Positions 1 to 64,000 of a DNA stretch of 64,000 nt are shown piece after piece. The stretch lies in assembly GCA_016125385.1 (NCBI GenBank), contig WGLV01000008.1, positions 1-64,000 of the forward strand. Direction: 5' to 3'. The DNA comes from a bacterium (GTDB lineage Bacteria > Hinthialibacterota > Hinthialibacteria > Hinthialibacterales > Hinthialibacteraceae). The notes beneath the pieces were generated by a model. It saw only the letters and a program-made list of their open reading frames with translations. It was not told the DNA's origin and searched no databases. Position 1 is the first letter of the stretch. Each line of letters opens with the position of its first letter. Position numbers and translations under genes: made by a program.

Positions 1-2
1 GT

Positions 3-2075
3 GAATTGCCCGGTAAAAAGGTCATCGTCATGCGCGGCGACATCATGCATGACTACGTCACCGGGCTCGGTATGCCTGATGATTCCATCACCGCGACCGA
101 CACGCAGGAAGAAGCGCTTAAGTTACTCTCATCGGGTTATGGCGATTGCGCGCTGGCCGCCAAACTGCCGGCTTTATTTTCCATCCAGAATCTGCGATTA
201 CCGAATTTAAAAGCGGAAGCCCCGGTCTTGATGCCGATGAAGTATTGTTACGCGGTGCGTAACGGAGACGCGGAACTTATCTCCCGTTTTTCTGAAGGAC
301 TGGCGATTCTTCAGAAAAACGGCGAATTCAAAAAACTATATGAAGAATGGCTCGGCGTTTATATACCCGAACATAAATATTATGAAATCTTCGTTTTGTG
401 TACATGCGTTCTTCTCGGCTTAATCGCTCTGTTCATCGTCTGGACCCGGATATTACACTATCAGGTCAAACAGAGAACCAGCCAGTTGATGGAGAGGATC
501 GAAGCGCAGCACCAAACGGAAGAAAAACTGCGCGGCAGCGAAGAACGCTTCAGAAGGCTGGCCGAAAACGCACAGGATTTCATCTACCGCATGACCGTGC
601 CGGATGGGGTGTATGAATACGTCAGCCCCGCCTGCCAGGCGATCAGCGGATACGCTCCCCATGAGTTTTACAAACAACCCCACCTGTTAAAACATAAAAT
701 TCATCCCGATTCAAAAACAGCGGACGAACGAAAATGGCGTGATATTCAAAAGGGCGCGCTTCGCAGTTATTACGACTACCAGATCATTCACGCATCGGGC
801 GATGTGCGCGATCTGCACGAACGCGTCGTGCTGGTTTTCGACGAGCAGGATATCCCCTGCGCGGTGGAAGGCATCATCACCGACATCACCAAGCTCAAAA
901 ACGCTGAGGATGACCGGCGGAAAATCGAAACCAAGATGCTGCACGCGCAAAAACTGGAAAGCCTTGGCGTTCTTTCTGGTGGTATCGCGCATGATTTCAA
1001 CAACATTCTCATGTCGATTCTGGGCAACGCCGGCCTGGCGTTAGCCGAGACCTCGTCCGCGTCACCCGTCATGCCCTATCTGCGCGATATTGAAACCGCC
1101 GCGAGGCGGGCGAGCGGCCTGACCCAGCAGTTACTCGCTTACTCGGGCAAGGGCCGTTTCGTCGTTGAGACGCTCGATCTCAACGAAGTCGTCCGCGAGA
1201 TGACTCACATGCTTGAAGTCACTATCTCGAAAAAGGTGAAGCTGACGTGCAACCTGAGTGGCGAAAACGCTACCATTCACGCCGACGCGACTCAGATTCG
1301 CCAGATCATCATGAACCTCATCACCAACGCCTCCGAGGCGATCGGAGAAAAATCGGGCGTCGTTTGTATCACGACCGGCGTTCAGACCTGCGACCGCGAT
1401 TACCTGAATCAGACTTTCATGGGGGAGGAAATGACCGAAGGCGACTACGTCAACATCGAGATATCCGACAACGGATGCGGCATGAGCGAAGAAACCATGC
1501 ACAAAATGTTCGACCCCTTCTTCACCACCAAATTCACCGGCCGGGGTCTGGGCATGGCGGCGGTACAGGGCATCGTTCGCGGTCATCGAGGCGGCATCAA
1601 GGTATACAGCGAATTGGGCAAGGGGACGACGATCAAATTACTCTTCCCCGCGGTCGAAGCAGCCGCCGCGAAAAAGCACGAAAACTCTAACGCGAATGGC
1701 GGCGCTCCGCTGACGGGATGCGTCCTGGTCGTGGATGATGAAGAATCGCTGCGCAACGTCGGCTCCAATATGTTGAAAGCCCTGGGCTTCACCGTCTTAA
1801 CGGCGAACGATGGAGAAGAAGCGATCGGCGTACTGCAGGAGCATAAAGGCGAAATCACCTGCGTCCTGCTCGACCTTACCATGCCCCGCATGGACGGTGA
1901 AGAAACCTTCCGTGAACTGCGGCGCATCCACAAAGAGATCCCCGTCATCATGACCAGCGGGTATAACGAACAGGAAATCACTCAGCGGTTCGTCGGCAAG
2001 GGATTGTCTGGTTTTATTCAAAAACCATTCTCCCTGCGCGATCTGGAAAAGAAGATGCGGCAACTGTTGACCTGA
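3..2075 (+). CDS. Hybrid sensor histidine kinase with periplasmic binding domain (5' truncated)
   Basis: Membrane sensor kinase whose beginning lies before the window; the frame is open through the first bases. Counting from the TTG at 6, residues 1-125 look like the C-terminal half of a type 3 solute-binding domain (ending LYEEWLGVY), followed by one membrane segment (about 126-151), a short coiled coil, a PAS domain (about 175-300), the phosphoacceptor helix with H329 in GGIAHDFNNIL, an HATPase domain (N-box NLITNASEA, G1 DNGCGM, G2 GRGLGMAAVQ), and a C-terminal receiver domain with phosphoacceptor D623 in LLDLTMPRMDG and the conserved KPF. The HDFNN variant is typical of hybrid kinases of the NtrB-like HisKA group. 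A small ligand, probably an amino acid or similar, would be sensed in the periplasm (inference). No partner regulator is visible in the window. Confidence 0.9.
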   Translation, partial: ELPGKKVIVMRGDIMHDYVTGLGMPDDSITATDTQEEALKLLSSGYGDCALAAKLPALFSIQNLRLPNLKAEAPVLMPMKYCYAVRNGDAELISRFSEGLAILQKNGEFKKLYEEWLGVYIPEHKYYEIFVLCTCVLLGLIALFIVWTRILHYQVKQRTSQLMERIEAQHQTEEKLRGSEERFRRLAENAQDFIYRMTVPDGVYEYVSPACQAISGYAPHEFYKQPHLLKHKIHPDSKTADERKWRDIQKGALRSYYDYQIIHASGDVRDLHERVVLVFDEQDIPCAVEGIITDITKLKNAEDDRRKIETKMLHAQKLESLGVLSGGIAHDFNNILMSILGNAGLALAETSSASPVMPYLRDIETAARRASGLTQQLLAYSGKGRFVVETLDLNEVVREMTHMLEVTISKKVKLTCNLSGENATIHADATQIRQIIMNLITNASEAIGEKSGVVCITTGVQTCDRDYLNQTFMGEEMTEGDYVNIEISDNGCGMSEETMHKMFDPFFTTKFTGRGLGMAAVQGIVRGHRGGIKVYSELGKGTTIKLLFPAVEAAAAKKHENSNANGGAPLTGCVLVVDDEESLRNVGSNMLKALGFTVLTANDGEEAIGVLQEHKGEITCVLLDLTMPRMDGEETFRELRRIHKEIPVIMTSGYNEQEITQRFVGKGLSGFIQKPFSLRDLEKKMRQLLT

Positions 2076-2081
2076 ATCCGT

Positions 2082-2657
2082 TCAAGACGCCTCCTCCACC
2101 GAGCGCAAGCGATTGAACCCCCGCGTCAGAACTTCGCTTTCCAATAACGGCAGGTCGCGCGGTGAAACACTGTCGCGAAAAACGAAAACCATCGTCCATC
2201 GGCTCCGTTTCCGTTCGATCCAGAAGACGCCGTCGTCGCGCAGATGAAAACGGACCAGCTCGCTCCACGGAATGAAACACCCCTGCACCTGCACGCCGTG
2301 ATCGTAAACGTACACCCCGTTCGTCCAGTACGTCATCAGACAAAGCACTTCAAGAAAAAGCGGAACAAACCAGTACGAGGGCGGGCGCCGTTCGATCAGG
2401 GCGAAATAGACAAAGATCACGGGAAGCAGACATGCGACGGGGATGCAGACCCAGCGCATCCACCAGGGCTCGAAAGCGTAAATCAGTCGTGCGCCGCCGC
2501 GATGATATTGACATCGCGTCCAGTTGACGGCGAAGAAAGCCGCACCATAGAAAAACAACAGATATTCAATCGGTATGCGAATCAGCAGATAAATCAGGTA
2601 TAACGGCGCGACGAACATCAACAGGCGGGATGAAAAAACCAGCGCGTTGGAGTCCAT
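2082..2657 (-). CDS. Small integral membrane protein with C-terminal PH-like segment
   Basis: Protein of 191 residues. Four hydrophobic segments are visible (about residues 9-30, 30-48, 68-90 and 95-112), followed by a soluble tail beginning GVYVYDHGVQVQGCFIPWSEL. That layout, membrane helices followed by a strand-rich tail with an IPW motif, resembles small DUF5673/YcxB-type membrane proteins, but I do not recognise it firmly. It is convergent with the sensor kinase, with only a few bases between the stop codons. The start ATG at 2657 has a weak purine stretch upstream. No function is assigned. Confidence 0.6.
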   Translation of the reverse strand: MDSNALVFSSRLLMFVAPLYLIYLLIRIPIEYLLFFYGAAFFAVNWTRCQYHRGGARLIYAFEPWWMRWVCIPVACLLPVIFVYFALIERRPPSYWFVPLFLEVLCLMTYWTNGVYVYDHGVQVQGCFIPWSELVRFHLRDDGVFWIERKRSRWTMVFVFRDSVSPRDLPLLESEVLTRGFNRLRSVEEAS

Positions 2658-2724
2658 GCCTCAAGATGGCTCCTGAATTCGATTTGAAGTGGATTCAGCG
2701 TAAATCGATGCGCGGGCCCGGTCA

Positions 2725-2756
2725 AGAAAAAAATCTCCCTCCAGCTGGAGGGAGAC
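2725..2756 (-). terminator. Rho-independent terminator after dnaJ-family gene
   Basis: On the minus strand a perfect stem (TCTCCCTCC with GGAGGGAGA around AGCT, 2734-2754) is followed by seven T residues (2727-2733). It lies about 30 bases past the stop codon of the DnaJ gene. Confidence 0.9.
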
Positions 2757-2783
2757 GGTTGGTCGATCACGCTTCAAACAGAG

Positions 2784-3761
2784 TTATTCATTACGCGGGT
2801 TAAACCGCGAAACGCGGGAGAGTTCCTCAAACAGCCGCCGTTCATCGCTCGACAAACTTCGCGGCACGGCGATCCTGATCCGCAAAAACAGATCGCCCCG
2901 GCTCCCCGTCTTTCCGGGAAGCCCCTTCCCCTGCAAGCGCAGTTTTTTGCCCGATCCGATTCCTGCGGGAACATGAACCGTCACCGGGCCGTCGAGGGTT
3001 TCCGCTTTCACGTCGGCGCCCAGCGCCGCTTCCCACGCGGCGACGGGCAGATCGGCTTCGAGATCGTATCCATTCACGCGGTATCGCGCATGCGGCGCGA
3101 TGCGCAGCCTGACCAGCAGATCGCCTGACGGTCCGCCGCGTCCATCGCCCCCGCCTCCGCTCAAGCGGATTCGGGTTCCATCGCGCGCGCCTTTGGGGAT
3201 TTTGACTTCATACCGCCGGGCCGATGATCCGTTCAGGTCATGCGGATCGCCGGTCTGAAGATGAAATTGTTTGGTCGCGCCGCGGTATACGTCTTCAAGC
3301 GTCACTTCCATCTCGGCTTCGATGTCGCGCCCGCGCGACGGGCGTTGAAACCCTCTGGCGCCGCGAGCGCGCGGATCGGCGCCGGAAAACGCCGATCCAA
3401 AACCCGCGCCGAAAATCTCGCGGAAAAAATCGCTGAAATCGCCCATGCTTTCAAAGCCGTCGAATCCGCCCGGCCCGGTGTGGAATTCATAACGCGCGTT
3501 ATCCCATCCCGGCGGAGCCTGAAAATCCTGCCCCGCGCTCCAGTTGGCGCCAAGCGAGTCATACCGCTGGCGCTTGTCGGGATCTTTCAGCACTTCATAG
3601 GCTTCGTTGATCTCCTTAAAACGGTTTTCAGCGCCGGCGTCTTTGTTGACGTCCGGGTGATACTGCCGCGCGAGTTTACGATACGCCTTCTGCACGTCTT
3701 CTTTTGACGCGTCGCGTGAAACGCCAAGAATGTCGTAATAATCTTTGTACTTCGTCGTCAT
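2784..3761 (-). CDS. DnaJ-family co-chaperone, CbpA type (no zinc finger)
   Basis: Hsp40 co-chaperone that would stimulate DnaK ATPase and deliver substrates in the cytoplasm. J domain at residues 1-70 with the HPD motif ([10 protein letters not shown]), then a Gly/Phe-rich linker with GPGGFDGF (about 80-140), then two C-terminal substrate-binding beta domains (about 145-310). The four CxxCxGxG zinc motifs of DnaJ proper are absent, so the class is CbpA/DnaJB-like; 325 residues fits. No dnaK or grpE is next to it. Its leader contains a long inverted repeat (3789-3819) and it ends in a strong terminator. Confidence 0.93.
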
Positions 3762-3788
3762 GGCTCTTTTTACTCAATCGCATGCTTC

Positions 3789-3819
3789 GTTCATGGCTGT
3801 TTTGATAACGGCCATGAAC
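3789..3819 (-). promoter_or_regulatory. Inverted repeat in dnaJ-family leader
   Basis: GTTCATGGC (3789-3797) pairs with GCCATGAAC (3811-3819). Three more base pairs and one G-T pair close inside, giving a 13-bp stem with a TTGAT loop, 28-58 bases upstream of the ATG. A TATCAT -10-like box on the minus strand (3839-3844) would place it in the transcribed leader. The repeat is not the CIRCE sequence. An operator or an RNA hairpin is equally possible. Confidence 0.4.
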
Positions 3820-3982
3820 CGGCGTTTTTTCTTTTCATATGATACGAATTTTCAGTATGCATTCATTGGGCCAATATCAACCGCTGACCCTATCTTAAAA
3901 CGTACCAATTGATTAGAACGATTCAACCCCTTCATGGGTAACCCTTGGCGCCTGCCTTTTGGGCCAAAATGGCGCAAAGAAA
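3820..3982. other. Intergenic region between dnaJ-family gene and secreted protein gene
   Basis: It contains the weak minus-strand -10-like box TATCAT (3839-3844). I see no open frame with a ribosome site and no RNA gene here. Confidence 0.5.
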
Positions 3983-4002
3983 AAGACGGCCCGCAGGCCG
4001 CC
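3976..4002 (-). terminator. Terminator of the 1090-residue secreted protein gene
   Basis: On the minus strand, GGCGGCC and GGCCGTC form a stem around TGCG (3985-4002), followed by TTTTTCTTTG. It lies about 50 bases past the stop at 4051. Confidence 0.8.
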
Positions 4003-4050
4003 TTTGCACATCGGAATCATGTAAGCCAACCGCATTTCAGCGGGTTGATA

Positions 4051-7000
4051 TCAATACAGTTCCCACATTTCAACGTCGGTGAACACGTTAAGCGCGCTGA
4101 GCGTGAAATAATCAAATCGCGTTTCCGTGTAGGTATCCGCGCCGAAGATCTTGGTGTAGAAGCCGACGCGAGTCGCCTGACGGGGTTCCGCCGCGGCGCC
4201 GCCCAGCAACTGCCATGAACGCCCCGGCAGCTGAGCGCTGAAGGCGAGGTCGTTACCACGGCGCGTCACGGCCAGCTTGGCGGTGATAGCGCCATTGTCG
4301 AGCAGGTCGTACCAGTCAAGCACGTCGGTATATTCCTGATACGACAGCTGACCGATCGCCCCCAGGTTGGTTTTTTCAACCTGAATGTTGGCCGCGTAAA
4401 AGCCGAACAGATACTCGTCGCCGCTGACGTCCGTATCGGCGCCGTCGTTATACGATACGACGATGCCCGTGCTGAAGTTCGTCCAGTCGAGCGCGTCGAT
4501 CAGGGTGACTTCAGCCTCGATGCGCCAGTCGCCGGCGGGAACATCGGTTCTGAGAACCATCGGCGCACGGCGCCCGTTGGCGTATTCATCCAGCCGGGCC
4601 GCGTCGCCCAGCGCGTCCGCGCCAAGCAGCAGCGCGCCGTCTTCAACGCGAATGTTCACGCCTTCGGTATAGTCGACGGTCAACGCCGGGTCGCTGCCGT
4701 ATTCGATCTTCCACGGTGAACCCAGCGATGCGGCGGTGAATTCATCCGTCTTGTCCGAGGTCGATTCGCCGAACAGCCAGAGTTCATTCACCACGCTGGA
4801 GTCGCCCTTGATCGTATCGGCCAGAGGAAGACCGATATCGCAGAGACCGCTGAACAACAGATAGCGGACGCCCGGAGGCGGAGCCAGATGATAAGAAAGC
4901 GATTGCGACGTCTGCGTAGCGGCGAGATCCCAGATGATCTTGTCGCCGACCACCTGACCGCCGTTGCTGATGTTGGTGATCGTCGCGCCGACGGGCACGT
5001 CTTCTTCGATATACGGGGTGTAAGAGCCGTACAGCGCCGTGGCGTTCAATGATACGTCAAACGCCTGACCCGGATTAAAGAAACCATTATCGGTCAGCGT
5101 ACGCTCGACCCGGCCGATGCCTTTGACCCGCACGACTTCGATGCGGCCGATATCCGCGGGTACGACCAGCCCTGTCGGGAAAGCGAAAACGAGCGAATGA
5201 ACGCCGCCCGTCACTTCAAACGGTCCGACGGTTCCAAAATGGAACGCATTGAACGACTGACCGGCGATGTTGTACTCGCCCTTGTACTTGTTATCGACGT
5301 ACAGATCGACGACCGAATCGCCCAGCCCCCAGGTGTTGAATTCCGCGTTGACGATCAATACCTGATCGCCCTCGCCCAGGTCGAATGTATAACGGAACCA
5401 GTCGCCGGGATCGAGGCTGCCCATGCTGGCGTGGGTTTCGTTGGCGCCATGCTGAGGCTGAACCTCGCCCTGGTCGCGGTATTCTTCAAAGTGATAGCCT
5501 TCTTCGCCGCGGTTGTAGTCGGGATTCCCCTGGTGGAAGTCCGTACCGGCGGGGAAGGTAAACGCCGCGTCAATCGCGGGCTTGGAGTTGTCGCCGGTGG
5601 GACGCGTATATGCAACGTCGGAGGGGACGCCGTCCATTCCCTCGGCGTAACGAACGCCGAAATCCGTACCGGTCGGATAGTTTTTGCCATCCACCGGGCT
5701 CCCGCTGAAGTCATAATCGATCGCTTCGCGGTAGAGATAGGGCAACACGATGGTCAAAAGCGTCTCGCCCGTGATGCGTTCATCGCCGTCGCCTGAATCG
5801 ACGCTGCCCGCGAAGTTCACCGTTCGCGAACGGATCAGGCGCGGAGGAATCGCGTTGTAAGTCAGCTTCTTCGATTCACTGAGGTTGGTGAACGACCAGA
5901 CGATGTTACCGCCCGAAACCACGCCGCCGTCGGAAATGTCGGATACCTCCCAGCCTTCGGGAATCGATTCCGTCACCGTCACCGAAGGCAACGAACCGGT
6001 CACGGTGGTGAACAGACTGACCGGGACGGGCGTATTCGCCTCGAAGTTATCGGCTCCAAACGCGCGATCGACGGTGGCCCGGTTATCGGACAGCCCCGTG
6101 ATCTGGAAATTGTCGACCCAGTGAACGCCGGCGGTTCCGCTATCGTGATTGCTGCCTAACTGGACGTAACGCGGGCCGTCGCCGAACGGCGGAAAGTCCC
6201 GCTCGTCGATAAGGATCCACCCGCCCTGCCCGCGATCTTTGTACAGGAAGACCACGTGGTCGCCGGTGACCTCAAAACGCAGGCGATGAGGCGGAGAGCC
6301 CGGCGGCAGAGTCAGATCGCGCGGCCCTTCGCTGGGGATGGTGTCGCCGCCGTTGAAATAATGGGTGTTGGCGCGCAAAAAGTAATTGTGCCGTTCAAAA
6401 ATCCCCTCGCCGGGTTTGACCAGCGGCCAGACTGAAAAACGCGCGTTGACGTCGGCGGGATGGAAGAAGTCGAACTCCATCACGAAATTCATCGGCAGTT
6501 CTTTATCGAGGCGCAGCCAATCATCATTTCCGCCCGAGTCATACCATTCGAGGCGGTTATTCGCCGCGCGCGCCGTGTTTCCGCCAAAGTCGACCCATTC
6601 CGGCCAAGCGGTGTTAGGGATATTGCTGCTGGGATTATCAAAGTTATTGGAATAGCTGAACAGGTTTTCGTCGCGGTAATTCAAAACGAAATTGTCGATC
6701 CAGTGAACGCCCGCCGTTCCACTGTCATGGTTATAGCCCAGCTGAAGGTAACGCGGGCCGTCGCCGAATGCGGGAAAATCACGTTCGTCGACGAGAATCC
6801 AGCCGCCTTCACCGCGATCCTTGTACAAAAAGACCACGTGATCGCCGGAGACCTCAAAGCGCAGACGATGCGGCTTGGAGCCGAGGGGCAGGGTCAGGTC
6901 GCGCGGCCCCTCGCTGGGGATGGTGTCGCTGCCATTGAAATAGTGGGTGTTGGCGCGAATAAAATAATTATGCCGTTCAAAAATACTCTCGCCGGGTTTA

Positions 7001-7323
7001 CAGGCGGGCCAGACCGAAAAACGCCCATTCACACCCGCCTGGAAATAAAAGTCGAACTCGAACGAGTATTCATTCGGCAACTCCCGATCGAGGCGATACC
7101 AGTCGTTATTATCGCCCGAATCATACCACTCGATGCGCCCGTTTTTGGCGCGAGCCGAGTTGCCGCCGAAGTCGATCCATTCCGGATACGCTTCGCTGAC
7201 GATTTCGCTGCTGGGGTTATCGAAGTTATTCTGATACTGAACGGCGGAATGAACCGCTGGCGTGAATGCGGCGGCCAGCAATGCGACCATTCCCATGTAC
7301 AACCACAAATGTCGAATACGCAT
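4051..7323 (-). CDS. Large secreted multidomain protein with duplicated beta-sandwich domains
   Basis: Protein of 1090 residues with a Sec signal peptide (about 1-27, ending AVHSA); the ATG follows GGGAGG. Residues about 27-221 and 226-415 are near-identical copies of one unit, each holding the peptides EWYDSG, RHNYF, RANTHYFNG, TIPSEGPRDLTLP and HDSGTAGVHW; they read as concanavalin-like/laminin-G-like beta sandwiches. Then come a DUF11-like repeat (SVTVTESIPEGWEVSDIS), a carbohydrate-binding-like module rich in aromatic and Gly residues (GDWFRYTFDLGEGD), a second DUF11-like repeat and a C-terminal concanavalin-like domain. I see no catalytic motif, dockerin, sortase or PEP-CTERM tail. It is probably an extracellular binding or surface protein, with no enzyme activity assignable. 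The duplication is at DNA level too, so it looks recent. Confidence 0.75.
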   Translation of the reverse strand: MRIRHLWLYMGMVALLAAAFTPAVHSAVQYQNNFDNPSSEIVSEAYPEWIDFGGNSARAKNGRIEWYDSGDNNDWYRLDRELPNEYSFEFDFYFQAGVNGRFSVWPACKPGESIFERHNYFIRANTHYFNGSDTIPSEGPRDLTLPLGSKPHRLRFEVSGDHVVFLYKDRGEGGWILVDERDFPAFGDGPRYLQLGYNHDSGTAGVHWIDNFVLNYRDENLFSYSNNFDNPSSNIPNTAWPEWVDFGGNTARAANNRLEWYDSGGNDDWLRLDKELPMNFVMEFDFFHPADVNARFSVWPLVKPGEGIFERHNYFLRANTHYFNGGDTIPSEGPRDLTLPPGSPPHRLRFEVTGDHVVFLYKDRGQGGWILIDERDFPPFGDGPRYVQLGSNHDSGTAGVHWVDNFQITGLSDNRATVDRAFGADNFEANTPVPVSLFTTVTGSLPSVTVTESIPEGWEVSDISDGGVVSGGNIVWSFTNLSESKKLTYNAIPPRLIRSRTVNFAGSVDSGDGDERITGETLLTIVLPYLYREAIDYDFSGSPVDGKNYPTGTDFGVRYAEGMDGVPSDVAYTRPTGDNSKPAIDAAFTFPAGTDFHQGNPDYNRGEEGYHFEEYRDQGEVQPQHGANETHASMGSLDPGDWFRYTFDLGEGDQVLIVNAEFNTWGLGDSVVDLYVDNKYKGEYNIAGQSFNAFHFGTVGPFEVTGGVHSLVFAFPTGLVVPADIGRIEVVRVKGIGRVERTLTDNGFFNPGQAFDVSLNATALYGSYTPYIEEDVPVGATITNISNGGQVVGDKIIWDLAATQTSQSLSYHLAPPPGVRYLLFSGLCDIGLPLADTIKGDSSVVNELWLFGESTSDKTDEFTAASLGSPWKIEYGSDPALTVDYTEGVNIRVEDGALLLGADALGDAARLDEYANGRRAPMVLRTDVPAGDWRIEAEVTLIDALDWTNFSTGIVVSYNDGADTDVSGDEYLFGFYAANIQVEKTNLGAIGQLSYQEYTDVLDWYDLLDNGAITAKLAVTRRGNDLAFSAQLPGRSWQLLGGAAAEPRQATRVGFYTKIFGADTYTETRFDYFTLSALNVFTDVEMWELY
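6090..7245 (-). repeat. Tandem coding duplication of about 570-590 bp
   Basis: The segments near 6660-7245 and 6090-6657 encode the two near-identical domains of the secreted protein. Stretches such as GGTGTCG..., TCGCTGGGGATGGTGTCG and GCGCGGCCCTTCG/GCGCGGCCCCTCG recur about 585 bases apart. Confidence 0.85.
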
Positions 7324-7743
7324 GCCAATACCTCCCGAAAACGAATAAATAGTTCAACCAGCCACGCCTTCGAGGCGCGGCTGAAGATACACGATCAGAA
7401 TCGAGAACTGGCTGGCAGGTAGAAGTTTTGGACGATGTTGAATGAACGCCCAGTTCCCCAAAGTTCAAAAACACAAAATATTTCAAACCAATGATAAACA
7501 GTATCTCACAATAAAATTCACTCTGTCAAGCGGTTTTCTAACGTCTCCATCAAAATTCTGGGGTAAAACCGGGAAAAAGTCACCTGAAAAATTTGCATTG
7601 CGCGATAAGAATGTGTAGATTGTAGATAGATTAAAACCAACGATCATAATTGTCAGACCGGTTTCGTCATCTCATGCGTTATTAATAGACGCTCCAAGCC
7701 GGCGCAAAATCATCTGAATTCAATCGATTGCATACCCTTACTT
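7324..7743. other. AT-richer divergent intergenic region
   Basis: This 420-base gap separates the divergently transcribed secreted protein and radical SAM genes. A possible plus-strand promoter sits at 7593-7621; otherwise I see no gene or structured RNA. Confidence 0.5.
7593..7621 (+). promoter_or_regulatory. Possible sigma70 promoter for the radical SAM gene
   Basis: TTGCAT (7593-7598) and TAGATT (7616-7621) are separated by 17 bases. Each matches four of six consensus bases. The predicted start would leave a leader of about 115 bases before the ATG at 7744. Confidence 0.3.
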
Positions 7744-8640
7744 ATGTCACTGAACACAACCACCTTACCCATTGAGCTACTGCAACAGAGAGCGCGAGAA
7801 GCGTGGGGGTTGATGCAACCCTGCCGCCTGTGCCCCAACGATTGCCTCGCCCATCGCCATGATGGGGAAACCGGGCGTTGTGGAATCGGCAAGAACGTCA
7901 TGGTGGCCACCGCCTTTCCCCACAAGGGAGAAGAAGAGTGTATCAGCGGCCACAAGGGCTCTGGCACGATCTTTTTTTCGGGCTGTAACCTGTCATGCGT
8001 ATTCTGCCAGAATATGGAAATCAGCCAGAGGATGCAGGGAACCGGGATTGAGCCGAAAACGCTGGCGTTTCAGATGCTGATGCTTCAGGACGCGGGGTGT
8101 CACAACCTCAACCTGGTTTCACCGACGCATGTAGTACCGTATATTCTGGAAGCGTTGAGCCTGGCGGTTGAACAGGGCTTTCACATGCGGGTGGTGTATA
8201 ACACGGGCGGGTACGATTCGATTCAGACGCTGATGCTGCTCGATGGAATCGTCGACGTCTACATGCCCGACGTCAAGTATTCATCGCCCGAAGCGGGCGA
8301 GAAATACAGCGGTGCGCTCGATTATCCGCGCGAGGCGTTTGAAGCGATTCGCGAAATGCACCGGCAGGTGGGCGACCTTCAATTCGACGAAGACGGGTTG
8401 GCGTCAAGAGGCCTTTTGGTGAGGCACCTGATATTACCCAACAATCTGGCGGGGACGCGCGAGGTCATGCGTTTTCTCGCCAATGAAATCTCACCCGCTA
8501 CGGCCGTCAACCTGATGGGACAGTACAAACCGGCGGGCGACGCGATGAAATACGCCGAATTGAACCGCCAGTCGTCGATTGAAGAGATTTTGGAAGCCCG
8601 GCGCATCGCCGAAGAAGAAGGACTGACGCGGATCATCTGA
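7744..8640 (+). CDS. Radical SAM protein, PflX (COG1313) type
   Basis: Radical S-adenosylmethionine Fe-S protein of 298 residues. The cluster motif CxxxCxxC is in FFSGCNLSCVFCQN (near residue 85). A preceding Cys set, CRLCPNDC plus RCGIG, marks the PflX/PflA-like group of COG1313, probably adding a second metal site. These proteins resemble pyruvate formate-lyase activating enzymes, but their substrate is unknown and no glycyl radical enzyme lies nearby. The start has no clear Shine-Dalgarno sequence, but the N-terminus aligns well with the family length. It is a single gene, convergent with the glycosidase gene downstream. Confidence 0.85.
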   Translation: MSLNTTTLPIELLQQRAREAWGLMQPCRLCPNDCLAHRHDGETGRCGIGKNVMVATAFPHKGEEECISGHKGSGTIFFSGCNLSCVFCQNMEISQRMQGTGIEPKTLAFQMLMLQDAGCHNLNLVSPTHVVPYILEALSLAVEQGFHMRVVYNTGGYDSIQTLMLLDGIVDVYMPDVKYSSPEAGEKYSGALDYPREAFEAIREMHRQVGDLQFDEDGLASRGLLVRHLILPNNLAGTREVMRFLANEISPATAVNLMGQYKPAGDAMKYAELNRQSSIEEILEARRIAEEEGLTRII

Positions 8641-8683
8641 TCCGCGCGTTGAATCATACGATCCCCTGCCCCGGCGCCCATTG

Positions 8684-9559
8684 CTATTGGCTTTTTCTCA
8701 ACAGCGCCACAATGTTGGCGACGGCGCGTTCGCGCCCCGGCTGACCGGGCAACGCCAGGTCGGAGGGACGATTGACCACCTCGTTTTGAAGAATCATCAC
8801 TGACGACCCGCCGCCGTCGAGATTGATCGCGTTTCTGGCCCCCAACGCGAGAAAGATCTCCGCCAGTTCGGCGAGCGTCACCCCGGCGCTCCAGTCGGGC
8901 TGACGCCCGTCGACCACCATCATCCACACCAGCCCGTCTTTTCTCACGCCCATCGCCGTTCGCGGCGCGCGTTTTTGCGTGTTAAAAACCGAGTCGTCCG
9001 ACATCACCTGCGAGGTCGAATCCTTCACCAGCACCGGCCCCGCGCTGAGCGCGGCGTAACAGGCGTTCCAGCCGGACTGGTTGGTCTGGATGCGGTCTCC
9101 GCTCACGTCCTGCGGCCCGATGCGCCCGATCAGAACCGAATCGGGCGTGAAGCCCAACGACGCCTGATACGCCTCCGCGGACGGCGGCGGATACAGCAGG
9201 CGGCCATGAACCATCACCATCCCCTGCGCGCGAGTCGGATTCACTGAAAAAAAGCCGCCGTTGATCGCCGCCACCGCCTGGCTGTTCCGCGCCAGTATGG
9301 AGGGCTGAACCACAACGCCGTAACTGCCCAATACGCCAAACAGATATTCAGGCCCCACGCCCGTTACGCTCAGAATGTGGGCGCGCACCGGCTGGCCGTC
9401 GACGGCGGTGTACAGCACGCGTTGAAAGGTCAGGCCGGCGGCCGGCGTTCGTTGATCCTCAATGGTCTCCGAAGCCCACCACGGCGCTGAAACGGCTGGA
9501 AGCGAAAGCAGAACCAGCCAGCATGCAATAAGAATTCGCGGGAGAGAGATTACCTTCAC
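8684..9559 (-). CDS. Secreted phosphodiester glycosidase family protein (NAGPA domain)
   Basis: Protein of 291 residues with a Sec signal peptide (MKVISLPRILIACWLVLLSL, cleavage after PAVSA). The body carries the phosphodiester glycosidase/NAGPA (DUF2233) hallmarks: AAINGGFFSVN, RAQGMVMVHGRLL, PRTAMGVRKDGLVWMMVVDG and AINLDGGGSSVM, the last being the C-terminal GGGSS signature. This family includes the mammalian uncovering enzyme; bacterial members cleave or bind phosphodiester-linked sugars in cell-wall polymers or phosphorylated glycans. It probably acts in the periplasm or outside the cell. It is divergent from thrC with about 140 bases between the start codons. The exact substrate is unknown. 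Confidence 0.88.
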   Translation of the reverse strand: MKVISLPRILIACWLVLLSLPAVSAPWWASETIEDQRTPAAGLTFQRVLYTAVDGQPVRAHILSVTGVGPEYLFGVLGSYGVVVQPSILARNSQAVAAINGGFFSVNPTRAQGMVMVHGRLLYPPPSAEAYQASLGFTPDSVLIGRIGPQDVSGDRIQTNQSGWNACYAALSAGPVLVKDSTSQVMSDDSVFNTQKRAPRTAMGVRKDGLVWMMVVDGRQPDWSAGVTLAELAEIFLALGARNAINLDGGGSSVMILQNEVVNRPSDLALPGQPGRERAVANIVALLRKSQ

Positions 9560-9698
9560 GTTGGCTGATCCGGGCTCCTTGTCCGTATTTTTTTCTCGAA
9601 AACCGGGCGGTCAATATTAAGTTGAACGGTACAGTCAGGTAAAATGGTAACGCATCGCGGCCCGGGCCGGCGCGACCATTCTCCCCGAGGAGTCTAGC

Positions 9699-11078
9699 AT
9701 GACCGCCACGCCATCTTCCACCGCAATCCGCTACTTTCAGAAATGTATCCGGTGCGGGGCGGAATACCCGAACGACCGCTTTACCTACACCTGCACCCAA
9801 CCCGGCTGCGGCGGCCTGTTGCTGGTCGAACGCGATGAAGACTGGATCCGCGCTCACGCCGGTCACGGCGAGGCGGCCCGCCGCTATTTCGACGGCATCC
9901 GCTGGAGCGAGATCGCGCGGCGCTACCCCTCCGGCTCGGGCGTGTTCGCCTGGAAAGACATGCTGTTGCCCGGGTTTCCCGACGAAGCCTGCCTCGCCAT
10001 GAACGAGGGCAATACCGACCTGTTCGAGTCGCCGGGCTGGCTGATTCGCGAGATGGGCCTGGGGCCGACCTATCTCAAGCTCGAAGGCCAGAACCCCAGC
10101 GGCAGTTTCAAAGACCGAGGCATGTCGGTGGCGGTCAGCGAAACCCTGCGGCTTCAGCTCATGCATTCCGATCAGGGCGTCACCGGCGTGTGCTGCGCCT
10201 CCACCGGCGACACCTCGGCGGCGGCGGCGGCCTACGCGGCCTACGCGCGCGACCGCCTGGAGTGCATCATTCTCGTACCGCACAACAAAATCTCGCCCGC
10301 CCAGCTCAATCAGGCGATGCAGTTCGGCGCCAGGGTCGTGGCGGTCGATCATGAAGACGGCTTCGACGGCTGCATGCGCATTATTCAGGAATTCAGCGCG
10401 GCTCACCCTGAACTCGTGCTGGTTAATTCGAAAAACGCATTCCGGCTGGTCGGTCAGGAAACCATCGGCATCGAACTGCTTCAGGACCTGCGCTGGGAGG
10501 TTCCCGACTGGATCGCGATTCCCGTAGGCAACGGCGGCAACCTGACCGCGCTGCTTATCGGCCTGCAGCGCGCCCACCAACACGGCCTCATCGACCGCCT
10601 GCCCGGCATTCTGGTCGGTCAGGCTGAAGTCTGCGATACCCTGGTGCGGTGGGACGAAGCGGGCCGGACGCCCGAATCGTACAAACCGGGGCGATATCAG
10701 CCCAGCGTCGCCTCGGCGGCCAACATCTGCGATCCGGTGTCGTTCCCGCGCATCAACCAGTTGATCCAGTCGTTCGACGCCAGGTTCTTCCGGGCGACTG
10801 AAGATGAGATTCAGGACGCGCAGATGGGCTTCGCGCGCGGCGGCGTCGACATCTGCCCGCAGACCGGCATCGCGCTGCACGCCCTCTTACAGGCCCGCGC
10901 GAACGGCGTGGTGAAAGAAGGCCAGACCACCGCCGTCATCAGCACAGCCACTGGCCTCAAGTTCGCCGAATCGGCGGTCCGTTATCATTCTGAAAAAACC
11001 AACGCCAAATACAAAAACTGCTTCCGCGTCGCCAAGGGCAGCGTCGAAGCGGTGTCGGACCTGTTGGCTCAATGGTGA
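9699..11078 (+). CDS. thrC: Threonine synthase
   Basis: PLP enzyme converting O-phospho-L-homoserine to threonine, 459 residues. The N-terminus has a small Cys cluster (KCIRCGAEY ... CTQPGCGG) seen in the short bacterial/archaeal threonine synthase group. The PLP lysine is K138 in NPSGSFKDRGM; the phosphate-binding loop reads PVGNGGNLTA and the substrate region CASTGDTSAAAAAYA. The start is supported by GAGGAG seven bases before the ATG. A perfect GC hairpin follows the stop. No other threonine pathway gene is in the window. Confidence 0.93.
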   Translation: MTATPSSTAIRYFQKCIRCGAEYPNDRFTYTCTQPGCGGLLLVERDEDWIRAHAGHGEAARRYFDGIRWSEIARRYPSGSGVFAWKDMLLPGFPDEACLAMNEGNTDLFESPGWLIREMGLGPTYLKLEGQNPSGSFKDRGMSVAVSETLRLQLMHSDQGVTGVCCASTGDTSAAAAAYAAYARDRLECIILVPHNKISPAQLNQAMQFGARVVAVDHEDGFDGCMRIIQEFSAAHPELVLVNSKNAFRLVGQETIGIELLQDLRWEVPDWIAIPVGNGGNLTALLIGLQRAHQHGLIDRLPGILVGQAEVCDTLVRWDEAGRTPESYKPGRYQPSVASAANICDPVSFPRINQLIQSFDARFFRATEDEIQDAQMGFARGGVDICPQTGIALHALLQARANGVVKEGQTTAVISTATGLKFAESAVRYHSEKTNAKYKNCFRVAKGSVEAVSDLLAQW

Positions 11079-11082
11079 CGAA

Positions 11083-11112
11083 AAGGGCGGCGCGAACGCG
11101 CCGCCCTTCCAT
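11083..11112. terminator. Hairpin terminator between convergent thrC and glycosidase genes
   Basis: AAGGGCGGCGC (11083-11093) pairs with GCGCCGCCCTT (11098-11108) around GAAC. On the plus strand CCATTTTCC follows; on the minus strand TTTTCG follows, so it could serve both genes. Confidence 0.8.
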
Positions 11113-11134
11113 TTTCCTCCGCGTGTTCCACCCG

Positions 11135-12742
11135 TTATTTCGCTTTCAAAAGCAACAGCGCGTCATGCCAGCCGGCGGGACGCGCGAACGTCCATTCGTC
11201 CCGCTCCGCGCCGGGCGCTCCCGCCTCGATTGATTCTCCCGTTTCCGGGTTGACCCATCGGCGATCCATCTCGCTCGCCAATCCTTGCGGTTTAATGACG
11301 ATCTTGTCGTTATCGGGCAGGTACGCCACGGCCAGCGATCCATCCGCCGAGCATGCGAGAACGATGTGCTTCGTCCATACGTCGGACTGATTGACGATAA
11401 GGTCGTGAGCCGGTTCCAGCGTCCACCAGTCGATCCCGTTGAAAAAGTCCGCCATGATTTTCATTTGTATGGATGACGGCTGCGCGATTCCCTCTTGCAG
11501 GCTCCACGACGCGTCAGCCTGGGGGTCGTTTCCCTCGATGGGTTTTCCCCAGAACCACACGCCCGCGCAACCGTATGTGTACCCTTTCGCTCCAGAGAGA
11601 AGCGTCCAATAACCGCACGATCGCGGCATGCGCGGCAGCTGGGACTGGTTAAAGCCGCTGTCGTAGCGAGCCTCCAGATCGACCACCGGTTTGCAGGGGT
11701 CGCGGCGGTAGAGATCGAGCGTCCAGGTCACGGCGGTGCGGGCGGCGGTTTCCGGGCTGATGGGGTTCGATCCCCAGCCCGCGCCGCTCTGCAAGCCGCA
11801 AAAATCCAGATAGGCGTCGTCGTAATAACTTTGCGCGGCTTTCAGATCGGTCCCGGTATGTTGCGTGATCAGGTGAAAGGGCGCGGCGTCGCGTACGGTC
11901 TCACCGATCCGCCGCCCCAGTTCCATAAAGCGGCTGTCAAAGCTCGGAGAAAAGATAACGAAGTTCCCCATCAAACGCGCCGCGAGATTGCGCGCGAAGA
12001 CGGCGGCGTCGGCGATTTCAGGATACCGTTTATCGGGCTCCATCAGCCCGACGATCGTCACGGTCAGCCCCTGCCCGTTGGCGAACTGGACCATTTCTTC
12101 ATAATCGCGCCAGTACGCCGGGTTCCATTGTTCGAGATTCTCTCCGTTGAACGGCGGGTGACCGTTATGATTCACCGGACTGCCCGTCCATGTGGTGGTT
12201 GAGCAGAATATCTGCACGACCGAAAAATGTTTCGCGGCGCGGTCGCGCACGTACTCGCGCCACTCCTCCATTGAGGCGTGCATCGGCGCGGCCCAGGCGG
12301 TATCGCCGATCCATAAAAAGGGCGTTCCATCGCCGTATTCCAGATACCGCCGGTTTTCGCTGACTTTCAGATACCCCCGCCGGTAAAGCGGATTGTCTCC
12401 CTGATACGGCGTGACTTCGATTCGCCCCGATTGCTGATGCAGGCCTGTATCGTCCTGATTGGAACAGATCGTCTTCCAGGTCCACGTCCCCGCTTTGGAA
12501 AACATACAGCGGATTTTGAAGGCGTCGCCTCCATCCCAGAATCCGTAGCCTTTGAATCCGGCGCCGTCCGGGCCGGAATACTCAACCTGGAGCGTCACGT
12601 CGCGATAGGGATTTTGATACGATTCCGTGCTGGTCAGGGTATGTTCCCAGCGCGTGAACGTTTCGACCGCAAACAACGGCGTGGATGAGAACAACAGAAA
12701 AAGAAAAAAACCGATTACGAATCGGGGCGGTTTCATATTCAT
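11135..12742 (-). CDS. Secreted apiosidase-like glycoside hydrolase (DUF5060-DUF4038)
   Basis: Protein of 535 residues from the ATG at 12742, chosen because GGAGG lies eight bases upstream and a Sec signal peptide follows at once (VIGFFLFLLFSSTPLFA). A frame upstream to 12826 is open but lacks these signs. Domains: an N-terminal DUF5060-like beta domain (about 25-110, FWDGGDAFKIRCMFSKAGTW), then a TIM-barrel apiosidase-like/DUF4038 domain (from about 120, YLEYGDGTPFLWIGDTAW), with ending strands resembling the putative collagen-binding domain. Related proteins (GH140 neighbourhood) cleave apiose or other plant-glycan side chains; the substrate here is not known. It is convergent with thrC. 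Confidence 0.85.
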   Translation of the reverse strand: MNMKPPRFVIGFFLFLLFSSTPLFAVETFTRWEHTLTSTESYQNPYRDVTLQVEYSGPDGAGFKGYGFWDGGDAFKIRCMFSKAGTWTWKTICSNQDDTGLHQQSGRIEVTPYQGDNPLYRRGYLKVSENRRYLEYGDGTPFLWIGDTAWAAPMHASMEEWREYVRDRAAKHFSVVQIFCSTTTWTGSPVNHNGHPPFNGENLEQWNPAYWRDYEEMVQFANGQGLTVTIVGLMEPDKRYPEIADAAVFARNLAARLMGNFVIFSPSFDSRFMELGRRIGETVRDAAPFHLITQHTGTDLKAAQSYYDDAYLDFCGLQSGAGWGSNPISPETAARTAVTWTLDLYRRDPCKPVVDLEARYDSGFNQSQLPRMPRSCGYWTLLSGAKGYTYGCAGVWFWGKPIEGNDPQADASWSLQEGIAQPSSIQMKIMADFFNGIDWWTLEPAHDLIVNQSDVWTKHIVLACSADGSLAVAYLPDNDKIVIKPQGLASEMDRRWVNPETGESIEAGAPGAERDEWTFARPAGWHDALLLLKAK

Positions 12743-13059
12743 AACGTGTTCCTCCGATCGATCCAACGCCGCCGGAATCAACAAAACGGAAAGCGCCATC
12801 CTCCATAATTCAGGGGGAGGAAACATCGCTCGATTCCACCGTGGAGGCGGGTTTCAAACCCGCCTCCGCGGCGCGCCGTTTCACTTTTTACGAATCGTTT
12901 GAATATTCCGTGTGTTTCTGAAATATCGAAAATTCTGAATACGTTTCTCGATCGAGGCCGATAAATTCGCATAACCCAGAGACTGGGCGGCGGACACTGT
13001 CCGCCCAACGGGCGCGCTAAGAGCGAACAACCCAAAGACTAGGCGGCGGACACTGTCCG
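12743..13059. other. Intergenic region with palindromic repeats
   Basis: This gap between the ManD-like gene and the apiosidase-like gene holds a 25-base palindrome (12843-12867) and two direct copies of a hairpin unit (from 12973 and 13029). No open frame here has a credible start. Confidence 0.7.
12843..12867. repeat. 25-base palindrome
   Basis: GGAGGCGGGTTT (12843-12854) is the exact complement of AAACCCGCCTCC (12856-12867) around one C. It has no T tract, so it does not look like a simple terminator. Its form suggests a REP-like dispersed element. Confidence 0.75.
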
Positions 13060-13062
13060 CTA
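12973..13062. repeat. Two direct copies of a hairpin unit, 56 bases apart
   Basis: Both copies begin AACCCA(G/A)AGACT and continue GGCGGCGGACACTGTCCGC; the inner GCGGACA/TGTCCGC is an inverted repeat. Copy one is at 12973-13006 and copy two at 13029-13062. The stop codon of the ManD-like gene (13060-13062) lies in the second copy. Confidence 0.8.
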
Positions 13063-14400
13063 GGGGCGGATAACGCTGCCATCGCGATGGCGCGTATTGC
13101 CCCACGACTGATCGAACGACGGCGATTCGGGATAGGGAAATTTCTTCGCTTTCTCTTCGTCGACGTCAATGCCCCAGCCCGGCGCCTCGTTGGCGTAGGC
13201 GTAGCCGTTTTCGATCTTCAAGCAGCCGGAAAATACCTCTTGCGCGGCGTCGTTAAACTGGTGCTGTTCCTGAATGCCGAAGTTGTACGCGTTCAGATCG
13301 AGCGCGACGTTGGCGGCGTGACCGATGGGCGAGTTATCGCCGGGGCCATGCCATGCGGTCTTGACGCCGAAGGCCTCGGCGAACGCGGCCAGTTTGCGCC
13401 CCGGCGTAAGGCCGCCGATCTGTGAAAGATGCACGCGGATAAAATCGATCAGCCGTTCGGAAATCAGGCCCGTCCACTCATGCGGATTATTGAACAGCTC
13501 TCCCATCGCGATGGGGATGGATGACTGCGCGCGGATATGACGGAAGAAATCGACCTCTTCCGGCGGCAGCGGGTCTTCGAGAAAGAAGAGTTGAAACTTC
13601 TCCAGTTCCTTGGCGAGAAACAAGGCTTGCGCGGGCGTGACGCGCTCGTGCATGTCGTGCAGCAGTTCGATCTCATAACCCAGTTTGTCGCGCAGGTGTT
13701 CAAACAACGCGATCGCGCTATGGACGTAGGGTTTGGGCTCGAAGACGCGCGTGCCGGGCGGCAGGTTTTCTTTCATGCGCTCGGCGTCTTTGCCCGCCCC
13801 GGCGCCGTAGCCGCCGTCATAGCCCGGCGTCGAGACCTGGGCGCGCACGTGGCGGTAACCGCGCTCCATCCACTTGCGGACGTTGTCCTCCACCTCGACC
13901 GGATCGCGTCCCGCCGCGTGGGCGTAGAGATCGGCGGCGAAGCGGCATTTACCGCCCAGCAGTTGATATACCGGCAGTCCGGCGCGTTTTCCGAGGATAT
14001 CCCACAACGCCATATCGACGCCGCTGATGGCGTTGTTGAGCACGGGGCCGTTGCGCCAGTAGCTGCTGACGTAGCATGACTGCCAGATGTCCTCGATCGC
14101 GCTGGGATCTTTCCCCTTCAGGAAGGGACGCAGGTATTCATCGACGGCGGTCTTGACGGTGAGCGGGCGCTGGGTGAAGGTCGCGCAGCCCCATCCGTAC
14201 AACCCGGGATCGTTGGTTTCGACTTTCACCACCACCAGCCGGATGCGTTCCGGCGCGGTAAGGACGGCCTTCACGTCGGTGATCTGGATTTTTTCTCCCA
14301 TGCCGAAGTTGGGCGTTTTGGCGGAGGCGTTGGCGCGTCCCGAAGCCAGCAGTCCGGCGCCGGCGGCGGGCAGCGAGGCGAGCAGGCTGCGTCGTTTCAT
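13060..14400 (-). CDS. Exported enolase-superfamily dehydratase, ManD/RspA-like
   Basis: Protein of 446 residues related to D-mannonate dehydratase/RspA in the mandelate racemase family; family members dehydrate sugar acids to 2-keto-3-deoxy acids. The start at 14400 is chosen for GGAG seven bases upstream. A twin-arginine-like leader follows (MKRRSLLASLPAAGAGLLAS). Metal ligands are visible in LLHDMHERV (Asp), FFLEDP (Glu) and AMGELFNNP (Glu), and a catalytic His in TAWHGPGDNSP. It is the last gene of the sugar-acid operon, 45 bases past tctA. Its substrate could be mannonate, gluconate or another aldonate; many ManD-like proteins have low or no activity. The export signal on a normally cytoplasmic enzyme is unusual. 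Confidence 0.85.
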   Translation of the reverse strand: MKRRSLLASLPAAGAGLLASGRANASAKTPNFGMGEKIQITDVKAVLTAPERIRLVVVKVETNDPGLYGWGCATFTQRPLTVKTAVDEYLRPFLKGKDPSAIEDIWQSCYVSSYWRNGPVLNNAISGVDMALWDILGKRAGLPVYQLLGGKCRFAADLYAHAAGRDPVEVEDNVRKWMERGYRHVRAQVSTPGYDGGYGAGAGKDAERMKENLPPGTRVFEPKPYVHSAIALFEHLRDKLGYEIELLHDMHERVTPAQALFLAKELEKFQLFFLEDPLPPEEVDFFRHIRAQSSIPIAMGELFNNPHEWTGLISERLIDFIRVHLSQIGGLTPGRKLAAFAEAFGVKTAWHGPGDNSPIGHAANVALDLNAYNFGIQEQHQFNDAAQEVFSGCLKIENGYAYANEAPGWGIDVDEEKAKKFPYPESPSFDQSWGNTRHRDGSVIRP

Positions 14401-14445
14401 ATCATTTCTCCCCATGATCGTTTTTTACCGGTTAACTTCGATCCA

Positions 14446-15936
14446 TCACTCCAGCGTCGCGGTGGAGCGGCTTCCCCGCGCGAGGCCCCAGATCAGCGAC
14501 GCGATGGCGAACAGCAGCAACACCGCCGTGATGGGGCGCGTCACGAACATCATTACGCCCGAATCGGGCTGCATCAGCGCGCCGCGCAGGTTGCTCTCCG
14601 CCATCGGGCCGAGAATCAGCGCGAGCACGATCGGCGCCGAAGGGAAGCCGTAAACCCGCATGAAATAGCCGATGCCGCCGAACGCGATCGCGGTATAGAC
14701 GTCGAACACGCTGAAGCGGATCGCATAGGCGCCCACCACGCTGAGCACGCAGATCACCGGCGCCAGCAGGCTCTTGTCGAGCAGCACGATGCGCGCCAGC
14801 CACCGCGCCGAGATCAGCCCCAGCGCACAGGTGACGATGTACGCGAACAGCATGAAGGCGAAGATGGGATACACCACGTCGAGATGATCGCGAAACAGCA
14901 GCGGCCCCGGCTGAAGCCCCTGCACAATCAGGCCGTTCAACATGACGGCTGTGACCGCGTCGCCGGGCACGCCCAGCGTCATCATCGGAATCATCGCGCC
15001 GCCGGTGGCGCCGCTCTTGGCGGCCTCGGGCGTGATGACGCCCTCGGGCGCGCCCGAACCAAAACGCCCCGGGTCTTTTGAAAAGCGCTTGGCCTCGTTA
15101 TAACCGACGAAGGCGGCGATGTCGCAGCCCGCCCCCGGCAGAGCGCCGATCACCGTACCGAGCAGACCGCCGCCGATGAAATTGCCCCAATAGCGCATCA
15201 TCTCGCCGATGGAGGGGAAGCGCAGGTCGAGTTTCGAAACCGCCACGTCTTTTTTCGCCTGCTCGGCCATGTCGTAAAACACCTGGGCGAAGGCGTACAA
15301 CCCGATCAACACCGGAATAAAACCGATGCCCTCGTACAGATCGACCATGCCGAAGGTAAAGCGCGGTTTTCCGTTAATGGGGTCAAGCCCGGCGGTGGCG
15401 ATCAGCAAGCCGAACACGCCTGAAATCAGCCCCTTCACCACGTCGCCGACCGAGATGCTGACGATCATGCTCAGCCCGAACACGGCCAGCGCGAAATATT
15501 CAGGGCTGCTGAACTGAAGGCCGAAACGCGACAGTTGCGGGCTGAGAAACACCAGCAACAGCGTCCCCAGCAAACCACCCACGAAACTGCCCAGCGTCAC
15601 GAGGACGATGGCGCGGCCGCCCTCGCCGCGTTGCGCCATGGGGTAGCCGTCGAGCAGGGTCGCCGCCGAAGCGGGCGTGCCGGGCGTGGCGATCAACACC
15701 GCCGTGATCGAGCCGCCGTAGATCGCGCCGACGTAGATGCCGATCAGCATGGCCATGCTGCCCTGCGGCGTCAGACCGAGGCCCAGCGTAAACGGCATCA
15801 GCAAGGTGACGCCCATCGTGGCGGTCAACCCGGGCAACGACCCGATCAATATGCCCGCCACCACGCCGATAAACAGAATCCACAGCGTGAATGGGTCGAA
15901 CGCGCTTGAAAGATTGATGAACAGTTCAGCCATCAT
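14446..15936 (-). CDS. tctA: Tripartite tricarboxylate transporter large permease
   Basis: TctA family permease, about 496 residues and 10-12 membrane segments, the main channel subunit of a tripartite tricarboxylate transporter. Family features visible: GSLPGLTATMGVTLLMPFT near the N-terminus, the second repeat GALPGAGCDIAAF, and TLGVPGDAVTAVML. The ATG at 15936 overlaps the stop codon of the upstream gene (TAATG), which indicates translational coupling. Its partner genes are fused and directly upstream. In this operon the substrate is probably a sugar acid or related carboxylate rather than citrate (inference from the dehydratases). Confidence 0.93.
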   Translation of the reverse strand: MMAELFINLSSAFDPFTLWILFIGVVAGILIGSLPGLTATMGVTLLMPFTLGLGLTPQGSMAMLIGIYVGAIYGGSITAVLIATPGTPASAATLLDGYPMAQRGEGGRAIVLVTLGSFVGGLLGTLLLVFLSPQLSRFGLQFSSPEYFALAVFGLSMIVSISVGDVVKGLISGVFGLLIATAGLDPINGKPRFTFGMVDLYEGIGFIPVLIGLYAFAQVFYDMAEQAKKDVAVSKLDLRFPSIGEMMRYWGNFIGGGLLGTVIGALPGAGCDIAAFVGYNEAKRFSKDPGRFGSGAPEGVITPEAAKSGATGGAMIPMMTLGVPGDAVTAVMLNGLIVQGLQPGPLLFRDHLDVVYPIFAFMLFAYIVTCALGLISARWLARIVLLDKSLLAPVICVLSVVGAYAIRFSVFDVYTAIAFGGIGYFMRVYGFPSAPIVLALILGPMAESNLRGALMQPDSGVMMFVTRPITAVLLLFAIASLIWGLARGSRSTATLE

Positions 15937-17279
15937 TACCCCCACAAAACCGGAAGCGGAACGTCCAGAATTCCGCGAAACACAAACAATACCACGAGCA
16001 CAACGGCCACGCTCCAGACGATGAGCCGCGCGGGGCGTTTTTCGCCCATGTACACCATCATGAAAATCAGCCAGGCCAGCGTGCTGATGACGTAACCGAT
16101 TACGAACATCAAGGCGGCGTAAGCGATCAGGCTGACGAACGCGGCGGCGGCCATGACCAGCCGCCGATGCGCGATGGGATCGGTCCGCGCCTCCGGCTCG
16201 CTCCCGCGAACGATGCGCGCCGCCAATATCAGCGCCAGCAACGCCAGCAGTCCGGCGTATAGTTTGGGCATGAATAGATAATCGACCTTCGCATCCGCCG
16301 ACACGTCGGTCTGTATCCCTCTGACGACTTCGGCGGCGCTTTCGAATTCAGAGGCGAGATACGTCTTGAAATCGGCCGCACCGCGGTATCGCAAGCCGAT
16401 CAGCGCCTGTTTGGCGATCTGCTGAAACTCCGGAGTCTGAAACCCTTTATAAAATCCATCGCCCAGCGCCGCGACGACGTCATCCGGGGTGTCAGGCGGA
16501 ACCGCCAGCCCGCGCCACGTGCCATGCACCAGATCGATGCCCTGCTCCCGCAAGGTCGGAACGTCAGGCAACTGCGGATCGCGTTCTTCGGCCATCACGC
16601 CCAGGCAGCGTAGTGAATCCAGTTCGAGATACTGCAACACCTCGGCGGGGCTGACCGCCACCGCGTCGATGTGTCCGCCAAGCAGTTGAGTCACCGCCGG
16701 TTTGGCGCCGGGATGAGGAATGTGAGTAAACTTCGCACCGGTGATGCGTTCGAGCTTCAGTGCGCCGATGTGCCATACGGCGCCGGGCCCCGAGTTGCCG
16801 ATGGTGATTTCGCCGGGGCGCTTTTTGGCGTCCTCAATAAATTCAGCCATCGATTTCCACGGCGCATCGGCCTGCACTGTGATGGCGGCTGGGTCCTCAT
16901 TGAGCTGCATCACCGGGCGGTAACTGGCCGGGGTGAGATCGAGCCGGCCCAGCGGCTTGTAGGTGCAGAGTTCATAGGTGATCATTGTGACGGTGTAGCC
17001 GTCGGGGCGGGCGTTGGCGCCGTATGAATGCCCCACCGCGCCGGTTCCGCCGGGTCGGTTGACCACGTTGACCGGCACGCCGAAAAACGGACTCGACTGG
17101 TTGGCGATCGAACGCGCCAGCGCGTCGGTTCCGCCGCCCGCCGACCACGGCACGACAATGGTGATGGGTTTGGAGGGAAAACGGGCGTCCTGCCGCGCGC
17201 AGCCCAACGCGGCGGCGAGCAGCACTCCCAGCAGGACAACCCGCGGCAGCCGTTTGATGAAGTTCATGAGGTCATCCAA
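15936..17279 (-). CDS. TctC-TctB fusion: carboxylate-binding lipoprotein joined to small permease
   Basis: A single 447-residue frame combines two subunits that are normally separate. Residues about 1-325 are a TctC/Bug-type binding protein with a lipoprotein signal (VLLGVLLAAALGC, lipobox LAAALGC) and family motifs PITIVVPWSAGGGTD, RPGGTGAVG and IPHPGAKPAVTQLLGGHID. From about 330 to the end there are four hydrophobic segments (starting YAGLLALLALILAARIV), as in the small permease TctB. A helix of charged residues links them. The gene sits between the RraA-like gene and tctA and overlaps tctA by three bases. ATG codons at 17279 and 17267 are both possible starts. Confidence 0.9.
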   Translation of the reverse strand: MDDLMNFIKRLPRVVLLGVLLAAALGCARQDARFPSKPITIVVPWSAGGGTDALARSIANQSSPFFGVPVNVVNRPGGTGAVGHSYGANARPDGYTVTMITYELCTYKPLGRLDLTPASYRPVMQLNEDPAAITVQADAPWKSMAEFIEDAKKRPGEITIGNSGPGAVWHIGALKLERITGAKFTHIPHPGAKPAVTQLLGGHIDAVAVSPAEVLQYLELDSLRCLGVMAEERDPQLPDVPTLREQGIDLVHGTWRGLAVPPDTPDDVVAALGDGFYKGFQTPEFQQIAKQALIGLRYRGAADFKTYLASEFESAAEVVRGIQTDVSADAKVDYLFMPKLYAGLLALLALILAARIVRGSEPEARTDPIAHRRLVMAAAAFVSLIAYAALMFVIGYVISTLAWLIFMMVYMGEKRPARLIVWSVAVVLVVLFVFRGILDVPLPVLWG

Positions 17280-17300
17280 TCACGCCGTAAGCGCGGCGTT

Positions 17301-18176
17301 TTATTTCTTCTCGCGTTCCTGTTTCCATTGTTCGAAATCTTTTTCGATTTCATCCGACCACTTGCGGTCGATCTCGCCGGGCGTGTACTTGCCCTGCTGA
17401 AGCCGCAGATGGCCGAATTCATCGCGCAGGCGGATGTTCTCGGAACTGGAGCAGACTTCTTCGGCGAAATGAGGAGGGATGAAGATGACGCCCTCCGGAC
17501 GGCCCAGCACCACATCGCCCGGCATGACCACCGCCGCGCCGATCTTCACCGGCGTGTTGACGCCAAGCAGGGTGACGTTGGCGATCGCGGTGGGGTGAAC
17601 GCCCTTCACGAAGGTACAGAAATTTGGCAGTTCGAAGATGCCGTCGAGATCGCGCACGCCGCCGTTGATCACCATGCCGGCGTGCGTTTTGGCGGCGATG
17701 GCGTTGGCGAGATTGTCGCCCGCGAAGGTGCCGTCTTCCACCTTGCCAAAGAGATCGATCACAATCACGTCATTCTCCTGAAGGCGGTCGATCACCCACG
17801 AGTTCTGTCCGCCGACGTCCTTGCGCTCCTTGCCGATCTCATTGGTCACGTCGTCGAGATCGGGACGTTTGGGGATGAACGACGCGGTCAGCGCGCGGCC
17901 CACCAGAATCCGGTCGGGATGCAGGTTCATCCAGTCTCCCTCGAACTGGTTGTTAAATCCGTGACGGCGCAACACGCCCCACGCCTCTTCGATGGAGACT
18001 TCTTTCATGCGTTCGAGAATCGAGTCGGGCACGCGCGGGCGACCGTCATCAAAGCGTTCATACGTGTTTTTGGGGGTAAAGCGGATCAGTTCTTCAGGAG
18101 AAAAAGTTGTGTACTGCGCGAAAACGGGCGCCGAGAGCAGCGCCAGCGCGGCGATGAAGATGATACGTCTTGTCAT
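17301..18176 (-). CDS. Exported RraA-like aldolase/decarboxylase
   Basis: Protein of 291 residues from the ATG at 18176, chosen for GGAGG nine bases upstream and an immediate Sec signal peptide (MTRRIIFIAALALLS, cleavage near PVFAQ). The RraA/HMG aldolase core reads GDNLANAIAAKTHAGMVING followed by GVRDLDG, holding the metal and pyruvate-enolate binding residues. Family members split 4-hydroxy-4-methyl-2-oxoglutarate or related 2-oxo acids to pyruvate. In this operon it could cleave a keto-deoxy acid made by the dehydratases. A secreted RraA protein is uncommon. It lies between the first dehydratase and the transporter genes. Confidence 0.82.
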   Translation of the reverse strand: MTRRIIFIAALALLSAPVFAQYTTFSPEELIRFTPKNTYERFDDGRPRVPDSILERMKEVSIEEAWGVLRRHGFNNQFEGDWMNLHPDRILVGRALTASFIPKRPDLDDVTNEIGKERKDVGGQNSWVIDRLQENDVIVIDLFGKVEDGTFAGDNLANAIAAKTHAGMVINGGVRDLDGIFELPNFCTFVKGVHPTAIANVTLLGVNTPVKIGAAVVMPGDVVLGRPEGVIFIPPHFAEEVCSSSENIRLRDEFGHLRLQQGKYTPGEIDRKWSDEIEKDFEQWKQEREKK

Positions 18177-18203
18177 GGCTGATATTCCTCCGTGTACAGG
18201 CAT

Positions 18204-18235
18204 GCCCTGAAGAACAGCGAGCCGTCCTTCAGGGC
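18204..18235. repeat. Intercistronic stem-loop between dehydratase and RraA genes
   Basis: GCCCTGAAG (18204-18212) pairs with CTTCAGGGC (18227-18235) around a 14-base loop. No T tract follows, so an mRNA-stabilising or processing hairpin within the operon fits better than a terminator. Confidence 0.6.
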
Positions 18236-18271
18236 TTACATTCAAGCATGCGTGCGTAATCGTTGGTTGAA

Positions 18272-19630
18272 TTACGACCAGGTCCGATCCCACGAGCGCA
18301 TCCGGTCCCATTCTTTCGTCGGTTCAAAGTAACCTTCGTTAGTGATGTGGGCTTTGACGGCTTCTTCGTTCAGTTCAATGCCCAGACCGGGGCCTTCGGG
18401 CACCGGAATGTATCCTCGCTGAATGATGGGCTTGGAGATTCCATCGACCAGATCGTTCCACCAGGGCACGTCGACGGAATGGTTTTCCAGCGCCAGAAAA
18501 TTCTCCGTGGCGGCGGCGCAATGGACGTTGGCCATGCACGAGATGGGCGTCCCGGCGAAATGCATCGCCATCGGCACGCCGTGTTCCTGCGCGAAATCGC
18601 CGATGCGCTTGGTCTCCAGAATGCCGCCCGAAGTGGCCAGATCGGGGTGAATCATATCGACGGCGTGGTTCACGATCAGGTCGCGGAACCCTTCGCGCAG
18701 ATAGATGTCTTCGCCGGTCAGGGTGGGTACGTCGATCTCGTCGGTGATTTCCTTCCACAGATCGGTGTATTCCCACGGAATCATGTCTTCCAGCCAGGCG
18801 ATCTGATACGGTTCGAGCGCCTTGCCGAGGCGGATGCAGCTGTTGACGCCGATATGGCCGAAATGATCGGCCGCGAGAGGCAGTTCATAACCGACTTCCT
18901 GACGGATCGCGGCGACGTAATCCGCCATGTGCTGGATGCCTTTGTCGGTGATCTCGATGCCCGTGAACGGATGCTGAACCCACTGGCTGGGCATCTCGCC
19001 CAGGGGACGCGTCAACGTGTTCGGGATATCGCGCAGTAATCCGATGCCGAGGTCCATCTTCAGAAACGTAAAACCGTCCGCGACGCGCTCCTTCATGCGC
19101 CGGGCGTATTCTACCGGATCGTCGGATTGCGTGGTGTCGCAATAACAGCGGATTTTATCGCGATAACGCCCGCCCAGCATCTGATAAACGGGCACGCCGT
19201 AGGCCTTGCCCGCCAGATCCCACAGCGCCATCTCGACGCCGCAAACGCCGCCCGCCTGGCGGCCATGATACCCGAACTGCTTGATTTTTTTGAAGATTTT
19301 TTCGACGTTGCAGGGGTTCTCTCCAAGGATGCGGCTCTTCAGAAACAACGCGTATTCCTTGGCCGCTCCGTCACGTACTTCTCCCCACCCGACGAGTCCC
19401 TGGTTGGTGTCGAGCCGGATGATGGGGCACCGCATGGGCGCGTCGCGCACCACGGCGATGCGCATGTCGGTGATCTTGAGTTCGCTGGGCGCCGAGCTTC
19501 GATTCACGTTCTCCACCGCGAATGCGTCGTCTTCGCGCGCGAGCGAAAACGTTGACGCGGCCGCGGCGGTCAAACCCGCGGATTTGAGAAATGAACGGCG
19601 TCCCGTCCGGTCCGATCTGGAAACACTCAT
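18272..19630 (-). CDS. Tat-exported enolase-superfamily sugar-acid dehydratase
   Basis: Mandelate racemase/muconate lactonizing family protein of 452 residues, first gene of the sugar-acid operon. A classical Tat leader is present (TGRRSFLKSAGLTAAAAS). Then come the N-terminal capping domain and the barrel with metal ligands in LAADHFGH (Asp), AWLEDM (Glu) and LTGEDIY (Glu), the KMDLG strand and the late His in PMAMHFAGTP. The pattern fits gluconate/galactonate-type acid-sugar dehydratases, but the substrate cannot be read from sequence. GAGAGG precedes the ATG. An 18-bp palindrome and an extended -10 box lie upstream. Downstream genes are RraA-like, tctCB, tctA and the ManD-like dehydratase, all on the same strand. 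Confidence 0.87.
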   Translation of the reverse strand: MSVSRSDRTGRRSFLKSAGLTAAAASTFSLAREDDAFAVENVNRSSAPSELKITDMRIAVVRDAPMRCPIIRLDTNQGLVGWGEVRDGAAKEYALFLKSRILGENPCNVEKIFKKIKQFGYHGRQAGGVCGVEMALWDLAGKAYGVPVYQMLGGRYRDKIRCYCDTTQSDDPVEYARRMKERVADGFTFLKMDLGIGLLRDIPNTLTRPLGEMPSQWVQHPFTGIEITDKGIQHMADYVAAIRQEVGYELPLAADHFGHIGVNSCIRLGKALEPYQIAWLEDMIPWEYTDLWKEITDEIDVPTLTGEDIYLREGFRDLIVNHAVDMIHPDLATSGGILETKRIGDFAQEHGVPMAMHFAGTPISCMANVHCAAATENFLALENHSVDVPWWNDLVDGISKPIIQRGYIPVPEGPGLGIELNEEAVKAHITNEGYFEPTKEWDRMRSWDRTWS

Positions 19631-19687
19631 AATTCCTCTCCCAATGTTCGTAAGGTGAATTCACAATCGATTCGAAATCATGCCACA

Positions 19688-19714
19688 CCTATACCATATT
19701 TGACGCGTCAAATA
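19688..19714 (-). promoter_or_regulatory. Extended -10 promoter abutting an 18-bp perfect palindrome (likely operator)
   Basis: The palindrome TATTTGACGCGTCAAATA spans 19697-19714 and its two halves are exact complements. On the minus strand it runs straight into TGGTATAGG (19688-19696), a TGn-extended -10 box, so a bound repressor would cover the -35/spacer zone of the sugar-acid operon. The central CG resembles LacI-type operators, but GntR-type binding is also possible. No regulator gene is adjacent. Confidence 0.6.
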
Positions 19715-19787
19715 AACTGGCGGCGCTTTACGCCGGGCTGCGCGTGAAATCCATGAAAATCTATCGGGCGCGGGCGGCGCGAGACGT

Positions 19788-19795
19788 GGTATGAT
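19788..19795 (+). promoter_or_regulatory. Extended -10 box for the gamma-glutamyltransferase family gene
   Basis: TGG followed by TATGAT (19790-19795) matches an extended -10 element and would give a leader of about 20 bases before the ATG at 19822. No clear -35 box is present. Confidence 0.4.
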
Positions 19796-19821
19796 GCACA
19801 AAAAACAAAAGTGAGGATACG

Positions 19822-21600
19822 ATGAAGCGAAGATCGTTTATTCTGTCGACGGCGAGCACGGGCGCGGCGGCTTGGTCTATCAATCGCAACGCGATCGCTC
19901 AAACCACCCAAAAGGACTCGATGAATCAACCACGCATCCAGGGCTCGGCGGCGCGCACCAGCGACGCGCGTCTCTCCAACCGCAATCAGAATCGCTCCAC
20001 CCTGCCCGCTCGTCATGGCGCGGTGGCGACAAGCCAGACGCTCGCGAGTTATGAAGGGCTTCGCGTCTTGCAGGAAGGTGGAAACGCGATCGACGCCGCC
20101 ATCGCCGCCAACGCCATGCTGGCGCTGACCGAACCGTTCTCCTGCGGGCCGGGCGGCGACCTCTTCGCCATCGTATGGAGCGAACGCGATCAAAAACTGC
20201 ACGGGCTCAACGCCAGCGGCCGCTCGCTCTACGCGTGGACGATCGACCGGGCGAAAAAAAGCGGCGCGGGCGATTTTCTGCCTGTGTACGGCCCGCTCGC
20301 CTGGTCGGTTCCGGGTTGCGTCAGCGGCTGGAAGGCGCTGCACGGCCGTTTCGGCCATCTGGACTGGGCGCGCCTGTTCGAACCCGCCGCCGGACACGCA
20401 CGCGAAGGCTTTCTCGTTACGGAACTGATCGGCCACGACTGGCAGAGCGCGCCCCGCCTGTTTGAACAATACCCCAACGCCGCCGCGACCTACGCGCCAG
20501 ACGGCTCCGCGCCGCGTTTCGGCCAGGTGTTCCGCAACCCCGATCTCGCCTCGGTGTTCGAAATTCTCATGCAAGAAGGCGCGGACGCGTATTACCAGGG
20601 CGAAATCGCCGAGCGCATCGTGAAGTATTCAAAAGAACGCGGCGGCATGTTCGAAATGAGCGACTTCACCGATCATCACGCCGACTGGGTCGATCCGGTT
20701 TCAACCTCGTACCGTGGGTACGATCTGTGGGAAATACCGCCCAACGGGCAGGGCGCGGCCGCGCTGCAGATTATGAACATGCTGGAGACCTTTGACATCG
20801 GCTCGCTGGAGCCGAACTCGGCTGAACACCTTCACCTGTTCATCGAAGCGAAAAAACTCGCCTTTGAAGACCGCGCGGTCTACTACGCCGACATGGATAA
20901 GGCCGAGGTCCCGCTGGAGTGGCTGATCTCGAAGGATTACGGCCGCGAACGCGCGCAGCTCATCGACCCCAAACGGGCGGCGCTTGACGTAAAACCCGGT
21001 ATATGGGACGGCTCGCACGACACGGTGTATCTCTGCGCCGCCGACGATGAAGGCAATATGATTTCGCTGATTCAAAGCATTTATTACGGCTGGGGCTCGC
21101 GCGAGGTTCCAACCGGGCTGGGCTTCTGTCTGCAAAACCGGGGAAGTTCGTTCAACCTCAACCCCAACCATCGCAACGCGCTCGAACCCCACAAACGCCC
21201 GTTTCATACCATCATCCCGGCGTTTCTCACCCAAAACGGCAAGCCGCGCTGCGCGTTCGGCGTGATGGGCGGCGACTTTCAGCCGCAGGGACACGCGCAG
21301 GTATTGATGAACATGATCGACTTCGGTTTGTCGATGCAACAGGCGGGCGATCAGCCGCGCGTCCGTCATTTCGGCAGCTCCGAACCGACCGGCGAAGCCA
21401 TGAATAACGGCGGCAAGGTCGGGCTGGAAGCGGGATTCAGTGAAGAGACCAAACAAAAGTTAACCGAAATGGGGCACGACGTGGCTGAGTTCGGCGTGGG
21501 GCGTCACGGCGGTTACCAGGCCATCTGGCGCGATGAAGAACCGCGCCGCTACTTCGCCGGAAGCGATCCGCGCAAAGATGGCGCCGCATTCGGCTTTTAA
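19822..21600 (+). CDS. Tat-exported gamma-glutamyltransferase family protein (HpxW/YwrD-like)
   Basis: Ntn-hydrolase proenzyme of 592 residues. It has a twin-arginine leader (MKRRSFILSTASTGAAAWS). The large-subunit region shows RHGAVATSQTLAS, EGGNAIDAAIAANAMLALTE and CGPGGDLFAIVW. The autocleavage/nucleophile threonine is probably T401 in HDTVYLCAADDEGN, followed by SLIQSIYYGWGS, LQNRGSSFNLNP and RPFHTIIPAF. The DTVYL plus IQSIY pattern is that of the HpxW/YwrD branch (oxamate amidohydrolase and relatives) rather than of classical glutathione-cleaving GGT, so the substrate is open. GAGGAT precedes the ATG. It is divergent from the sugar-acid operon and heads three plus-strand genes for exported hydrolases. 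Confidence 0.87.
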   Translation: MKRRSFILSTASTGAAAWSINRNAIAQTTQKDSMNQPRIQGSAARTSDARLSNRNQNRSTLPARHGAVATSQTLASYEGLRVLQEGGNAIDAAIAANAMLALTEPFSCGPGGDLFAIVWSERDQKLHGLNASGRSLYAWTIDRAKKSGAGDFLPVYGPLAWSVPGCVSGWKALHGRFGHLDWARLFEPAAGHAREGFLVTELIGHDWQSAPRLFEQYPNAAATYAPDGSAPRFGQVFRNPDLASVFEILMQEGADAYYQGEIAERIVKYSKERGGMFEMSDFTDHHADWVDPVSTSYRGYDLWEIPPNGQGAAALQIMNMLETFDIGSLEPNSAEHLHLFIEAKKLAFEDRAVYYADMDKAEVPLEWLISKDYGRERAQLIDPKRAALDVKPGIWDGSHDTVYLCAADDEGNMISLIQSIYYGWGSREVPTGLGFCLQNRGSSFNLNPNHRNALEPHKRPFHTIIPAFLTQNGKPRCAFGVMGGDFQPQGHAQVLMNMIDFGLSMQQAGDQPRVRHFGSSEPTGEAMNNGGKVGLEAGFSEETKQKLTEMGHDVAEFGVGRHGGYQAIWRDEEPRRYFAGSDPRKDGAAFGF

Positions 21601-21696
21601 CCGGCTTCCAATCAGCCGGACGGCGTCCGCGCTTGAGGCCGATGGCAATTCATGAAACGATGACCTCGAATCGACACTCATTCGCGGGAGGCGAGT

Positions 21697-23127
21697 ATGA
21701 CGCAGTTCACTTCAACACGTAGAAAATTCATCCAGTCCGCCGCACTGGGCGCGGCCTCGCTCGCGGCGCCGCGTCTCGGCCTCGCCGCTGAACGCAAGCC
21801 CAACGTGCTGTTCATCCCCGTCGACGATCTTCGCCCCCAACTGGGCTGTTACGGCGTCGAACAGATTCATTCGCCCAATATCGACCGGCTGGCCTCGGAA
21901 GGCGTATTGTTCGAAAACACCTTCTGCAACGTGCCGGTGTGTGGAGCCTCGCGCGCCAGCCTGATGACCGGAATCCGCCCCACGCGCGACCGCTTCGTCG
22001 GGTTCGATACGCGCGCTGAAGTCGACCTGCCGGGTTGCCTGACGCTGCCCCACCATTTTCTCAACAACGGCTACTACACCCTGTCCAACGGCAAGGTGTT
22101 TCATCATCAGGACGATTGCGCCTCCAGTTGGAGCGAACCCGCCTGGCGCCCCAAAGGCGCGTGGCGTAATTACGTCACGGAAGAAGACGTCCGCCTCATG
22201 AACGAACAGGGCAACGGTCGCGGCCCTGCGTACGAAAACGCCGACGTCGACGACGGGGCCTATTTCGACGGACAGATTGCGCAAAAAACCATCGGCGATC
22301 TGCGCCGGATGGCCAAACAGGACAAGCCTTTTTTCATCGCGTCGGGCTTTCTGAAACCCCACTTGCCGTTTAACGCGCCGAAAAAATACTGGGACCTTTA
22401 TGATCGCGACGCCATCATCATGGCTGACAATCCATTCCGTCCCAAAGACGCGCCCGACGCCGCCATGCACAACTGGGGCGAGCTGCGTCAGTATTACGGC
22501 ATCCCGCAGGAGGGCCCGCTCGACGACGATACGGCGCGAACGCTGGTGCATGGGTATTACGCCTGCGTCAGTTATACCGACGCCATGATCGGCCGCCTGC
22601 TTGATGAACTCGACGCGCTGGGCCTGCGGGAAAACACCGTCGTGATTCTATGGGGCGACCACGGCTGGAACCTGCGCGAACACGGCCTGTGGTGTAAACA
22701 CTGCAACTTTGAGACCTCGCTTCACGCGCCGATGCTGGTCAGCGCGCCAGGCCAGCGCGGCGGCGTCCGCACTCGCGCCCTCACCGAATACGTCGACATC
22801 TATCCATCGCTATGCGAACTCTGCGGCCTCGACGCGCCCAACCCCCTTCATGGCCGCAGTTTCGTCCCGCTGATGAGCGATCCCGATCGAGAATGGAAAG
22901 AAGCGGTCTACAGCCGCTATGTCCGGGGCGAATCGGTGCGCACGAAACGTTTTCTGTACACCGAATGGCTGAACAACAAAGGCGCCATCACCGCGCGCAT
23001 GCTGTACGATCACCGCACCGACCCCAAAGAGAACGTCAACATCGCGGCGCGCCCTGAAAATACAAAACTGGTTGCGCGGCTCAGCCGGATGCTGGCTGAA
23101 AACCGCAAACAAGCGGAGGAGGTCTGA
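21697..23127 (+). CDS. Tat-exported sulfatase (iduronate-2-sulfatase-like)
   Basis: Type I sulfatase of 476 residues, removing sulfate esters from a glycan or small molecule outside the cytoplasm. Tat leader TRRKFIQSAALGAAS. Metal-binding DD in FIPVDDLRPQLGCYG; formylglycine site C82 in VCGASRASLMTG, which fits the C-x-P/A-x-R rule; later metal site WGDHGWNLREHG. The order and spacing match iduronate-2-sulfatase-like family members. GGGAGG precedes the ATG. It needs a formylglycine-generating or anaerobic maturase, none of which is encoded in the window. The next gene starts a few bases past its stop. Confidence 0.93.
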   Translation: MTQFTSTRRKFIQSAALGAASLAAPRLGLAAERKPNVLFIPVDDLRPQLGCYGVEQIHSPNIDRLASEGVLFENTFCNVPVCGASRASLMTGIRPTRDRFVGFDTRAEVDLPGCLTLPHHFLNNGYYTLSNGKVFHHQDDCASSWSEPAWRPKGAWRNYVTEEDVRLMNEQGNGRGPAYENADVDDGAYFDGQIAQKTIGDLRRMAKQDKPFFIASGFLKPHLPFNAPKKYWDLYDRDAIIMADNPFRPKDAPDAAMHNWGELRQYYGIPQEGPLDDDTARTLVHGYYACVSYTDAMIGRLLDELDALGLRENTVVILWGDHGWNLREHGLWCKHCNFETSLHAPMLVSAPGQRGGVRTRALTEYVDIYPSLCELCGLDAPNPLHGRSFVPLMSDPDREWKEAVYSRYVRGESVRTKRFLYTEWLNNKGAITARMLYDHRTDPKENVNIAARPENTKLVARLSRMLAENRKQAEEV

Positions 23128-23131
23128 CCTC

Positions 23132-24145
23132 ATGGCTGAATCATGGCAACGGCGAGGCTTTTTAAAAGGCGCTCTGGCGATGGGCGCGGCGGCGGGCGCG
23201 GGCGTAAGCGCCGCCCAGCCGAAAGAAGCGCGTCCCAACCGGCGCCCGTGGATCGCAACCGTTTCGCTCGACCGGCTTGAGCCATCCAGCCGCGATGACA
23301 TGGTCAAACAGGTCATCCGCCGGATGAACGCCACGCTCGATTGCAGCCCCTCGTTGATCTGTCTGCCCGAAGCGTTTCCGTTCCACAACGTGCCCGATGC
23401 GCCTCCCGCGCGTCAGCGCGCCGAACAGGCGGTGGAGATTCTTCCTTCGTTTCAGGCCTTCGCCAGAGATAACGCCTGCTGGCTGGTCTGCCCCATGCTG
23501 ACCGTTGAAAACGGCCGTGTCTATAACTCGGCGGTCGTCATCAACCGCGAAGGCGGCGTGGCGGGCGCGTATCACAAGATGCACCCCACCACAGACGAAA
23601 TGGAAAGCGGCATCCACCCCGGCCCCGCCGATCCGCCGGTATTTGATACCGATTTCGGGCGCATCGGCTGTCAGATCTGCTTCGATATCAACTGGCGCGG
23701 CGGCTGGGACCAAATCAGCGCGAAAGGCGCGGAGATCATCGTGTGGCCAAGCGCCTTCCCCGGCGGACGCATGTTAAGCGGCCTGGCGTGGATGACGAAA
23801 ACGGTCATCGTCAGCAGCACGCGGCCGGCGCCGTCGCGCATCGTCGACGTGGATGGGGAAGAACTGACGGACAGCGGGCGCTTTGAGACGTGGGCCTGCG
23901 CGCCGGTCAATCTGGAAAAAGCCTTCATCCATATCTGGCCTTATACCAGACAACTCGACGCGTTACGGGCGAAATACGGCCAGCGGGCGAGAGTAAAAAA
24001 ATACCACCTGGAAGACTGGGCGATCGTCGAAAGTCTCGACGAAACCCTGCCGGTGGCTGATCTGCTGCGTGAGTTTGAGATTCCGCTCCATCGCGAGCAT
24101 ATCCGCATGGCGGATGACATGCAGCGCGAGATGCGGCCGGCCTGA
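23132..24145 (+). CDS. Tat-exported carbon-nitrogen hydrolase (nitrilase superfamily)
   Basis: Nitrilase-superfamily amidase of 337 residues from the ATG at 23132, chosen because GGAGGAGG lies upstream and a typical Tat leader follows (WQRRGFLKGALAMGAAAGAG). Catalytic triad positions: Glu in LICLPEAFP, Lys in AYHKMHPTTDE, Cys in GCQICFDINWRGG. Members hydrolyse non-peptide C-N bonds (amides, carbamoyl groups, nitriles); the substrate is unknown. It starts four bases after the sulfatase stop, so the two are co-transcribed. A twin-arginine signal is atypical, since most of this superfamily is cytoplasmic. Confidence 0.88.
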   Translation: MAESWQRRGFLKGALAMGAAAGAGVSAAQPKEARPNRRPWIATVSLDRLEPSSRDDMVKQVIRRMNATLDCSPSLICLPEAFPFHNVPDAPPARQRAEQAVEILPSFQAFARDNACWLVCPMLTVENGRVYNSAVVINREGGVAGAYHKMHPTTDEMESGIHPGPADPPVFDTDFGRIGCQICFDINWRGGWDQISAKGAEIIVWPSAFPGGRMLSGLAWMTKTVIVSSTRPAPSRIVDVDGEELTDSGRFETWACAPVNLEKAFIHIWPYTRQLDALRAKYGQRARVKKYHLEDWAIVESLDETLPVADLLREFEIPLHREHIRMADDMQREMRPA

Positions 24146-24146
24146 C

Positions 24147-24365
24147 TTACCAGAATTCGAGAATGTCGTCGCCGACGTTCCCAAACGATTCATTGGAGAG
24201 ATCGGCTGAATCGAAATCCAAAACCGCCCAGTCGGACGCGATGGTCTCATCGCCGTAACCGGGAACGAGGTCTTCACCGTAATCGGTGAACTCACGGTCC
24301 TGCATCGAGGCGCATGAGCTGAACAGAATCAGGCTGAGCGATACGGCGAACAACGGTATTTTCAT
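24147..24365 (-). CDS. Small acidic lipoprotein of unknown function
   Basis: Small protein of 72 residues from the ATG at 24365. A lipoprotein signal is clear (MKIPLFAVSLSLILFSSC), giving a mature peptide starting CASMQ. The mature part is strongly acidic and ends DDILEFW. No domain is recognised. It converges with the nitrilase gene, with no gap between the stops, and lies downstream of the GHMP kinase gene on the same strand. The reading frame extends upstream to 24431, but that part lacks signal character. Confidence 0.6.
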   Translation of the reverse strand: MKIPLFAVSLSLILFSSCASMQDREFTDYGEDLVPGYGDETIASDWAVLDFDSADLSNESFGNVGDDILEFW

Positions 24366-24469
24366 CGATAGACTCACTGTTTTCTCAAGATCAAATGGCT
24401 CTTTCAACATCAACGCCCCGGCCGTGCGCATTGTAACCGAATTTCAGGTTCCTCACAGCGGGAGACCAA

Positions 24470-25477
24470 TCACAAATTCGTGATCTTCGGCACGATCAGC
24501 CGCGCGCCGATCTTGTCGTACATCTCGCGCAGGCGTTGTAGCATCTTCTCGTCTTCATACACGCCGATCACCGCGCCTCCCGATCCGGCGAACTTGGCCG
24601 ACGCCCCCACCAGCCGCGCGTATTTCACCAGGTTGATATCGCTCTCACGCAGTTTGTACAACGAAGAACGCAGGTCGAAATTGGCGCTCATCAACTCGCC
24701 GAGTTTGTCCTTTTCGCCTTTCAGCAGGGCGTCGTGCGCGTCCTGAGCGAATTGCGCGAACTGGCGCATGGCGTCGACGACTTGCGCGTCGCCCCGGTCG
24801 AAGCGCTCGCGAATGTTGTTATGAAACACCTCCGACCCTTCGCTGAGACGGGTGTCGTACGCGATGAAGACCGGCGGAAGCAGTTTCGGGTCCATCGGTT
24901 CGTAACGGCCAAATCCTTCCTGCACCAGATGGTCCCGGTCGAAATCCATGTAGACCATGTTTTCGTAAACCTGAATGACGCGATCCTGCAAACCGGCGCC
25001 GATGCCCAGTTCATCCCGTTCCGCGCTGAGAATGATATTGGGCTGAATATGCTGGGGGATGTCGATATTAAAAAAGTCCATCATGGCGCGCAGAGTGGCG
25101 GTAATAATGGCGCTGGATCCGGCCAGCCCCACCCGCGCCGGGATGTTCGACTCATACTCGATGGTGAAGTTTCGCAGCGGAAGTTCGATGTTCTGACTGT
25201 CGCAGTAATCGGCGAAGCGCTTGATGATAGCGCGGATCAGGCGGATTCCACCGTAATATCCGTACAGTTTTACGCCCTCGCGCAACTCGTCGAGCGAGGT
25301 CCAGACTGGCGCGTCGATGGCGCTCTCGCGGATTTCCAGATTGGCGGATGGATAACACAACACCCGGGCGCGGAAGTTCCGCACCGTGATCGAAATCGTC
25401 TTGCCGAAATAACCGTCCGATGGGTTTCCGATCAACCCGGCGCGCGCATACGCATACGATTCAATGATGTCCGGCAT
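24470..25477 (-). CDS. GHMP-family sugar kinase
   Basis: Protein of 335 residues from the ATG at 25477, chosen for GGGGGAG five bases upstream. GHMP kinase features: the N-terminal strand RAGLIGNPSDGYFGKTIS, the phosphate loop PARVGLAGSSAIITATLRAM, and the C-terminal motif AKFAGSGGAVIGVY. This pattern fits the sugar kinase branch that includes LmbP, heptose kinases and glucuronokinase, rather than homoserine or mevalonate kinases. It would phosphorylate a sugar at C1 or a nearby position (inference). It follows the ATP-grasp gene by about 110 bases at the end of the tyrS-hisHF run. Confidence 0.85.
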   Translation of the reverse strand: MPDIIESYAYARAGLIGNPSDGYFGKTISITVRNFRARVLCYPSANLEIRESAIDAPVWTSLDELREGVKLYGYYGGIRLIRAIIKRFADYCDSQNIELPLRNFTIEYESNIPARVGLAGSSAIITATLRAMMDFFNIDIPQHIQPNIILSAERDELGIGAGLQDRVIQVYENMVYMDFDRDHLVQEGFGRYEPMDPKLLPPVFIAYDTRLSEGSEVFHNNIRERFDRGDAQVVDAMRQFAQFAQDAHDALLKGEKDKLGELMSANFDLRSSLYKLRESDINLVKYARLVGASAKFAGSGGAVIGVYEDEKMLQRLREMYDKIGARLIVPKITNL

Positions 25478-25587
25478 GAGTCTCCCCCCTGTCGATCGGG
25501 CCCATTCACCGGGTTGGTTCCGATGGGTCCATTTCATTCCGTGAAAATCGGGCGCGATGCGTCCCCGCCGTCATGCGATCCATCACT

Positions 25588-27039
25588 CTAAAACCCGCTC
25601 TCTCCCGGCGGAAGGGCCGCCCACAGGCGCTGCGTCACGCCGGGTTCGCCGGTCGCTGCGTAGCGCGCGTGCGCCTCGCCCGCCGGACGCGGATTGATAT
25701 CCAGCGCCCACACGGAGAACGGTTCGCCATCTTCTCGCGGCGGGCCCAGGCGCAGATCGATTCCCGCCATCAGAACTTCAGGAAACGCGGCGGCGGCGCG
25801 CTCGGCAGCGGCTCGAATGAACCGCCAATATTCGCCGCCCGGTCTGATTTCGATCGCGGTCTCCCCGGTAAATCCCTTCAGAACCGTTCCCGGCTTCCAT
25901 TCTACAATGCGTCCGCCCCGCGATGGAGAGGCAATGAGAGACGCGGCGGGCGCGAGCTGAAAAAAACCGCTTTCCGCCTCGCCGTGGGCGCAGTACATCC
26001 GCACGTCGAAGCAGACCATCTCGCCGCCCGGCGAACATCCAGCGCGCGCGCCCTCGATTCCCTCGCGCAGCAACACGTCATCCCCGCGCGCGATCTCAAT
26101 CACGTGCGCGGCCAGATCGGGGTTGGCGAGAATGAAATCATCCACGCCGCCCGGTCCATGAAAAACGCGCACTCCCCGCCCTTCGGTCCCGCGATTGGGT
26201 TGAACGACGACGGTGCGTTTCTCGGCGCGCCCCGCCGTCAACGCGGCGAGCGCTTCCCGCAAGGCGTCTTGAGACGCGGCGTCTTTACTCGCGATGAGCG
26301 CCGCGTCAGGCGTTAACACATCCATCTCGCGCCAGCGCTGAAAACAGGCGTATTTGTCATCCATCCGGTCGCTCGCGTCGAAGGAGTTCACTTGAAATAC
26401 TCGCGCTTCAACGGCCCGGCGGCTCATCCGGCGATGGACGCCGGGCGTCATGCACAAAAACTGCACGCTGGCCAGCGGCGCGGGAGGCTCGAAATCCGTT
26501 TCGATCAGCACGTCGCGATCCAGATCGTAAAAAATTCCTCGCCGTGCTTGAAATGAATCCGTGAGCCAGCTTTCATGCACGGCCATAACCCGGCGCTCCG
26601 CTTGATGGAGACCGTGATCGGCCAGCGCGGCGTCGAGCATCGGCGGAAACAGATCGTTCATCGCATGCGGCATGCACTCGATCAACAACGCGTGATGAAC
26701 GAGCGGCGGCGCCACCGATGACGCGGGGCGAATGAGAATATCCGGCGTAAGACGTTCGCTGTGCAGTTCTTCGAGAAGGGTTTGTTTATGTCGTTCGGCG
26801 AAGAGGGGGGCCATCGCGGCGAGCTGGACGGTGCCGTCAAGCGTGAATTGAGACAGAACCGTCTGAAGGCATTGAGGAGAGAGTTCGTCGAGCGTTCGCG
26901 CGGCGTGCGGCAATAACTCGCGCTCGCCGGCGTGAATCCGCTCGCGCAACGCGGCGATGGAACCGGCGCGTTCTTCGAATCCGGCGCGCAGGAGACGCGC
27001 GAAATGTTCGGACAAACGTTCGCCGGCCGCGTCACGCAT
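25588..27039 (-). CDS. ATP-grasp superfamily protein of unknown substrate
   Basis: Protein of 483 residues. The C-terminal half has ATP-grasp features: KRTVVVQPNRGTEGRGVRVF (ATP-binding Lys and Gly-rich loop, near residue 270), VLLREGIEG, the Mg-binding strand CFDVRMYC, and the terminal acidic/Asn motif WALDINPRPAGEAHARY. The N-terminal 230 residues are helical and unrecognised; they may form the pre-grasp and substrate domains. ATP-grasp enzymes join a carboxylate to an amine or thiol through an acyl phosphate. GGAGG lies nine bases before the ATG. It is between hisF and the GHMP kinase gene, and could work with that kinase. Its substrate is unknown. Confidence 0.7.
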   Translation of the reverse strand: MRDAAGERLSEHFARLLRAGFEERAGSIAALRERIHAGERELLPHAARTLDELSPQCLQTVLSQFTLDGTVQLAAMAPLFAERHKQTLLEELHSERLTPDILIRPASSVAPPLVHHALLIECMPHAMNDLFPPMLDAALADHGLHQAERRVMAVHESWLTDSFQARRGIFYDLDRDVLIETDFEPPAPLASVQFLCMTPGVHRRMSRRAVEARVFQVNSFDASDRMDDKYACFQRWREMDVLTPDAALIASKDAASQDALREALAALTAGRAEKRTVVVQPNRGTEGRGVRVFHGPGGVDDFILANPDLAAHVIEIARGDDVLLREGIEGARAGCSPGGEMVCFDVRMYCAHGEAESGFFQLAPAASLIASPSRGGRIVEWKPGTVLKGFTGETAIEIRPGGEYWRFIRAAAERAAAAFPEVLMAGIDLRLGPPREDGEPFSVWALDINPRPAGEAHARYAATGEPGVTQRLWAALPPGESGF

Positions 27040-27078
27040 GCAGAGCGCCTCCGAAACGCCTCGCCTCGCGGCGGAGCC

Positions 27079-27858
27079 TCAGTCGGTCTTGCGCACCACC
27101 ACCCCGCGCTTTTGCAGGTAATGTTTGATATCGCGGATGGTGTAAGCGCCGTAATGGATCATTGAGGCGACGATGGCGGCGTCCGCCTCGCCCTCGGTGA
27201 AAATACGATGCAGGTGATCGGGGGTTCCGCCGCCGCCGCTGGCGATGACGGGAATCCCGACGGCGCGCGCTACTTCGCGGGTAAGTTCGACGTCGTAGCC
27301 CTGTTTTACGCCGTCGCAGTCGATGCTGTTCACCACCAGTTCGCCCGCGCCCAGTTCTTCACCCCGCTTACACCAGGCGATGGCGTCGAGGCCCATCGCC
27401 TTACGGCCTCCATTGATAAAAATCTCATACCCTGAGGGCACGGCCTCGCTGGCGGGCGTGCGTTTGACGTCCATACTCAATACGATGCACTGGCTGCCGA
27501 AAGCGCGCGCGCCTTCGGCGATGATTTGCGGATTCAAAACGGCGGATGAGTTCACGCTGACTTTTTCCGCCCCCGCGAGCAACACGTTTCGCATGTCTTC
27601 CAGCGTACGCAACCCGCCCCCCACCGAATAGGGGATGAAGATCGATTCGGCGGTGCGGCTTACCACATCGATCATGATGCCGCGCGCGTCGCTGCTGGCG
27701 GTAATGTCGTAAAACACGATCTCGTCGGCGCCGTCTTCGTAATACCGCTTGGCCATTTCAACCGGATCGCCGAGGTCGATGTTGTTTTTAAATTCAACGC
27801 CCTTGGTGACCTTGCCCTCGCGGACGTCGAGACAGGGAATGATGCGTTTGGTCAGCAT
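27079..27858 (-). CDS. hisF: Imidazole glycerol phosphate synthase cyclase subunit
   Basis: TIM-barrel cyclase of 259 residues that, with HisH ammonia, makes imidazole glycerol phosphate and AICAR from PRFAR in histidine synthesis. Catalytic Asp D11 in [10 protein letters not shown] and D130 in VLSMDVKR are both present, with the phosphate-binding loops SVGGGLRT and [16 protein letters not shown] precedes the ATG. It directly follows hisH, so the two subunits are co-made. No other histidine gene is in the window. Confidence 0.95.
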
Positions 27859-27885
27859 GTTCGTTCCTTCACGGCGCGGATTCGG

Positions 27886-28512
27886 TCAGGTCCAGTTTTC
27901 ATTCCGGCAGAAGTTCTTCAGCATTCGCAGGCCGATGGGGCCGCTTTTTTCGAGGTGAAACTGGGTCGCAACGATGTTTTCCTTCGCCACCGCGCAGGTA
28001 AAGCGCAGGCCGTATTCCGTCTCGCCGATGGTTACGCCGGGGTCTTCCGGTTCACAGTAAAACGAATTGACGAAATACACGTCCGATGGATTCGCGACGT
28101 TTTCATACAATGGATGTTCGCGCACCTGGTGAAGCTGGTTCCAGCCGATCTGGGGAATCTTGATCGGGCCATTGGGACCGTGATCGGGAAAACGCCGTAC
28201 CTTCCCTTTGAGAAAGCCCAGGCATTCCGCGTCGTCTTCCTCACTCCATTCGAACAGGATCTGAATGCCGATGCAGATGGCGAGAAACGGCTTTTTGCGC
28301 TCGATCACCTGATCGCGGACGATCTGGTCGAGCCCGGTTTTGCGCAAGACGTCCATCGAAGCGCCCGCCGCGCCAACGCCGGGAAAAATGATCCGGTCTG
28401 ATTCTTCGATCACGCGGCGGTCCTGCGTGATTTCCGCTTCAAAGCCCAGGTAGTTGACGGCGCGCTTGACGCTGGTCAGGTTGCCGCCTTCATAATCGAT
28501 AATCGAGATCAC
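27886..28512 (-). CDS. hisH: Imidazole glycerol phosphate synthase glutamine amidotransferase subunit
   Basis: Class I glutamine amidotransferase of 208 residues supplying ammonia to HisF. Catalytic triad: C80 in FLAICIGIQ, H185 and E187 in TQFHLEKSG. The N-terminus IIDYEGGNLTSVKRA and oxyanion-strand region FPGVGAAGASM fit HisH. Two sites differ from the usual form: YFVNSF in place of the common YFVHSY, and FHLEKS in place of FHPEKS. The start is GTG with GGAGCG upstream. It lies 17 bases after tyrS and just before hisF. Confidence 0.93.
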   Translation of the reverse strand: MISIIDYEGGNLTSVKRAVNYLGFEAEITQDRRVIEESDRIIFPGVGAAGASMDVLRKTGLDQIVRDQVIERKKPFLAICIGIQILFEWSEEDDAECLGFLKGKVRRFPDHGPNGPIKIPQIGWNQLHQVREHPLYENVANPSDVYFVNSFYCEPEDPGVTIGETEYGLRFTCAVAKENIVATQFHLEKSGPIGLRMLKNFCRNENWT

Positions 28513-28529
28513 GGCGCATTACGCTCCAG

Positions 28530-29672
28530 TCAGCGCAACTTCACCTTTTTCATTACGTCGCGCAGATTTTGCAAGACGGCTTTGGGGCCGGGTTGTGAAA
28601 AATGATCCCGAACCGGCGTCAGCAGATCGATGATGTTATCGGCGACGGCGGTTTTCAGGTCCATCGGGTGCAACTGTTTTTCCGCGAAATCGGCGCAGAG
28701 TTCATCAAAGGTATCGTAACTCAGATCGCCGCCCCATTCGGGCTTGCGTGATATTTTCAGCGGGCCGCGCCCCAGCGCGAACAGGGTGTGTTTCGCCCAG
28801 TCGAGCACAGGGTTGAATTCGATCTCACCCTCGGGGCAGAACGCCTTCTTGATCTTGCGGCGAATTTCATCCGGCTCATCGGTGATAAAGACGGCGGTAT
28901 CGGGCTTCGATTTACTCATCTTCATCGCCGCCCACACGTCCTGCTTGCGTTCCGGGTCGATGGGCCACATCGGCGGCTTGCCGAGACCGATGAGCAGGTG
29001 GTGATGAATGGCGAGCGGCGTGATACGCTCTCCGTCCGGCGCGGTGAGTGGCAGCGTCTTGATCTGGTTGGCCACGTCGAGCGCGATGACGTGCGCCTTG
29101 CGCTGATCCTGACCGGCGTGGGCGAGGTTGACGCCCATCGTATAAATATCGGCAACCTGCATGGGCGGATAGACCAGTTTGGCGAAATCGACCGAATCGC
29201 CCTCGGCGCGCCCGAGAATGGTGATCGAACGCATGATGCGATTGAGCGTGGTGTTTTTGCACACGTCGATCAGCGCCGTCCAGTAATCCGGGTTGTCGCG
29301 ATACAGGTCGGACCCCAACACCAGTTTGACGCCGTCAGGATCGCCGCCCACCGCTTTGAGACAGGCTTTCAAGCCCTCCGCGAAGTAGTCGTAGGCGAAC
29401 GAGCGGATCAGCTCGATGTCGCCGCCCAGCTTGTCGTTGATCCAGCTGTGCCAGTCGGCGAGAAACAGGGTGCATTCCACCCCGGCGCGCTGAAAATCGG
29501 CGACTTTGGCCATACACTGCACGCCCGTGCCGAGATGAATCTCGCCCGACACTTCAAAGCCGATGTAATGACGCAGGGGAATGTTTTTATCGAGGTATTC
29601 GCGCAGGCGGTCTTCGGTGAGAATTTCCTGCACGTTGCGGGTGATGAGTTGAAATCGTTCGTCGTTGTTCAT
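28530..29672 (-). CDS. tyrS: Tyrosyl-tRNA synthetase, archaeal/eukaryotic type
   Basis: Class I aminoacyl-tRNA synthetase of 380 residues, attaching tyrosine to tRNA-Tyr. It lacks the C-terminal S4 RNA-binding domain of ordinary bacterial TyrRS and ends in the short helical anticodon-binding domain of archaeal enzymes. Recognisable archaeal-type blocks: YIGFEVSGEIHLGTG (HIGH-like; the last position is Thr), LADWHSWINDKLGG, VYPPMQVADIYTMGV, KMSKSKPDTAVF (KMSKS), KKAFCPEGEIEFNPV and LHPMDLKTAVADNIIDLL. These match the general plan of Methanocaldococcus TyrRS. The tRNA-Tyr gene ends 70 bases upstream on the same strand and carries the C1:G72 pair that this enzyme type recognises. The hisH gene follows at 17 bases. 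Confidence 0.9.
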   Translation of the reverse strand: MNNDERFQLITRNVQEILTEDRLREYLDKNIPLRHYIGFEVSGEIHLGTGVQCMAKVADFQRAGVECTLFLADWHSWINDKLGGDIELIRSFAYDYFAEGLKACLKAVGGDPDGVKLVLGSDLYRDNPDYWTALIDVCKNTTLNRIMRSITILGRAEGDSVDFAKLVYPPMQVADIYTMGVNLAHAGQDQRKAHVIALDVANQIKTLPLTAPDGERITPLAIHHHLLIGLGKPPMWPIDPERKQDVWAAMKMSKSKPDTAVFITDEPDEIRRKIKKAFCPEGEIEFNPVLDWAKHTLFALGRGPLKISRKPEWGGDLSYDTFDELCADFAEKQLHPMDLKTAVADNIIDLLTPVRDHFSQPGPKAVLQNLRDVMKKVKLR

Positions 29673-29741
29673 AGCCGGTGCTTTTCGATCGGATTCGGGC
29701 TGGCGCCGCGATGGAACGTCTTCGGGTATAAAATAAAAACG

Positions 29742-29824
29742 TCCAGGGGGAAGGATTCGAACCTTCGAAGGCTTGCGCCGGCAGGTTTACAGCCTGCTCC
29801 CATTGGCCGCTCGGGCACCCCTGG
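29742..29824 (-). tRNA. tRNA-Tyr (GUA) with long variable arm and C1:G72 pair
   Basis: Reading the minus strand from 29824, the acceptor CCAGGGG pairs perfectly with CCCCTGG near 29742, with discriminator A and no encoded CCA. Anticodon stem GCAGG/CCTGC encloses the loop CTGTAAA, anticodon GTA, tyrosine. T arm GAAGG-TTCGAAT-CCTTC. The variable region of 14 bases (CGGCGCAAGCCTTC) and the D arm CCCGAGCGGCCAA are those of bacterial class II tRNA-Tyr. The first pair is C1:G72, not the bacterial G1:C72. Five T residues follow the 3' end closely. A TATATT box about 15-20 bases upstream of the 5' end could be its promoter -10. Confidence 0.96.
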
Positions 29825-30140
29825 AGTCTTTGTGATCCGGTCGAATATAAAAACGGGATGGCGTTTGAAAATCAACCCCGGAGAGAGGCGTCTTTCGCCG
29901 CGTCGTTTTTCAGGCGGTTTCCGGAAAGCCGTTTTTCCGCGCCGCAAGAGCCCGAATCGGGCCCGCGGATCAGCCGGATAACGAAAATCGCTCCCTCAAA
30001 CCAGCCTTTACCAATTTTGCTTTGAGCCTCTCGAATGTCAAGGCGCGGGACGCGCTTTCCACAACTTGAATCCACGCGCGGGGGCGCCACAATGGGGCGC
30101 TGGTTCCACCAGTCACTACTTCAACGGGTTCAAGGGTCTT
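29825..30140. other. Divergent intergenic region upstream of tRNA-Tyr and the epimerase gene
   Basis: This 316-base gap must hold the promoters for the tRNA/tyrS run on the minus strand and the epimerase on the plus strand. On the minus strand TTGATT and TATATT occur, but their 20-base spacing is poor. I see no further gene. Confidence 0.4.
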
Positions 30141-31166
30141 ATGCGATATCTGATTACGGGCGGAGCGGGCTTTATCGGAATCAATCTGGCCGATCGTCTC
30201 GCCTCGCTGGGGCGTGAAGCCGTCATTCTCGATAATCTCTCGCGGCGCGGTTCAGAAAAAAACCTGGCGTGGTTTCAACAACGCCATCCCGGCGCCGAGT
30301 TCCACCAGTGCGACGTCCGCGACGCCGCTTCGGTCGACGCCGCCTTCCGGCGGTATGCTCCCTTCGACGCGGTGATCCACCTCGCCGCCCAGGTCGCCGT
30401 TACCACCTCGGTCACCGATCCGCGCAACGATTTCGACATCAACGCGCTGGGAACCTTCAACGTCCTCGAAGCGGCGCGCGCGGCGGATTGCGCCCCCGCG
30501 TTCATCTACGCCTCCACCAACAAAGTCTACGGCGGCATGGAACACATCGGCGTCGTCGAACAAAACGGACGCTACGTCTACGACGGCCTGCCGGGCGGCA
30601 TCGATGAAGACTGCCCGCTTGATTTTCACTCGCCCTACGGCTGTTCAAAAGGCTGCGCCGATCAGTACGTGCGCGACTACGCCCGCATCTATGGAATGCG
30701 CAGCGTCGTCTTTCGCCAGTCGGCGATTTACGGCCCGCGCCAGTTCGGCGTCGAAGATCAGGGCTGGGTGGCGTGGTTCACCATCGCCGCCTGCAAAAAC
30801 AAACCCATCACCATCTACGGCGACGGAAAACAGGTGCGCGACCTGCTCTGGGTCGGCGATCTGGTCGACGCCTACCTGGCCGCCGTCGAACGCATCGACG
30901 CGGTGAAAGGGCGCGTATTCAACGTCGGCGGCGGACCGGAAAAAAGCATCAGCGTCTGGACCGAGTTCGGCCCCATGCTGGAGCGTGCGCTGGGCCGCGA
31001 GGTTCCTGTCTCATGGTCTGACTGGCGGCCCGGCGATCAGAAGGTCTGCATGATGAACATCGACCGCGCCCGGCGCGACCTCGGCTGGACGCCGAAAGTC
31101 GGCGTGGAAGAAGGCGTCGAACGAATCGTGGAGTGGGTGAAAAACAACCTCGACATCATCGACTGA
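30141..31166 (+). CDS. NAD-dependent epimerase, CDP-paratose 2-epimerase-like
   Basis: Extended short-chain dehydrogenase of 341 residues from the ATG at 30141, where the Rossmann motif begins directly (MRYLITGGAGFIGINLADRL). The open frame extends upstream without signs of coding. Catalytic YxxxK is in SPYGCSKGCADQ and the preceding strand YASTNKVYGG is typical of CDP-paratose/tyvelose epimerases. Others: HLAAQVAVTTSVTDP and YGDGKQVRDLLWV. The substrate would be a nucleotide sugar for surface polysaccharide (inference). Convergent with the unknown secreted protein gene downstream. Confidence 0.87.
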   Translation: MRYLITGGAGFIGINLADRLASLGREAVILDNLSRRGSEKNLAWFQQRHPGAEFHQCDVRDAASVDAAFRRYAPFDAVIHLAAQVAVTTSVTDPRNDFDINALGTFNVLEAARAADCAPAFIYASTNKVYGGMEHIGVVEQNGRYVYDGLPGGIDEDCPLDFHSPYGCSKGCADQYVRDYARIYGMRSVVFRQSAIYGPRQFGVEDQGWVAWFTIAACKNKPITIYGDGKQVRDLLWVGDLVDAYLAAVERIDAVKGRVFNVGGGPEKSISVWTEFGPMLERALGREVPVSWSDWRPGDQKVCMMNIDRARRDLGWTPKVGVEEGVERIVEWVKNNLDIID

Positions 31167-31213
31167 AGATTTGGGCGCAAAAGTTTTTCTGCCGGAACGG
31201 TAAAAATCACCCT

Positions 31214-32431
31214 TCAATTTTCACTCGCGATGAACGCCCAGTGAATATGAGGAACTTCTTCGCCTTTATACAATAATTGATGATCGGCCAGCGTCCCGTC
31301 CTTCAACACGCAGTGATAGATTGCATCGTGTTTTCGCCAATAGACGCCGTCATCGTTTATCAACAAGATTTCGCTATCGGCCTGTTGCGTGTCATACTCA
31401 TAATACTCGTCCGTTTTCAGATTTTTGACGAACAAAATCCCCGGCGCGTGACATCCAGCATCCTTGGCGTGATAATCGAAATCGAACGCGTACTTGATGT
31501 TCAATCGTCCGGTTACTTCATGGATAATTCGGTTGGCGCGTCCGGGATTGAATTCGCCTTTGTTTACCTTTTCTTCATCGTATCCGGAATACGCGACGTA
31601 CCCCGCCGCGTATTGATTGAACAGGCGGATCTCGCTCCGAGCGCCCTTGACCTCCCATTTCGACCAGCGATTGCTCTCCCTGTCGAGCAAGATAAATCTC
31701 TTCTCATCATCAGGAACGGAATTTTGCTTTTTACTCGGCGTAAGAATCAGATAGGATACGTTTGACGCCTGCAGACGCAACAAACTATTCATTACCACAA
31801 GATCCTTCGGCACGATTGGCATTAACGCATCGATTTCATCCGGCCCAGTAACCATACCTTGTTCGTTCATCGAGTAAAAAAAAGCAACATTCATCGTGTC
31901 GAACACCCCGAATCCTCCTTGGCGCATGATATATTTCCGCACTGGAGTATCGACTTGATTTATTTTCAATGATGCCACATCAACGCAATTGATCCCATAT
32001 TTTTTTTCTTTCGTTTCCTTGTCGTCTCCAACTGTATTAATTAAAACAGCATTATCCATGCTCGAATTCGATAAGTACATTACATCGAGAAAAGAATCGC
32101 CTCTACTAATTTCATAAAGTGTGCTCTCGATTTCACACTTTTCAGAGGTGGATAGCCTTACAATCAGCAAAGAATAAGGAGAGTAACTCAATCCGGCAAT
32201 CAAATATCGCTTCCCATCGCAAGTCGGTTCAATCAGTTTAGAACAATAATCGGAAGAAAGCAGTTGGGCTTCATGTGAAAACATCCCGCTTTTCACTTCA
32301 TATTGAAAAAGGACCGTGGTTAACTGCGCGGGTCCGAATGGATTCGGTGAAGATGAAATGAATTTCACAACTTGGCATTGTGCGTTTAGTGCAACTGAGG
32401 CGACGATCAGTAGATGAAAGAAAAATTTCAT
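31214..32431 (-). CDS. Secreted protein of unknown function
   Basis: Protein of 405 residues from the ATG at 32431, starting with a Sec signal peptide (MKFFFHLLIVASVALNA). The mature part is strand-rich with short repeating elements (for example YLIAGLSYSPYSLLIV, FILLDRESNRWSKWEV, ILLINDDGVYWRKHDAIYHC) that could form a beta-propeller-like fold; this is only an impression. The DNA is AT-richer than that of its neighbours, which hints at a different history. It follows the DUF4434 gene on the same strand. No family recognised. Confidence 0.6.
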   Translation of the reverse strand: MKFFFHLLIVASVALNAQCQVVKFISSSPNPFGPAQLTTVLFQYEVKSGMFSHEAQLLSSDYCSKLIEPTCDGKRYLIAGLSYSPYSLLIVRLSTSEKCEIESTLYEISRGDSFLDVMYLSNSSMDNAVLINTVGDDKETKEKKYGINCVDVASLKINQVDTPVRKYIMRQGGFGVFDTMNVAFFYSMNEQGMVTGPDEIDALMPIVPKDLVVMNSLLRLQASNVSYLILTPSKKQNSVPDDEKRFILLDRESNRWSKWEVKGARSEIRLFNQYAAGYVAYSGYDEEKVNKGEFNPGRANRIIHEVTGRLNIKYAFDFDYHAKDAGCHAPGILFVKNLKTDEYYEYDTQQADSEILLINDDGVYWRKHDAIYHCVLKDGTLADHQLLYKGEEVPHIHWAFIASEN

Positions 32432-32515
32432 AATTTGGCATATCCTCAACTGACATCATTCCGCTCTCTTCATCCCGCTCATTCCATACCAACAAATCGA
32501 TTATTTTCAAATATT

Positions 32516-33550
32516 TCATTTCAACGCGTTGGCGTATTCCATGTACCGCTGATAGAGTTCCACCGAATCGGCGCGCCCCGCGAAGGCGCTGGTACCGGGC
32601 CGGTTCATCATCCCCTGGTACTGATAGATCAGAATAACGTCCACGAACGGCGAAACCGCCTCCAGTTGCGTCCGCACCCGGTCGAACGGCGCGGCGATCA
32701 GGTTGCTTTTGTACACCTCGCCTTCAAACTCGAATATTTCCACGTCCGCCCACAACGCCCGTTGCGCAACCTTGTCGTGAACCCTGCGCAGTTTTTCATA
32801 AATCGCGGCGGTTTCATCCGCCCGCGTCTTTCTGACCCCCACCTCGTCCTGATAGGCGACAATGTCGACGTCGAGCGCCTCCAGTTGCCGGGCGTACGAG
32901 TCTTCATCGCGCTCGTTGCGAGTACCATAGGGAGCGATCATGATCTTGCATTCCGGTTTGAGCGTCCGCGCGAACGCGCTCGACGCGTTGATATACTCAA
33001 TCAACGGTTCTTCAAAATACGGTGACAACTGCGCTTCATTCGGCCAGTACCACCCGAAAAAACTCGCATGGTCCCCATAGCGTTCGGCCAGTTCCACCAG
33101 GGCCCGTTCGCGCTGATGGGTTCCATCTTCGCCGGGTAATACCCCGATTTTCTCTTTGAAGAATCCCCCGCTGATAAAAAACTTCACGCCAAACTCATCG
33201 CCGGCGCTCAACACCGCTTCCAGCGGATCGTCGCACGCCATCTTCCATTGCGGGAGCACGTTTGATGGATAAAACGAGAGGTCGTCCTGCGCGACCGACA
33301 GCAGCACGAGGTATTTCAGCCCCGCGCCCGCGATTTCCCCCACCTTGGCGCGCCATTGGTCGCGGCTGAACGCTTCGAGTTGATCGTTCCAGTATCGCGC
33401 TTCCCATTCCCAGCAGTGCTGAAATTCAAACCAGCTGCCTTCGATGGGTTTGCGGATCGAATCGGCGTGATTCGCGCCGGAGAATGCCGCCATCCCGCTC
33501 AAGGTGAGCATGGAGAGAAACGGTCTTCGCTGCATTGCGCCCGGGTGCAT
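32516..33550 (-). CDS. Exported DUF4434 domain protein
   Basis: Protein of 344 residues from the ATG at 33550, chosen for GGAG seven bases upstream. The leader has a twin arginine (MQRRPFLSMLTLSGMAAFSG). The mature part reads as a TIM-barrel of the DUF4434 type: GSWFEFQHCWEW, GLKYLVLLSVAQD, SFFGWYWPNEAQL, IAPYGTRN and DIVAYQDEVGV. DUF4434 proteins are often next to glycan-degradation genes and resemble glycoside hydrolases, but no activity is established. It lies downstream of a sulfatase on the same strand. Confidence 0.8.
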   Translation of the reverse strand: MHPGAMQRRPFLSMLTLSGMAAFSGANHADSIRKPIEGSWFEFQHCWEWEARYWNDQLEAFSRDQWRAKVGEIAGAGLKYLVLLSVAQDDLSFYPSNVLPQWKMACDDPLEAVLSAGDEFGVKFFISGGFFKEKIGVLPGEDGTHQRERALVELAERYGDHASFFGWYWPNEAQLSPYFEEPLIEYINASSAFARTLKPECKIMIAPYGTRNERDEDSYARQLEALDVDIVAYQDEVGVRKTRADETAAIYEKLRRVHDKVAQRALWADVEIFEFEGEVYKSNLIAAPFDRVRTQLEAVSPFVDVILIYQYQGMMNRPGTSAFAGRADSVELYQRYMEYANALK

Positions 33551-33618
33551 GTCTCTTCTCCGCTGGCAGCGCGTTTCGTTCACGCGATGCATTCGATGTG
33601 CGCCGATTCAATCGGCGG

Positions 33619-35190
33619 CTATTTTTTCCGCAGTTCATCCCACGGAACAACGCCCACGCGGTCCGCCCAGCGTTGCCAGTCGCTTTGCAGTTCGCGCGCG
33701 CGGTCTCCATTCGAAGCGGCGAGATCGTTCAATTCGCTTCGGTCTTCATCCAGATAGTACAGTTCCCACGCGCCGCTGTCGGTTTTTACCAGTTTCCAGC
33801 CGTCTTTCTGAATCGCGCAGTTCCCCATGTGCTCCCAATACAGCGCTTCATGCGCTTTTCGTTCACCGTTTTCAAACACGGGCAACAGGCTCAGGCCCTC
33901 GGTGGGCTGAACCGGGCGTCCCTGATACGTTTCCGGGTACTCGCCTCCCGCCGCGTCGAGACAGGTGGGTAACAGGTCGATGATATGACCGGCTTCGTGG
34001 GTAATCGTCCCGCCCTGGATGCGTTCGGGCCAGTACGCCACCAGCGGCGTCGAACAGCCGCCTTCATGCACCCAGTGTTTGTACTTGCGGAACGGCGTGT
34101 TGCTGGCCTGCGCCCACGCGCGGCCATAACTTTGAAACGTCTCGCGGGGACCGGGCATGATCGCGGGGTCGTTTCCGGGCCGGCCCTCGTGACAGCCGCC
34201 GTTGTCGCATAAAAACATGACGAGAGTGTTTTCTTCATCGCCGGCCGCGCGCACTTCGTCGAGCAGGCGCCCGATGTTGCGGTCCATACACTCGATCTGA
34301 GCGGCGTACACCGCCATGCGCGCGTCCTGCCAGTCATGGTTTTCCGCGTCTTCCCAGGCCGGGTTCTGCTCTTCACGCGGGCAGAGCGCCCAGCGTTCGT
34401 CGATCGCGCCCAGTTCCCGCATGCGCGCGTAACGCCGCCGCCTCAGCTCATCCCACCCGATCTGGTAACTCCCCCGGTATTTCTCGATATCGGCGGGGTG
34501 GGCGTGCAGCGGCCAGTGCGGCGAGGTGAACGGCAGGTAGAGAAAATACGGCGCGTCTTCGGACGACATCTCGCGCACGAAACGGATGGCGTTATCGGCG
34601 AAGGCGTCCGTCATGTAGTGCCCGGGCCCGAGGTTGTGGATGGGCGTGTTATTTCGCGCGAAACCGCGCCCGTCGTCGAGCTTCCAGTAATTGCAGGCGC
34701 CGCTGAGCAGGCCGTAATACCGGTCGAATCCCCGGTCACAGGGCCAGTGCGGGCGCTGTTCGCCGACGTGCCACTTGCCCGCCATCGCGGTCTGATAGCC
34801 GCTCGCGCCGATCGCCTCGGCGATGGTGACGCACCGGTCGTTAAGGTAACCCTGATAGGCGGGGACGCCCAGATCGTTGATCATATGACCCACCCCGGCC
34901 TGATGGGGATACAGCCCCGTCAGCAGCGACGCCCGCGTGGGGCAGCAGCGCGCCGCATTGTAAAAGCGGGTAAAGCGCACTCCTCCCTGCGCCAGACGGT
35001 CGATGTTGGGCGTATGAATCTCGGACCCGTAACACCCCAGGTCTGAGTAGCCCATGTCGTCGGCCATGATCAGGATGATATTGGGCCGCGTCTGGCCGCG
35101 GGCGATGGAGAACGCGCGGCGAGGCATGGCGGCGCCGGCCGCGGCGGCGGCGCTGGTTTGAAGCAGGCGTCGGCGGGTGATTCGAGTCAT
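33619..35190 (-). CDS. Tat-exported arylsulfatase-type sulfatase
   Basis: Type I sulfatase of 523 residues. The ATG at 35190 lies seven bases after GAGAG (an ATG at 35196 is an alternative). Tat leader TRITRRRLLQTSAAAAAGAA. Metal site IMADDMGYSDLGCYG; formylglycine site C82 in ARCCPTRASLLTG (CxPxR), lysine/His site AMAGKWHVGE, and late metal site LCDNGGCHEG. Length and motif order fit arylsulfatase A-type enzymes. It would release sulfate from a sulfated glycan outside the cytoplasm. It is followed on the same strand by the DUF4434 gene, so the two may act on the same polymer. Confidence 0.93.
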   Translation of the reverse strand: MTRITRRRLLQTSAAAAAGAAMPRRAFSIARGQTRPNIILIMADDMGYSDLGCYGSEIHTPNIDRLAQGGVRFTRFYNAARCCPTRASLLTGLYPHQAGVGHMINDLGVPAYQGYLNDRCVTIAEAIGASGYQTAMAGKWHVGEQRPHWPCDRGFDRYYGLLSGACNYWKLDDGRGFARNNTPIHNLGPGHYMTDAFADNAIRFVREMSSEDAPYFLYLPFTSPHWPLHAHPADIEKYRGSYQIGWDELRRRRYARMRELGAIDERWALCPREEQNPAWEDAENHDWQDARMAVYAAQIECMDRNIGRLLDEVRAAGDEENTLVMFLCDNGGCHEGRPGNDPAIMPGPRETFQSYGRAWAQASNTPFRKYKHWVHEGGCSTPLVAYWPERIQGGTITHEAGHIIDLLPTCLDAAGGEYPETYQGRPVQPTEGLSLLPVFENGERKAHEALYWEHMGNCAIQKDGWKLVKTDSGAWELYYLDEDRSELNDLAASNGDRARELQSDWQRWADRVGVVPWDELRKK

Positions 35191-35346
35191 GGTCATTCTC
35201 TCCCGGATTATCCCGGCCCCCGATCGAAACGCGATTCAGCGGTCAGGGTTTCAAAGCAAGCAATCGAGATCGACGATAACACGAATCGCCGGAGAAAGAA
35301 ACACGCCGTTCACGGGGTTTTTTAGCGAGAAATACGGACACAACAA

Positions 35347-35370
35347 CGCACGAGCAATTTCGCTCGTGCG
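35347..35370 (-). terminator. Hairpin after the frameshifted unknown gene
   Basis: CGCACGAGC (35347-35355) pairs with GCTCGTGCG (35362-35370) around six bases, about 50 bases past the stop at 35418. The tract after it on the minus strand (TTGTTGTGT) is only partly T, so termination is probable but not certain. Confidence 0.5.
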
Positions 35371-35417
35371 CCGTGATTTTCCCAGATTATTCCATATGCT
35401 TTACGGTTTCACAGACA

Positions 35418-36519
35418 TTACTCTTTACGATTCAACAATAAATCTGCCATAGGGAATTCAAACTCTTCTGATTTCAAAACTTGATCCAAACCCTGGATTC
35501 TCCGATAATTCACCAACTTCAAATCCTGATCTTTTTTTAGCACAACATAATACCCAAACTTGGGTTCGATTTTTTCAAGAGCGAGATCTCCTACTTGGTA
35601 AAAAATATATATTAAATCCTTGCATTCTGAAACAAAGCGAACATGTTTAGGAGAAAATTCGTATTCCAGGTATTCCTTCAAGGAATTTTTCTCTGCTCGA
35701 TTTTTAATTTCGCTTTCTAGAATTTTTCGAGAAATCGGATCTACCTTCTCAAAAACTTTATTTAAATTCTTGCTATTATACAAATCTCTTAAAATTCCTC
35801 CAACAAATTGAAGCTCTTCCTCATAATCATTTTGATCCAAGGAAGTACATTCCTTAAGCGGTACAGTTACATCGACATAACTACAATCAAAACAAATTTT
35901 TGCAGCTTCACTGCCTTCAAATAAAAGAGGAATTTCATTTGAAAATTGTATACTCGTTTCTTTTTTTATCGCTTCTCCTAATTTATATTCCAGTCTATTA
36001 AAGGTCGCAAGAAGATGATAAAGCGGTGCTGAGGCAGTAAATGCATACCGATAAAAACCATTAACCTCTTTCAAGATAAAATTTGAATTATATCCATTAT
36101 CCTTCCCAGCCACTGAAAAAATGTGATTACCTTTCCCTAAATTAAAAGCTCGAATTATAACAGCATCTTTAACAAGAGAATTGGAAAGGCGATCTAATAT
36201 AATATCTTCCTTTTCACCTGCAATATTCCTCTCATTCAGGCAAAATTCTTTAATTTTTTTAAAATCGCGATTCGCTAGCTCATCGAGCAAAGTTTTGAGT
36301 GCTTGCAGCTCACTCTTATTTCCCATTTTTATTTCACTAATTTTTCTCTCATAAACAACACTGCTTACTTTCAAGTAAAATGGAGTAAGGTATATCTCAT
36401 CATCAACTCTTATTGGTATCTGATAATACCCTTCATTCTCAGCCGCCGTTACGGACAAAAAAAAAAGGAATGATCACAGACATCAACGCAAATGCGAATA
36501 TTGATTTTCTTAAAAACAT
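35418..36519 (-). CDS. Secreted protein of unknown function, broken by a homopolymer frameshift
   Basis: An ATG at 36519 lies seven bases after GGAG and begins a signal-peptide-like sequence (MFLRKSIFAFALMSVIIPFF). The frame is then lost at ten consecutive A residues (36457-36466 on the plus strand; T on the coding strand) and stops at a TGA a few codons later. With nine bases in the run, the signal peptide would continue into SVTAAENEGYY and the open frame running to 35418, giving about 366 residues. So a single extra base separates signal and body; a sequencing error, a true mutation or slippage are all possible. The body is rich in Lys, Glu, Asn and Ile, very AT-rich compared with flanking genes, and not recognised. 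Confidence 0.65.
36457..36466. repeat. A10 homopolymer at the frameshift site
   Basis: Ten A residues on the plus strand. They are within the signal-peptide codons of the 35418-36519 gene, where nine would restore the frame. Confidence 0.9.
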
Positions 36520-36561
36520 TTTACATCTCCTTTTATTTTCTCAGAAGCAGTTGTCTTAGTT

Positions 36562-37848
36562 TTAAAAATAACTCGAAGCCAACGGAAATGATCTAGGCTC
36601 AATACCAAACATTCTCATATTAAGTTGAGCATAACTTGTCAAAACTACATATGCCCTAACCTCCGCTCCATCAAAATTCAGCGAACCAACGACTTTATTC
36701 CCCAGCGAATCATGGGTCCAAGTCAAATTTATGGACCCAGCCAAACTTGCAGAAAGTGGATTAACGCTTATCTCGTTACAATTTTCCGGCATAGAGTCTC
36801 CAAAACACCATTTACAACAAAGTGTAAAGCGCAATCCTGCACTAAATGAATTATTAATCGATCCTTCATAAATCACATCATCCAAACATCGGTTATCTGT
36901 GTATGATCCATTGATATTTACTGACGTTGAAAAATCCCAAAAAACACCAGCCTGTACTGTCAGAGAAAAATCCAATTGTGGCCATTCATCAATATCTAAT
37001 ACAACTTGCCCACCTGCATATGAAACCGGACCTGATGCAGATATTTCAACTGAAAAGTTACCTGATTCTGTTATTTTCCCATATTCGATTAGTTGATACC
37101 CGGAGGTACAACAATCTTCTTTCTCCACCGTGCCACTTACTTCAGCACTTAACTGACCAATATCACCTGGTGCTAAACTAAGCAACATATTCAATCCGGT
37201 CTTAAATCCAACAGGAAGAGTATAACTAGACGTAAAACTAATTTTAGGATTTTCTGGTTCACAAGCCGGCGTCGGAGTCGGGGTTATAGTCGGCGTTGGC
37301 GTCGGCGTCGGTGTTGGCGTGATCGTCGACGTCGGCGTTACCGTTGGTGGAAGTCCTGGATAGCCCATAGTAACTGAAATACTGGCGCCGCAGCCCGCGA
37401 CTATATCCGGTTGACCGGAACAAAGCCCCCCGCTGCACGACCAACCCGCGAACTGCCCTGAAATCATCCACGATCCGGACGACGAAAAGGTCACGTCCGC
37501 GCCCCAGTCGTCCCACGGACTGATGCTCACCCCCGTGCTGGGCGATTTTGACCACTGCGTTCCTTCAAGCAGGCTGCAATCGCCCCAATCGGGGTCGGGC
37601 GCGCAACACGGCGGCGGATAGGGAAAATCGGCGGCGTGATCGAACCAGAACGTCACCGGCGGCTCGCCCGACTCAAAGGTATAGTTCAAGCTGGTGGGCC
37701 CTTCGATTCCCTTGGTGTCGGCCAGACACACCGTCCCCGCCAGATTCAGCACCAGAATCGAACAACCCGAAGGGCCGCTGCAATCCGGGTCCGGCTCATA
37801 CGCCCGGGCGTTCATCGCCCCCAACCCAACCGCCAAAACCGCCGTCAT
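36562..37848 (-). CDS. Secreted Cys-rich protein with Thr-Pro linker
   Basis: Protein of about 428 residues from the ATG at 37848, nine bases after GGGGGAG (an open frame to a TTG at 37905 would add 19 residues). A hydrophobic leader (MTAVLAVGLGAMNARA) precedes a Cys-rich N-terminal domain (CCAPDPDWGDC, CSGGLCSGQPD). A Thr-Pro repeat linker follows (about residues 168-195), then a C-terminal beta-rich domain with CC pairs (EDCCTSGY, LCCKWCFGD). The DNA is GC-rich before the linker and clearly AT-richer after it, as if two sources were joined. Function unknown; the linker suggests an extracellular multidomain protein. Confidence 0.65.
   Translation of the reverse strand: MTAVLAVGLGAMNARAYEPDPDCSGPSGCSILVLNLAGTVCLADTKGIEGPTSLNYTFESGEPPVTFWFDHAADFPYPPPCCAPDPDWGDCSLLEGTQWSKSPSTGVSISPWDDWGADVTFSSSGSWMISGQFAGWSCSGGLCSGQPDIVAGCGASISVTMGYPGLPPTVTPTSTITPTPTPTPTPTITPTPTPACEPENPKISFTSSYTLPVGFKTGLNMLLSLAPGDIGQLSAEVSGTVEKEDCCTSGYQLIEYGKITESGNFSVEISASGPVSYAGGQVVLDIDEWPQLDFSLTVQAGVFWDFSTSVNINGSYTDNRCLDDVIYEGSINNSFSAGLRFTLCCKWCFGDSMPENCNEISVNPLSASLAGSINLTWTHDSLGNKVVGSLNFDGAEVRAYVVLTSYAQLNMRMFGIEPRSFPLASSYF
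37262..37345. repeat. Short tandem repeat coding a Thr-Pro linker
   Basis: Units of GTCGGC/GTTGGC/GTCGGT follow each other on the plus strand; on the minus strand they read as alternating Thr and Pro codons. Repeat number could vary between strains. Confidence 0.8.
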
Positions 37849-38068
37849 GAGATGAATCTCCCCCTGCTGATGAAACCAACGATAAAATGACGGTATAAAA
37901 TTCAAATGTTTTCGTCAATAGAATATCCTGATAAAAAATATTCTAATAATAGACGATAATAGTCGGCAATCGCATTTCATGCGATGATTTTGGTACTTTC
38001 GTGTTATGCGAAAGCGTGGCGGGAGGGAGCGGTTACAAAAAACACGCTCATCTCAGCGGGGGAGACGC

Positions 38069-38467
38069 TCAGACGGGGAGGGCCGACTCCAGATTTTTGT
38101 TATCTTTCAGCACGGCTTCAATATGACTGACGATCGAATCGCGGTCGGCGGCGCGGCAGATCATACTGATCCCGTATGAATACCAATCGTTGGCCTGGGC
38201 GGCGGGGTCCGCGTCGACCAGCACGATAATCGGCCTGCCGTGAAAATGCTCGCGCAACCAGCGCAACAGGCTGGCGTCGTTCGGCGATTTGACCCGGCCG
38301 TCCCACAGGCAAAACAGCGGAGGATTCATCGCGACGACGCGCGCCGCGTCTTTCCGTGTGAGCGAATACGAATCGAGACCGAACTGGGTAAACAGAAAGC
38401 GGTTCAGCGTAATCGCCAGGTTCTGATCGTTCGTGATGATGACCGCGGAATCGGTTAAAGGAATCAT
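38069..38467 (-). CDS. Receiver-like domain protein, probably degenerate
   Basis: Single-domain protein of 132 residues with the alternating strand-helix pattern of response regulator receivers: SAVIITNDQNLAITLNRFLF, PLFCLWDGRV, RPIIVLVDADP and SMICRAADRDSIVSHIEAVL. The acidic pair after strand 1 is reduced to ND, and the phosphoacceptor position corresponds to WDGR with one Asp. The strand-5 lysine is not evident. It may be a non-phosphorylated receiver-like protein. No kinase or output domain is adjacent. Confidence 0.55.
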   Translation of the reverse strand: MIPLTDSAVIITNDQNLAITLNRFLFTQFGLDSYSLTRKDAARVVAMNPPLFCLWDGRVKSPNDASLLRWLREHFHGRPIIVLVDADPAAQANDWYSYGISMICRAADRDSIVSHIEAVLKDNKNLESALPV

Positions 38468-39079
38468 GGTTTTACAGCGTTACTCATTGTGAAGATTGGT
38501 CAGGCGGTTGGTATAAGTGGCAAGAATGGCGCCGATTTCAAAAACTTGACCGATAATCGGCCTTCGATCCGCCAAAAATATCTATCCAAAGTAAAATAAG
38601 TGGATTACAACATTCGATTCAATCAGGGCAACAAGCCAAACTCTGGAATATTCAGTTACAGAGACAGTAATCTGTAACCCGCGAACGGTTTTCAGTAACG
38701 GCGTCAATTACAATCGGAGTAAATTCCAATTTTGAGCCTGATTTAGTTTATATAGCGGGATGAAACCGCTTTTTATGGAGCGCCCATCCGTCGCCATCCA
38801 CCGATCGATCGCTCTCACTCGACGTAATCATCGCCTCTCCTGACCGATCGTCTCGCCTCCCATTCCTGGAGACCAACGCAGAAAGTCAGCTGGCGCCGCC
38901 GGTCTGGTATGTTAAGGTTTGATTAGAGTTCGCCTCCACAATTTGACGAAAACGTCCTGTTCAAGCGCAATTTTCGCTCGATTTAACATTCCGCTAACAA
39001 TTCCGGGTTACTCTTTCAAACTGATTTCAGGCGTGTACACACAAAAGATAAAGTTTCTTGAATCCAAGGAGCGAATTGA
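38468..39079. other. Long intergenic region upstream of pstS
   Basis: Gap of 612 bases. It contains an 8-bp inverted repeat (GTTACAGA at 38655-38662, TCTGTAAC at 38671-38678) and the candidate Pho box near pstS. I see no supported open frame or RNA gene. Confidence 0.55.
38983..38999 (+). promoter_or_regulatory. Candidate Pho box upstream of pstS
   Basis: TTAACA (38983-38988) and CTAACA (38994-38999) are direct repeats 11 bases apart, the spacing of TTAACA-type PhoP boxes. They lie about 80 bases before the pstS start. No regulator gene is in the window. Confidence 0.45.
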
Positions 39080-40057
39080 ATGATCACCATCCAAAGAATA
39101 ACCCACGGAATCCTGGCGATAGCGTTCGCGATGACGCTCTCCGCGTCGGCCCAGGTTCAACTGGACCCCAAACTCCCGGTTTATGAACCGGTTCAAGGCG
39201 TACAGGGTTCCATCAAAAGCGTCGGCTCCGACACGATGAACAACCTGATGACGCTCTGGGCTGAAGGTTTTAACAAGTTTTATCCCAACGTTCAGGTTGA
39301 AATCGAAGGCAAAGGCTCGTCGACCGCCCCCCCGGCGTTGATCGAGGGGCAGTCGAATTTCGGCCCCATGAGCCGAGAGATGAAAGACTCTGAAATCGAT
39401 CAGTTTGAAGCGAAATTCGGCTATAAACCCACCCGGCTTGAAACCAGCCTCGACGTGGTCGCGGTCTACGTCAACAAAGATAATCCGATCAAAGGGCTGA
39501 CTCTGAAACAGGTCGACGCGATCTTCTCAAAAAACCGTCTCGGCGGGTATCCTAATGAAATCGCCGCCTGGGGCGACGCCGGTCTGCCCGCGCCCTGGGC
39601 CAACATGCCGATCAGCCTCTACGGCCGCAACTCGGCGTCAGGCACTTACGGTTTCTTCAAAGAACACACCCTGTTCAACGGCGATTATAAAGATTCCGTA
39701 AAAGAACAACCGGGCAGTTCATCGGTGGTTCAGGGCGTCGCCAGCGATAAGGCGGGAATCGGTTATAGCGGCATTGGCTACAAAACCGCCGACGTCCGCG
39801 CCGTTCCGCTCGGCAAGGAAGAAGGGAAATATTTTGAGGCGAATGCTGAAGACGCCTACACCGGCGCCTACCCGCTCTCCCGTTTTCTCTTTTTGTACGT
39901 CAACTACAAGCCGGGCAGCGACCTCGACCCGCTTCGCAAAGAATTTCTCAAGTTCGTCTTCAGCAAGCAGGGGCAGGAAGCCGTCATTAAAGACGGGTAT
40001 TATCCCATCAGTGCGGCTCTGGCGAAAAAGAATCTCGAACGCATCGGCGTCAAATAG
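39080..40057 (+). CDS. pstS: Phosphate ABC transporter substrate-binding protein
   Basis: Periplasmic phosphate-binding protein of 325 residues, first gene of pstS-pstC-pstA-pstB-phoU. A Sec signal peptide ends near ASAQV. Phosphate-contact motifs: KSVGSDTMNNLM, EGKGSSTAPPALIEG, and YGRNSASGTYGFFKE. AAGGAG precedes the ATG by eight bases. A candidate Pho box lies upstream and a strong hairpin follows the stop, so it may be expressed more than the downstream transport genes. Confidence 0.95.
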   Translation: MITIQRITHGILAIAFAMTLSASAQVQLDPKLPVYEPVQGVQGSIKSVGSDTMNNLMTLWAEGFNKFYPNVQVEIEGKGSSTAPPALIEGQSNFGPMSREMKDSEIDQFEAKFGYKPTRLETSLDVVAVYVNKDNPIKGLTLKQVDAIFSKNRLGGYPNEIAAWGDAGLPAPWANMPISLYGRNSASGTYGFFKEHTLFNGDYKDSVKEQPGSSSVVQGVASDKAGIGYSGIGYKTADVRAVPLGKEEGKYFEANAEDAYTGAYPLSRFLFLYVNYKPGSDLDPLRKEFLKFVFSKQGQEAVIKDGYYPISAALAKKNLERIGVK

Positions 40058-40098
40058 CCGATCGGCCTATCGCACACCAAAGCAGTTTGCTGACATCA

Positions 40099-40130
40099 GG
40101 GCGGCGGGATAGCTCCGCCGCCCTCTTTTC
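40099..40130 (+). terminator. Hairpin between pstS and pstC (attenuator-like)
   Basis: GGGCGGCGG (40099-40107) pairs with CCGCCGCCC (40115-40123) around GATAGCT-like bases, followed by TCTTTTCTT. It would cause partial termination or 3' protection of the pstS mRNA. Confidence 0.75.
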
Positions 40131-40210
40131 TTGAACGCGGCGCGGCTTTTTGCCATGATGAACCAACGAAACCGTTTCATCTCAATCAATCAGAACCACA
40201 AGCGGTATCC

Positions 40211-42811
40211 ATGAATCCATCCAACCCAGCCTCCACCTCGTTCACGGGGCGCAGCGTCACCCGCAAAACCCACTGGACCGTTCATCTGGCCGACCACGTC
40301 TCGCGATGGATGATCACGGTGGGCGGAATCGGCGCCATCGCCGCCATCTCGGTCGTGATGGTGTTTCTGGCGTGGGTCGCCGTTCCGTTGTTTCTTCCCG
40401 CTTCGCTCAATGAGGTCTCCACCTTTCAGGCGCCGTGGGCGGCGGACGCGAACGTCATCCTCGACGGCATTGATGAATATCAGCAGATGGGTTGGGCGCT
40501 GACCGGCGATGGCTCTCTCATCGTCTACCGGATGGATTCCGGCGAGATCCTTTCACAATCCGCCGTCGCGGAAGGCCGCGCCATTACGGCTTCGGCTTAT
40601 TTTCCCAACTTCAGCCAGATGGTGATCGGTTTCAGCGATGGAACCGTATCCATCGCGGACGTCAAGTACGACTACCAGTTTCTGGACCCCTCCGATACGC
40701 CGGACGAATATCACGATATGGCGGTGAATGAGACCCGCGTTCAGGACGGCGCGCTGCTGACCCGCATACCAAACGGGCAATACCGGCGCCAGTCGTTTTC
40801 AATCGAACCCAAAGAGCCCATCGATCTGGGTGACGACGATTCCGCGGTCACCGGCCTCGACTACACCGTCAGCCCCAGCGGTCTCGTCTTCGCCGCTCTC
40901 TCCGACAACGGAACCCTCAGCGTCAACCATCTTGAAGAACGCACCAACTTCATGACGGGCGAAACCGCCTACACCGCCTCCGGCAGGCGTATCGCCTATG
41001 AATCCGGCGCGGCGGGGCCGCCCTCGTTCATCAGGATCACCGGTTTGGGCGACAACATCTATCTCATCTGGAAAGATGGAACGCTGCATCGGTACGACGC
41101 CCGGTCCGACGACGCTCCCCTGCTGGAAACTCTCGACCTGACCGGGGATAACGCGCAAGTCACCACCGCGCGATTTCTGATTGGCCGAAACACGCTTCTG
41201 GTGGGCGATTCGAACGGCGAAGTACACAGCTGGTTCCGCGTTCGCCGCCCCGGCGCCAATACGGCCGATGAACGCGTACTGGTTGACGCGCGCGGCTTTG
41301 GACGCGGCGGCTCTCCGGTCACCACACTCGCGGTCTCGCAACGCGGGCGCATTTTCGCCGTGGGCTACCAGGATGGTCATATTGAACTCACGCATGGAAC
41401 CAGCGCCAAACAACTCGCCAACATCCATCTCGAAGACGGCGGACCTGTTTCTCTACTGAATCTCCCGGGCAAAGACGACGGCCTGCTGGCGGGCGCGGGC
41501 GGTTCGATCCACCGCTGGACGCTTGATCCCGGACACCCCGAAGTCACCTGGGCCTCAATCTTCACGCCGGTGTGGTATGAAGGCTATGAAAAACCGATGT
41601 ACGTCTGGCAGTCGTCGAGCGGCACCGACGACTTCGAACCCAAGTATGGTCTGTATCCGCTGATTTTCGGCTCGGTGAAGGCGACTTTTTATTCGATGCT
41701 GTTCGGGCTTCCTTTGGCGCTGCTGGCGGCGATATATACCAGCGAATTTCTCAGCCCGCGCAGCAAAGCGATGATCAAACCCACCATTGAACTGATGGCG
41801 AGCCTGCCCAGCGTGGTGCTGGGTTTTCTGGCGGCGCTGGTTTTCGCCCCGTGGATCGAAAAAATCGTACCCGCCACGCTCTGTATGTTCGCCACGCTGC
41901 CTCTTACCTTTCTGGCGGGCGCCTATCTGTTTCAGATGCTGCCTGAATACTGGTATCTGCGGCTTTCGCGATATCGTTTCATCCTCATTCTCGCGGTGAT
42001 GCCGCTGGGCTTTTGCTGGGCGCTCCAGTTGGGGCCGGTGGCCGAACGCTGGCTGTTCGCCGGCGACATCCGCCTCTGGCTCGACGGACAGATCGGCGGA
42101 GCGACCGGCGGCTGGATGTTCCCCATGACGCCCATTTGTGCGCTCGCGGCGTTCGTGGTGATGATCCGCTGGGTCAACCCCTGGCTTCGCGTGTATACCG
42201 CGAACTGGGGCCGGGGCGCGATGGCGATCGCCGACGCCGTTCGGGCGCTGGCCGGCGTCGCGATGGCGCTGGGAGGCGCGCTGGCGGTTTCGTCGCTGTT
42301 CGCCGCCATCGGGCTTGATCCGCGCGGCGCCTACATCGGCACCTACGTACAGCGCAACGCGCTGATCGTGGGCTTCGTCATGGGCTTCGCGGTGATCCCC
42401 ATCATATACACCATCGCCGACGACGCGCTCTCCAGCGTACCCGATCACTTGCGCTCGGCGTCGCTGGGCTGCGGCGCCACCCCGTGGCAGACCGCCCTCT
42501 ATATCGTCATCCCGACGGCGATGAGCGGCCTGTTTTCAGCCACCATGATCGGCCTGGGCCGCGCGGTGGGTGAAACCATGATCGTACTGATGGCGGCGGG
42601 TAATACGCCGGTGATGGACTGGAATATCTTCAACGGCTTCAGAACGCTCTCCGCCAACATCGCGGTCGAACTGCCTGAAGCGGTCCGTAACAGCACTCAT
42701 TACCGCATGCTCTTTCTGGCGGCGTTAACGCTGTTCGTCATGACCTTCATCCTCAACACCGTCGCGGAACTGGTTCGGCTCCGGTTCCGGAAACGGACGT
42801 ATGAACTATGA
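40211..42811 (+). CDS. pstC: Phosphate ABC transporter permease PstC with large beta-rich insertion
   Basis: Inner-membrane permease of 866 residues, far longer than the usual 300. After one membrane segment (about 35-60) there is a soluble region of about 390 residues with repeated strand units (WALTGDGSLIVYRMDSGE, SPSGLVFAALSDNGTLSVN, IFAVGYQDGHIELT) that reads like a beta-propeller of WD40 type. The permease domain follows (about 480-866) with LASLPSVVLGFLAAL, EEAL-equivalent loop SSVPDHLRSASLGCGATPWQT and IGLGRAVGETMIVLMAAGN. Such long PstC forms occur in several bacteria. Its stop overlaps the pstA start (ATGA). Confidence 0.92.
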   Translation: MNPSNPASTSFTGRSVTRKTHWTVHLADHVSRWMITVGGIGAIAAISVVMVFLAWVAVPLFLPASLNEVSTFQAPWAADANVILDGIDEYQQMGWALTGDGSLIVYRMDSGEILSQSAVAEGRAITASAYFPNFSQMVIGFSDGTVSIADVKYDYQFLDPSDTPDEYHDMAVNETRVQDGALLTRIPNGQYRRQSFSIEPKEPIDLGDDDSAVTGLDYTVSPSGLVFAALSDNGTLSVNHLEERTNFMTGETAYTASGRRIAYESGAAGPPSFIRITGLGDNIYLIWKDGTLHRYDARSDDAPLLETLDLTGDNAQVTTARFLIGRNTLLVGDSNGEVHSWFRVRRPGANTADERVLVDARGFGRGGSPVTTLAVSQRGRIFAVGYQDGHIELTHGTSAKQLANIHLEDGGPVSLLNLPGKDDGLLAGAGGSIHRWTLDPGHPEVTWASIFTPVWYEGYEKPMYVWQSSSGTDDFEPKYGLYPLIFGSVKATFYSMLFGLPLALLAAIYTSEFLSPRSKAMIKPTIELMASLPSVVLGFLAALVFAPWIEKIVPATLCMFATLPLTFLAGAYLFQMLPEYWYLRLSRYRFILILAVMPLGFCWALQLGPVAERWLFAGDIRLWLDGQIGGATGGWMFPMTPICALAAFVVMIRWVNPWLRVYTANWGRGAMAIADAVRALAGVAMALGGALAVSSLFAAIGLDPRGAYIGTYVQRNALIVGFVMGFAVIPIIYTIADDALSSVPDHLRSASLGCGATPWQTALYIVIPTAMSGLFSATMIGLGRAVGETMIVLMAAGNTPVMDWNIFNGFRTLSANIAVELPEAVRNSTHYRMLFLAALTLFVMTFILNTVAELVRLRFRKRTYEL

Positions 42812-44556
42812 GCGGCGAAAATCGCGGCATGCTTCGATCTTCCCCTGAATCCGGCGCGGCGCGCTCCGGCGTGATCCGCGCCAGAACCTCGTTGCTGGCT
42901 CACGGCGAACCGATGGTCTGGCTGACCGGCGGCGCGCTCGCGGTGTGCCTGGCGATGATCGTGGGATTGTTCGTGCTGGTGGTGTACAACGGATTCGGCA
43001 CCTTTTGGCCATTGCCTCTGGTCGAGATCACCACCACCGGCGGAGAAGTCTTTCTCGGTGAAATCACGCGCTACGACGAATACAAACCCACGCACGAAAA
43101 CCTTCAGACATCATCGGACGAAGTCCGCTCCGCCGTGGAACGCGAAGGCGGATGGGCCAGGCGCCGGCTGATGAGAACAGGAAATTTTGAACTGACGGGA
43201 ACCCACTTCCACTGGATCAGTTCATATTCCATTCAAAGCGAAACCCGTCCGGATTGGGCGATGACGCTGGAGCGAATGACCTGGGGCCGCTTTTATGGAA
43301 CCCCCGCCGCATTCAAAATCGACGACGCGACTCAGGCGACGGAGCCCGCGGAAATCTGGTCTCTGTACAACAAACATCACCCCGCCATTCAAAAGCGCCG
43401 CGCTCAGATTGAACATCTTGAGAAATACGAGATCGGCGAAGTCAACAACCAGCTTGAGCGGGCCCGGCTGGCGATGCGGTCGGCTGAACTGAATTACGGA
43501 AAGAACTCCAGCGCCTACGCTCGGGCGAGCGCCGCCTATCATGAAAAAGAAACCTGGAGCCAGGCCGAGTTTGAGCGGTTTCAGAAAGACATTCAGGACC
43601 TTCGCGCTCAGAACGAGCGCTACGTCATGCTCATGAAAACCAGCACGGGCCAGCAATCGCCCATCAAGCTGGATGACATCGTCAGAGCCTACCCCGCCAA
43701 TCAACTCACCTCGGCGGGCCGCATGAGCGTATACGTTTCACGCTGGATCGAGTTCCTCACCGCCGAGCCGCGCGAAGCCAACAGCGAGGGCGGCGTTTAT
43801 CCCGCCATCTTCGGCACCGTCGTCATGACGCTGATCATGGCGATTTTCGTGGCGCCGTTCGGCGTACTCGCCGCGCTCTACCTGCGCGAATACGCCAAAG
43901 CGGGGCCGATGGTCAGTGGAGTGCGCATCGCGGTCAACAATCTGGCGGGCGTTCCCAGCATCGTGTACGGCGTGTTCGGGCTGGGATTCTTCTGCTACAT
44001 GGTGGGCGGCGGCATCGATCAGGTGTTCTTCGAAGCGCGGCTGCCCAACCCGACCTACGGAAAAGGCGGCGTTCTCTGGTCGTCCCTGACGCTGGCGCTG
44101 TTGACGCTGCCCGTGGTGATCGTGGCGACCGAAGAAGCGCTGTCCGCCGTGCCCAACTCGCTGCGTGAAGGTTCTTACGCCTGCGGGGCGAGCAAGTGGC
44201 AGACCATTCAGCGCATCATTCTGCCGCGCGCGTTGCCCGGCATCATGACCGGCATGATTCTCGCCATGGCGCGCGGCGCGGGCGAGGTGGCGCCGCTGAT
44301 GCTGGTGGGCGCGGTCAAACTGGCGCCGGAGCTGCCCATCGACGGATCCTTCCCCTATCTGCATCCCGAGCGCAGCTTCATGCACCTGGGTTTTCACATT
44401 TACGACCTGGGCTTTCAAAGTCAGAATAGTGAGGCGGCCAAGCCGATGGTGTTCACCACAACCCTGCTGCTGGTCGCGATCATCTTTACATTGAACGTCG
44501 TGGCGGTCTGGCTGCGCATGCAGCTCAGAAAACGCTTTATTGGCGGGCGCTTCTGA
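42808..44556 (+). CDS. pstA: Phosphate ABC transporter permease PstA with long periplasmic region
   Basis: Inner-membrane permease of 582 residues. One membrane segment near residues 38-62, then a region of about 260 residues including a coiled coil (about 185-260, rich in Glu, Lys and Arg), then the permease domain (about 310-580) with NNLAGVPSIVYGVFGLGF, EEALSAVPNSLREGSYACGA and MARGAGEVAPLMLVGA. The extended N-terminus resembles DUF3333-bearing PstA proteins. It overlaps pstC and is followed by pstB after about 50 bases. Confidence 0.92.
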   Translation: MSGENRGMLRSSPESGAARSGVIRARTSLLAHGEPMVWLTGGALAVCLAMIVGLFVLVVYNGFGTFWPLPLVEITTTGGEVFLGEITRYDEYKPTHENLQTSSDEVRSAVEREGGWARRRLMRTGNFELTGTHFHWISSYSIQSETRPDWAMTLERMTWGRFYGTPAAFKIDDATQATEPAEIWSLYNKHHPAIQKRRAQIEHLEKYEIGEVNNQLERARLAMRSAELNYGKNSSAYARASAAYHEKETWSQAEFERFQKDIQDLRAQNERYVMLMKTSTGQQSPIKLDDIVRAYPANQLTSAGRMSVYVSRWIEFLTAEPREANSEGGVYPAIFGTVVMTLIMAIFVAPFGVLAALYLREYAKAGPMVSGVRIAVNNLAGVPSIVYGVFGLGFFCYMVGGGIDQVFFEARLPNPTYGKGGVLWSSLTLALLTLPVVIVATEEALSAVPNSLREGSYACGASKWQTIQRIILPRALPGIMTGMILAMARGAGEVAPLMLVGAVKLAPELPIDGSFPYLHPERSFMHLGFHIYDLGFQSQNSEAAKPMVFTTTLLLVAIIFTLNVVAVWLRMQLRKRFIGGRF

Positions 44557-44607
44557 CGCGCCGCGATTCAACGCATCACAAAACGCACTTCACGAGGAGC
44601 ACGACTC

Positions 44608-45510
44608 ATGGCCAATTCGCATCGCGAGCCGGATGGACCGGCCCAGACGGCGTCTTCCCCGGCCGATACGCCCGCCGGAGCGAAAGACAACCGCATGCGG
44701 GCCATCGAACGGGGCGAACCCATCGTCACCGACGTCCACGACGCGGTGAACCGCGAACAGACCACCATCGAAATCGACGGCTTCAACCTGTGGTACGGCG
44801 AGGCGCAGGCGCTGCATGACATTCACCTGCGCATACCTCATGGCAAGGTCACCGCGCTGATCGGCCCGTCCGGCTGCGGAAAATCGACTCTGCTGCGCTC
44901 GGTCAACCGCCTCAACGACCTGATCGACTCGGTGCGTTACACGGGCGACATCCGCCTGAACGGCGATTCGATCTACGACGCCGGCGTCGACGTGATCGAA
45001 CTGCGCAAACGCATGGGCATGGTGTTTCAGAAATCGAATCCGTTTCCGATGAGCATCTTCGAAAACGTGGTGTATCCACTGCGTATCGCGGGCGAGCGAA
45101 ACCGCGCCCTGCTCACTGAAGTCTGTGAAAAAAGCCTGCGCGGCTCCGCCCTGTGGAACGAGGTGAAAGACCGCCTCAACAAAAGCGCGCTGGGTATGTC
45201 GGGCGGCCAGCAACAACGCCTCTGCATCGCCCGCGCCATCGCCGCCGAGCCGGAGGTTTTGCTGATGGACGAACCCTGCTCGGCGCTCGATCCAATCGCC
45301 ACCGGTAAAATTGAAGATTTGATCTATAATCTGAAGGGGAACTATTCAATACTCATCGTCACGCATAACATGCAACAGGCCGCGCGCGTCAGCGATTACA
45401 CCGCGTTCATGTACCTGGGGCGCGTGATCGAGTTCGGCCCGACCGAAGCGATTTTTTCAAAACCACACTTACCTGAAACCGAATCGTACATCACCGGCCG
45501 ATTCGGATAA
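44608..45510 (+). CDS. pstB: Phosphate ABC transporter ATP-binding protein
   Basis: ATPase of 300 residues energising the Pst transporter. Walker [13 protein letters not shown]-loop [13 protein letters not shown], signature [16 protein letters not shown], Walker [14 protein letters not shown] and switch His [16 protein letters not shown]. The first about 50 residues are a charged extension before the usual PstB start. GAGGAG precedes the ATG. It is 15 bases before phoU. Confidence 0.96.
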
Positions 45511-45525
45511 GATTGAGGGGACGAC

Positions 45526-46185
45526 ATGGCGGTAGCCTTCGAACAGGAAATCGATGAACTGAAGCGGCGCTTGTTATCGGAAGGGGCCATGGTGGAGGAT
45601 TCCATCGCCAAGGCCATCGTTTCGCTGATCAAAAAAGACGAGCGGCTGGCCGAATCGGTCATGAAAAACAGCGAAGACGTCTCCCGCGCCGAATTGCAGA
45701 TCGAAGAAGAATGCCTGCGCATTCTCACCCTGCACAACCCGGTGGCGAAAGACCTGCGCCTCGTCATCGCCGCGCTGAAAATCAACGAAGACCTCGAACG
45801 CATGGGCGACCTGGCCCGCAAAATCGCCAAACGAACCCTCGTGACCATCCACCACCCGGCGTACGCGCTGCCCATCGATCTGGAACGCATGGCCAAACAC
45901 GCCCAGACGATGGTCAAACACTGCCTCGACGCTTTCGTCAATCACGACGCCGGCGCCGCGCGTCAGGTGGTCGTTGAAGACGGCGAGCTCGATGAAATGC
46001 GCCGCACCTACACCAAATCGATCATCGACGAGATCCGCCGCACACCCGCGCACACCGACACCCTGCTTGAAATCTCCTCCATCGTCCGCCACCTCGAACG
46101 CCTGGGCGACATGTCGAAAAACGTCGCCCGCGAGGTCGTCTACCTTGTCGAGGGCGAAATCATCCGCGACCAGGACGACGACTAA
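45526..46185 (+). CDS. phoU: Phosphate transport regulator PhoU
   Basis: Helical protein of 219 residues with two PhoU repeats; metal-cluster residues in EEECLRILTLHNPVAKDLR and IVRHLERLGDMSKNVAREV. It signals phosphate sufficiency between the Pst transporter and the PhoR kinase and limits uptake. GAGGGG precedes the ATG. Last gene of the pst operon, followed by a strong terminator. No phoB or phoR is seen in the window. Confidence 0.95.
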   Translation: MAVAFEQEIDELKRRLLSEGAMVEDSIAKAIVSLIKKDERLAESVMKNSEDVSRAELQIEEECLRILTLHNPVAKDLRLVIAALKINEDLERMGDLARKIAKRTLVTIHHPAYALPIDLERMAKHAQTMVKHCLDAFVNHDAGAARQVVVEDGELDEMRRTYTKSIIDEIRRTPAHTDTLLEISSIVRHLERLGDMSKNVAREVVYLVEGEIIRDQDDD

Positions 46186-46234
46186 CACCGGCAGCGAATT
46201 GATAGTCTGTCCGATAGCCTGTATCTCACAAATC

Positions 46235-46279
46235 AAACAGCCCGGCGAATTTGGTTTCAGCCGGGCTGTTTTTTTTATT
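46235..46279. terminator. Strong terminator after phoU, probably bidirectional
   Basis: AAACAGCCCGGC (46235-46246) pairs perfectly with GCCGGGCTGTTT (46260-46271) and is followed by more T residues. It separates phoU from the convergent DUF4432 gene. Confidence 0.93.
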
Positions 46280-46287
46280 ATTCCAAA

Positions 46288-47412
46288 TTACGGCATGTTC
46301 CGGCGTGCTTTGCTTTTGGCGGCGCGCGAGCCTTGTTTCGATCCGAAGATCAACTTGCGCGCCTGCTCGATCGCGGCGTTGTCGGGAAGAACGTGAAAGT
46401 TCACGATAAACTCCTTCTCCTCGCCGGGGCGCAAGTATTGCAGCGTCCCGCGCTCGCGTTCGACCGCGCGCCCTTCCACCCCGCAGTTGCAGGGTTCCAG
46501 CCCGCAGACGTACGCGCCAGCTCGGATGTTTTTCCATTGAGCGAATCGGGGCAGATTGCCGCCGTGATAGCGGATCAGCACGCCCAGTCCCTGTTTCTGG
46601 TTGAACGCGGGGTTTACCAGCGCGGCGTGCGCGTAGCCTTTCGAGTCGCGCTTGACATCGTGATAAAAAAGCTGCTCGGGAACATTAGGAACCGGCGATT
46701 CAAAACGGTTCCAGCCGTCGATGTGTTCCTCTGAATGGGGATCGCGGGCCCGCACGCTTGAATTGATCCACACCTCCGACTGCTCGCTCAACACCGGAAA
46801 ACCCAGGTTGATGTGATAGACCATCATCAGCGGCTGGCGTTCAAATCCATCGTTTCGCACCCGGTCGACGATCTGGATGACCGGTTCGCCCGCTTCGGCG
46901 GTGATGCGCCGCGTCATGGTGAGGTTGGGGCCGAACAGCACGCTTTCTTTCATGACGCCTTCCGCGAAGAGCCGCTTGCGGTTCCCCGTCCATTCGACGC
47001 CGTATTTGATCTCGCGCGCCTGCTGGTGCGCGATGCGGCCGTGCAGCCCCAGCGCTCCTGCGTCGTCGCAGGGCGCGCCCGCGTATGTTAATCCACAGGT
47101 GGTCACCAGCCCGGCGGGAAACGTCTCCAGCCAGCCCAGCCCATGCGAATCGAAATGCGCGGGGTGCGACTCGCCGGAGGGCGTGTTGTAACACAGCGGC
47201 GCCCCGCAAAACGACGCGCCGGCGATGTCGAGCGCGCGGCTGGGCATGACGTCGAAGCGCAACCCGGCGCCGTTATCGAACTGCAACACCTCGACGCCGT
47301 CTTCGGGGCCTTCGGCGAAGCGCAGTTTGCGCACGCCCCCGGTCTGCCAGCTCGCGCCGGCGTATTTTTCCAGCTGCCTGCGATTCCAACTCACTCCATA
47401 TAATTTCGGCAT
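46288..47412 (-). CDS. Aldose 1-epimerase-like DUF4432 protein
   Basis: Protein of 374 residues from the ATG at 47412, chosen for GGAGGAG just upstream. DUF4432 proteins share the galactose mutarotase beta-sandwich fold and probably bind or interconvert sugar anomers in the cytoplasm. Visible blocks: LQFDNGAGLRFDVMPSRALD, SFCGAPLCYNTPSGESHPAH, GLTYAGAPCDDAGALGLHGR and MVYHINLGFPVLSE. The C-terminal CGLEPCNCGVEGRAVERERG is a family mark. No signal peptide. Divergent from the aminopeptidase gene. Confidence 0.85.
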   Translation of the reverse strand: MPKLYGVSWNRRQLEKYAGASWQTGGVRKLRFAEGPEDGVEVLQFDNGAGLRFDVMPSRALDIAGASFCGAPLCYNTPSGESHPAHFDSHGLGWLETFPAGLVTTCGLTYAGAPCDDAGALGLHGRIAHQQAREIKYGVEWTGNRKRLFAEGVMKESVLFGPNLTMTRRITAEAGEPVIQIVDRVRNDGFERQPLMMVYHINLGFPVLSEQSEVWINSSVRARDPHSEEHIDGWNRFESPVPNVPEQLFYHDVKRDSKGYAHAALVNPAFNQKQGLGVLIRYHGGNLPRFAQWKNIRAGAYVCGLEPCNCGVEGRAVERERGTLQYLRPGEEKEFIVNFHVLPDNAAIEQARKLIFGSKQGSRAAKSKARRNMP

Positions 47413-47610
47413 CGATTTCTCCTCCGATTTTATAAAAAACCCGCCAATCCACATGATGAGACAACGCGGCGTGTATTTTGCCGCGATTCACCATTATTTC
47501 AAAAAAGTTACTCGGGGCAAAGCGAAGCTGATCATAAATTAACTCTAGCCTCGCGGGCGAGGCGCCGTATAATCGGGAATCCTGAGAAAATCCAAACGAG
47601 GCGTTGATTC

Positions 47611-50262
47611 ATGAAGCGATTTCCGAGACTGTTCGCGACCCTGACATGTATTTTGCTGATCGCCGGATCGATTCACCCCGCTGCGCGCGCGGCGGAGGGC
47701 GATCTGTGTTTTTACGGCCTGTTTCCTCCACAACTCGTCGATGGCGTCTATCCCCGTCATTACCGGCCCAATCGCACCGTCGATTTCAAACACATGACGC
47801 TCAACATCCAGGTCTTCATGGATGAACAGCGCGTGGAGGGCGTGGTTCACTACCTCATGACGCCCCTGCACGACGCGGTGACGACCGTGCGCCTCGACGC
47901 CGTCGATATGGAAATACTCGACGTGCGGTCGACCGCTGGCGTTCCCTTCTCGTGGAACTATTTCGACAACCAGGTCTACGTCACGTTTGAAAAGCCGCTC
48001 CCGGTGAACGAATCCGAACTCTCGATTCAGTACAAGGCCCAACCCAAAGACAGCATGTATTTCTCCGAGGCGGATCACATGCCGGCGGTGCATCCCGACC
48101 AGATGTACACCCTCTGCGAGCCCTTCGGCGCGTCGATGTGGTTCCCCGCCAACGACTACCCCAACGACCGCATGCAGACCGAGATGGTCGCGACCGTACC
48201 CAAACAATTCGTCACGCTGTCGAACGGTCTGCTGATCGATTCAAAAGAAGACGGCGCGTGGCGCACCGACCACTGGAAGATGGAGATTCCCCACGCCAGT
48301 TACCTCGTTTCGCTGGTGGTGGGCGATTTCGACGTGGTGCATGACGAATGGCGCGGCAAACCGGTCGATTACTACGTCGAAGCCGGCCGCGCCGAAGACG
48401 CCATGCCCAGCCTGGGCAAGACGCCCGACATGCTCGAATTCTTCAGCGAATTTCTCGACTACCCCTACCCGTATGAAAAATACGCGCAATCGATGGTGCG
48501 TTATTTTCTCGCCGGCGGTATGGAACATACTTCCGCCACCACCATGTTCGAGTATCTGACCATCGACAAAGAAGCGCGGGTCGATACCCACTACGACTGG
48601 CTCATCATGCACGAAATGGCCCATCAGTGGTTCGGCGACCTGCTGACCTGCGAAAAATGGGGGCAGCTCTGGCTGAACGAAAGTTTCGCCACCTACACCG
48701 AAGCGCTGTGGGAACGTCACGCCGAGGGAGAAGATTCCTACGAACTCTACATGCGCGAAAAGGCGGAGACCTATATTGGCGAAAGTCACAGTTACACCCG
48801 CGCCATCGACACCAATGAGTTCGCCGACCCGCGCGAGATGTTCGACCGCCATACCTACCCCAAAGGCGGGTTCGTGTTATACATGTTGCATCAGCAGCTT
48901 GGCGAAGACCTGTTCCGCAAATCGATGCATCAGTACCTGGTCGACAACGCGCCCGGTCTGGTCGACACCGACGATTACATGGAAGCCATCGAGAAGGCCA
49001 CCGGCAAACCGATGGACCGCTTTTTCGAACAGTGGATCTACAGCCCCGGCCATCCCAAGGTGAAAGTCAGCCACGAATGGCTGCCGGACACGAAACAGGT
49101 GAAACTCCACATTCAACAGACGCAGGAGATGGAAAAAGGCCGCCCGGCTTTCGCGTTTCCGCTCGAGATTGAAATCCCTACGCCGTCGGGCGTGGTGAAT
49201 GAAACGATTCAAATCGGCCTGAAAGATGAGACCGCCTTCATCGATTGCCCCGATACGCCCGGTACGATCGACGTCGACCCTCACGGCCGCGTGCTGATGG
49301 AGCTCGATCACAATAAATCGCTCGACATGAACCTCTACGATCTTCAGCACGGTTCGACCGGCATCGTCATGATTCGCGCCATCGAACCGCTGAAAAACGA
49401 GCGGGAGCCGCGCGTGGTCGACGCGCTGGCCGCCTGCGCTTCCTCGGACGCGAATTACCGCGTGCGGGTCGAAGCGGCCGCCGCGCTGGGCGTGATTCAG
49501 ACGCCCGAGGCCAAAGCCGCGCTGCTGTCGCTCACTGGCATTGAAAACCACGACGTGCGCGAAAGCGTCATGAGAGCCCTGGGCCGCTTCAGAGACGACG
49601 CGGACGCGATCAGGGCTTTGCGGACGGCGCTGGACGACAAGGCGATTCACGTCGTCGCGGCGGCCGCGCGCGCGCTCGCCAGAGCGGATGAGAATGGCGC
49701 GGCGAGCGCTGTCCGCCCCCTGCTCAACCGCCCGTCCCACCGTGAAACCATCCGCACGGCGGCCATCGGCGCGCTAGTGGGCCTGAAAGACAAATCGATC
49801 TTTTCAACGCTGGTGAAATATTCAAAAGACCCCTATCATCGCGATCTGCGCATCCCCGCCATCCAGAACATCGGCCAACTGGCGTACGATACGAAATCGC
49901 ATGAAAAAGAAGCGCTCGACCTGCTGGTCGACCGCCTCGACTCCAACGACCCGCGCGTGCGCGGCGCCGCGATCGCAGGGCTCAAATCGCTGCGGAACGA
50001 AGACGCGATTCCATACCTTCAGCGCTACGCTGAAGGCGGGGCCGCGTTCGGCGGTTCATTCGATCCGCAGAACCTGCGTAAACAGGCGAGCGACGCCATC
50101 GCTTCGATTCGCCGCGACCGCGAATCGGAACTCGCCGCGAAAAACGCGGAACGCCTCGATAAAATGGAACTGGATCGTAAAAAATTGCAGGATCGCGTCG
50201 ATGAACTGGAGCAGACCTTAAAAAAATTAAGTAAATCGGCCAATAATACCCAGAATCAATAA
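47611..50262 (+). CDS. Exported M1-family aminopeptidase fused to HEAT-like repeats
   Basis: Zinc metallopeptidase of 883 residues with a Sec signal peptide (about 1-27, ending ARAAE). The M1 core has the exopeptidase motif AGGMEHTSATT and the zinc site H334-E335-xx-H338 with distal E357 (MHEMAHQWFGD ... LNESFA). After about residue 590 there are HEAT/PBS-lyase-type repeats (for example RVDALAACASSDANYRVRVE, IQNIGQLAYDTKSHEKEALD, RGAAIAGLKSLRNEDAIPYL) and a charged coiled-coil tail. Family members release N-terminal residues from peptides. The GxMEN motif reads GGMEH, a tolerated variant. A TATAAT box lies at 47568-47573, about 40 bases before the start, without a good -35. Confidence 0.9.
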   Translation: MKRFPRLFATLTCILLIAGSIHPAARAAEGDLCFYGLFPPQLVDGVYPRHYRPNRTVDFKHMTLNIQVFMDEQRVEGVVHYLMTPLHDAVTTVRLDAVDMEILDVRSTAGVPFSWNYFDNQVYVTFEKPLPVNESELSIQYKAQPKDSMYFSEADHMPAVHPDQMYTLCEPFGASMWFPANDYPNDRMQTEMVATVPKQFVTLSNGLLIDSKEDGAWRTDHWKMEIPHASYLVSLVVGDFDVVHDEWRGKPVDYYVEAGRAEDAMPSLGKTPDMLEFFSEFLDYPYPYEKYAQSMVRYFLAGGMEHTSATTMFEYLTIDKEARVDTHYDWLIMHEMAHQWFGDLLTCEKWGQLWLNESFATYTEALWERHAEGEDSYELYMREKAETYIGESHSYTRAIDTNEFADPREMFDRHTYPKGGFVLYMLHQQLGEDLFRKSMHQYLVDNAPGLVDTDDYMEAIEKATGKPMDRFFEQWIYSPGHPKVKVSHEWLPDTKQVKLHIQQTQEMEKGRPAFAFPLEIEIPTPSGVVNETIQIGLKDETAFIDCPDTPGTIDVDPHGRVLMELDHNKSLDMNLYDLQHGSTGIVMIRAIEPLKNEREPRVVDALAACASSDANYRVRVEAAAALGVIQTPEAKAALLSLTGIENHDVRESVMRALGRFRDDADAIRALRTALDDKAIHVVAAAARALARADENGAASAVRPLLNRPSHRETIRTAAIGALVGLKDKSIFSTLVKYSKDPYHRDLRIPAIQNIGQLAYDTKSHEKEALDLLVDRLDSNDPRVRGAAIAGLKSLRNEDAIPYLQRYAEGGAAFGGSFDPQNLRKQASDAIASIRRDRESELAAKNAERLDKMELDRKKLQDRVDELEQTLKKLSKSANNTQNQ

Positions 50263-50358
50263 ACTAAAACACGTCCGCGGTCCATCGGCACTCCGGAGAG
50301 ATTCGCGAAGCAGCATGATACCGGTGAAGGCGGCGGCGAAATTCGTTGGAGTCATTCC

Positions 50359-51522
50359 ATGAAAATTCATGAATACCAGGCGAAAGAACTGCTTCGCAAA
50401 TTCGACGTCCCGACGCCGCGCGGCGTGATGACCCAAAACGCGGACGAGGCCGAAAAGATCGCCCGCGATCTCGGAACCGGCGTCGTGGTGGTGAAGGCGC
50501 AGATTCACGCGGGCGGCCGCGGCAAGGGCGGCGGCGTCAAGCTGGCCAAATCGCCCGAAGAAGCGAAGGCTCTGGCAAACGCCATGCTGGGTATGCAACT
50601 CGTCACCCACCAGACCGGCCCCGAAGGTAAAGAAGTGCAGCGCGTCCTCATTGAAGAAGGTCTGCCCATCAAAAAAGAACTCTACATCGGCGTGGTGATC
50701 GACCGGGCGTCGGAATGTCCCGTGGTGATGGCCTCGTCGGAAGGCGGCGTCGAGATCGAAGAAGTCGCGTCGCGATCGCCGGAGAAGATTCTCAAAGCGT
50801 TCATCGACCCGGCGGTGGGCCTCGCCCCGTATCAGGCGCGGGCGCTGGCCTTCGGCATCGGGCTGAACGGGAAGGAAGCGCTGGCCTGCGCCTCGTTTCT
50901 GACGAAACTGTACAAAGCCTTTGTGGCTTCCGACGCTTCGCTGGCCGAGATCAACCCGCTGGTGGTGACCGAAGACGGCCGGGTGATCGCGCTCGACGCG
51001 AAAATCAACTTCGATGACAACGCGCTTTATCGTCACCCCGATTTCACCGGGATGCGCGACGTCTCTGAAGAAGAGCCGCTCGAAGTCGAAGCCTCCAAAC
51101 ACAATCTCAACTACATCAAGCTCGACGGCGAAGTGGGTTGTATGGTCAACGGCGCCGGGTTGGCGATGGCCACGATGGACCTGGTCAAACTGGCCGGTTC
51201 GATGCCCGCCAACTTTCTCGACGTGGGGGGCACGGCCAGCGTCGAACGCGTGGCGGCGGCGTTCCGTATTTTGATGTCCGACAAGAACGTGAAAGCGGTG
51301 TTGATCAATATCTTCGGCGGCATCGTGCGCTGCGACCGCGTGGCGGGCGGCGTCATCGAAGCGATGAAACAGGTCGACGTCGATGTGCCGGTGGTGATTC
51401 GGCTGCGCGGCACCAACTCGGTCGAAGCGCGCAAATTGCTAGAAGAATCCGACTTCCCCTTTATCGTGGCGGAGGGTCTTGCCGAAGCGGCTGAAAAAGT
51501 CGTCGCCGCGATGAAGGCGTAA
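50359..51522 (+). CDS. sucC: Succinate-CoA ligase beta subunit
   Basis: ATP-grasp subunit of 387 residues of succinyl-CoA synthetase, TCA cycle, cytoplasm. Blocks: [58 protein letters not shown] and [23 protein letters not shown] precedes the ATG. The alpha subunit gene sucD is not adjacent: a terminator and a convergent VanZ-like gene follow at once. Confidence 0.95.
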
Positions 51523-51545
51523 TCGCGTTCCATCATACATAAAAG

Positions 51546-51577
51546 AAAGGGGCGGTTTCATACCGCTCCTTTTTTTA
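51546..51577 (+). terminator. Terminator after sucC
   Basis: AGGGGCGGT (51548-51556) pairs with ACCGCTCCT (51562-51570) with one G-T pair, followed by seven T residues. It closes the sucC transcript. Confidence 0.9.
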
Positions 51578-51585
51578 TGCGGAAT

Positions 51586-52062
51586 TTAATCATCCGGGTC
51601 CTGATCGAAGAGAAACGAAGCGTGTTCGCCGTCCGAATCCTGTCGGCGAGGCTTGCGGCGAGTCGCCTGCGTCGGGACGTGACGAAACACGTTAATCGTT
51701 GGATGCGCCGATTTTTCCAGCGTGGATTGAAAACTGACGCGGCGTTTTTTGCGGTATCGAATCTTCACCTGCTGCATCATCAGAAATCCCGCGAACCCCA
51801 GCCCCAGCAGGTCGGCCCCCATGTCGGCGGCCTCCACATGGCCAAAGCCCATGTTATCCAGCCATTCCTTACCCACTCCGATTACGAATACGTAAATCAA
51901 CGCCAACAGAAAAATCAGCGCGATAAAGTGATTGCGGATGCTCGCTTCCGAGTGCCAGAAGCGCGGCGCGTTATGTTTAAACGTGGGCACGAACGTCAGC
52001 AACAGAAAAATCAGCGACGCGGTAAGCAGAAACGAGATCGTGAAGTGAAGCAGTAAATCCAT
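51586..52062 (-). CDS. VanZ-like membrane protein
   Basis: Protein of 158 residues with about four hydrophobic segments (starting MDLLLHFTISFLLTASLIFL) and the VanZ-type loop KEWLDNMGFGHVEAADMGAD. The tail of about 50 residues is basic and cytoplasmic-like. VanZ-family proteins are often found beside exopolysaccharide genes; their role is poorly known. It is the last gene of the STAS-PilZ/Wza/Wzc run, 36 bases after the Wzc stop. Confidence 0.78.
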   Translation of the reverse strand: MDLLLHFTISFLLTASLIFLLLTFVPTFKHNAPRFWHSEASIRNHFIALIFLLALIYVFVIGVGKEWLDNMGFGHVEAADMGADLLGLGFAGFLMMQQVKIRYRKKRRVSFQSTLEKSAHPTINVFRHVPTQATRRKPRRQDSDGEHASFLFDQDPDD

Positions 52063-52098
52063 GAGCGTCTCGGCGGTTTCAGAAAATCGCGGCGCCGG

Positions 52099-54357
52099 TC
52101 AGACATCGCCCTCGGGCGCGGGACGATAGGCGTAACCGTATCCATACCGTGCGTAAGCGCGGCGCTCGGTCGGTGGAACGCCGTTCAGCACCGACGCGAA
52201 GATCGAACCGCCCGACCGCTGAATGTGATCGATCGCGGTGAGCAGGTCGTCGCGGACGATCTTGCCGCTGCGCACCACCAGCAGGGTCGATTCAAATTGC
52301 GCCGACAGAATCGCCGGGTCGGGCGTGGCCAATACCGGCGCCGAGTCGGCGAATACATAATCGAAATCTTCTTTCAGGCGTTCGATCAGTTCGGCGAACG
52401 CCGCCGAGGTCAGAATATCGCTGGGCAACGCGTTCGAGCGGCCGGCGGGCAGCAGAAACAGCCCCGGAATGTCGGCTTCGAACAACACCTGCTCCAGCGT
52501 CTCGGCGCCATTGATCACGTCGGTGAGACCGGGTGCGTCGTGTTCGCCGAAAAAGCGCAGCAGCGACGGTTTGCGCAGATCGCAATCGACCAGCGCCACC
52601 CGCTTGCCCAACAGCGCCACGCACGAAGCCAGGTTGACCGATACGGTGCTCTTGCCCTCGCCGGGCGCCGCGCTGGTGATCAGGATGCTGCGCGCGCGGC
52701 GAATCATATCGGAGAACAGAAAGCGCGTACGCAACGCGATAAACGCCTCCGCCGCCGGTGAGAGCGATTCGGGATCGATGCGGCCGTCCATCACGCTGGC
52801 GTCGTTCGGTTGAAACCGTGGAATCGAGCCCAGCACCGAGATGCCCGTCGCGTGTTCGATCTGCTGCGGCGTGCGGATGGTGCGATCCTGAAACTCGATC
52901 AATAACACGCCCGCCAGCGCGCCGCCGAACGCCGCCACCAGCGTCAACAGAATCATGCGGATCCACGAACGGTTCACCGCGCGGAACGGAACTTCGGCCG
53001 GGTCGACGATCTGGAAGATGCGGTTGGGCGTTTCTTTCTGCGTCTCCAGGCTGCCCCGCGCTTTCTGCAGGTCGCTCACCACCGACGTCTTCTGTTCGAT
53101 CCACTGATCGCGGGTGCGCATCAGGTCCTGCAGTTCGCTCCACTGCGCGTCGCGCTTGTATTTCTCCTGAATAAGGTCCTGCTCCTGCTTCTGCAGATCG
53201 TCGTGTCGTGTTTGCGCCTTCTCCAGGTCCATCCGGCGCTGTTCGACGAGAGAGAACACCTCATCGTCGATGGCCTGTTCGATCACCTGAATCTCATTCT
53301 GAAGCTGCACGTAGCGCGGGTGCCGCTCCAGATAACGCTCTTTCACTTCGGCCCATTCCTGCAGGGTCTGCGTGCGGCGCTCGCGCAGCGACGTCAACGC
53401 GAGCGAGGTCAGCGCGTCTTCATTCACGGCGGCGTAATTACCCGATTCTCCGGGTAAAAACATCGCGTCGAACGCCGCGCGCGCGATGGTCAGTTGATTG
53501 CCCGCCTCCGACAACTGTTCGCGGATGCGCGACAGCCGGTCGTCGATATCCTGAATGGGGTCGTATGAACTGACGCCCTGCAACTGGAAGAAGCCGTGCT
53601 CTTTTTTAAAGTCGAGTATTTTCTCATCCAGCGTCCTGATCTGCTGGTCGAGATCCTGTAATTGGCGGTCGAGCCCTTCAATGTAGTCGTCGGTGAAAAT
53701 CTGGTTGTTCTTCTGGCTGAACTCGATATACGCCTGCGCGTGGCGATTGGCGACGCGGGCGGCGAGCTCGGGGCTGCTGGATGTGTAATTCAGATACACG
53801 ATCTGCTGGGTCTGGCGATCGGGCGTCACCGTCAACCGCTCCTGATACCGGTCGATCAACTTGCTGGTCATGACGCTGTTTGTAGCCAGCGGCGCGGCGG
53901 CGGTCGCGGCGGCGGGGAAACCGGATTCTTCGTTCGAAGTAAACAGATAAGCGAACGGAATGCTGGACGGATCGGCCAGTTCAGGAACTCTGGCAAGCCC
54001 GAGGTCGTCGATAACCTGCCTGATCAGGTTCCGGCTCTGAATGAGGCGAGTCTGAGTGCTGTAAAAGTCGGGAGTGACTTTTTCAAAATTCAGAAACTCT
54101 TCAAAGTTGAACACCTGCCGTTTTTCTTCGATCTTCAGTTTAACCTGCGCGTTGTATTGGGGAGGCTCCATCAGAAAGGCGCCGAACCCCAGAATCATCA
54201 CGCAGACAAAGATCGCCATCCCCTTTCGCCAATGTCGGTAAAAGGTCTCCTGAAACCACTCCAGGTCGAAGACGAAATCGCTGTCTTCGGCTCCCTCCGC
54301 CTCGAACGGCCGGGAGGGAGGCTGGGGCGCAAAGGGCGGGGCTTCAAACTCGGGCAT
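52099..54357 (-). CDS. Wzc-type polysaccharide co-polymerase with tyrosine autokinase domain
   Basis: Inner-membrane protein of 752 residues controlling exopolysaccharide chain length and export. N-terminal Wzz domain with membrane segments near residues 43-60 and 470-490 and a long periplasmic coiled coil between (EQDLIQEKYKRDAQWSELQD). C-terminal BY-kinase: Walker A SAAPGEGKSTVSVNLA, Walker A' VALVDCDLRKPSLLR, Walker B FDYVFADSAPV. The C-terminus is Tyr-rich (RRAYARYGYGYAYRPAP), the likely autophosphorylation cluster. It follows the Wza gene by 25 bases. Confidence 0.92.
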   Translation of the reverse strand: MPEFEAPPFAPQPPSRPFEAEGAEDSDFVFDLEWFQETFYRHWRKGMAIFVCVMILGFGAFLMEPPQYNAQVKLKIEEKRQVFNFEEFLNFEKVTPDFYSTQTRLIQSRNLIRQVIDDLGLARVPELADPSSIPFAYLFTSNEESGFPAAATAAAPLATNSVMTSKLIDRYQERLTVTPDRQTQQIVYLNYTSSSPELAARVANRHAQAYIEFSQKNNQIFTDDYIEGLDRQLQDLDQQIRTLDEKILDFKKEHGFFQLQGVSSYDPIQDIDDRLSRIREQLSEAGNQLTIARAAFDAMFLPGESGNYAAVNEDALTSLALTSLRERRTQTLQEWAEVKERYLERHPRYVQLQNEIQVIEQAIDDEVFSLVEQRRMDLEKAQTRHDDLQKQEQDLIQEKYKRDAQWSELQDLMRTRDQWIEQKTSVVSDLQKARGSLETQKETPNRIFQIVDPAEVPFRAVNRSWIRMILLTLVAAFGGALAGVLLIEFQDRTIRTPQQIEHATGISVLGSIPRFQPNDASVMDGRIDPESLSPAAEAFIALRTRFLFSDMIRRARSILITSAAPGEGKSTVSVNLASCVALLGKRVALVDCDLRKPSLLRFFGEHDAPGLTDVINGAETLEQVLFEADIPGLFLLPAGRSNALPSDILTSAAFAELIERLKEDFDYVFADSAPVLATPDPAILSAQFESTLLVVRSGKIVRDDLLTAIDHIQRSGGSIFASVLNGVPPTERRAYARYGYGYAYRPAPEGDV

Positions 54358-54382
54358 ACCACCTCACGTCGGAACGCCGCCG

Positions 54383-55546
54383 TTACAGCGGCGGCGCGCC
54401 GAAGATATCCACCGGCAGAGTGAACGGATTCAGACGCCGGAGTGTGTATGGAATATTCAGAATACCCGGGCTGACCTGAATCACGTCGCCGGGAATCACC
54501 GAAATCGGGTTTCCGCCCTTCCGCAGGGCGGTGAGTTTATACTTGACTCGCGCCTGCCGTCCATCGGCGCCGGCGCGGATCAACCACACGTCGTTCCCCG
54601 CGACGAAAGTCTTGTCGCCCGCTTCAACAATGGCGCTCATTAGCGTCATTTCGGGCTTCCACGGAATCGCGCCGGGACGCTCAACCTCTCCGCCCACGAA
54701 AACAAAATCGTTTTGTGGAACGTAGACGCTGTCGCCGGGGGTCATCTCGGCGCCGCGCAACGCGGGGTCGTTCTGATACTGATAATACGTGAATGTGATC
54801 AACTTGGGCTCGCCGTCTTTTTCAGTATGGTTCCACAACATGGCGTCGCCGGCGGTTTGCGAGCGTCCGCCCGCCAGGCCGAAGGCGTCGTCGAGCGTCA
54901 GCGCCCGCGTCATCGCCACGCCGCCCGGCTTGTTGACCGCGCCCAGTACGTAAACCTCCCGCGCGATCGGCGCGATGACCTCATCGCCCGGCATCACCTC
55001 AATGTTGAGCGTAGCCGAATCGACGCCTTGCGCGCTCATCAGCGCTTCGCGGTCGATCGAAAACATCTCGCCGCTGGCGCGTTGTACGTTGAGAAACGGG
55101 CCGGCTTCGTCCGCTTTGACGCCCCCATTGCGCGAAATCAGCTCTCGCAGGCGCATCCCGGGAAAAATCGGCGCGACCCCCGGTTTTTCCATCGCGCCGG
55201 AAAGCGTCGCCGCCGCGCTGTTCTGTTCGTGAATGCGAACGATCACCGTTGGATCGGCGAGAAACCGTTCTTTTTTCAGACGCTCTTCCATGTGCAGACC
55301 GAGTTGATCGGCGGTTTTACCTTCCGCGTCGACCCGGCCCAGCAGGGGAAACGAAAACCGACCGCTGGCCGACACTACCACGTCCATGGTCAGCGTGGGC
55401 TCGTTATACACAGTGATCGACAACACGTCTCGCGGCCCGATCTTCGGGTCCGTCGCCGCCAGCGCCGCCAGACAGAGACACGCCGCCGCCAGCGCCATCC
55501 AGGGCGGGCGTATCGGTCCAAAGCGGCGCGCGTTGGTCCTGCTCAT
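54383..55546 (-). CDS. Polysaccharide export outer membrane protein (Wza type)
   Basis: Protein of 387 residues forming the outer membrane export channel. Signal region PPWMALAAACLCLAALAA, possibly a lipoprotein signal at one of the Cys residues. Polysaccharide export domain IGPRDVLSITVYNEPTLTMD and VSASGRFSFPLLGRVDAEGK, then SLBB domains (VYVLGAVNKPGGVAMT, VFVGGEVERPGAIPW). Its start overlaps the end of the STAS-PilZ gene by four bases; the Wzc gene follows. Confidence 0.92.
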   Translation of the reverse strand: MSRTNARRFGPIRPPWMALAAACLCLAALAATDPKIGPRDVLSITVYNEPTLTMDVVVSASGRFSFPLLGRVDAEGKTADQLGLHMEERLKKERFLADPTVIVRIHEQNSAAATLSGAMEKPGVAPIFPGMRLRELISRNGGVKADEAGPFLNVQRASGEMFSIDREALMSAQGVDSATLNIEVMPGDEVIAPIAREVYVLGAVNKPGGVAMTRALTLDDAFGLAGGRSQTAGDAMLWNHTEKDGEPKLITFTYYQYQNDPALRGAEMTPGDSVYVPQNDFVFVGGEVERPGAIPWKPEMTLMSAIVEAGDKTFVAGNDVWLIRAGADGRQARVKYKLTALRKGGNPISVIPGDVIQVSPGILNIPYTLRRLNPFTLPVDIFGAPPL

Positions 55547-56361
55547 GATAAATCGTCATCTTCCTGAACGCGAAAGCGTCCGTTGTACTCAAACATATCG
55601 ATCAGCGCCACACCCACCCGGTACCAGTGGCCGACCGGCGTGCAGTGTTTCACCCGGCCGGTAAAGATCACCAGCGTCGAGTCGGACGTTTCGGTGAACT
55701 CCCATGTCAGGGTCGGAAAGATGAAGTGAACTTCCGCCCCTTTACGCAGCGCCCGCGCGCTGAAAAAACCGACGCCTGAAAACGAGTGAACGTCGAGATC
55801 TTCCGTTACCGATCCGATCCATTCCGATTGCAGAAACTCGCGAGCCCGGATGCGTCCGTAAAAAAACGGAATCGACACCGACGTGCGCTCGCGCCGCCGC
55901 GGTTTCAACACGTGACCGCATTGCAGACAGCGGAACGCGCGCGGTCTGACGGCCTGACCGCAGGCGGGGCAAGTGTTTTTTACTTCCCGCGTAAGCGCCT
56001 TTTCCAGCCCCTTCGGCGCCGGCTTGGGCTTGAAGGGGAACACCGCCTCTTCCAGCGAGTCGCTCTTCCAGACCGGCAACTCGATACCAAGAGCCGACAT
56101 CCGATTGAGAATCACGCTGGAGGCGCGAACCAGCGTGATGGCCCGCTCGATTTCAACCGCCTGTTGCAGAAGTTCCAGAAGCCCGTCGAGCGCTTCGGCT
56201 TCAATCAACCCAACCTCGCCCAGATCGATAAAGACCGGGTTGCCCTGATGTTTGGGCGAAAAAAACCAGGGATTCAACTTCAACAGGTCCGGCGTATGAA
56301 GATCGCCGGACACTTGAACGGTAATGCCGAAAGGCATGGGTACGCCTTTGATAGTCGCCAT
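55543..56361 (-). CDS. STAS-like, zinc-ribbon and PilZ-like domain protein
   Basis: Protein of 272 residues with three parts. Residues 1-115 resemble a STAS-like anti-sigma-antagonist fold (PVFIDLGEVGLIEAEALDGL). Residues about 130-152 form a zinc ribbon, CPACGQ ... CLQCGH. From about 155 a PilZ-like domain begins with KPRRRERTSVSIPF (RxxxR) and DVHSFSGVG, a shifted form of the D/NxSxxG box. PilZ domains bind cyclic di-GMP, so this may gate the polysaccharide operon; the altered second motif leaves binding uncertain. First gene of the operon, overlapping Wza. Confidence 0.72.
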   Translation of the reverse strand: MATIKGVPMPFGITVQVSGDLHTPDLLKLNPWFFSPKHQGNPVFIDLGEVGLIEAEALDGLLELLQQAVEIERAITLVRASSVILNRMSALGIELPVWKSDSLEEAVFPFKPKPAPKGLEKALTREVKNTCPACGQAVRPRAFRCLQCGHVLKPRRRERTSVSIPFFYGRIRAREFLQSEWIGSVTEDLDVHSFSGVGFFSARALRKGAEVHFIFPTLTWEFTETSDSTLVIFTGRVKHCTPVGHWYRVGVALIDMFEYNGRFRVQEDDDLS

Positions 56362-56914
56362 AAAACTCGGTGTTTTTGTAACACGGCTCCCGCGATCCGG
56401 GCTGAATCCCGAATCCCCATCCGCGAAAACCTGATGAATAAAAGGGCGCTGTTCCGTGGGCGGTTCAAACGCCTTGATTTGTCACGAGAAACATAAAACG
56501 ATCCAGCGAAAACCGCTTCAACTTAACCTCATCCGGGCCGATAATATTGTTATATCCGGAACGGGCGCTCAAGCGGTGCGGCGCGTTTAATGAAGCGGTC
56601 GCCGGAATTCAGTTCGCTATTAAGTCCGGCGCCTGGTATAAGCGCCTGATTTATTTTATCGGCAAGAGTCGCAAAATCTATTCTCAAATTGTGAATTGCG
56701 TTACAGGGCGATTCATGCTATTGTTTGTGCAATAGAATGAAGCATGCGATTTGAATTGTTCTTTCCTGTTTCCTTTATTCCATGATCTCGTGTTGAGGGT
56801 TTATCGAGCATCGCGCCCCGGGTTACTTTGGGCATGCTCTTTGCGTAATGATTTATTACTTCAGGGTTCATCGCCAAATAGATGGAATGAGCCTCTCGGT
56901 CTGGAAGCCGAATA
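56362..56914. other. Divergent intergenic region between the EPS operon and the beta-helix gene
   Basis: Gap of 553 bases. It holds a candidate plus-strand promoter (56696-56724). A 62-codon frame at 56547-56735 overlaps that promoter and has no ribosome site, so I do not call it. Confidence 0.5.
56696..56735 (+). promoter_or_regulatory. Possible promoter with inverted repeat over the -10 box
   Basis: TTGCGT (56696-56701), 17 bases, then TATTGT (56719-56724) with a TGC extension before it. CTATTG-N6-CAATAG (56718-56735) overlaps the -10 and could be an operator. Confidence 0.35.
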
Positions 56915-58729
56915 ATGAGCAAGAATGCAAGAACCCATCATACTTGTACTTATGTCTGCGCGGATGATGGCTACAGCTGTAGCCGCACCATCTGGAGCGC
57001 GGCGAAGGATGGGTTGTGTTTAGGCCATTCTCACTCTTCCGAAAAACCCAAAGCCGAATTCATCCAATTCATCTCCGCCCGCTTCCGTGAGCGCGATTTT
57101 GACTTCGACGGTTTTGTTTTTCCCTATCGGCTCAGCCTGAAAAAAACCACCCTCCCCAAAGCCGCTTCGTTCGCTGGATGCGTATTCCGCCAGGGGCTTC
57201 GCTTTGAAAACGTCCATTTCGGCGGCGGCTACCTGCGTTTTGACGGCTGCGTCGTTGAAGGCGGCGACGTGGTGTTTGACCGTTGCGTATTTTCCGCCAG
57301 CCGCGTCTCATTTCTGAACTCGATCATTCATGCGGGCTCAATCGAATTCCGCAACTGCCTCTTCAAGGGAGATCGAGCCGACTTTTCGCACATCGACTGG
57401 AACGCATCGCGGCGCATCGTCTTCGTCGGGTGTCACTTTCAGTCAAGTTCAACCGTGTTCACCCAATCGTCGATCAAGGCGCCGGTCGCCTCGTTTTTCG
57501 CGTCGAGTTTTTCTTCCGAACAGACCTGTTTCGAACGCATGCACGTACAGGCGAAACGCTTTTCCCTCAAAAAATCGCGCCAACCGGCGGGAGAGTGGGA
57601 GATCGCTGAATGCCGCTTCGAATGCGGATTATTCGACGCCTCTGAAAGCGAATGGCGCGGAGATCGGGTTCAATTCAAGAAAACCGTATGGAACTCGGAA
57701 CGCTTTCTGATGGAACGTTTCACCGCTCACACGGCCGAGGTCGCGTTCGACCGATGCCAGTGGGACGGTGAATGGGCCTCGTTCGCCCACTCCAGCATTC
57801 ATAAGGGATCATTCCTCATTCATGACAGCCGTTTGAACGCCCGCCAGCGAGTCGACTTTTCCAAAATCAAAGCCGACGGCCGTTTTCTCATCCATGACAA
57901 CCGGTTTGAATCGCGCCATGTCTCTCTGGAGGGACTCGAATCGATCGGCGAAGAATACGTATTTCAACAGAACGACGTGTTCGCCACGACTTTCAGCCAT
58001 AATGAGGCACTGATTGAAGCGAAACGCGCCACGCTGAACCGAACCCGTATCGAAGCCGAAATCATCGACTTCAGCCGCAGCCGCTTTGAAAACACCCAGG
58101 CCTCTTTTCAGGCGATGCGCTGTTACGGCGAAACGCTCAACTTTCAAAACGCGTTATTCGCGGGACGCCGGGCTTCGTTCAACCTGTCGAAATTCAATAT
58201 GCGGCGCGTTCAGTTCGACCGCGCCACCTTCGGCTCCGGCGTCGCCACTTTCTGGCGCACCGATTTCGGCATGGCGGCGGTGACCTTCCACGGCGCCAGC
58301 GACCGGGGCGCGATCGTCCATTTCGGCGGCGATCTCGCGCGCGTCCGCTTTGAACGAGCCGAACTGCGCCGATGTAATTTCCACGACTCTCAATGGGAAG
58401 AAACCGGCTGGATGAAGGTCAAGCGGATCGCGGACGAACCCGCCCTGCTCCGCCGCAACGATCATAATGAACTGCGCCGCATCTACCAATGGATCGCCCA
58501 GCAATACGCCCGTTCCGGCGACAAGATCAGACGAAACGACTTTCTCTATGCCGCAAGAGAAACCGAACGGCTCCAGAAAATAGCCCAGCATGAAATATCA
58601 TCCGCCATGTGGTTGGGCTTCCAGCGTTGGACGACCGGCTACGGTCTCGGCTTTGCCCGCGTGGGGCTGCTCAAAGGCGCCGTCGCGGTGTTCGCGGCGT
58701 TCATCCCCCTGTTCACCCGCATCCGGTAA
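56915..58729 (+). CDS. Pentapeptide-like right-handed beta-helix protein with N-terminal Cys/His cluster
   Basis: Protein of 604 residues. N-terminus has a possible metal site (CTYVCADDGYSCSR ... CLGHSH). Residues about 60-500 are a long series of units of about 20-22 residues such as VSFLNSIIHAGSIEFRNCLF, ADFSHI, VDFSKIKADGRFLIHDNRF and IDFSRSRFENTQASFQAM, the F/L-centred pattern of pentapeptide-type beta-helices. The end has a helical LRRIYQWIAQQYARSGDK block and one hydrophobic segment (GLLKGAVAVFAAFIPLF). Related proteins often continue into a potassium-channel-like membrane domain, but here the frame stops after the first segment. Function unknown; membrane-tethered scaffold is a guess. 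Confidence 0.65.
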   Translation: MSKNARTHHTCTYVCADDGYSCSRTIWSAAKDGLCLGHSHSSEKPKAEFIQFISARFRERDFDFDGFVFPYRLSLKKTTLPKAASFAGCVFRQGLRFENVHFGGGYLRFDGCVVEGGDVVFDRCVFSASRVSFLNSIIHAGSIEFRNCLFKGDRADFSHIDWNASRRIVFVGCHFQSSSTVFTQSSIKAPVASFFASSFSSEQTCFERMHVQAKRFSLKKSRQPAGEWEIAECRFECGLFDASESEWRGDRVQFKKTVWNSERFLMERFTAHTAEVAFDRCQWDGEWASFAHSSIHKGSFLIHDSRLNARQRVDFSKIKADGRFLIHDNRFESRHVSLEGLESIGEEYVFQQNDVFATTFSHNEALIEAKRATLNRTRIEAEIIDFSRSRFENTQASFQAMRCYGETLNFQNALFAGRRASFNLSKFNMRRVQFDRATFGSGVATFWRTDFGMAAVTFHGASDRGAIVHFGGDLARVRFERAELRRCNFHDSQWEETGWMKVKRIADEPALLRRNDHNELRRIYQWIAQQYARSGDKIRRNDFLYAARETERLQKIAQHEISSAMWLGFQRWTTGYGLGFARVGLLKGAVAVFAAFIPLFTRIR

Positions 58730-59174
58730 CCAGATATCTTATTTCGTTCCTGCTCCCCATTTCCGTCCATAAACAAATCTGACAATTCCGATAAGATTTT
58801 CTCATTATGCGAAATTCAATCAATATTTTTGTCATAATAAGAATATCGATGCCCGCATAATCCACGGAATCACAATTCAGCGTTTATTTAGCATAGGCGC
58901 ATATTTGCACAAAAGAACTCAATTACTATACTGCATCAATGCAATACATAAAATCACCTCATTATTTTACATAAATTCGATACAAGCCCATAATTCATAA
59001 CATATCGCCTTAATAATTTCTTGATTTTTTACAAAAACCATGCTTGAATATGCTTGTTGACTGAACTGATATAATTTTTACATGCGATACAGGTTTGGAA
59101 AGCAGAAAACTGGAACAGCCTTTGCCTATTAAAGAAATCATACAGTATATTTTTCTGTTTCAAGGCGGTTGCCC
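58730..59174. other. AT-rich intergenic region before the sugar-phosphate transferase
   Basis: Gap of 445 bases, clearly AT-richer than the surroundings. It holds an extended -10 box near its end (59067-59075) and a short palindrome TGCATcaATGCA. No gene seen. Confidence 0.55.
59067..59075 (+). promoter_or_regulatory. Extended -10 promoter for the sugar-phosphate transferase gene
   Basis: TGATATAAT is a perfect TGn-TATAAT element. The predicted start leaves a leader of about 93 bases before the ATG at 59175. No well-spaced -35 box is present. Confidence 0.5.
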
Positions 59175-59831
59175 ATGCCTCGTTGGTTGGAAATACCAAT
59201 CGCATTAATTACAGTGATACTGCTTGCGCCGGTCTACCTCTTTGTGATTTTACTCATCATGCTTGACTCGCCGGGCAACCCCTTCTTCGTTCAGGAGCGC
59301 GTCGGGCTGAATGGACGCCGCTTCCACATGCTCAAGTTCCGCAAGATGGCGCCGTTTGAAAGCCGTGAGGGCGTCTCTGTCACCATGCGGCGCGATCCGC
59401 GTCTGACGCGCGTGGGCCGTTTTCTTGAAGCGGCCAAACTGGATGAAATTCCTCAGTTTTTCAACGTGTTACTCGGTAATATGGCGCTGGTCGGACCTCG
59501 CCCCGAACTGCCTAAGTTCACGAACTACCACACGGATAAATGGGACGCCGTGCTGAGTGTTAAACCCGGCGTTGTGGGGTATGCGCAGATCAAAAATCCC
59601 TGCGAGTCGATTCTGTACCCCGAAGGCTGCGTGAATCCCGAAGCGTATTACCTCGAACACATTCTCCCTGAAAAACTGGATATCGAAATCGATTACGTCA
59701 ACCGCCGCTCCACCTGGCTCGATTTCTCCATTATGATCTGGGTGGCTTTCACTCTGCTGCACCGCATCCCCCAATCCTTTCGGATCAATATTCAGCCGTA
59801 TATCCGCGAATGGGCTGAATCGAACCGGTAA
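59175..59831 (+). CDS. Polyprenyl-phosphate sugar-phosphate transferase (initiating transferase)
   Basis: Monotopic PglC/WcaJ-type transferase of 218 residues that loads the first sugar phosphate on undecaprenyl phosphate at the inner membrane. One N-terminal membrane helix (IPIALITVILLAPVYLFVIL), then FFVQERVGLNGRRFHMLKFR, the Asp-Glu catalytic dyad in AKLDEIPQFFN, and LVGPRPELPKF. The multi-helix N-terminus of long WbaP types is missing. Start ATG at 59175 after AAGGCGG; a TTG six bases earlier is possible. It begins the glycan assembly genes. Confidence 0.92.
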   Translation: MPRWLEIPIALITVILLAPVYLFVILLIMLDSPGNPFFVQERVGLNGRRFHMLKFRKMAPFESREGVSVTMRRDPRLTRVGRFLEAAKLDEIPQFFNVLLGNMALVGPRPELPKFTNYHTDKWDAVLSVKPGVVGYAQIKNPCESILYPEGCVNPEAYYLEHILPEKLDIEIDYVNRRSTWLDFSIMIWVAFTLLHRIPQSFRINIQPYIREWAESNR

Positions 59832-59886
59832 GTGAAGCGGTTATCGAAATCCGCGCTTATCGTACATAGACCGGCTTTGTTCCTCC

Positions 59887-61203
59887 TTAACGCCACCAGG
59901 GTAAGGTCCAGATTCCCAGTTTCCATCGAACCAGCGAAATGCTGCCGATATTCTGCGCGGTGATGACAATCGTCGCGGTCCATGCCGCTCCCATGACCCC
60001 GAAATGTGAGATCAATCCATATCCAACCGCGGCGCAGGTCAACGCGGTCGCCAGCATGTAATTCCTGTATAACTTTTCACGCCCGCACATCACCAGAACA
60101 AAATCGACCGGCCCCGTGGCGGCGCCGATGAACTGCCCCACCGCCAGAATCGCGAACGCGAGACCGCCGCGAATAAAATCCGGCCCAAACCAGCTCATGA
60201 TCCAACCCGGCGCGGCCAGAAACGCGAACAGAATCGGTGCTCCACATACCGCGCATAACGCCGTCGATTTCCGCGCGACGCGGCCCAGATCCTCCATGCG
60301 CCCCAGCCGGTACAATTCCGCGAACTTGGGCGCGGCGATGCTGTTCACCGCGATCAGAATAAATCCTGGCAGAAACGCCGCGCGATACGCCGCGCTGAAT
60401 ACGCCGACGTCGGCTTTGGCCGCGAAAGCGCCCAACAGCAGCGGCGGAGTCCATTGAATGGCCATGCGCAACAACGACCCCCAGAAAAGGGGTAGACTGC
60501 TTGAGAGCAATTCGGTCCGGTTAATCTCAGCGGACGCCTCGGCGTTCACTTCAGGCAATCGGCGCCGCCAGATCACATAGCCGGCGAGCCACGCGCACGC
60601 GGCGGCCAGTGAATAGGCGATGATCACCCCGGTCACGCCCCAGAAAGGCGCGAACACCGGCGCCAGCAGCAACGCGAAAAAGGGATGCCATACGCTCTGC
60701 ACCGCCACCGCCTGCCCGATGGCTTTGAGGCCCTTCAGCAGTTGCGCGGTCAACATGTACATCGCGCTGGGAATAATGAACAGCGTCATCCAGCGGATCA
60801 TGCCGGTCATGCCGGGGTCATGAAACACGCCATCCGCCCACAGCGGCGCGGTCGCGATAAGAAACAGCGATGCGGCGGCGGAAGCGGCGAATGAGAGCCC
60901 CAGGCCTTCACGGCAAACCCGGCGCGCCGCGCCCCAGTCTCCGTCCGCCGCGGATGAAGCGGTATAGCGCAACAACGTGTTATCGAGCCCCAGGCGCCCG
61001 AACAGCGAGGCGAAATTACCCAGAATCAGGCAAAGCGAAAATCGCCCCGCGCCATCGGCCCCCACCAGCCGCGCCACCGCGACGTAAAATACAAACCCCA
61101 GCCCGGCGGCGATGAGCTTCATCGTCAGGGCGGCGGCGGAACCAGCGGCGATTTCACGCATGTGGTCGTCGCCCGAAAACAGCCGGGAAAAAGCATACTT
61201 CAT
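59887..61203 (-). CDS. Oligosaccharide flippase (Wzx/MATE-like)
   Basis: Integral membrane protein of 438 residues with about 12 hydrophobic segments, of the polysaccharide transporter family that moves lipid-linked oligosaccharide units across the inner membrane. Family blocks: RLVGADGAGRFSLCLILGNF near the N-terminus and RAAFLPGFILIAVNSIAAPKFAELY in the middle. It is on the opposite strand to the neighbouring glycan genes. Confidence 0.88.
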   Translation of the reverse strand: MKYAFSRLFSGDDHMREIAAGSAAALTMKLIAAGLGFVFYVAVARLVGADGAGRFSLCLILGNFASLFGRLGLDNTLLRYTASSAADGDWGAARRVCREGLGLSFAASAAASLFLIATAPLWADGVFHDPGMTGMIRWMTLFIIPSAMYMLTAQLLKGLKAIGQAVAVQSVWHPFFALLLAPVFAPFWGVTGVIIAYSLAAACAWLAGYVIWRRRLPEVNAEASAEINRTELLSSSLPLFWGSLLRMAIQWTPPLLLGAFAAKADVGVFSAAYRAAFLPGFILIAVNSIAAPKFAELYRLGRMEDLGRVARKSTALCAVCGAPILFAFLAAPGWIMSWFGPDFIRGGLAFAILAVGQFIGAATGPVDFVLVMCGREKLYRNYMLATALTCAAVGYGLISHFGVMGAAWTATIVITAQNIGSISLVRWKLGIWTLPWWR

Positions 61204-61361
61204 CGATTTGGACGCTTCCCTGTCTGGATCAGAAACAAAGTATAATCATGGACGGTATTGTATCGGAAAACCTCGTTTTACCGGGCCGATTTGACAGTTT
61301 TGTACGATGTTTGCTTATTTTCCCAACCATCGGCGTTTGAATTGAAACACGGATCGTATTC

Positions 61362-62180
61362 ATGACTGATAATTCAAATATCACTCGTCCCCGGAGTCAG
61401 TGGGATATCCGGCTGGGGTCGGTTCAACGGTACTGGATGTGTTCGTTCCATTCACGAACCCTGCCGCTGTATATCGTGACGGAATACCCCAAGTCGGGCG
61501 GCAGCTGGTTCGGCCAGATGCTGGCCGCGTATTTCGGCGTCCCTTTTCCACGTAACCGCCGCCCCTCGTTTGAATCATGCGTCATGCACGGTCATTACCT
61601 GTACAATCCGCTTTTTCACAACGTATTTTGCGTGGTGCGCGATGGCCGAGATGTAATGGTCTCCGCCTATTTTCACTTGTTCTTTCAGCATGACCGAGCT
61701 CATCCCGGCGTTATCGAAGCCAATCGCCGCATGGCGCCGTTCGATGATTATGAAAACGTGCGCGAAAACCTGCCCGCGTTCATCGATTTCATGTTCGGCC
61801 GGGGCGCGCGCCGCGTGTTCCGCGTCCGCTGGGATCGGCTCATCGATTCATGGAACGGCCGCGCCGGCGCCGTGGTGAAATACGAAGACCTGCTCGCGAA
61901 TGCCGCGGAGACGACCGCGCTCGCCATCGAAAGCGTCACCGGAAATCCCGCCGACCGGGAGCGCCTCGCCGAAATCGGCGAACGGTTTTCCTTTGAAAAC
62001 CAGACCCGGCGCAGGCCGGGAGAAGAAAACCGGTCCAGTTTTTTGCGCAAGGGAATCGCCGGCGACTGGAAAAACCACTTCACTCGCGCCGCCTGTGAAG
62101 CGTTCGACCGGCACGGCGGTGAAACGTTGATCCGTCTCGGATATGAAAGCGACCGGTCGTGGATTGACCGGGGTTTATAA
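61362..62180 (+). CDS. PAPS-dependent sulfotransferase
   Basis: Protein of 272 residues of the sulfotransferase superfamily, moving sulfate from PAPS to a hydroxyl acceptor. The 5' phosphosulfate loop is YPKSGGSWFGQML and the 3' phosphate site VVRDGRDVMVSAYFH. C-terminal RRRPGEENRSSFLRKGIAGD is the typical closing loop that contacts PAPS. Its place among glycan genes suggests sulfation of the exopolysaccharide. The last six bases overlap the convergent glycosyltransferase gene. Confidence 0.9.
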   Translation: MTDNSNITRPRSQWDIRLGSVQRYWMCSFHSRTLPLYIVTEYPKSGGSWFGQMLAAYFGVPFPRNRRPSFESCVMHGHYLYNPLFHNVFCVVRDGRDVMVSAYFHLFFQHDRAHPGVIEANRRMAPFDDYENVRENLPAFIDFMFGRGARRVFRVRWDRLIDSWNGRAGAVVKYEDLLANAAETTALAIESVTGNPADRERLAEIGERFSFENQTRRRPGEENRSSFLRKGIAGDWKNHFTRAACEAFDRHGGETLIRLGYESDRSWIDRGL

Positions 62181-63383
62181 CCCGTCGGGGCGGGCGCGCT
62201 GAATCGCCGCCTGATAAATCGCCATCAACTGCTGATAATTGGCTTCTTCGGCGAAGCGGTCCTGATACGCCTCCAACGCGGCTTCCGACATCAACCGCCG
62301 CTCATCCGCGTTCATCCGGGTTGCGCGCTTCAGCGTCTCCGCCAGCGACGCCGCGTCATTCGGCGTAAACGGCAGGGCGTTTCGCCCTTCGTCAACCAGG
62401 TCGGGAAACGGCCCGTGATGGGGAACGATGACGGGAACACCGAGAGAAAACGCCTCCAGCACCGTCATCGGGCAGCCTTCATAACTGCGCGATGGCAACA
62501 CCAGAAACCGGGACGACGACGCTTCGCGCAGGGCGTCGTCATGGTCGAGGCGTCCGCGCCATTCGATATCGCCGCGTTCACGGGTCGCGTCGCGCAGCCA
62601 TTCGCCTTCCGGCCCCTCGCCGATCAGAATCAGCGACCAGCCTGGCGGCGAGGCGAGTATCCAGGCTTCGATCAACAGATCGACGCCTTTGTTCCGATCG
62701 AGACCGCCGATGAAGACAAAGCGGTTCATGCGCTGCGATTCCGGCGCTCGAAGCGCTTCATGCGGCTCGGTGAAATTCGGTTTGACGTACACCCGTTCGG
62801 CGGGCAATCCAGATCGGATCATGATCGAACGGGCGAATTCGCTCAGTACGATAGTTGCGTCAACCGTGCGGCGCCACGTACCCAGCGCGCGGTGAACGAG
62901 CTGATTGAGTACGATGGCGAGACCGATCAGACGAGAGTTTTTAAAGCGGCATTGATGCAACAGCGCGGGCCACGGCAAACGCCCAATGCACAGTTGGCAC
63001 GTCGCGCCTCCGCGCGTCAAAACGGTGGCGGCGCAGACCAGCCGGTAATTATGCAGCGTCATAACCAGCGGAACTCCGCATCGCCGGGCCGCCCACATGA
63101 CGCTCGGCGACAGCGCGACGAAAGTATTATGCACGTGAATCACGTCGGGCCTGAATTCTTCAATGGCGTGAAGCGCCGCCCGGTACGACCGGCGCGACCA
63201 GATGCCCTCGACGCATCCCGTGAACTTGCCCCAGATATGGGAAGCCTCGATCGAAGCGTTTTCGCCGAGCAGCAGCCGAACCTCGTGCCCGCGCGATTCA
63301 AGCAGGTTTCGCTCATGGTCAACCACGGCGTCTTCACCGCCGAGGCCCTTCTGATAACGGCAATGCAGCTGAAGTATTTTCAT
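62175..63383 (-). CDS. Glycosyltransferase, GT4 family
   Basis: Two-Rossmann-domain retaining glycosyltransferase of 402 residues. N-terminal nucleotide-independent domain LQLHCRYQKGLGGEDAVVDH and VIHVHNTFVALSPS; C-terminal donor domain RFVFIGGLDRNKGVDLLIEA and the E-x7-E region RSYEGCPMTVLEAFSLGVPV. It would add one sugar to the growing repeat unit at the inner membrane face. Convergent with the sulfotransferase and divergent from the last gene. Confidence 0.9.
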   Translation of the reverse strand: MKILQLHCRYQKGLGGEDAVVDHERNLLESRGHEVRLLLGENASIEASHIWGKFTGCVEGIWSRRSYRAALHAIEEFRPDVIHVHNTFVALSPSVMWAARRCGVPLVMTLHNYRLVCAATVLTRGGATCQLCIGRLPWPALLHQCRFKNSRLIGLAIVLNQLVHRALGTWRRTVDATIVLSEFARSIMIRSGLPAERVYVKPNFTEPHEALRAPESQRMNRFVFIGGLDRNKGVDLLIEAWILASPPGWSLILIGEGPEGEWLRDATRERGDIEWRGRLDHDDALREASSSRFLVLPSRSYEGCPMTVLEAFSLGVPVIVPHHGPFPDLVDEGRNALPFTPNDAASLAETLKRATRMNADERRLMSEAALEAYQDRFAEEANYQQLMAIYQAAIQRARPDGL

Positions 63384-63482
63384 AAATTTCGGTTCTTAAT
63401 CGCGATTCCTCCAGCGAATCGCAAAGATTCGGGTGTATTCTATCCGAATCCACCTCAAGCCAGTACACATGAATGCGATTAA

Positions 63483-64000
63483 ATGAATCTGGATGAACAA
63501 CGGGAACGCCCCATGACCCATCAACCGCCGAGCGTGCGCTTCATCAACACCTACCCGCCCGTCACGCCGACGTATGAAAACTCCGCCGCCGCGTTTCACG
63601 ATCTCGGTTGGCGCCCTCGTTTTCTGATTCTCGACGCAGGGTATCGAAGCGGTCAAACGCACGATCTGGCCGAATCCGACTGCGAAATCATATATACCAG
63701 CCGCTGGATGCGAAAACAGCGCTCACTCCTCAAAGCCTGGTACGCTCTCGCCGCCGCATGGACCCTGCTCGCCCGCCCGGCGAGTGCACATATTTTTCTA
63801 TCGCAACCGCCCCTTTTTTTTATTATCGGAGCATGGATTTCCCGCATGCGCGGCGTGCCGTACGTCTTGCACGTTATGGATCTCTACCCCGATTTTCTGA
63901 ACGCGCGCGGTTTTCTTCACCGTGATGGATGGCTCTATCGCCTGCTTGACAGGTTCGCGCGCTCCGCGTTTCATCACGCCGCCGGAACCATCGTGATCGG
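63483..64000 (+). CDS. Glycosyltransferase, GT4/WbuB-like, N-terminal part (cut by window end)
   Basis: A frame opens with ATG at 63483 (or ATG at 63513) and runs without stop to the end of the window, at least 172 codons. It begins TYPPVTPTYENSAAAFHDLG and contains HIFLSQPPLFFIIGAWISR, RGVPYVLHVMDLYPDFL and HHAAGTIVI, the N-terminal acceptor domain pattern of WbuB-like GT4 enzymes. The donor domain lies beyond the window. Start choice is open: GGGAA lies before the 63513 ATG. It is divergent from the GT4 gene at 62175. Confidence 0.85.
   Translation, partial: MNLDEQRERPMTHQPPSVRFINTYPPVTPTYENSAAAFHDLGWRPRFLILDAGYRSGQTHDLAESDCEIIYTSRWMRKQRSLLKAWYALAAAWTLLARPASAHIFLSQPPLFFIIGAWISRMRGVPYVLHVMDLYPDFLNARGFLHRDGWLYRLLDRFARSAFHHAAGTIVI

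Follow-up and report, generated by a model that had tools for sequence, protein, structure and literature searches.

A class II tRNA-Tyr with a C1:G72 pair adjoins an archaeal-type tyrosyl-tRNA synthetase in a large-genome, non-CPR bacterial family

How does a bacterium come to carry a tRNA-Tyr of bacterial build that begins with the pair C1:G72, directly beside a tyrosyl-tRNA synthetase (TyrRS) of archaeal type? Bacterial TyrRS reads G1:C72 and archaeal and eukaryotic TyrRS reads C1:G72; on account of this difference in the first acceptor pair, it was long held that the enzyme could not be transferred from one domain to another. The locus lies in a window of 64,000 nucleotides, the whole stretch of DNA that was analysed (assembly GCA_016125385.1, contig WGLV01000008.1). 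The reading favoured here, at a probability of roughly 0.8, is that an archaeal-type TyrRS replaced the bacterial tyrS in an ancestor of the window's family (f1), that the resident tRNA-Tyr was re-labelled, and that the two would now be the sole charging pair for tyrosine.

A tRNA-Tyr(gta) gene was called on the minus strand by ARAGORN at 29742-29824, matched RF00005 and scored 108.7 bits on covariance model R1; the call also rests on alignments A2 and A3. The tRNA is class II, has a GUA anticodon, C1:G72 and A73, and lacks an encoded CCA. Its 5' acceptor strand CCAGGGG (29818-29824, minus strand; C1 is base 29824), invariant in six genera, is followed by U8 and G9 and pairs with the 3' strand CCCCUGG (29743-29749, minus strand; G72 is base 29743), after which comes the discriminator A73 (base 29742). 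The acceptor register was set by column-for-column alignment to the G1:C72 tRNA-Tyr of relatives. An alternative helix of 8 bp closed by U-1:A73 was rejected, as the alignment puts C1 at position 1. The initial annotation had described a tRNA of class II and bacterial build that has C1:G72 and all seven acceptor pairs intact, and both ARAGORN and the alignments show this to be correct. The body, with its long variable arm, is that of a bacterial class II tRNA-Tyr; the G1:C72 of that class is absent, with C1:G72 in its place in 6/6 f1 genomes. The U at position -1 (base 29825 of the window) is likewise invariant in the six f1 genes and could pair with A73, lengthening the acceptor helix of the precursor. 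A T-rich run immediately follows the tRNA in all six f1 genomes (in the window, in the gap at 29673-29741), so that the tRNA, although it adjoins the TyrRS gene, may have a termination or processing of its own, separate from that of the TyrRS mRNA.

The variable arm forms a hairpin, GGC-GCAA-GCC (29770-29779, minus strand; alignment columns 46-55), of 3 bp with a GNRA-type loop. Its middle pair is G:C, A:U or U:G over the six f1 genera and is paired in every case; as one varying pair in six sequences, this lends modest support to continued selection on the arm as a structure. Bacterial TyrRS recognises the arm through its S4 domain (PMC5370408). In f1, where that reader is gone, the arm is perhaps kept for tRNA folding or for the avoidance of mischarging.

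The next gene on the same strand, as had been proposed, is the TyrRS, which begins after a gap of 69 bases (28530-29672, minus strand, 380 aa). It scored 410 bits on NF006330 (archaeal-type TyrRS, PRK08560; cut-off 220) and 104.5 bits on the bacterial tyrS model TIGR00234, under the cut-off of 113.8. No S4 domain was found in the protein, for which Pfam gives the catalytic family PF00579 alone. The best PDB match was the Pyrococcus horikoshii TyrRS 2cyc (residues 2-369, E=5e-133). The equivalents of Methanocaldococcus jannaschii Arg132, Arg174, His283 and Asp286, residues that contact C1:G72 and G34 (1J1U), are kept as R148, R191, H335 and D338, and the equivalent of F261 is W or H; the M. jannaschii reference sequence differs from 1j1u at one residue. 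Judged from sequence, the enzyme is expected to charge its C1:G72 tRNA-Tyr, and the pair is plausibly orthogonal, in part, to ordinary bacterial TyrRS. Downstream on the minus strand follow a hisH-like glutamine amidotransferase (27886-28512; PF00117), which begins 17 bases after the TyrRS stop and is adjacent in f1 loci, and hisF (27079-27858; PF00977), about 1.9 kb from the tRNA.

The phylum sample comprised 14 genomes, including six of f1, each from a different genus and of 5.1-6.9 Mb, and three of the sister family f2. Archaeal-type TyrRS was found in 6/6 f1 genomes (396-411 bits on NF006330), in each case with a C1:G72 tRNA-Tyr 36-112 bases upstream; a bacterial tyrS above cut-off was found in none (0/6), nor was any other TyrRS. 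The seven genomes outside f1 in which a tRNA-Tyr was detected (families f2, f3 and f5) all have G1:C72 and a bacterial tyrS, and the TyrRS of f2 and f5 carries the bacterial motif DQWGN; in G010 neither tRNA-Tyr nor TyrRS was detected. Enzyme type and pair 1:72 have thus switched together, and the recurrence of the arrangement in six genera excludes chance. Pattern matches in f5 considered as tRNA-Tyr (CTGTAGA...) were tmRNA. One f3 genome, G001 (loci L104 and L278), holds in addition to its main pair a second G1:C72 tRNA-Tyr along with part of a second bacterial tyrS, which contains an in-frame TGA; these may be contamination or a duplicate in decay. Members of f1 stand in GenBank as 'Omnitrophota' isolates Zod_Metabat.949, Ch114 and SURF_12. 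The SURF_12/OLB16 lineage had been placed in Omnitrophica by mistake (PMC10066038); Candidatus Hinthialibacterota is the name given to OLB16 (PMC11382960). By the names of its relatives, rather than by a species tree, the phylum of f1 would be that one (GTDB OLB16).

The origin of the enzyme was examined in a tree of 85 rows which excluded ordinary bacterial TyrS, so that the contrast with the latter is drawn from the model scores. The f1 sequences formed a single clade on a long stem (support 100/100) amid DPANN, Asgard and CPR sequences, and their closest relatives outside the family were from DPANN or unnamed archaea (58-61% identity). They joined a CPR clade, Daviesbacteria, weakly (support 63/38). 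A shared bacterial origin of the f1 TyrRS was not rejected by AU tests (p 0.08-0.17), nor was its grouping with Chloroflexota, Dormibacterota and Planctomycetales sequences (AU p 0.085). The enzyme nests among DPANN and Asgard sequences, and its ultimate donor would be an archaeon; both direct archaeal transfer and passage through a CPR bacterium are possible routes. The initial annotation had named the enzyme an archaeal type without S4, had called for such a tree, and had proposed that the lineage exchanged its TyrRS. The first claim holds by the NF006330 and TIGR00234 scores, Pfam and the tree, in which the protein groups with archaeal sequences; the exchange is supported by the family scores, the tree and the lack of a bacterial tyrS.

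Outside the acceptor stem, f1 tRNA-Tyr is 0.70-0.90 identical to that of f2, f3 and f5, and 0.62-0.81 identical to the C1:G72 tRNA-Tyr of CPR bacteria. The corresponding value for Escherichia coli tRNA-Tyr is 0.69-0.85, and since bacterial tRNA-Tyr bodies are generally conserved, likeness of the body by itself says little. In the acceptor stem, f1 differs from f2 and f3 exactly in that pairs 1 and 2 are inverted, and pairs 3-7 are the same; the f5 acceptor differs (GGGGGGA). The neighbourhood was also compared, in a synteny spotted post hoc. hisF lies 2.3 kb from tRNA-Tyr in 3/3 f2 genomes, is 72-74% identical there to the window's hisF and has an inverted orientation relative to the tRNA; it lies about 8 kb from tRNA-Tyr in f5 (G011), and was missing near tRNA-Tyr in f3, in G012 and, within f1, in G003. 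This synteny fits a tRNA kept at its old locus with a TyrRS inserted beside it. As the body is as bacterial as those of relatives and hisF is nearby as in f2, the window's tRNA is probably native to the lineage. The earlier claim that a native tRNA adapted to an archaeal TyrRS is accordingly favoured by body and synteny, though short of proof.

The tRNA and the TyrRS may instead have arrived together as a ready cassette from another bacterium, for instance a CPR bacterium where the switch had occurred earlier, in which case no re-labelling took place in f1. The constant adjacency of the two genes in all six f1 genera is what such a transfer would leave; some CPR genomes possess a class II C1:G72 tRNA-Tyr, which in a few cases shares a locus with the TyrRS, and the tree drew the f1 enzyme, weakly, towards a CPR clade. 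Against this, the f1 tRNA bodies are nearer to tRNA-Tyr of their own phylum than to any CPR C1:G72 tRNA seen, hisF is found near tRNA-Tyr also in f2, where the pair is G1:C72, and a scan of 80 loci returned no locus outside f1 with tRNA-Tyr beside TyrRS within the flanks. Joint transfer is therefore considered unlikely, at perhaps one chance in five. That a large-genome family outside the CPR independently swapped its TyrRS for an archaeal one, and that its native tRNA-Tyr was re-labelled where it stood through two inverted acceptor pairs, is held to be slightly better than an even bet.

The assignment to the cell's housekeeping machinery was examined genome-wide. In the window's genome (completeness 95.8%), RF00005 gave 44 tRNA matches, of which one is a tRNA-Tyr, and model R1 concurred; PF00579 identified two proteins, the archaeal-type TyrRS and a bacterial-type TrpRS. 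A second tRNA-Tyr and a bacterial tyrS, for which the initial annotation had advised a search, were thus both absent from this genome; neither of the outcomes that it had named as contrary to its reading was obtained. The pair is, as far as 95.8% completeness shows, the sole tyrosine-charging pair of the cell. The tRNA-Trp has A1:U72 and G73 and the TrpRS is bacterial-like, so the tryptophan system is unswapped. Accessory TrpRS-A copies are present in CPR bacteria (Mukai et al., PMC5370408), and by analogy the TyrRS might be an accessory enzyme or part of a system for a non-canonical amino acid; this is highly improbable, as it is the only TyrRS of a genome whose only tRNA-Tyr has a normal GUA anticodon, and the tyrosine-site residues Y36, Q172, D175 and Q190 are kept. 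Although all of the genomes are metagenome-assembled, an archaeal or CPR contig misplaced in a bacterial bin can be set aside almost entirely, given the same layout in independent assemblies of six genera, the position beside hisH and a hisF that resembles that of f2, f1 proteins that are 74-79% identical to one another and at most about 61% to those of any archaeon, and the lack of a second TyrRS in any f1 genome of the six. Neither contamination nor an accessory TyrRS nor a second tRNA-Tyr stood up to testing.

Under replacement with re-labelling, the order of events would be as follows. An f1 ancestor would have gained an archaeal-type TyrRS gene, inserted between tRNA-Tyr and hisH, and would then have lost its bacterial tyrS. 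The resident class II tRNA-Tyr would have changed from G1:C72 and G2:C71 to C1:G72 and C2:G71, and the new pairs would let the TyrRS, a reader of C1:G72, A73 and the anticodon, accept the resident tRNA. The variable arm would have been left without an S4 reader, yet still base-paired.

Several known systems invite comparison. The tRNA-Tyr of P. horikoshii is short-armed. Its TyrRS (2cyc) is the closest structure match to that of f1, but has an archaeal host. The M. jannaschii pair (1j1u), which is used in genetic code expansion, has the C1:G72 identity and the recognition residues in common with f1; unlike f1, its TyrRS is shorter and its tRNA is without a long variable arm. The nearest precedent is that of Mukai et al. 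(2017; PMC5370408), who described CPR bacteria with archaeal-type TyrRS and V-armed C1:G72 tRNA-Tyr. Those cases share with f1 a TyrRS without S4, a V-armed C1-G72 tRNA-Tyr, the occurrence of archaeal-type TyrRS and C1:G72 in one bacterial genome, and DPANN-like TyrRS relatives; unlike them, f1 is not CPR, has genomes of 5-7 Mb, shows fixation throughout the family with tRNA and TyrRS always adjacent, and has relatives with the unswapped pair for comparison. In the genomes sampled here, archaeal-type TyrRS was found in 39/380 of a CPR phylum and in 3/61 of a phylum related to Chloroflexota/Dormibacterota. The Chloroflexota/Dormibacterota genomes resemble f1 in having archaeal-type TyrRS and C1:G72 without a bacterial tyrS above cut-off, whereas they carry a class I tRNA-Tyr, in which the variable loop is short and CCA is mostly encoded, and a TyrRS that forms a separate group (87/96). 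Archaeal-type TyrRS stands at the Chloroflexi/Dormiibacterota loci L158, L179, L182, L184 and L290, and the tRNAs at L191, L192, L193, L200 and L290; in these records the enzyme and the tRNA form were apparently both replaced. The CPR genome G014 (Moraniibacteriota) carries two archaeal-type TyrRS from distant clades of the tree (L149/L222 and L210), and near one of the two genes lies a V-armed C1:G72 tRNA-Tyr.

The initial annotation had left it undecided whether such a case was already reported: for CPR bacteria it was (PMC5370408), and for the f1 lineage no report was found. Reports of an archaeal-type swap outside the CPR were likewise not found in the literature, in a search whose scope excluded most subscription journals. 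As the same combination was described in the ultra-small CPR bacteria in 2017, the kind of event is known; the f1 lineage and the before-and-after comparison that it allows look new. As a natural pairing of a class II tRNA with an archaeal TyrRS, the system may be usable in the engineering of orthogonal pairs. A family-wide swap outside the CPR, together with unswapped relatives, could show how the identity of an essential tRNA changes without miscoding. Family f2 preserves the state before the swap, and the way in which an identity rule crossed between domains could then, if the reading is true, be reconstructed and tested step by step.
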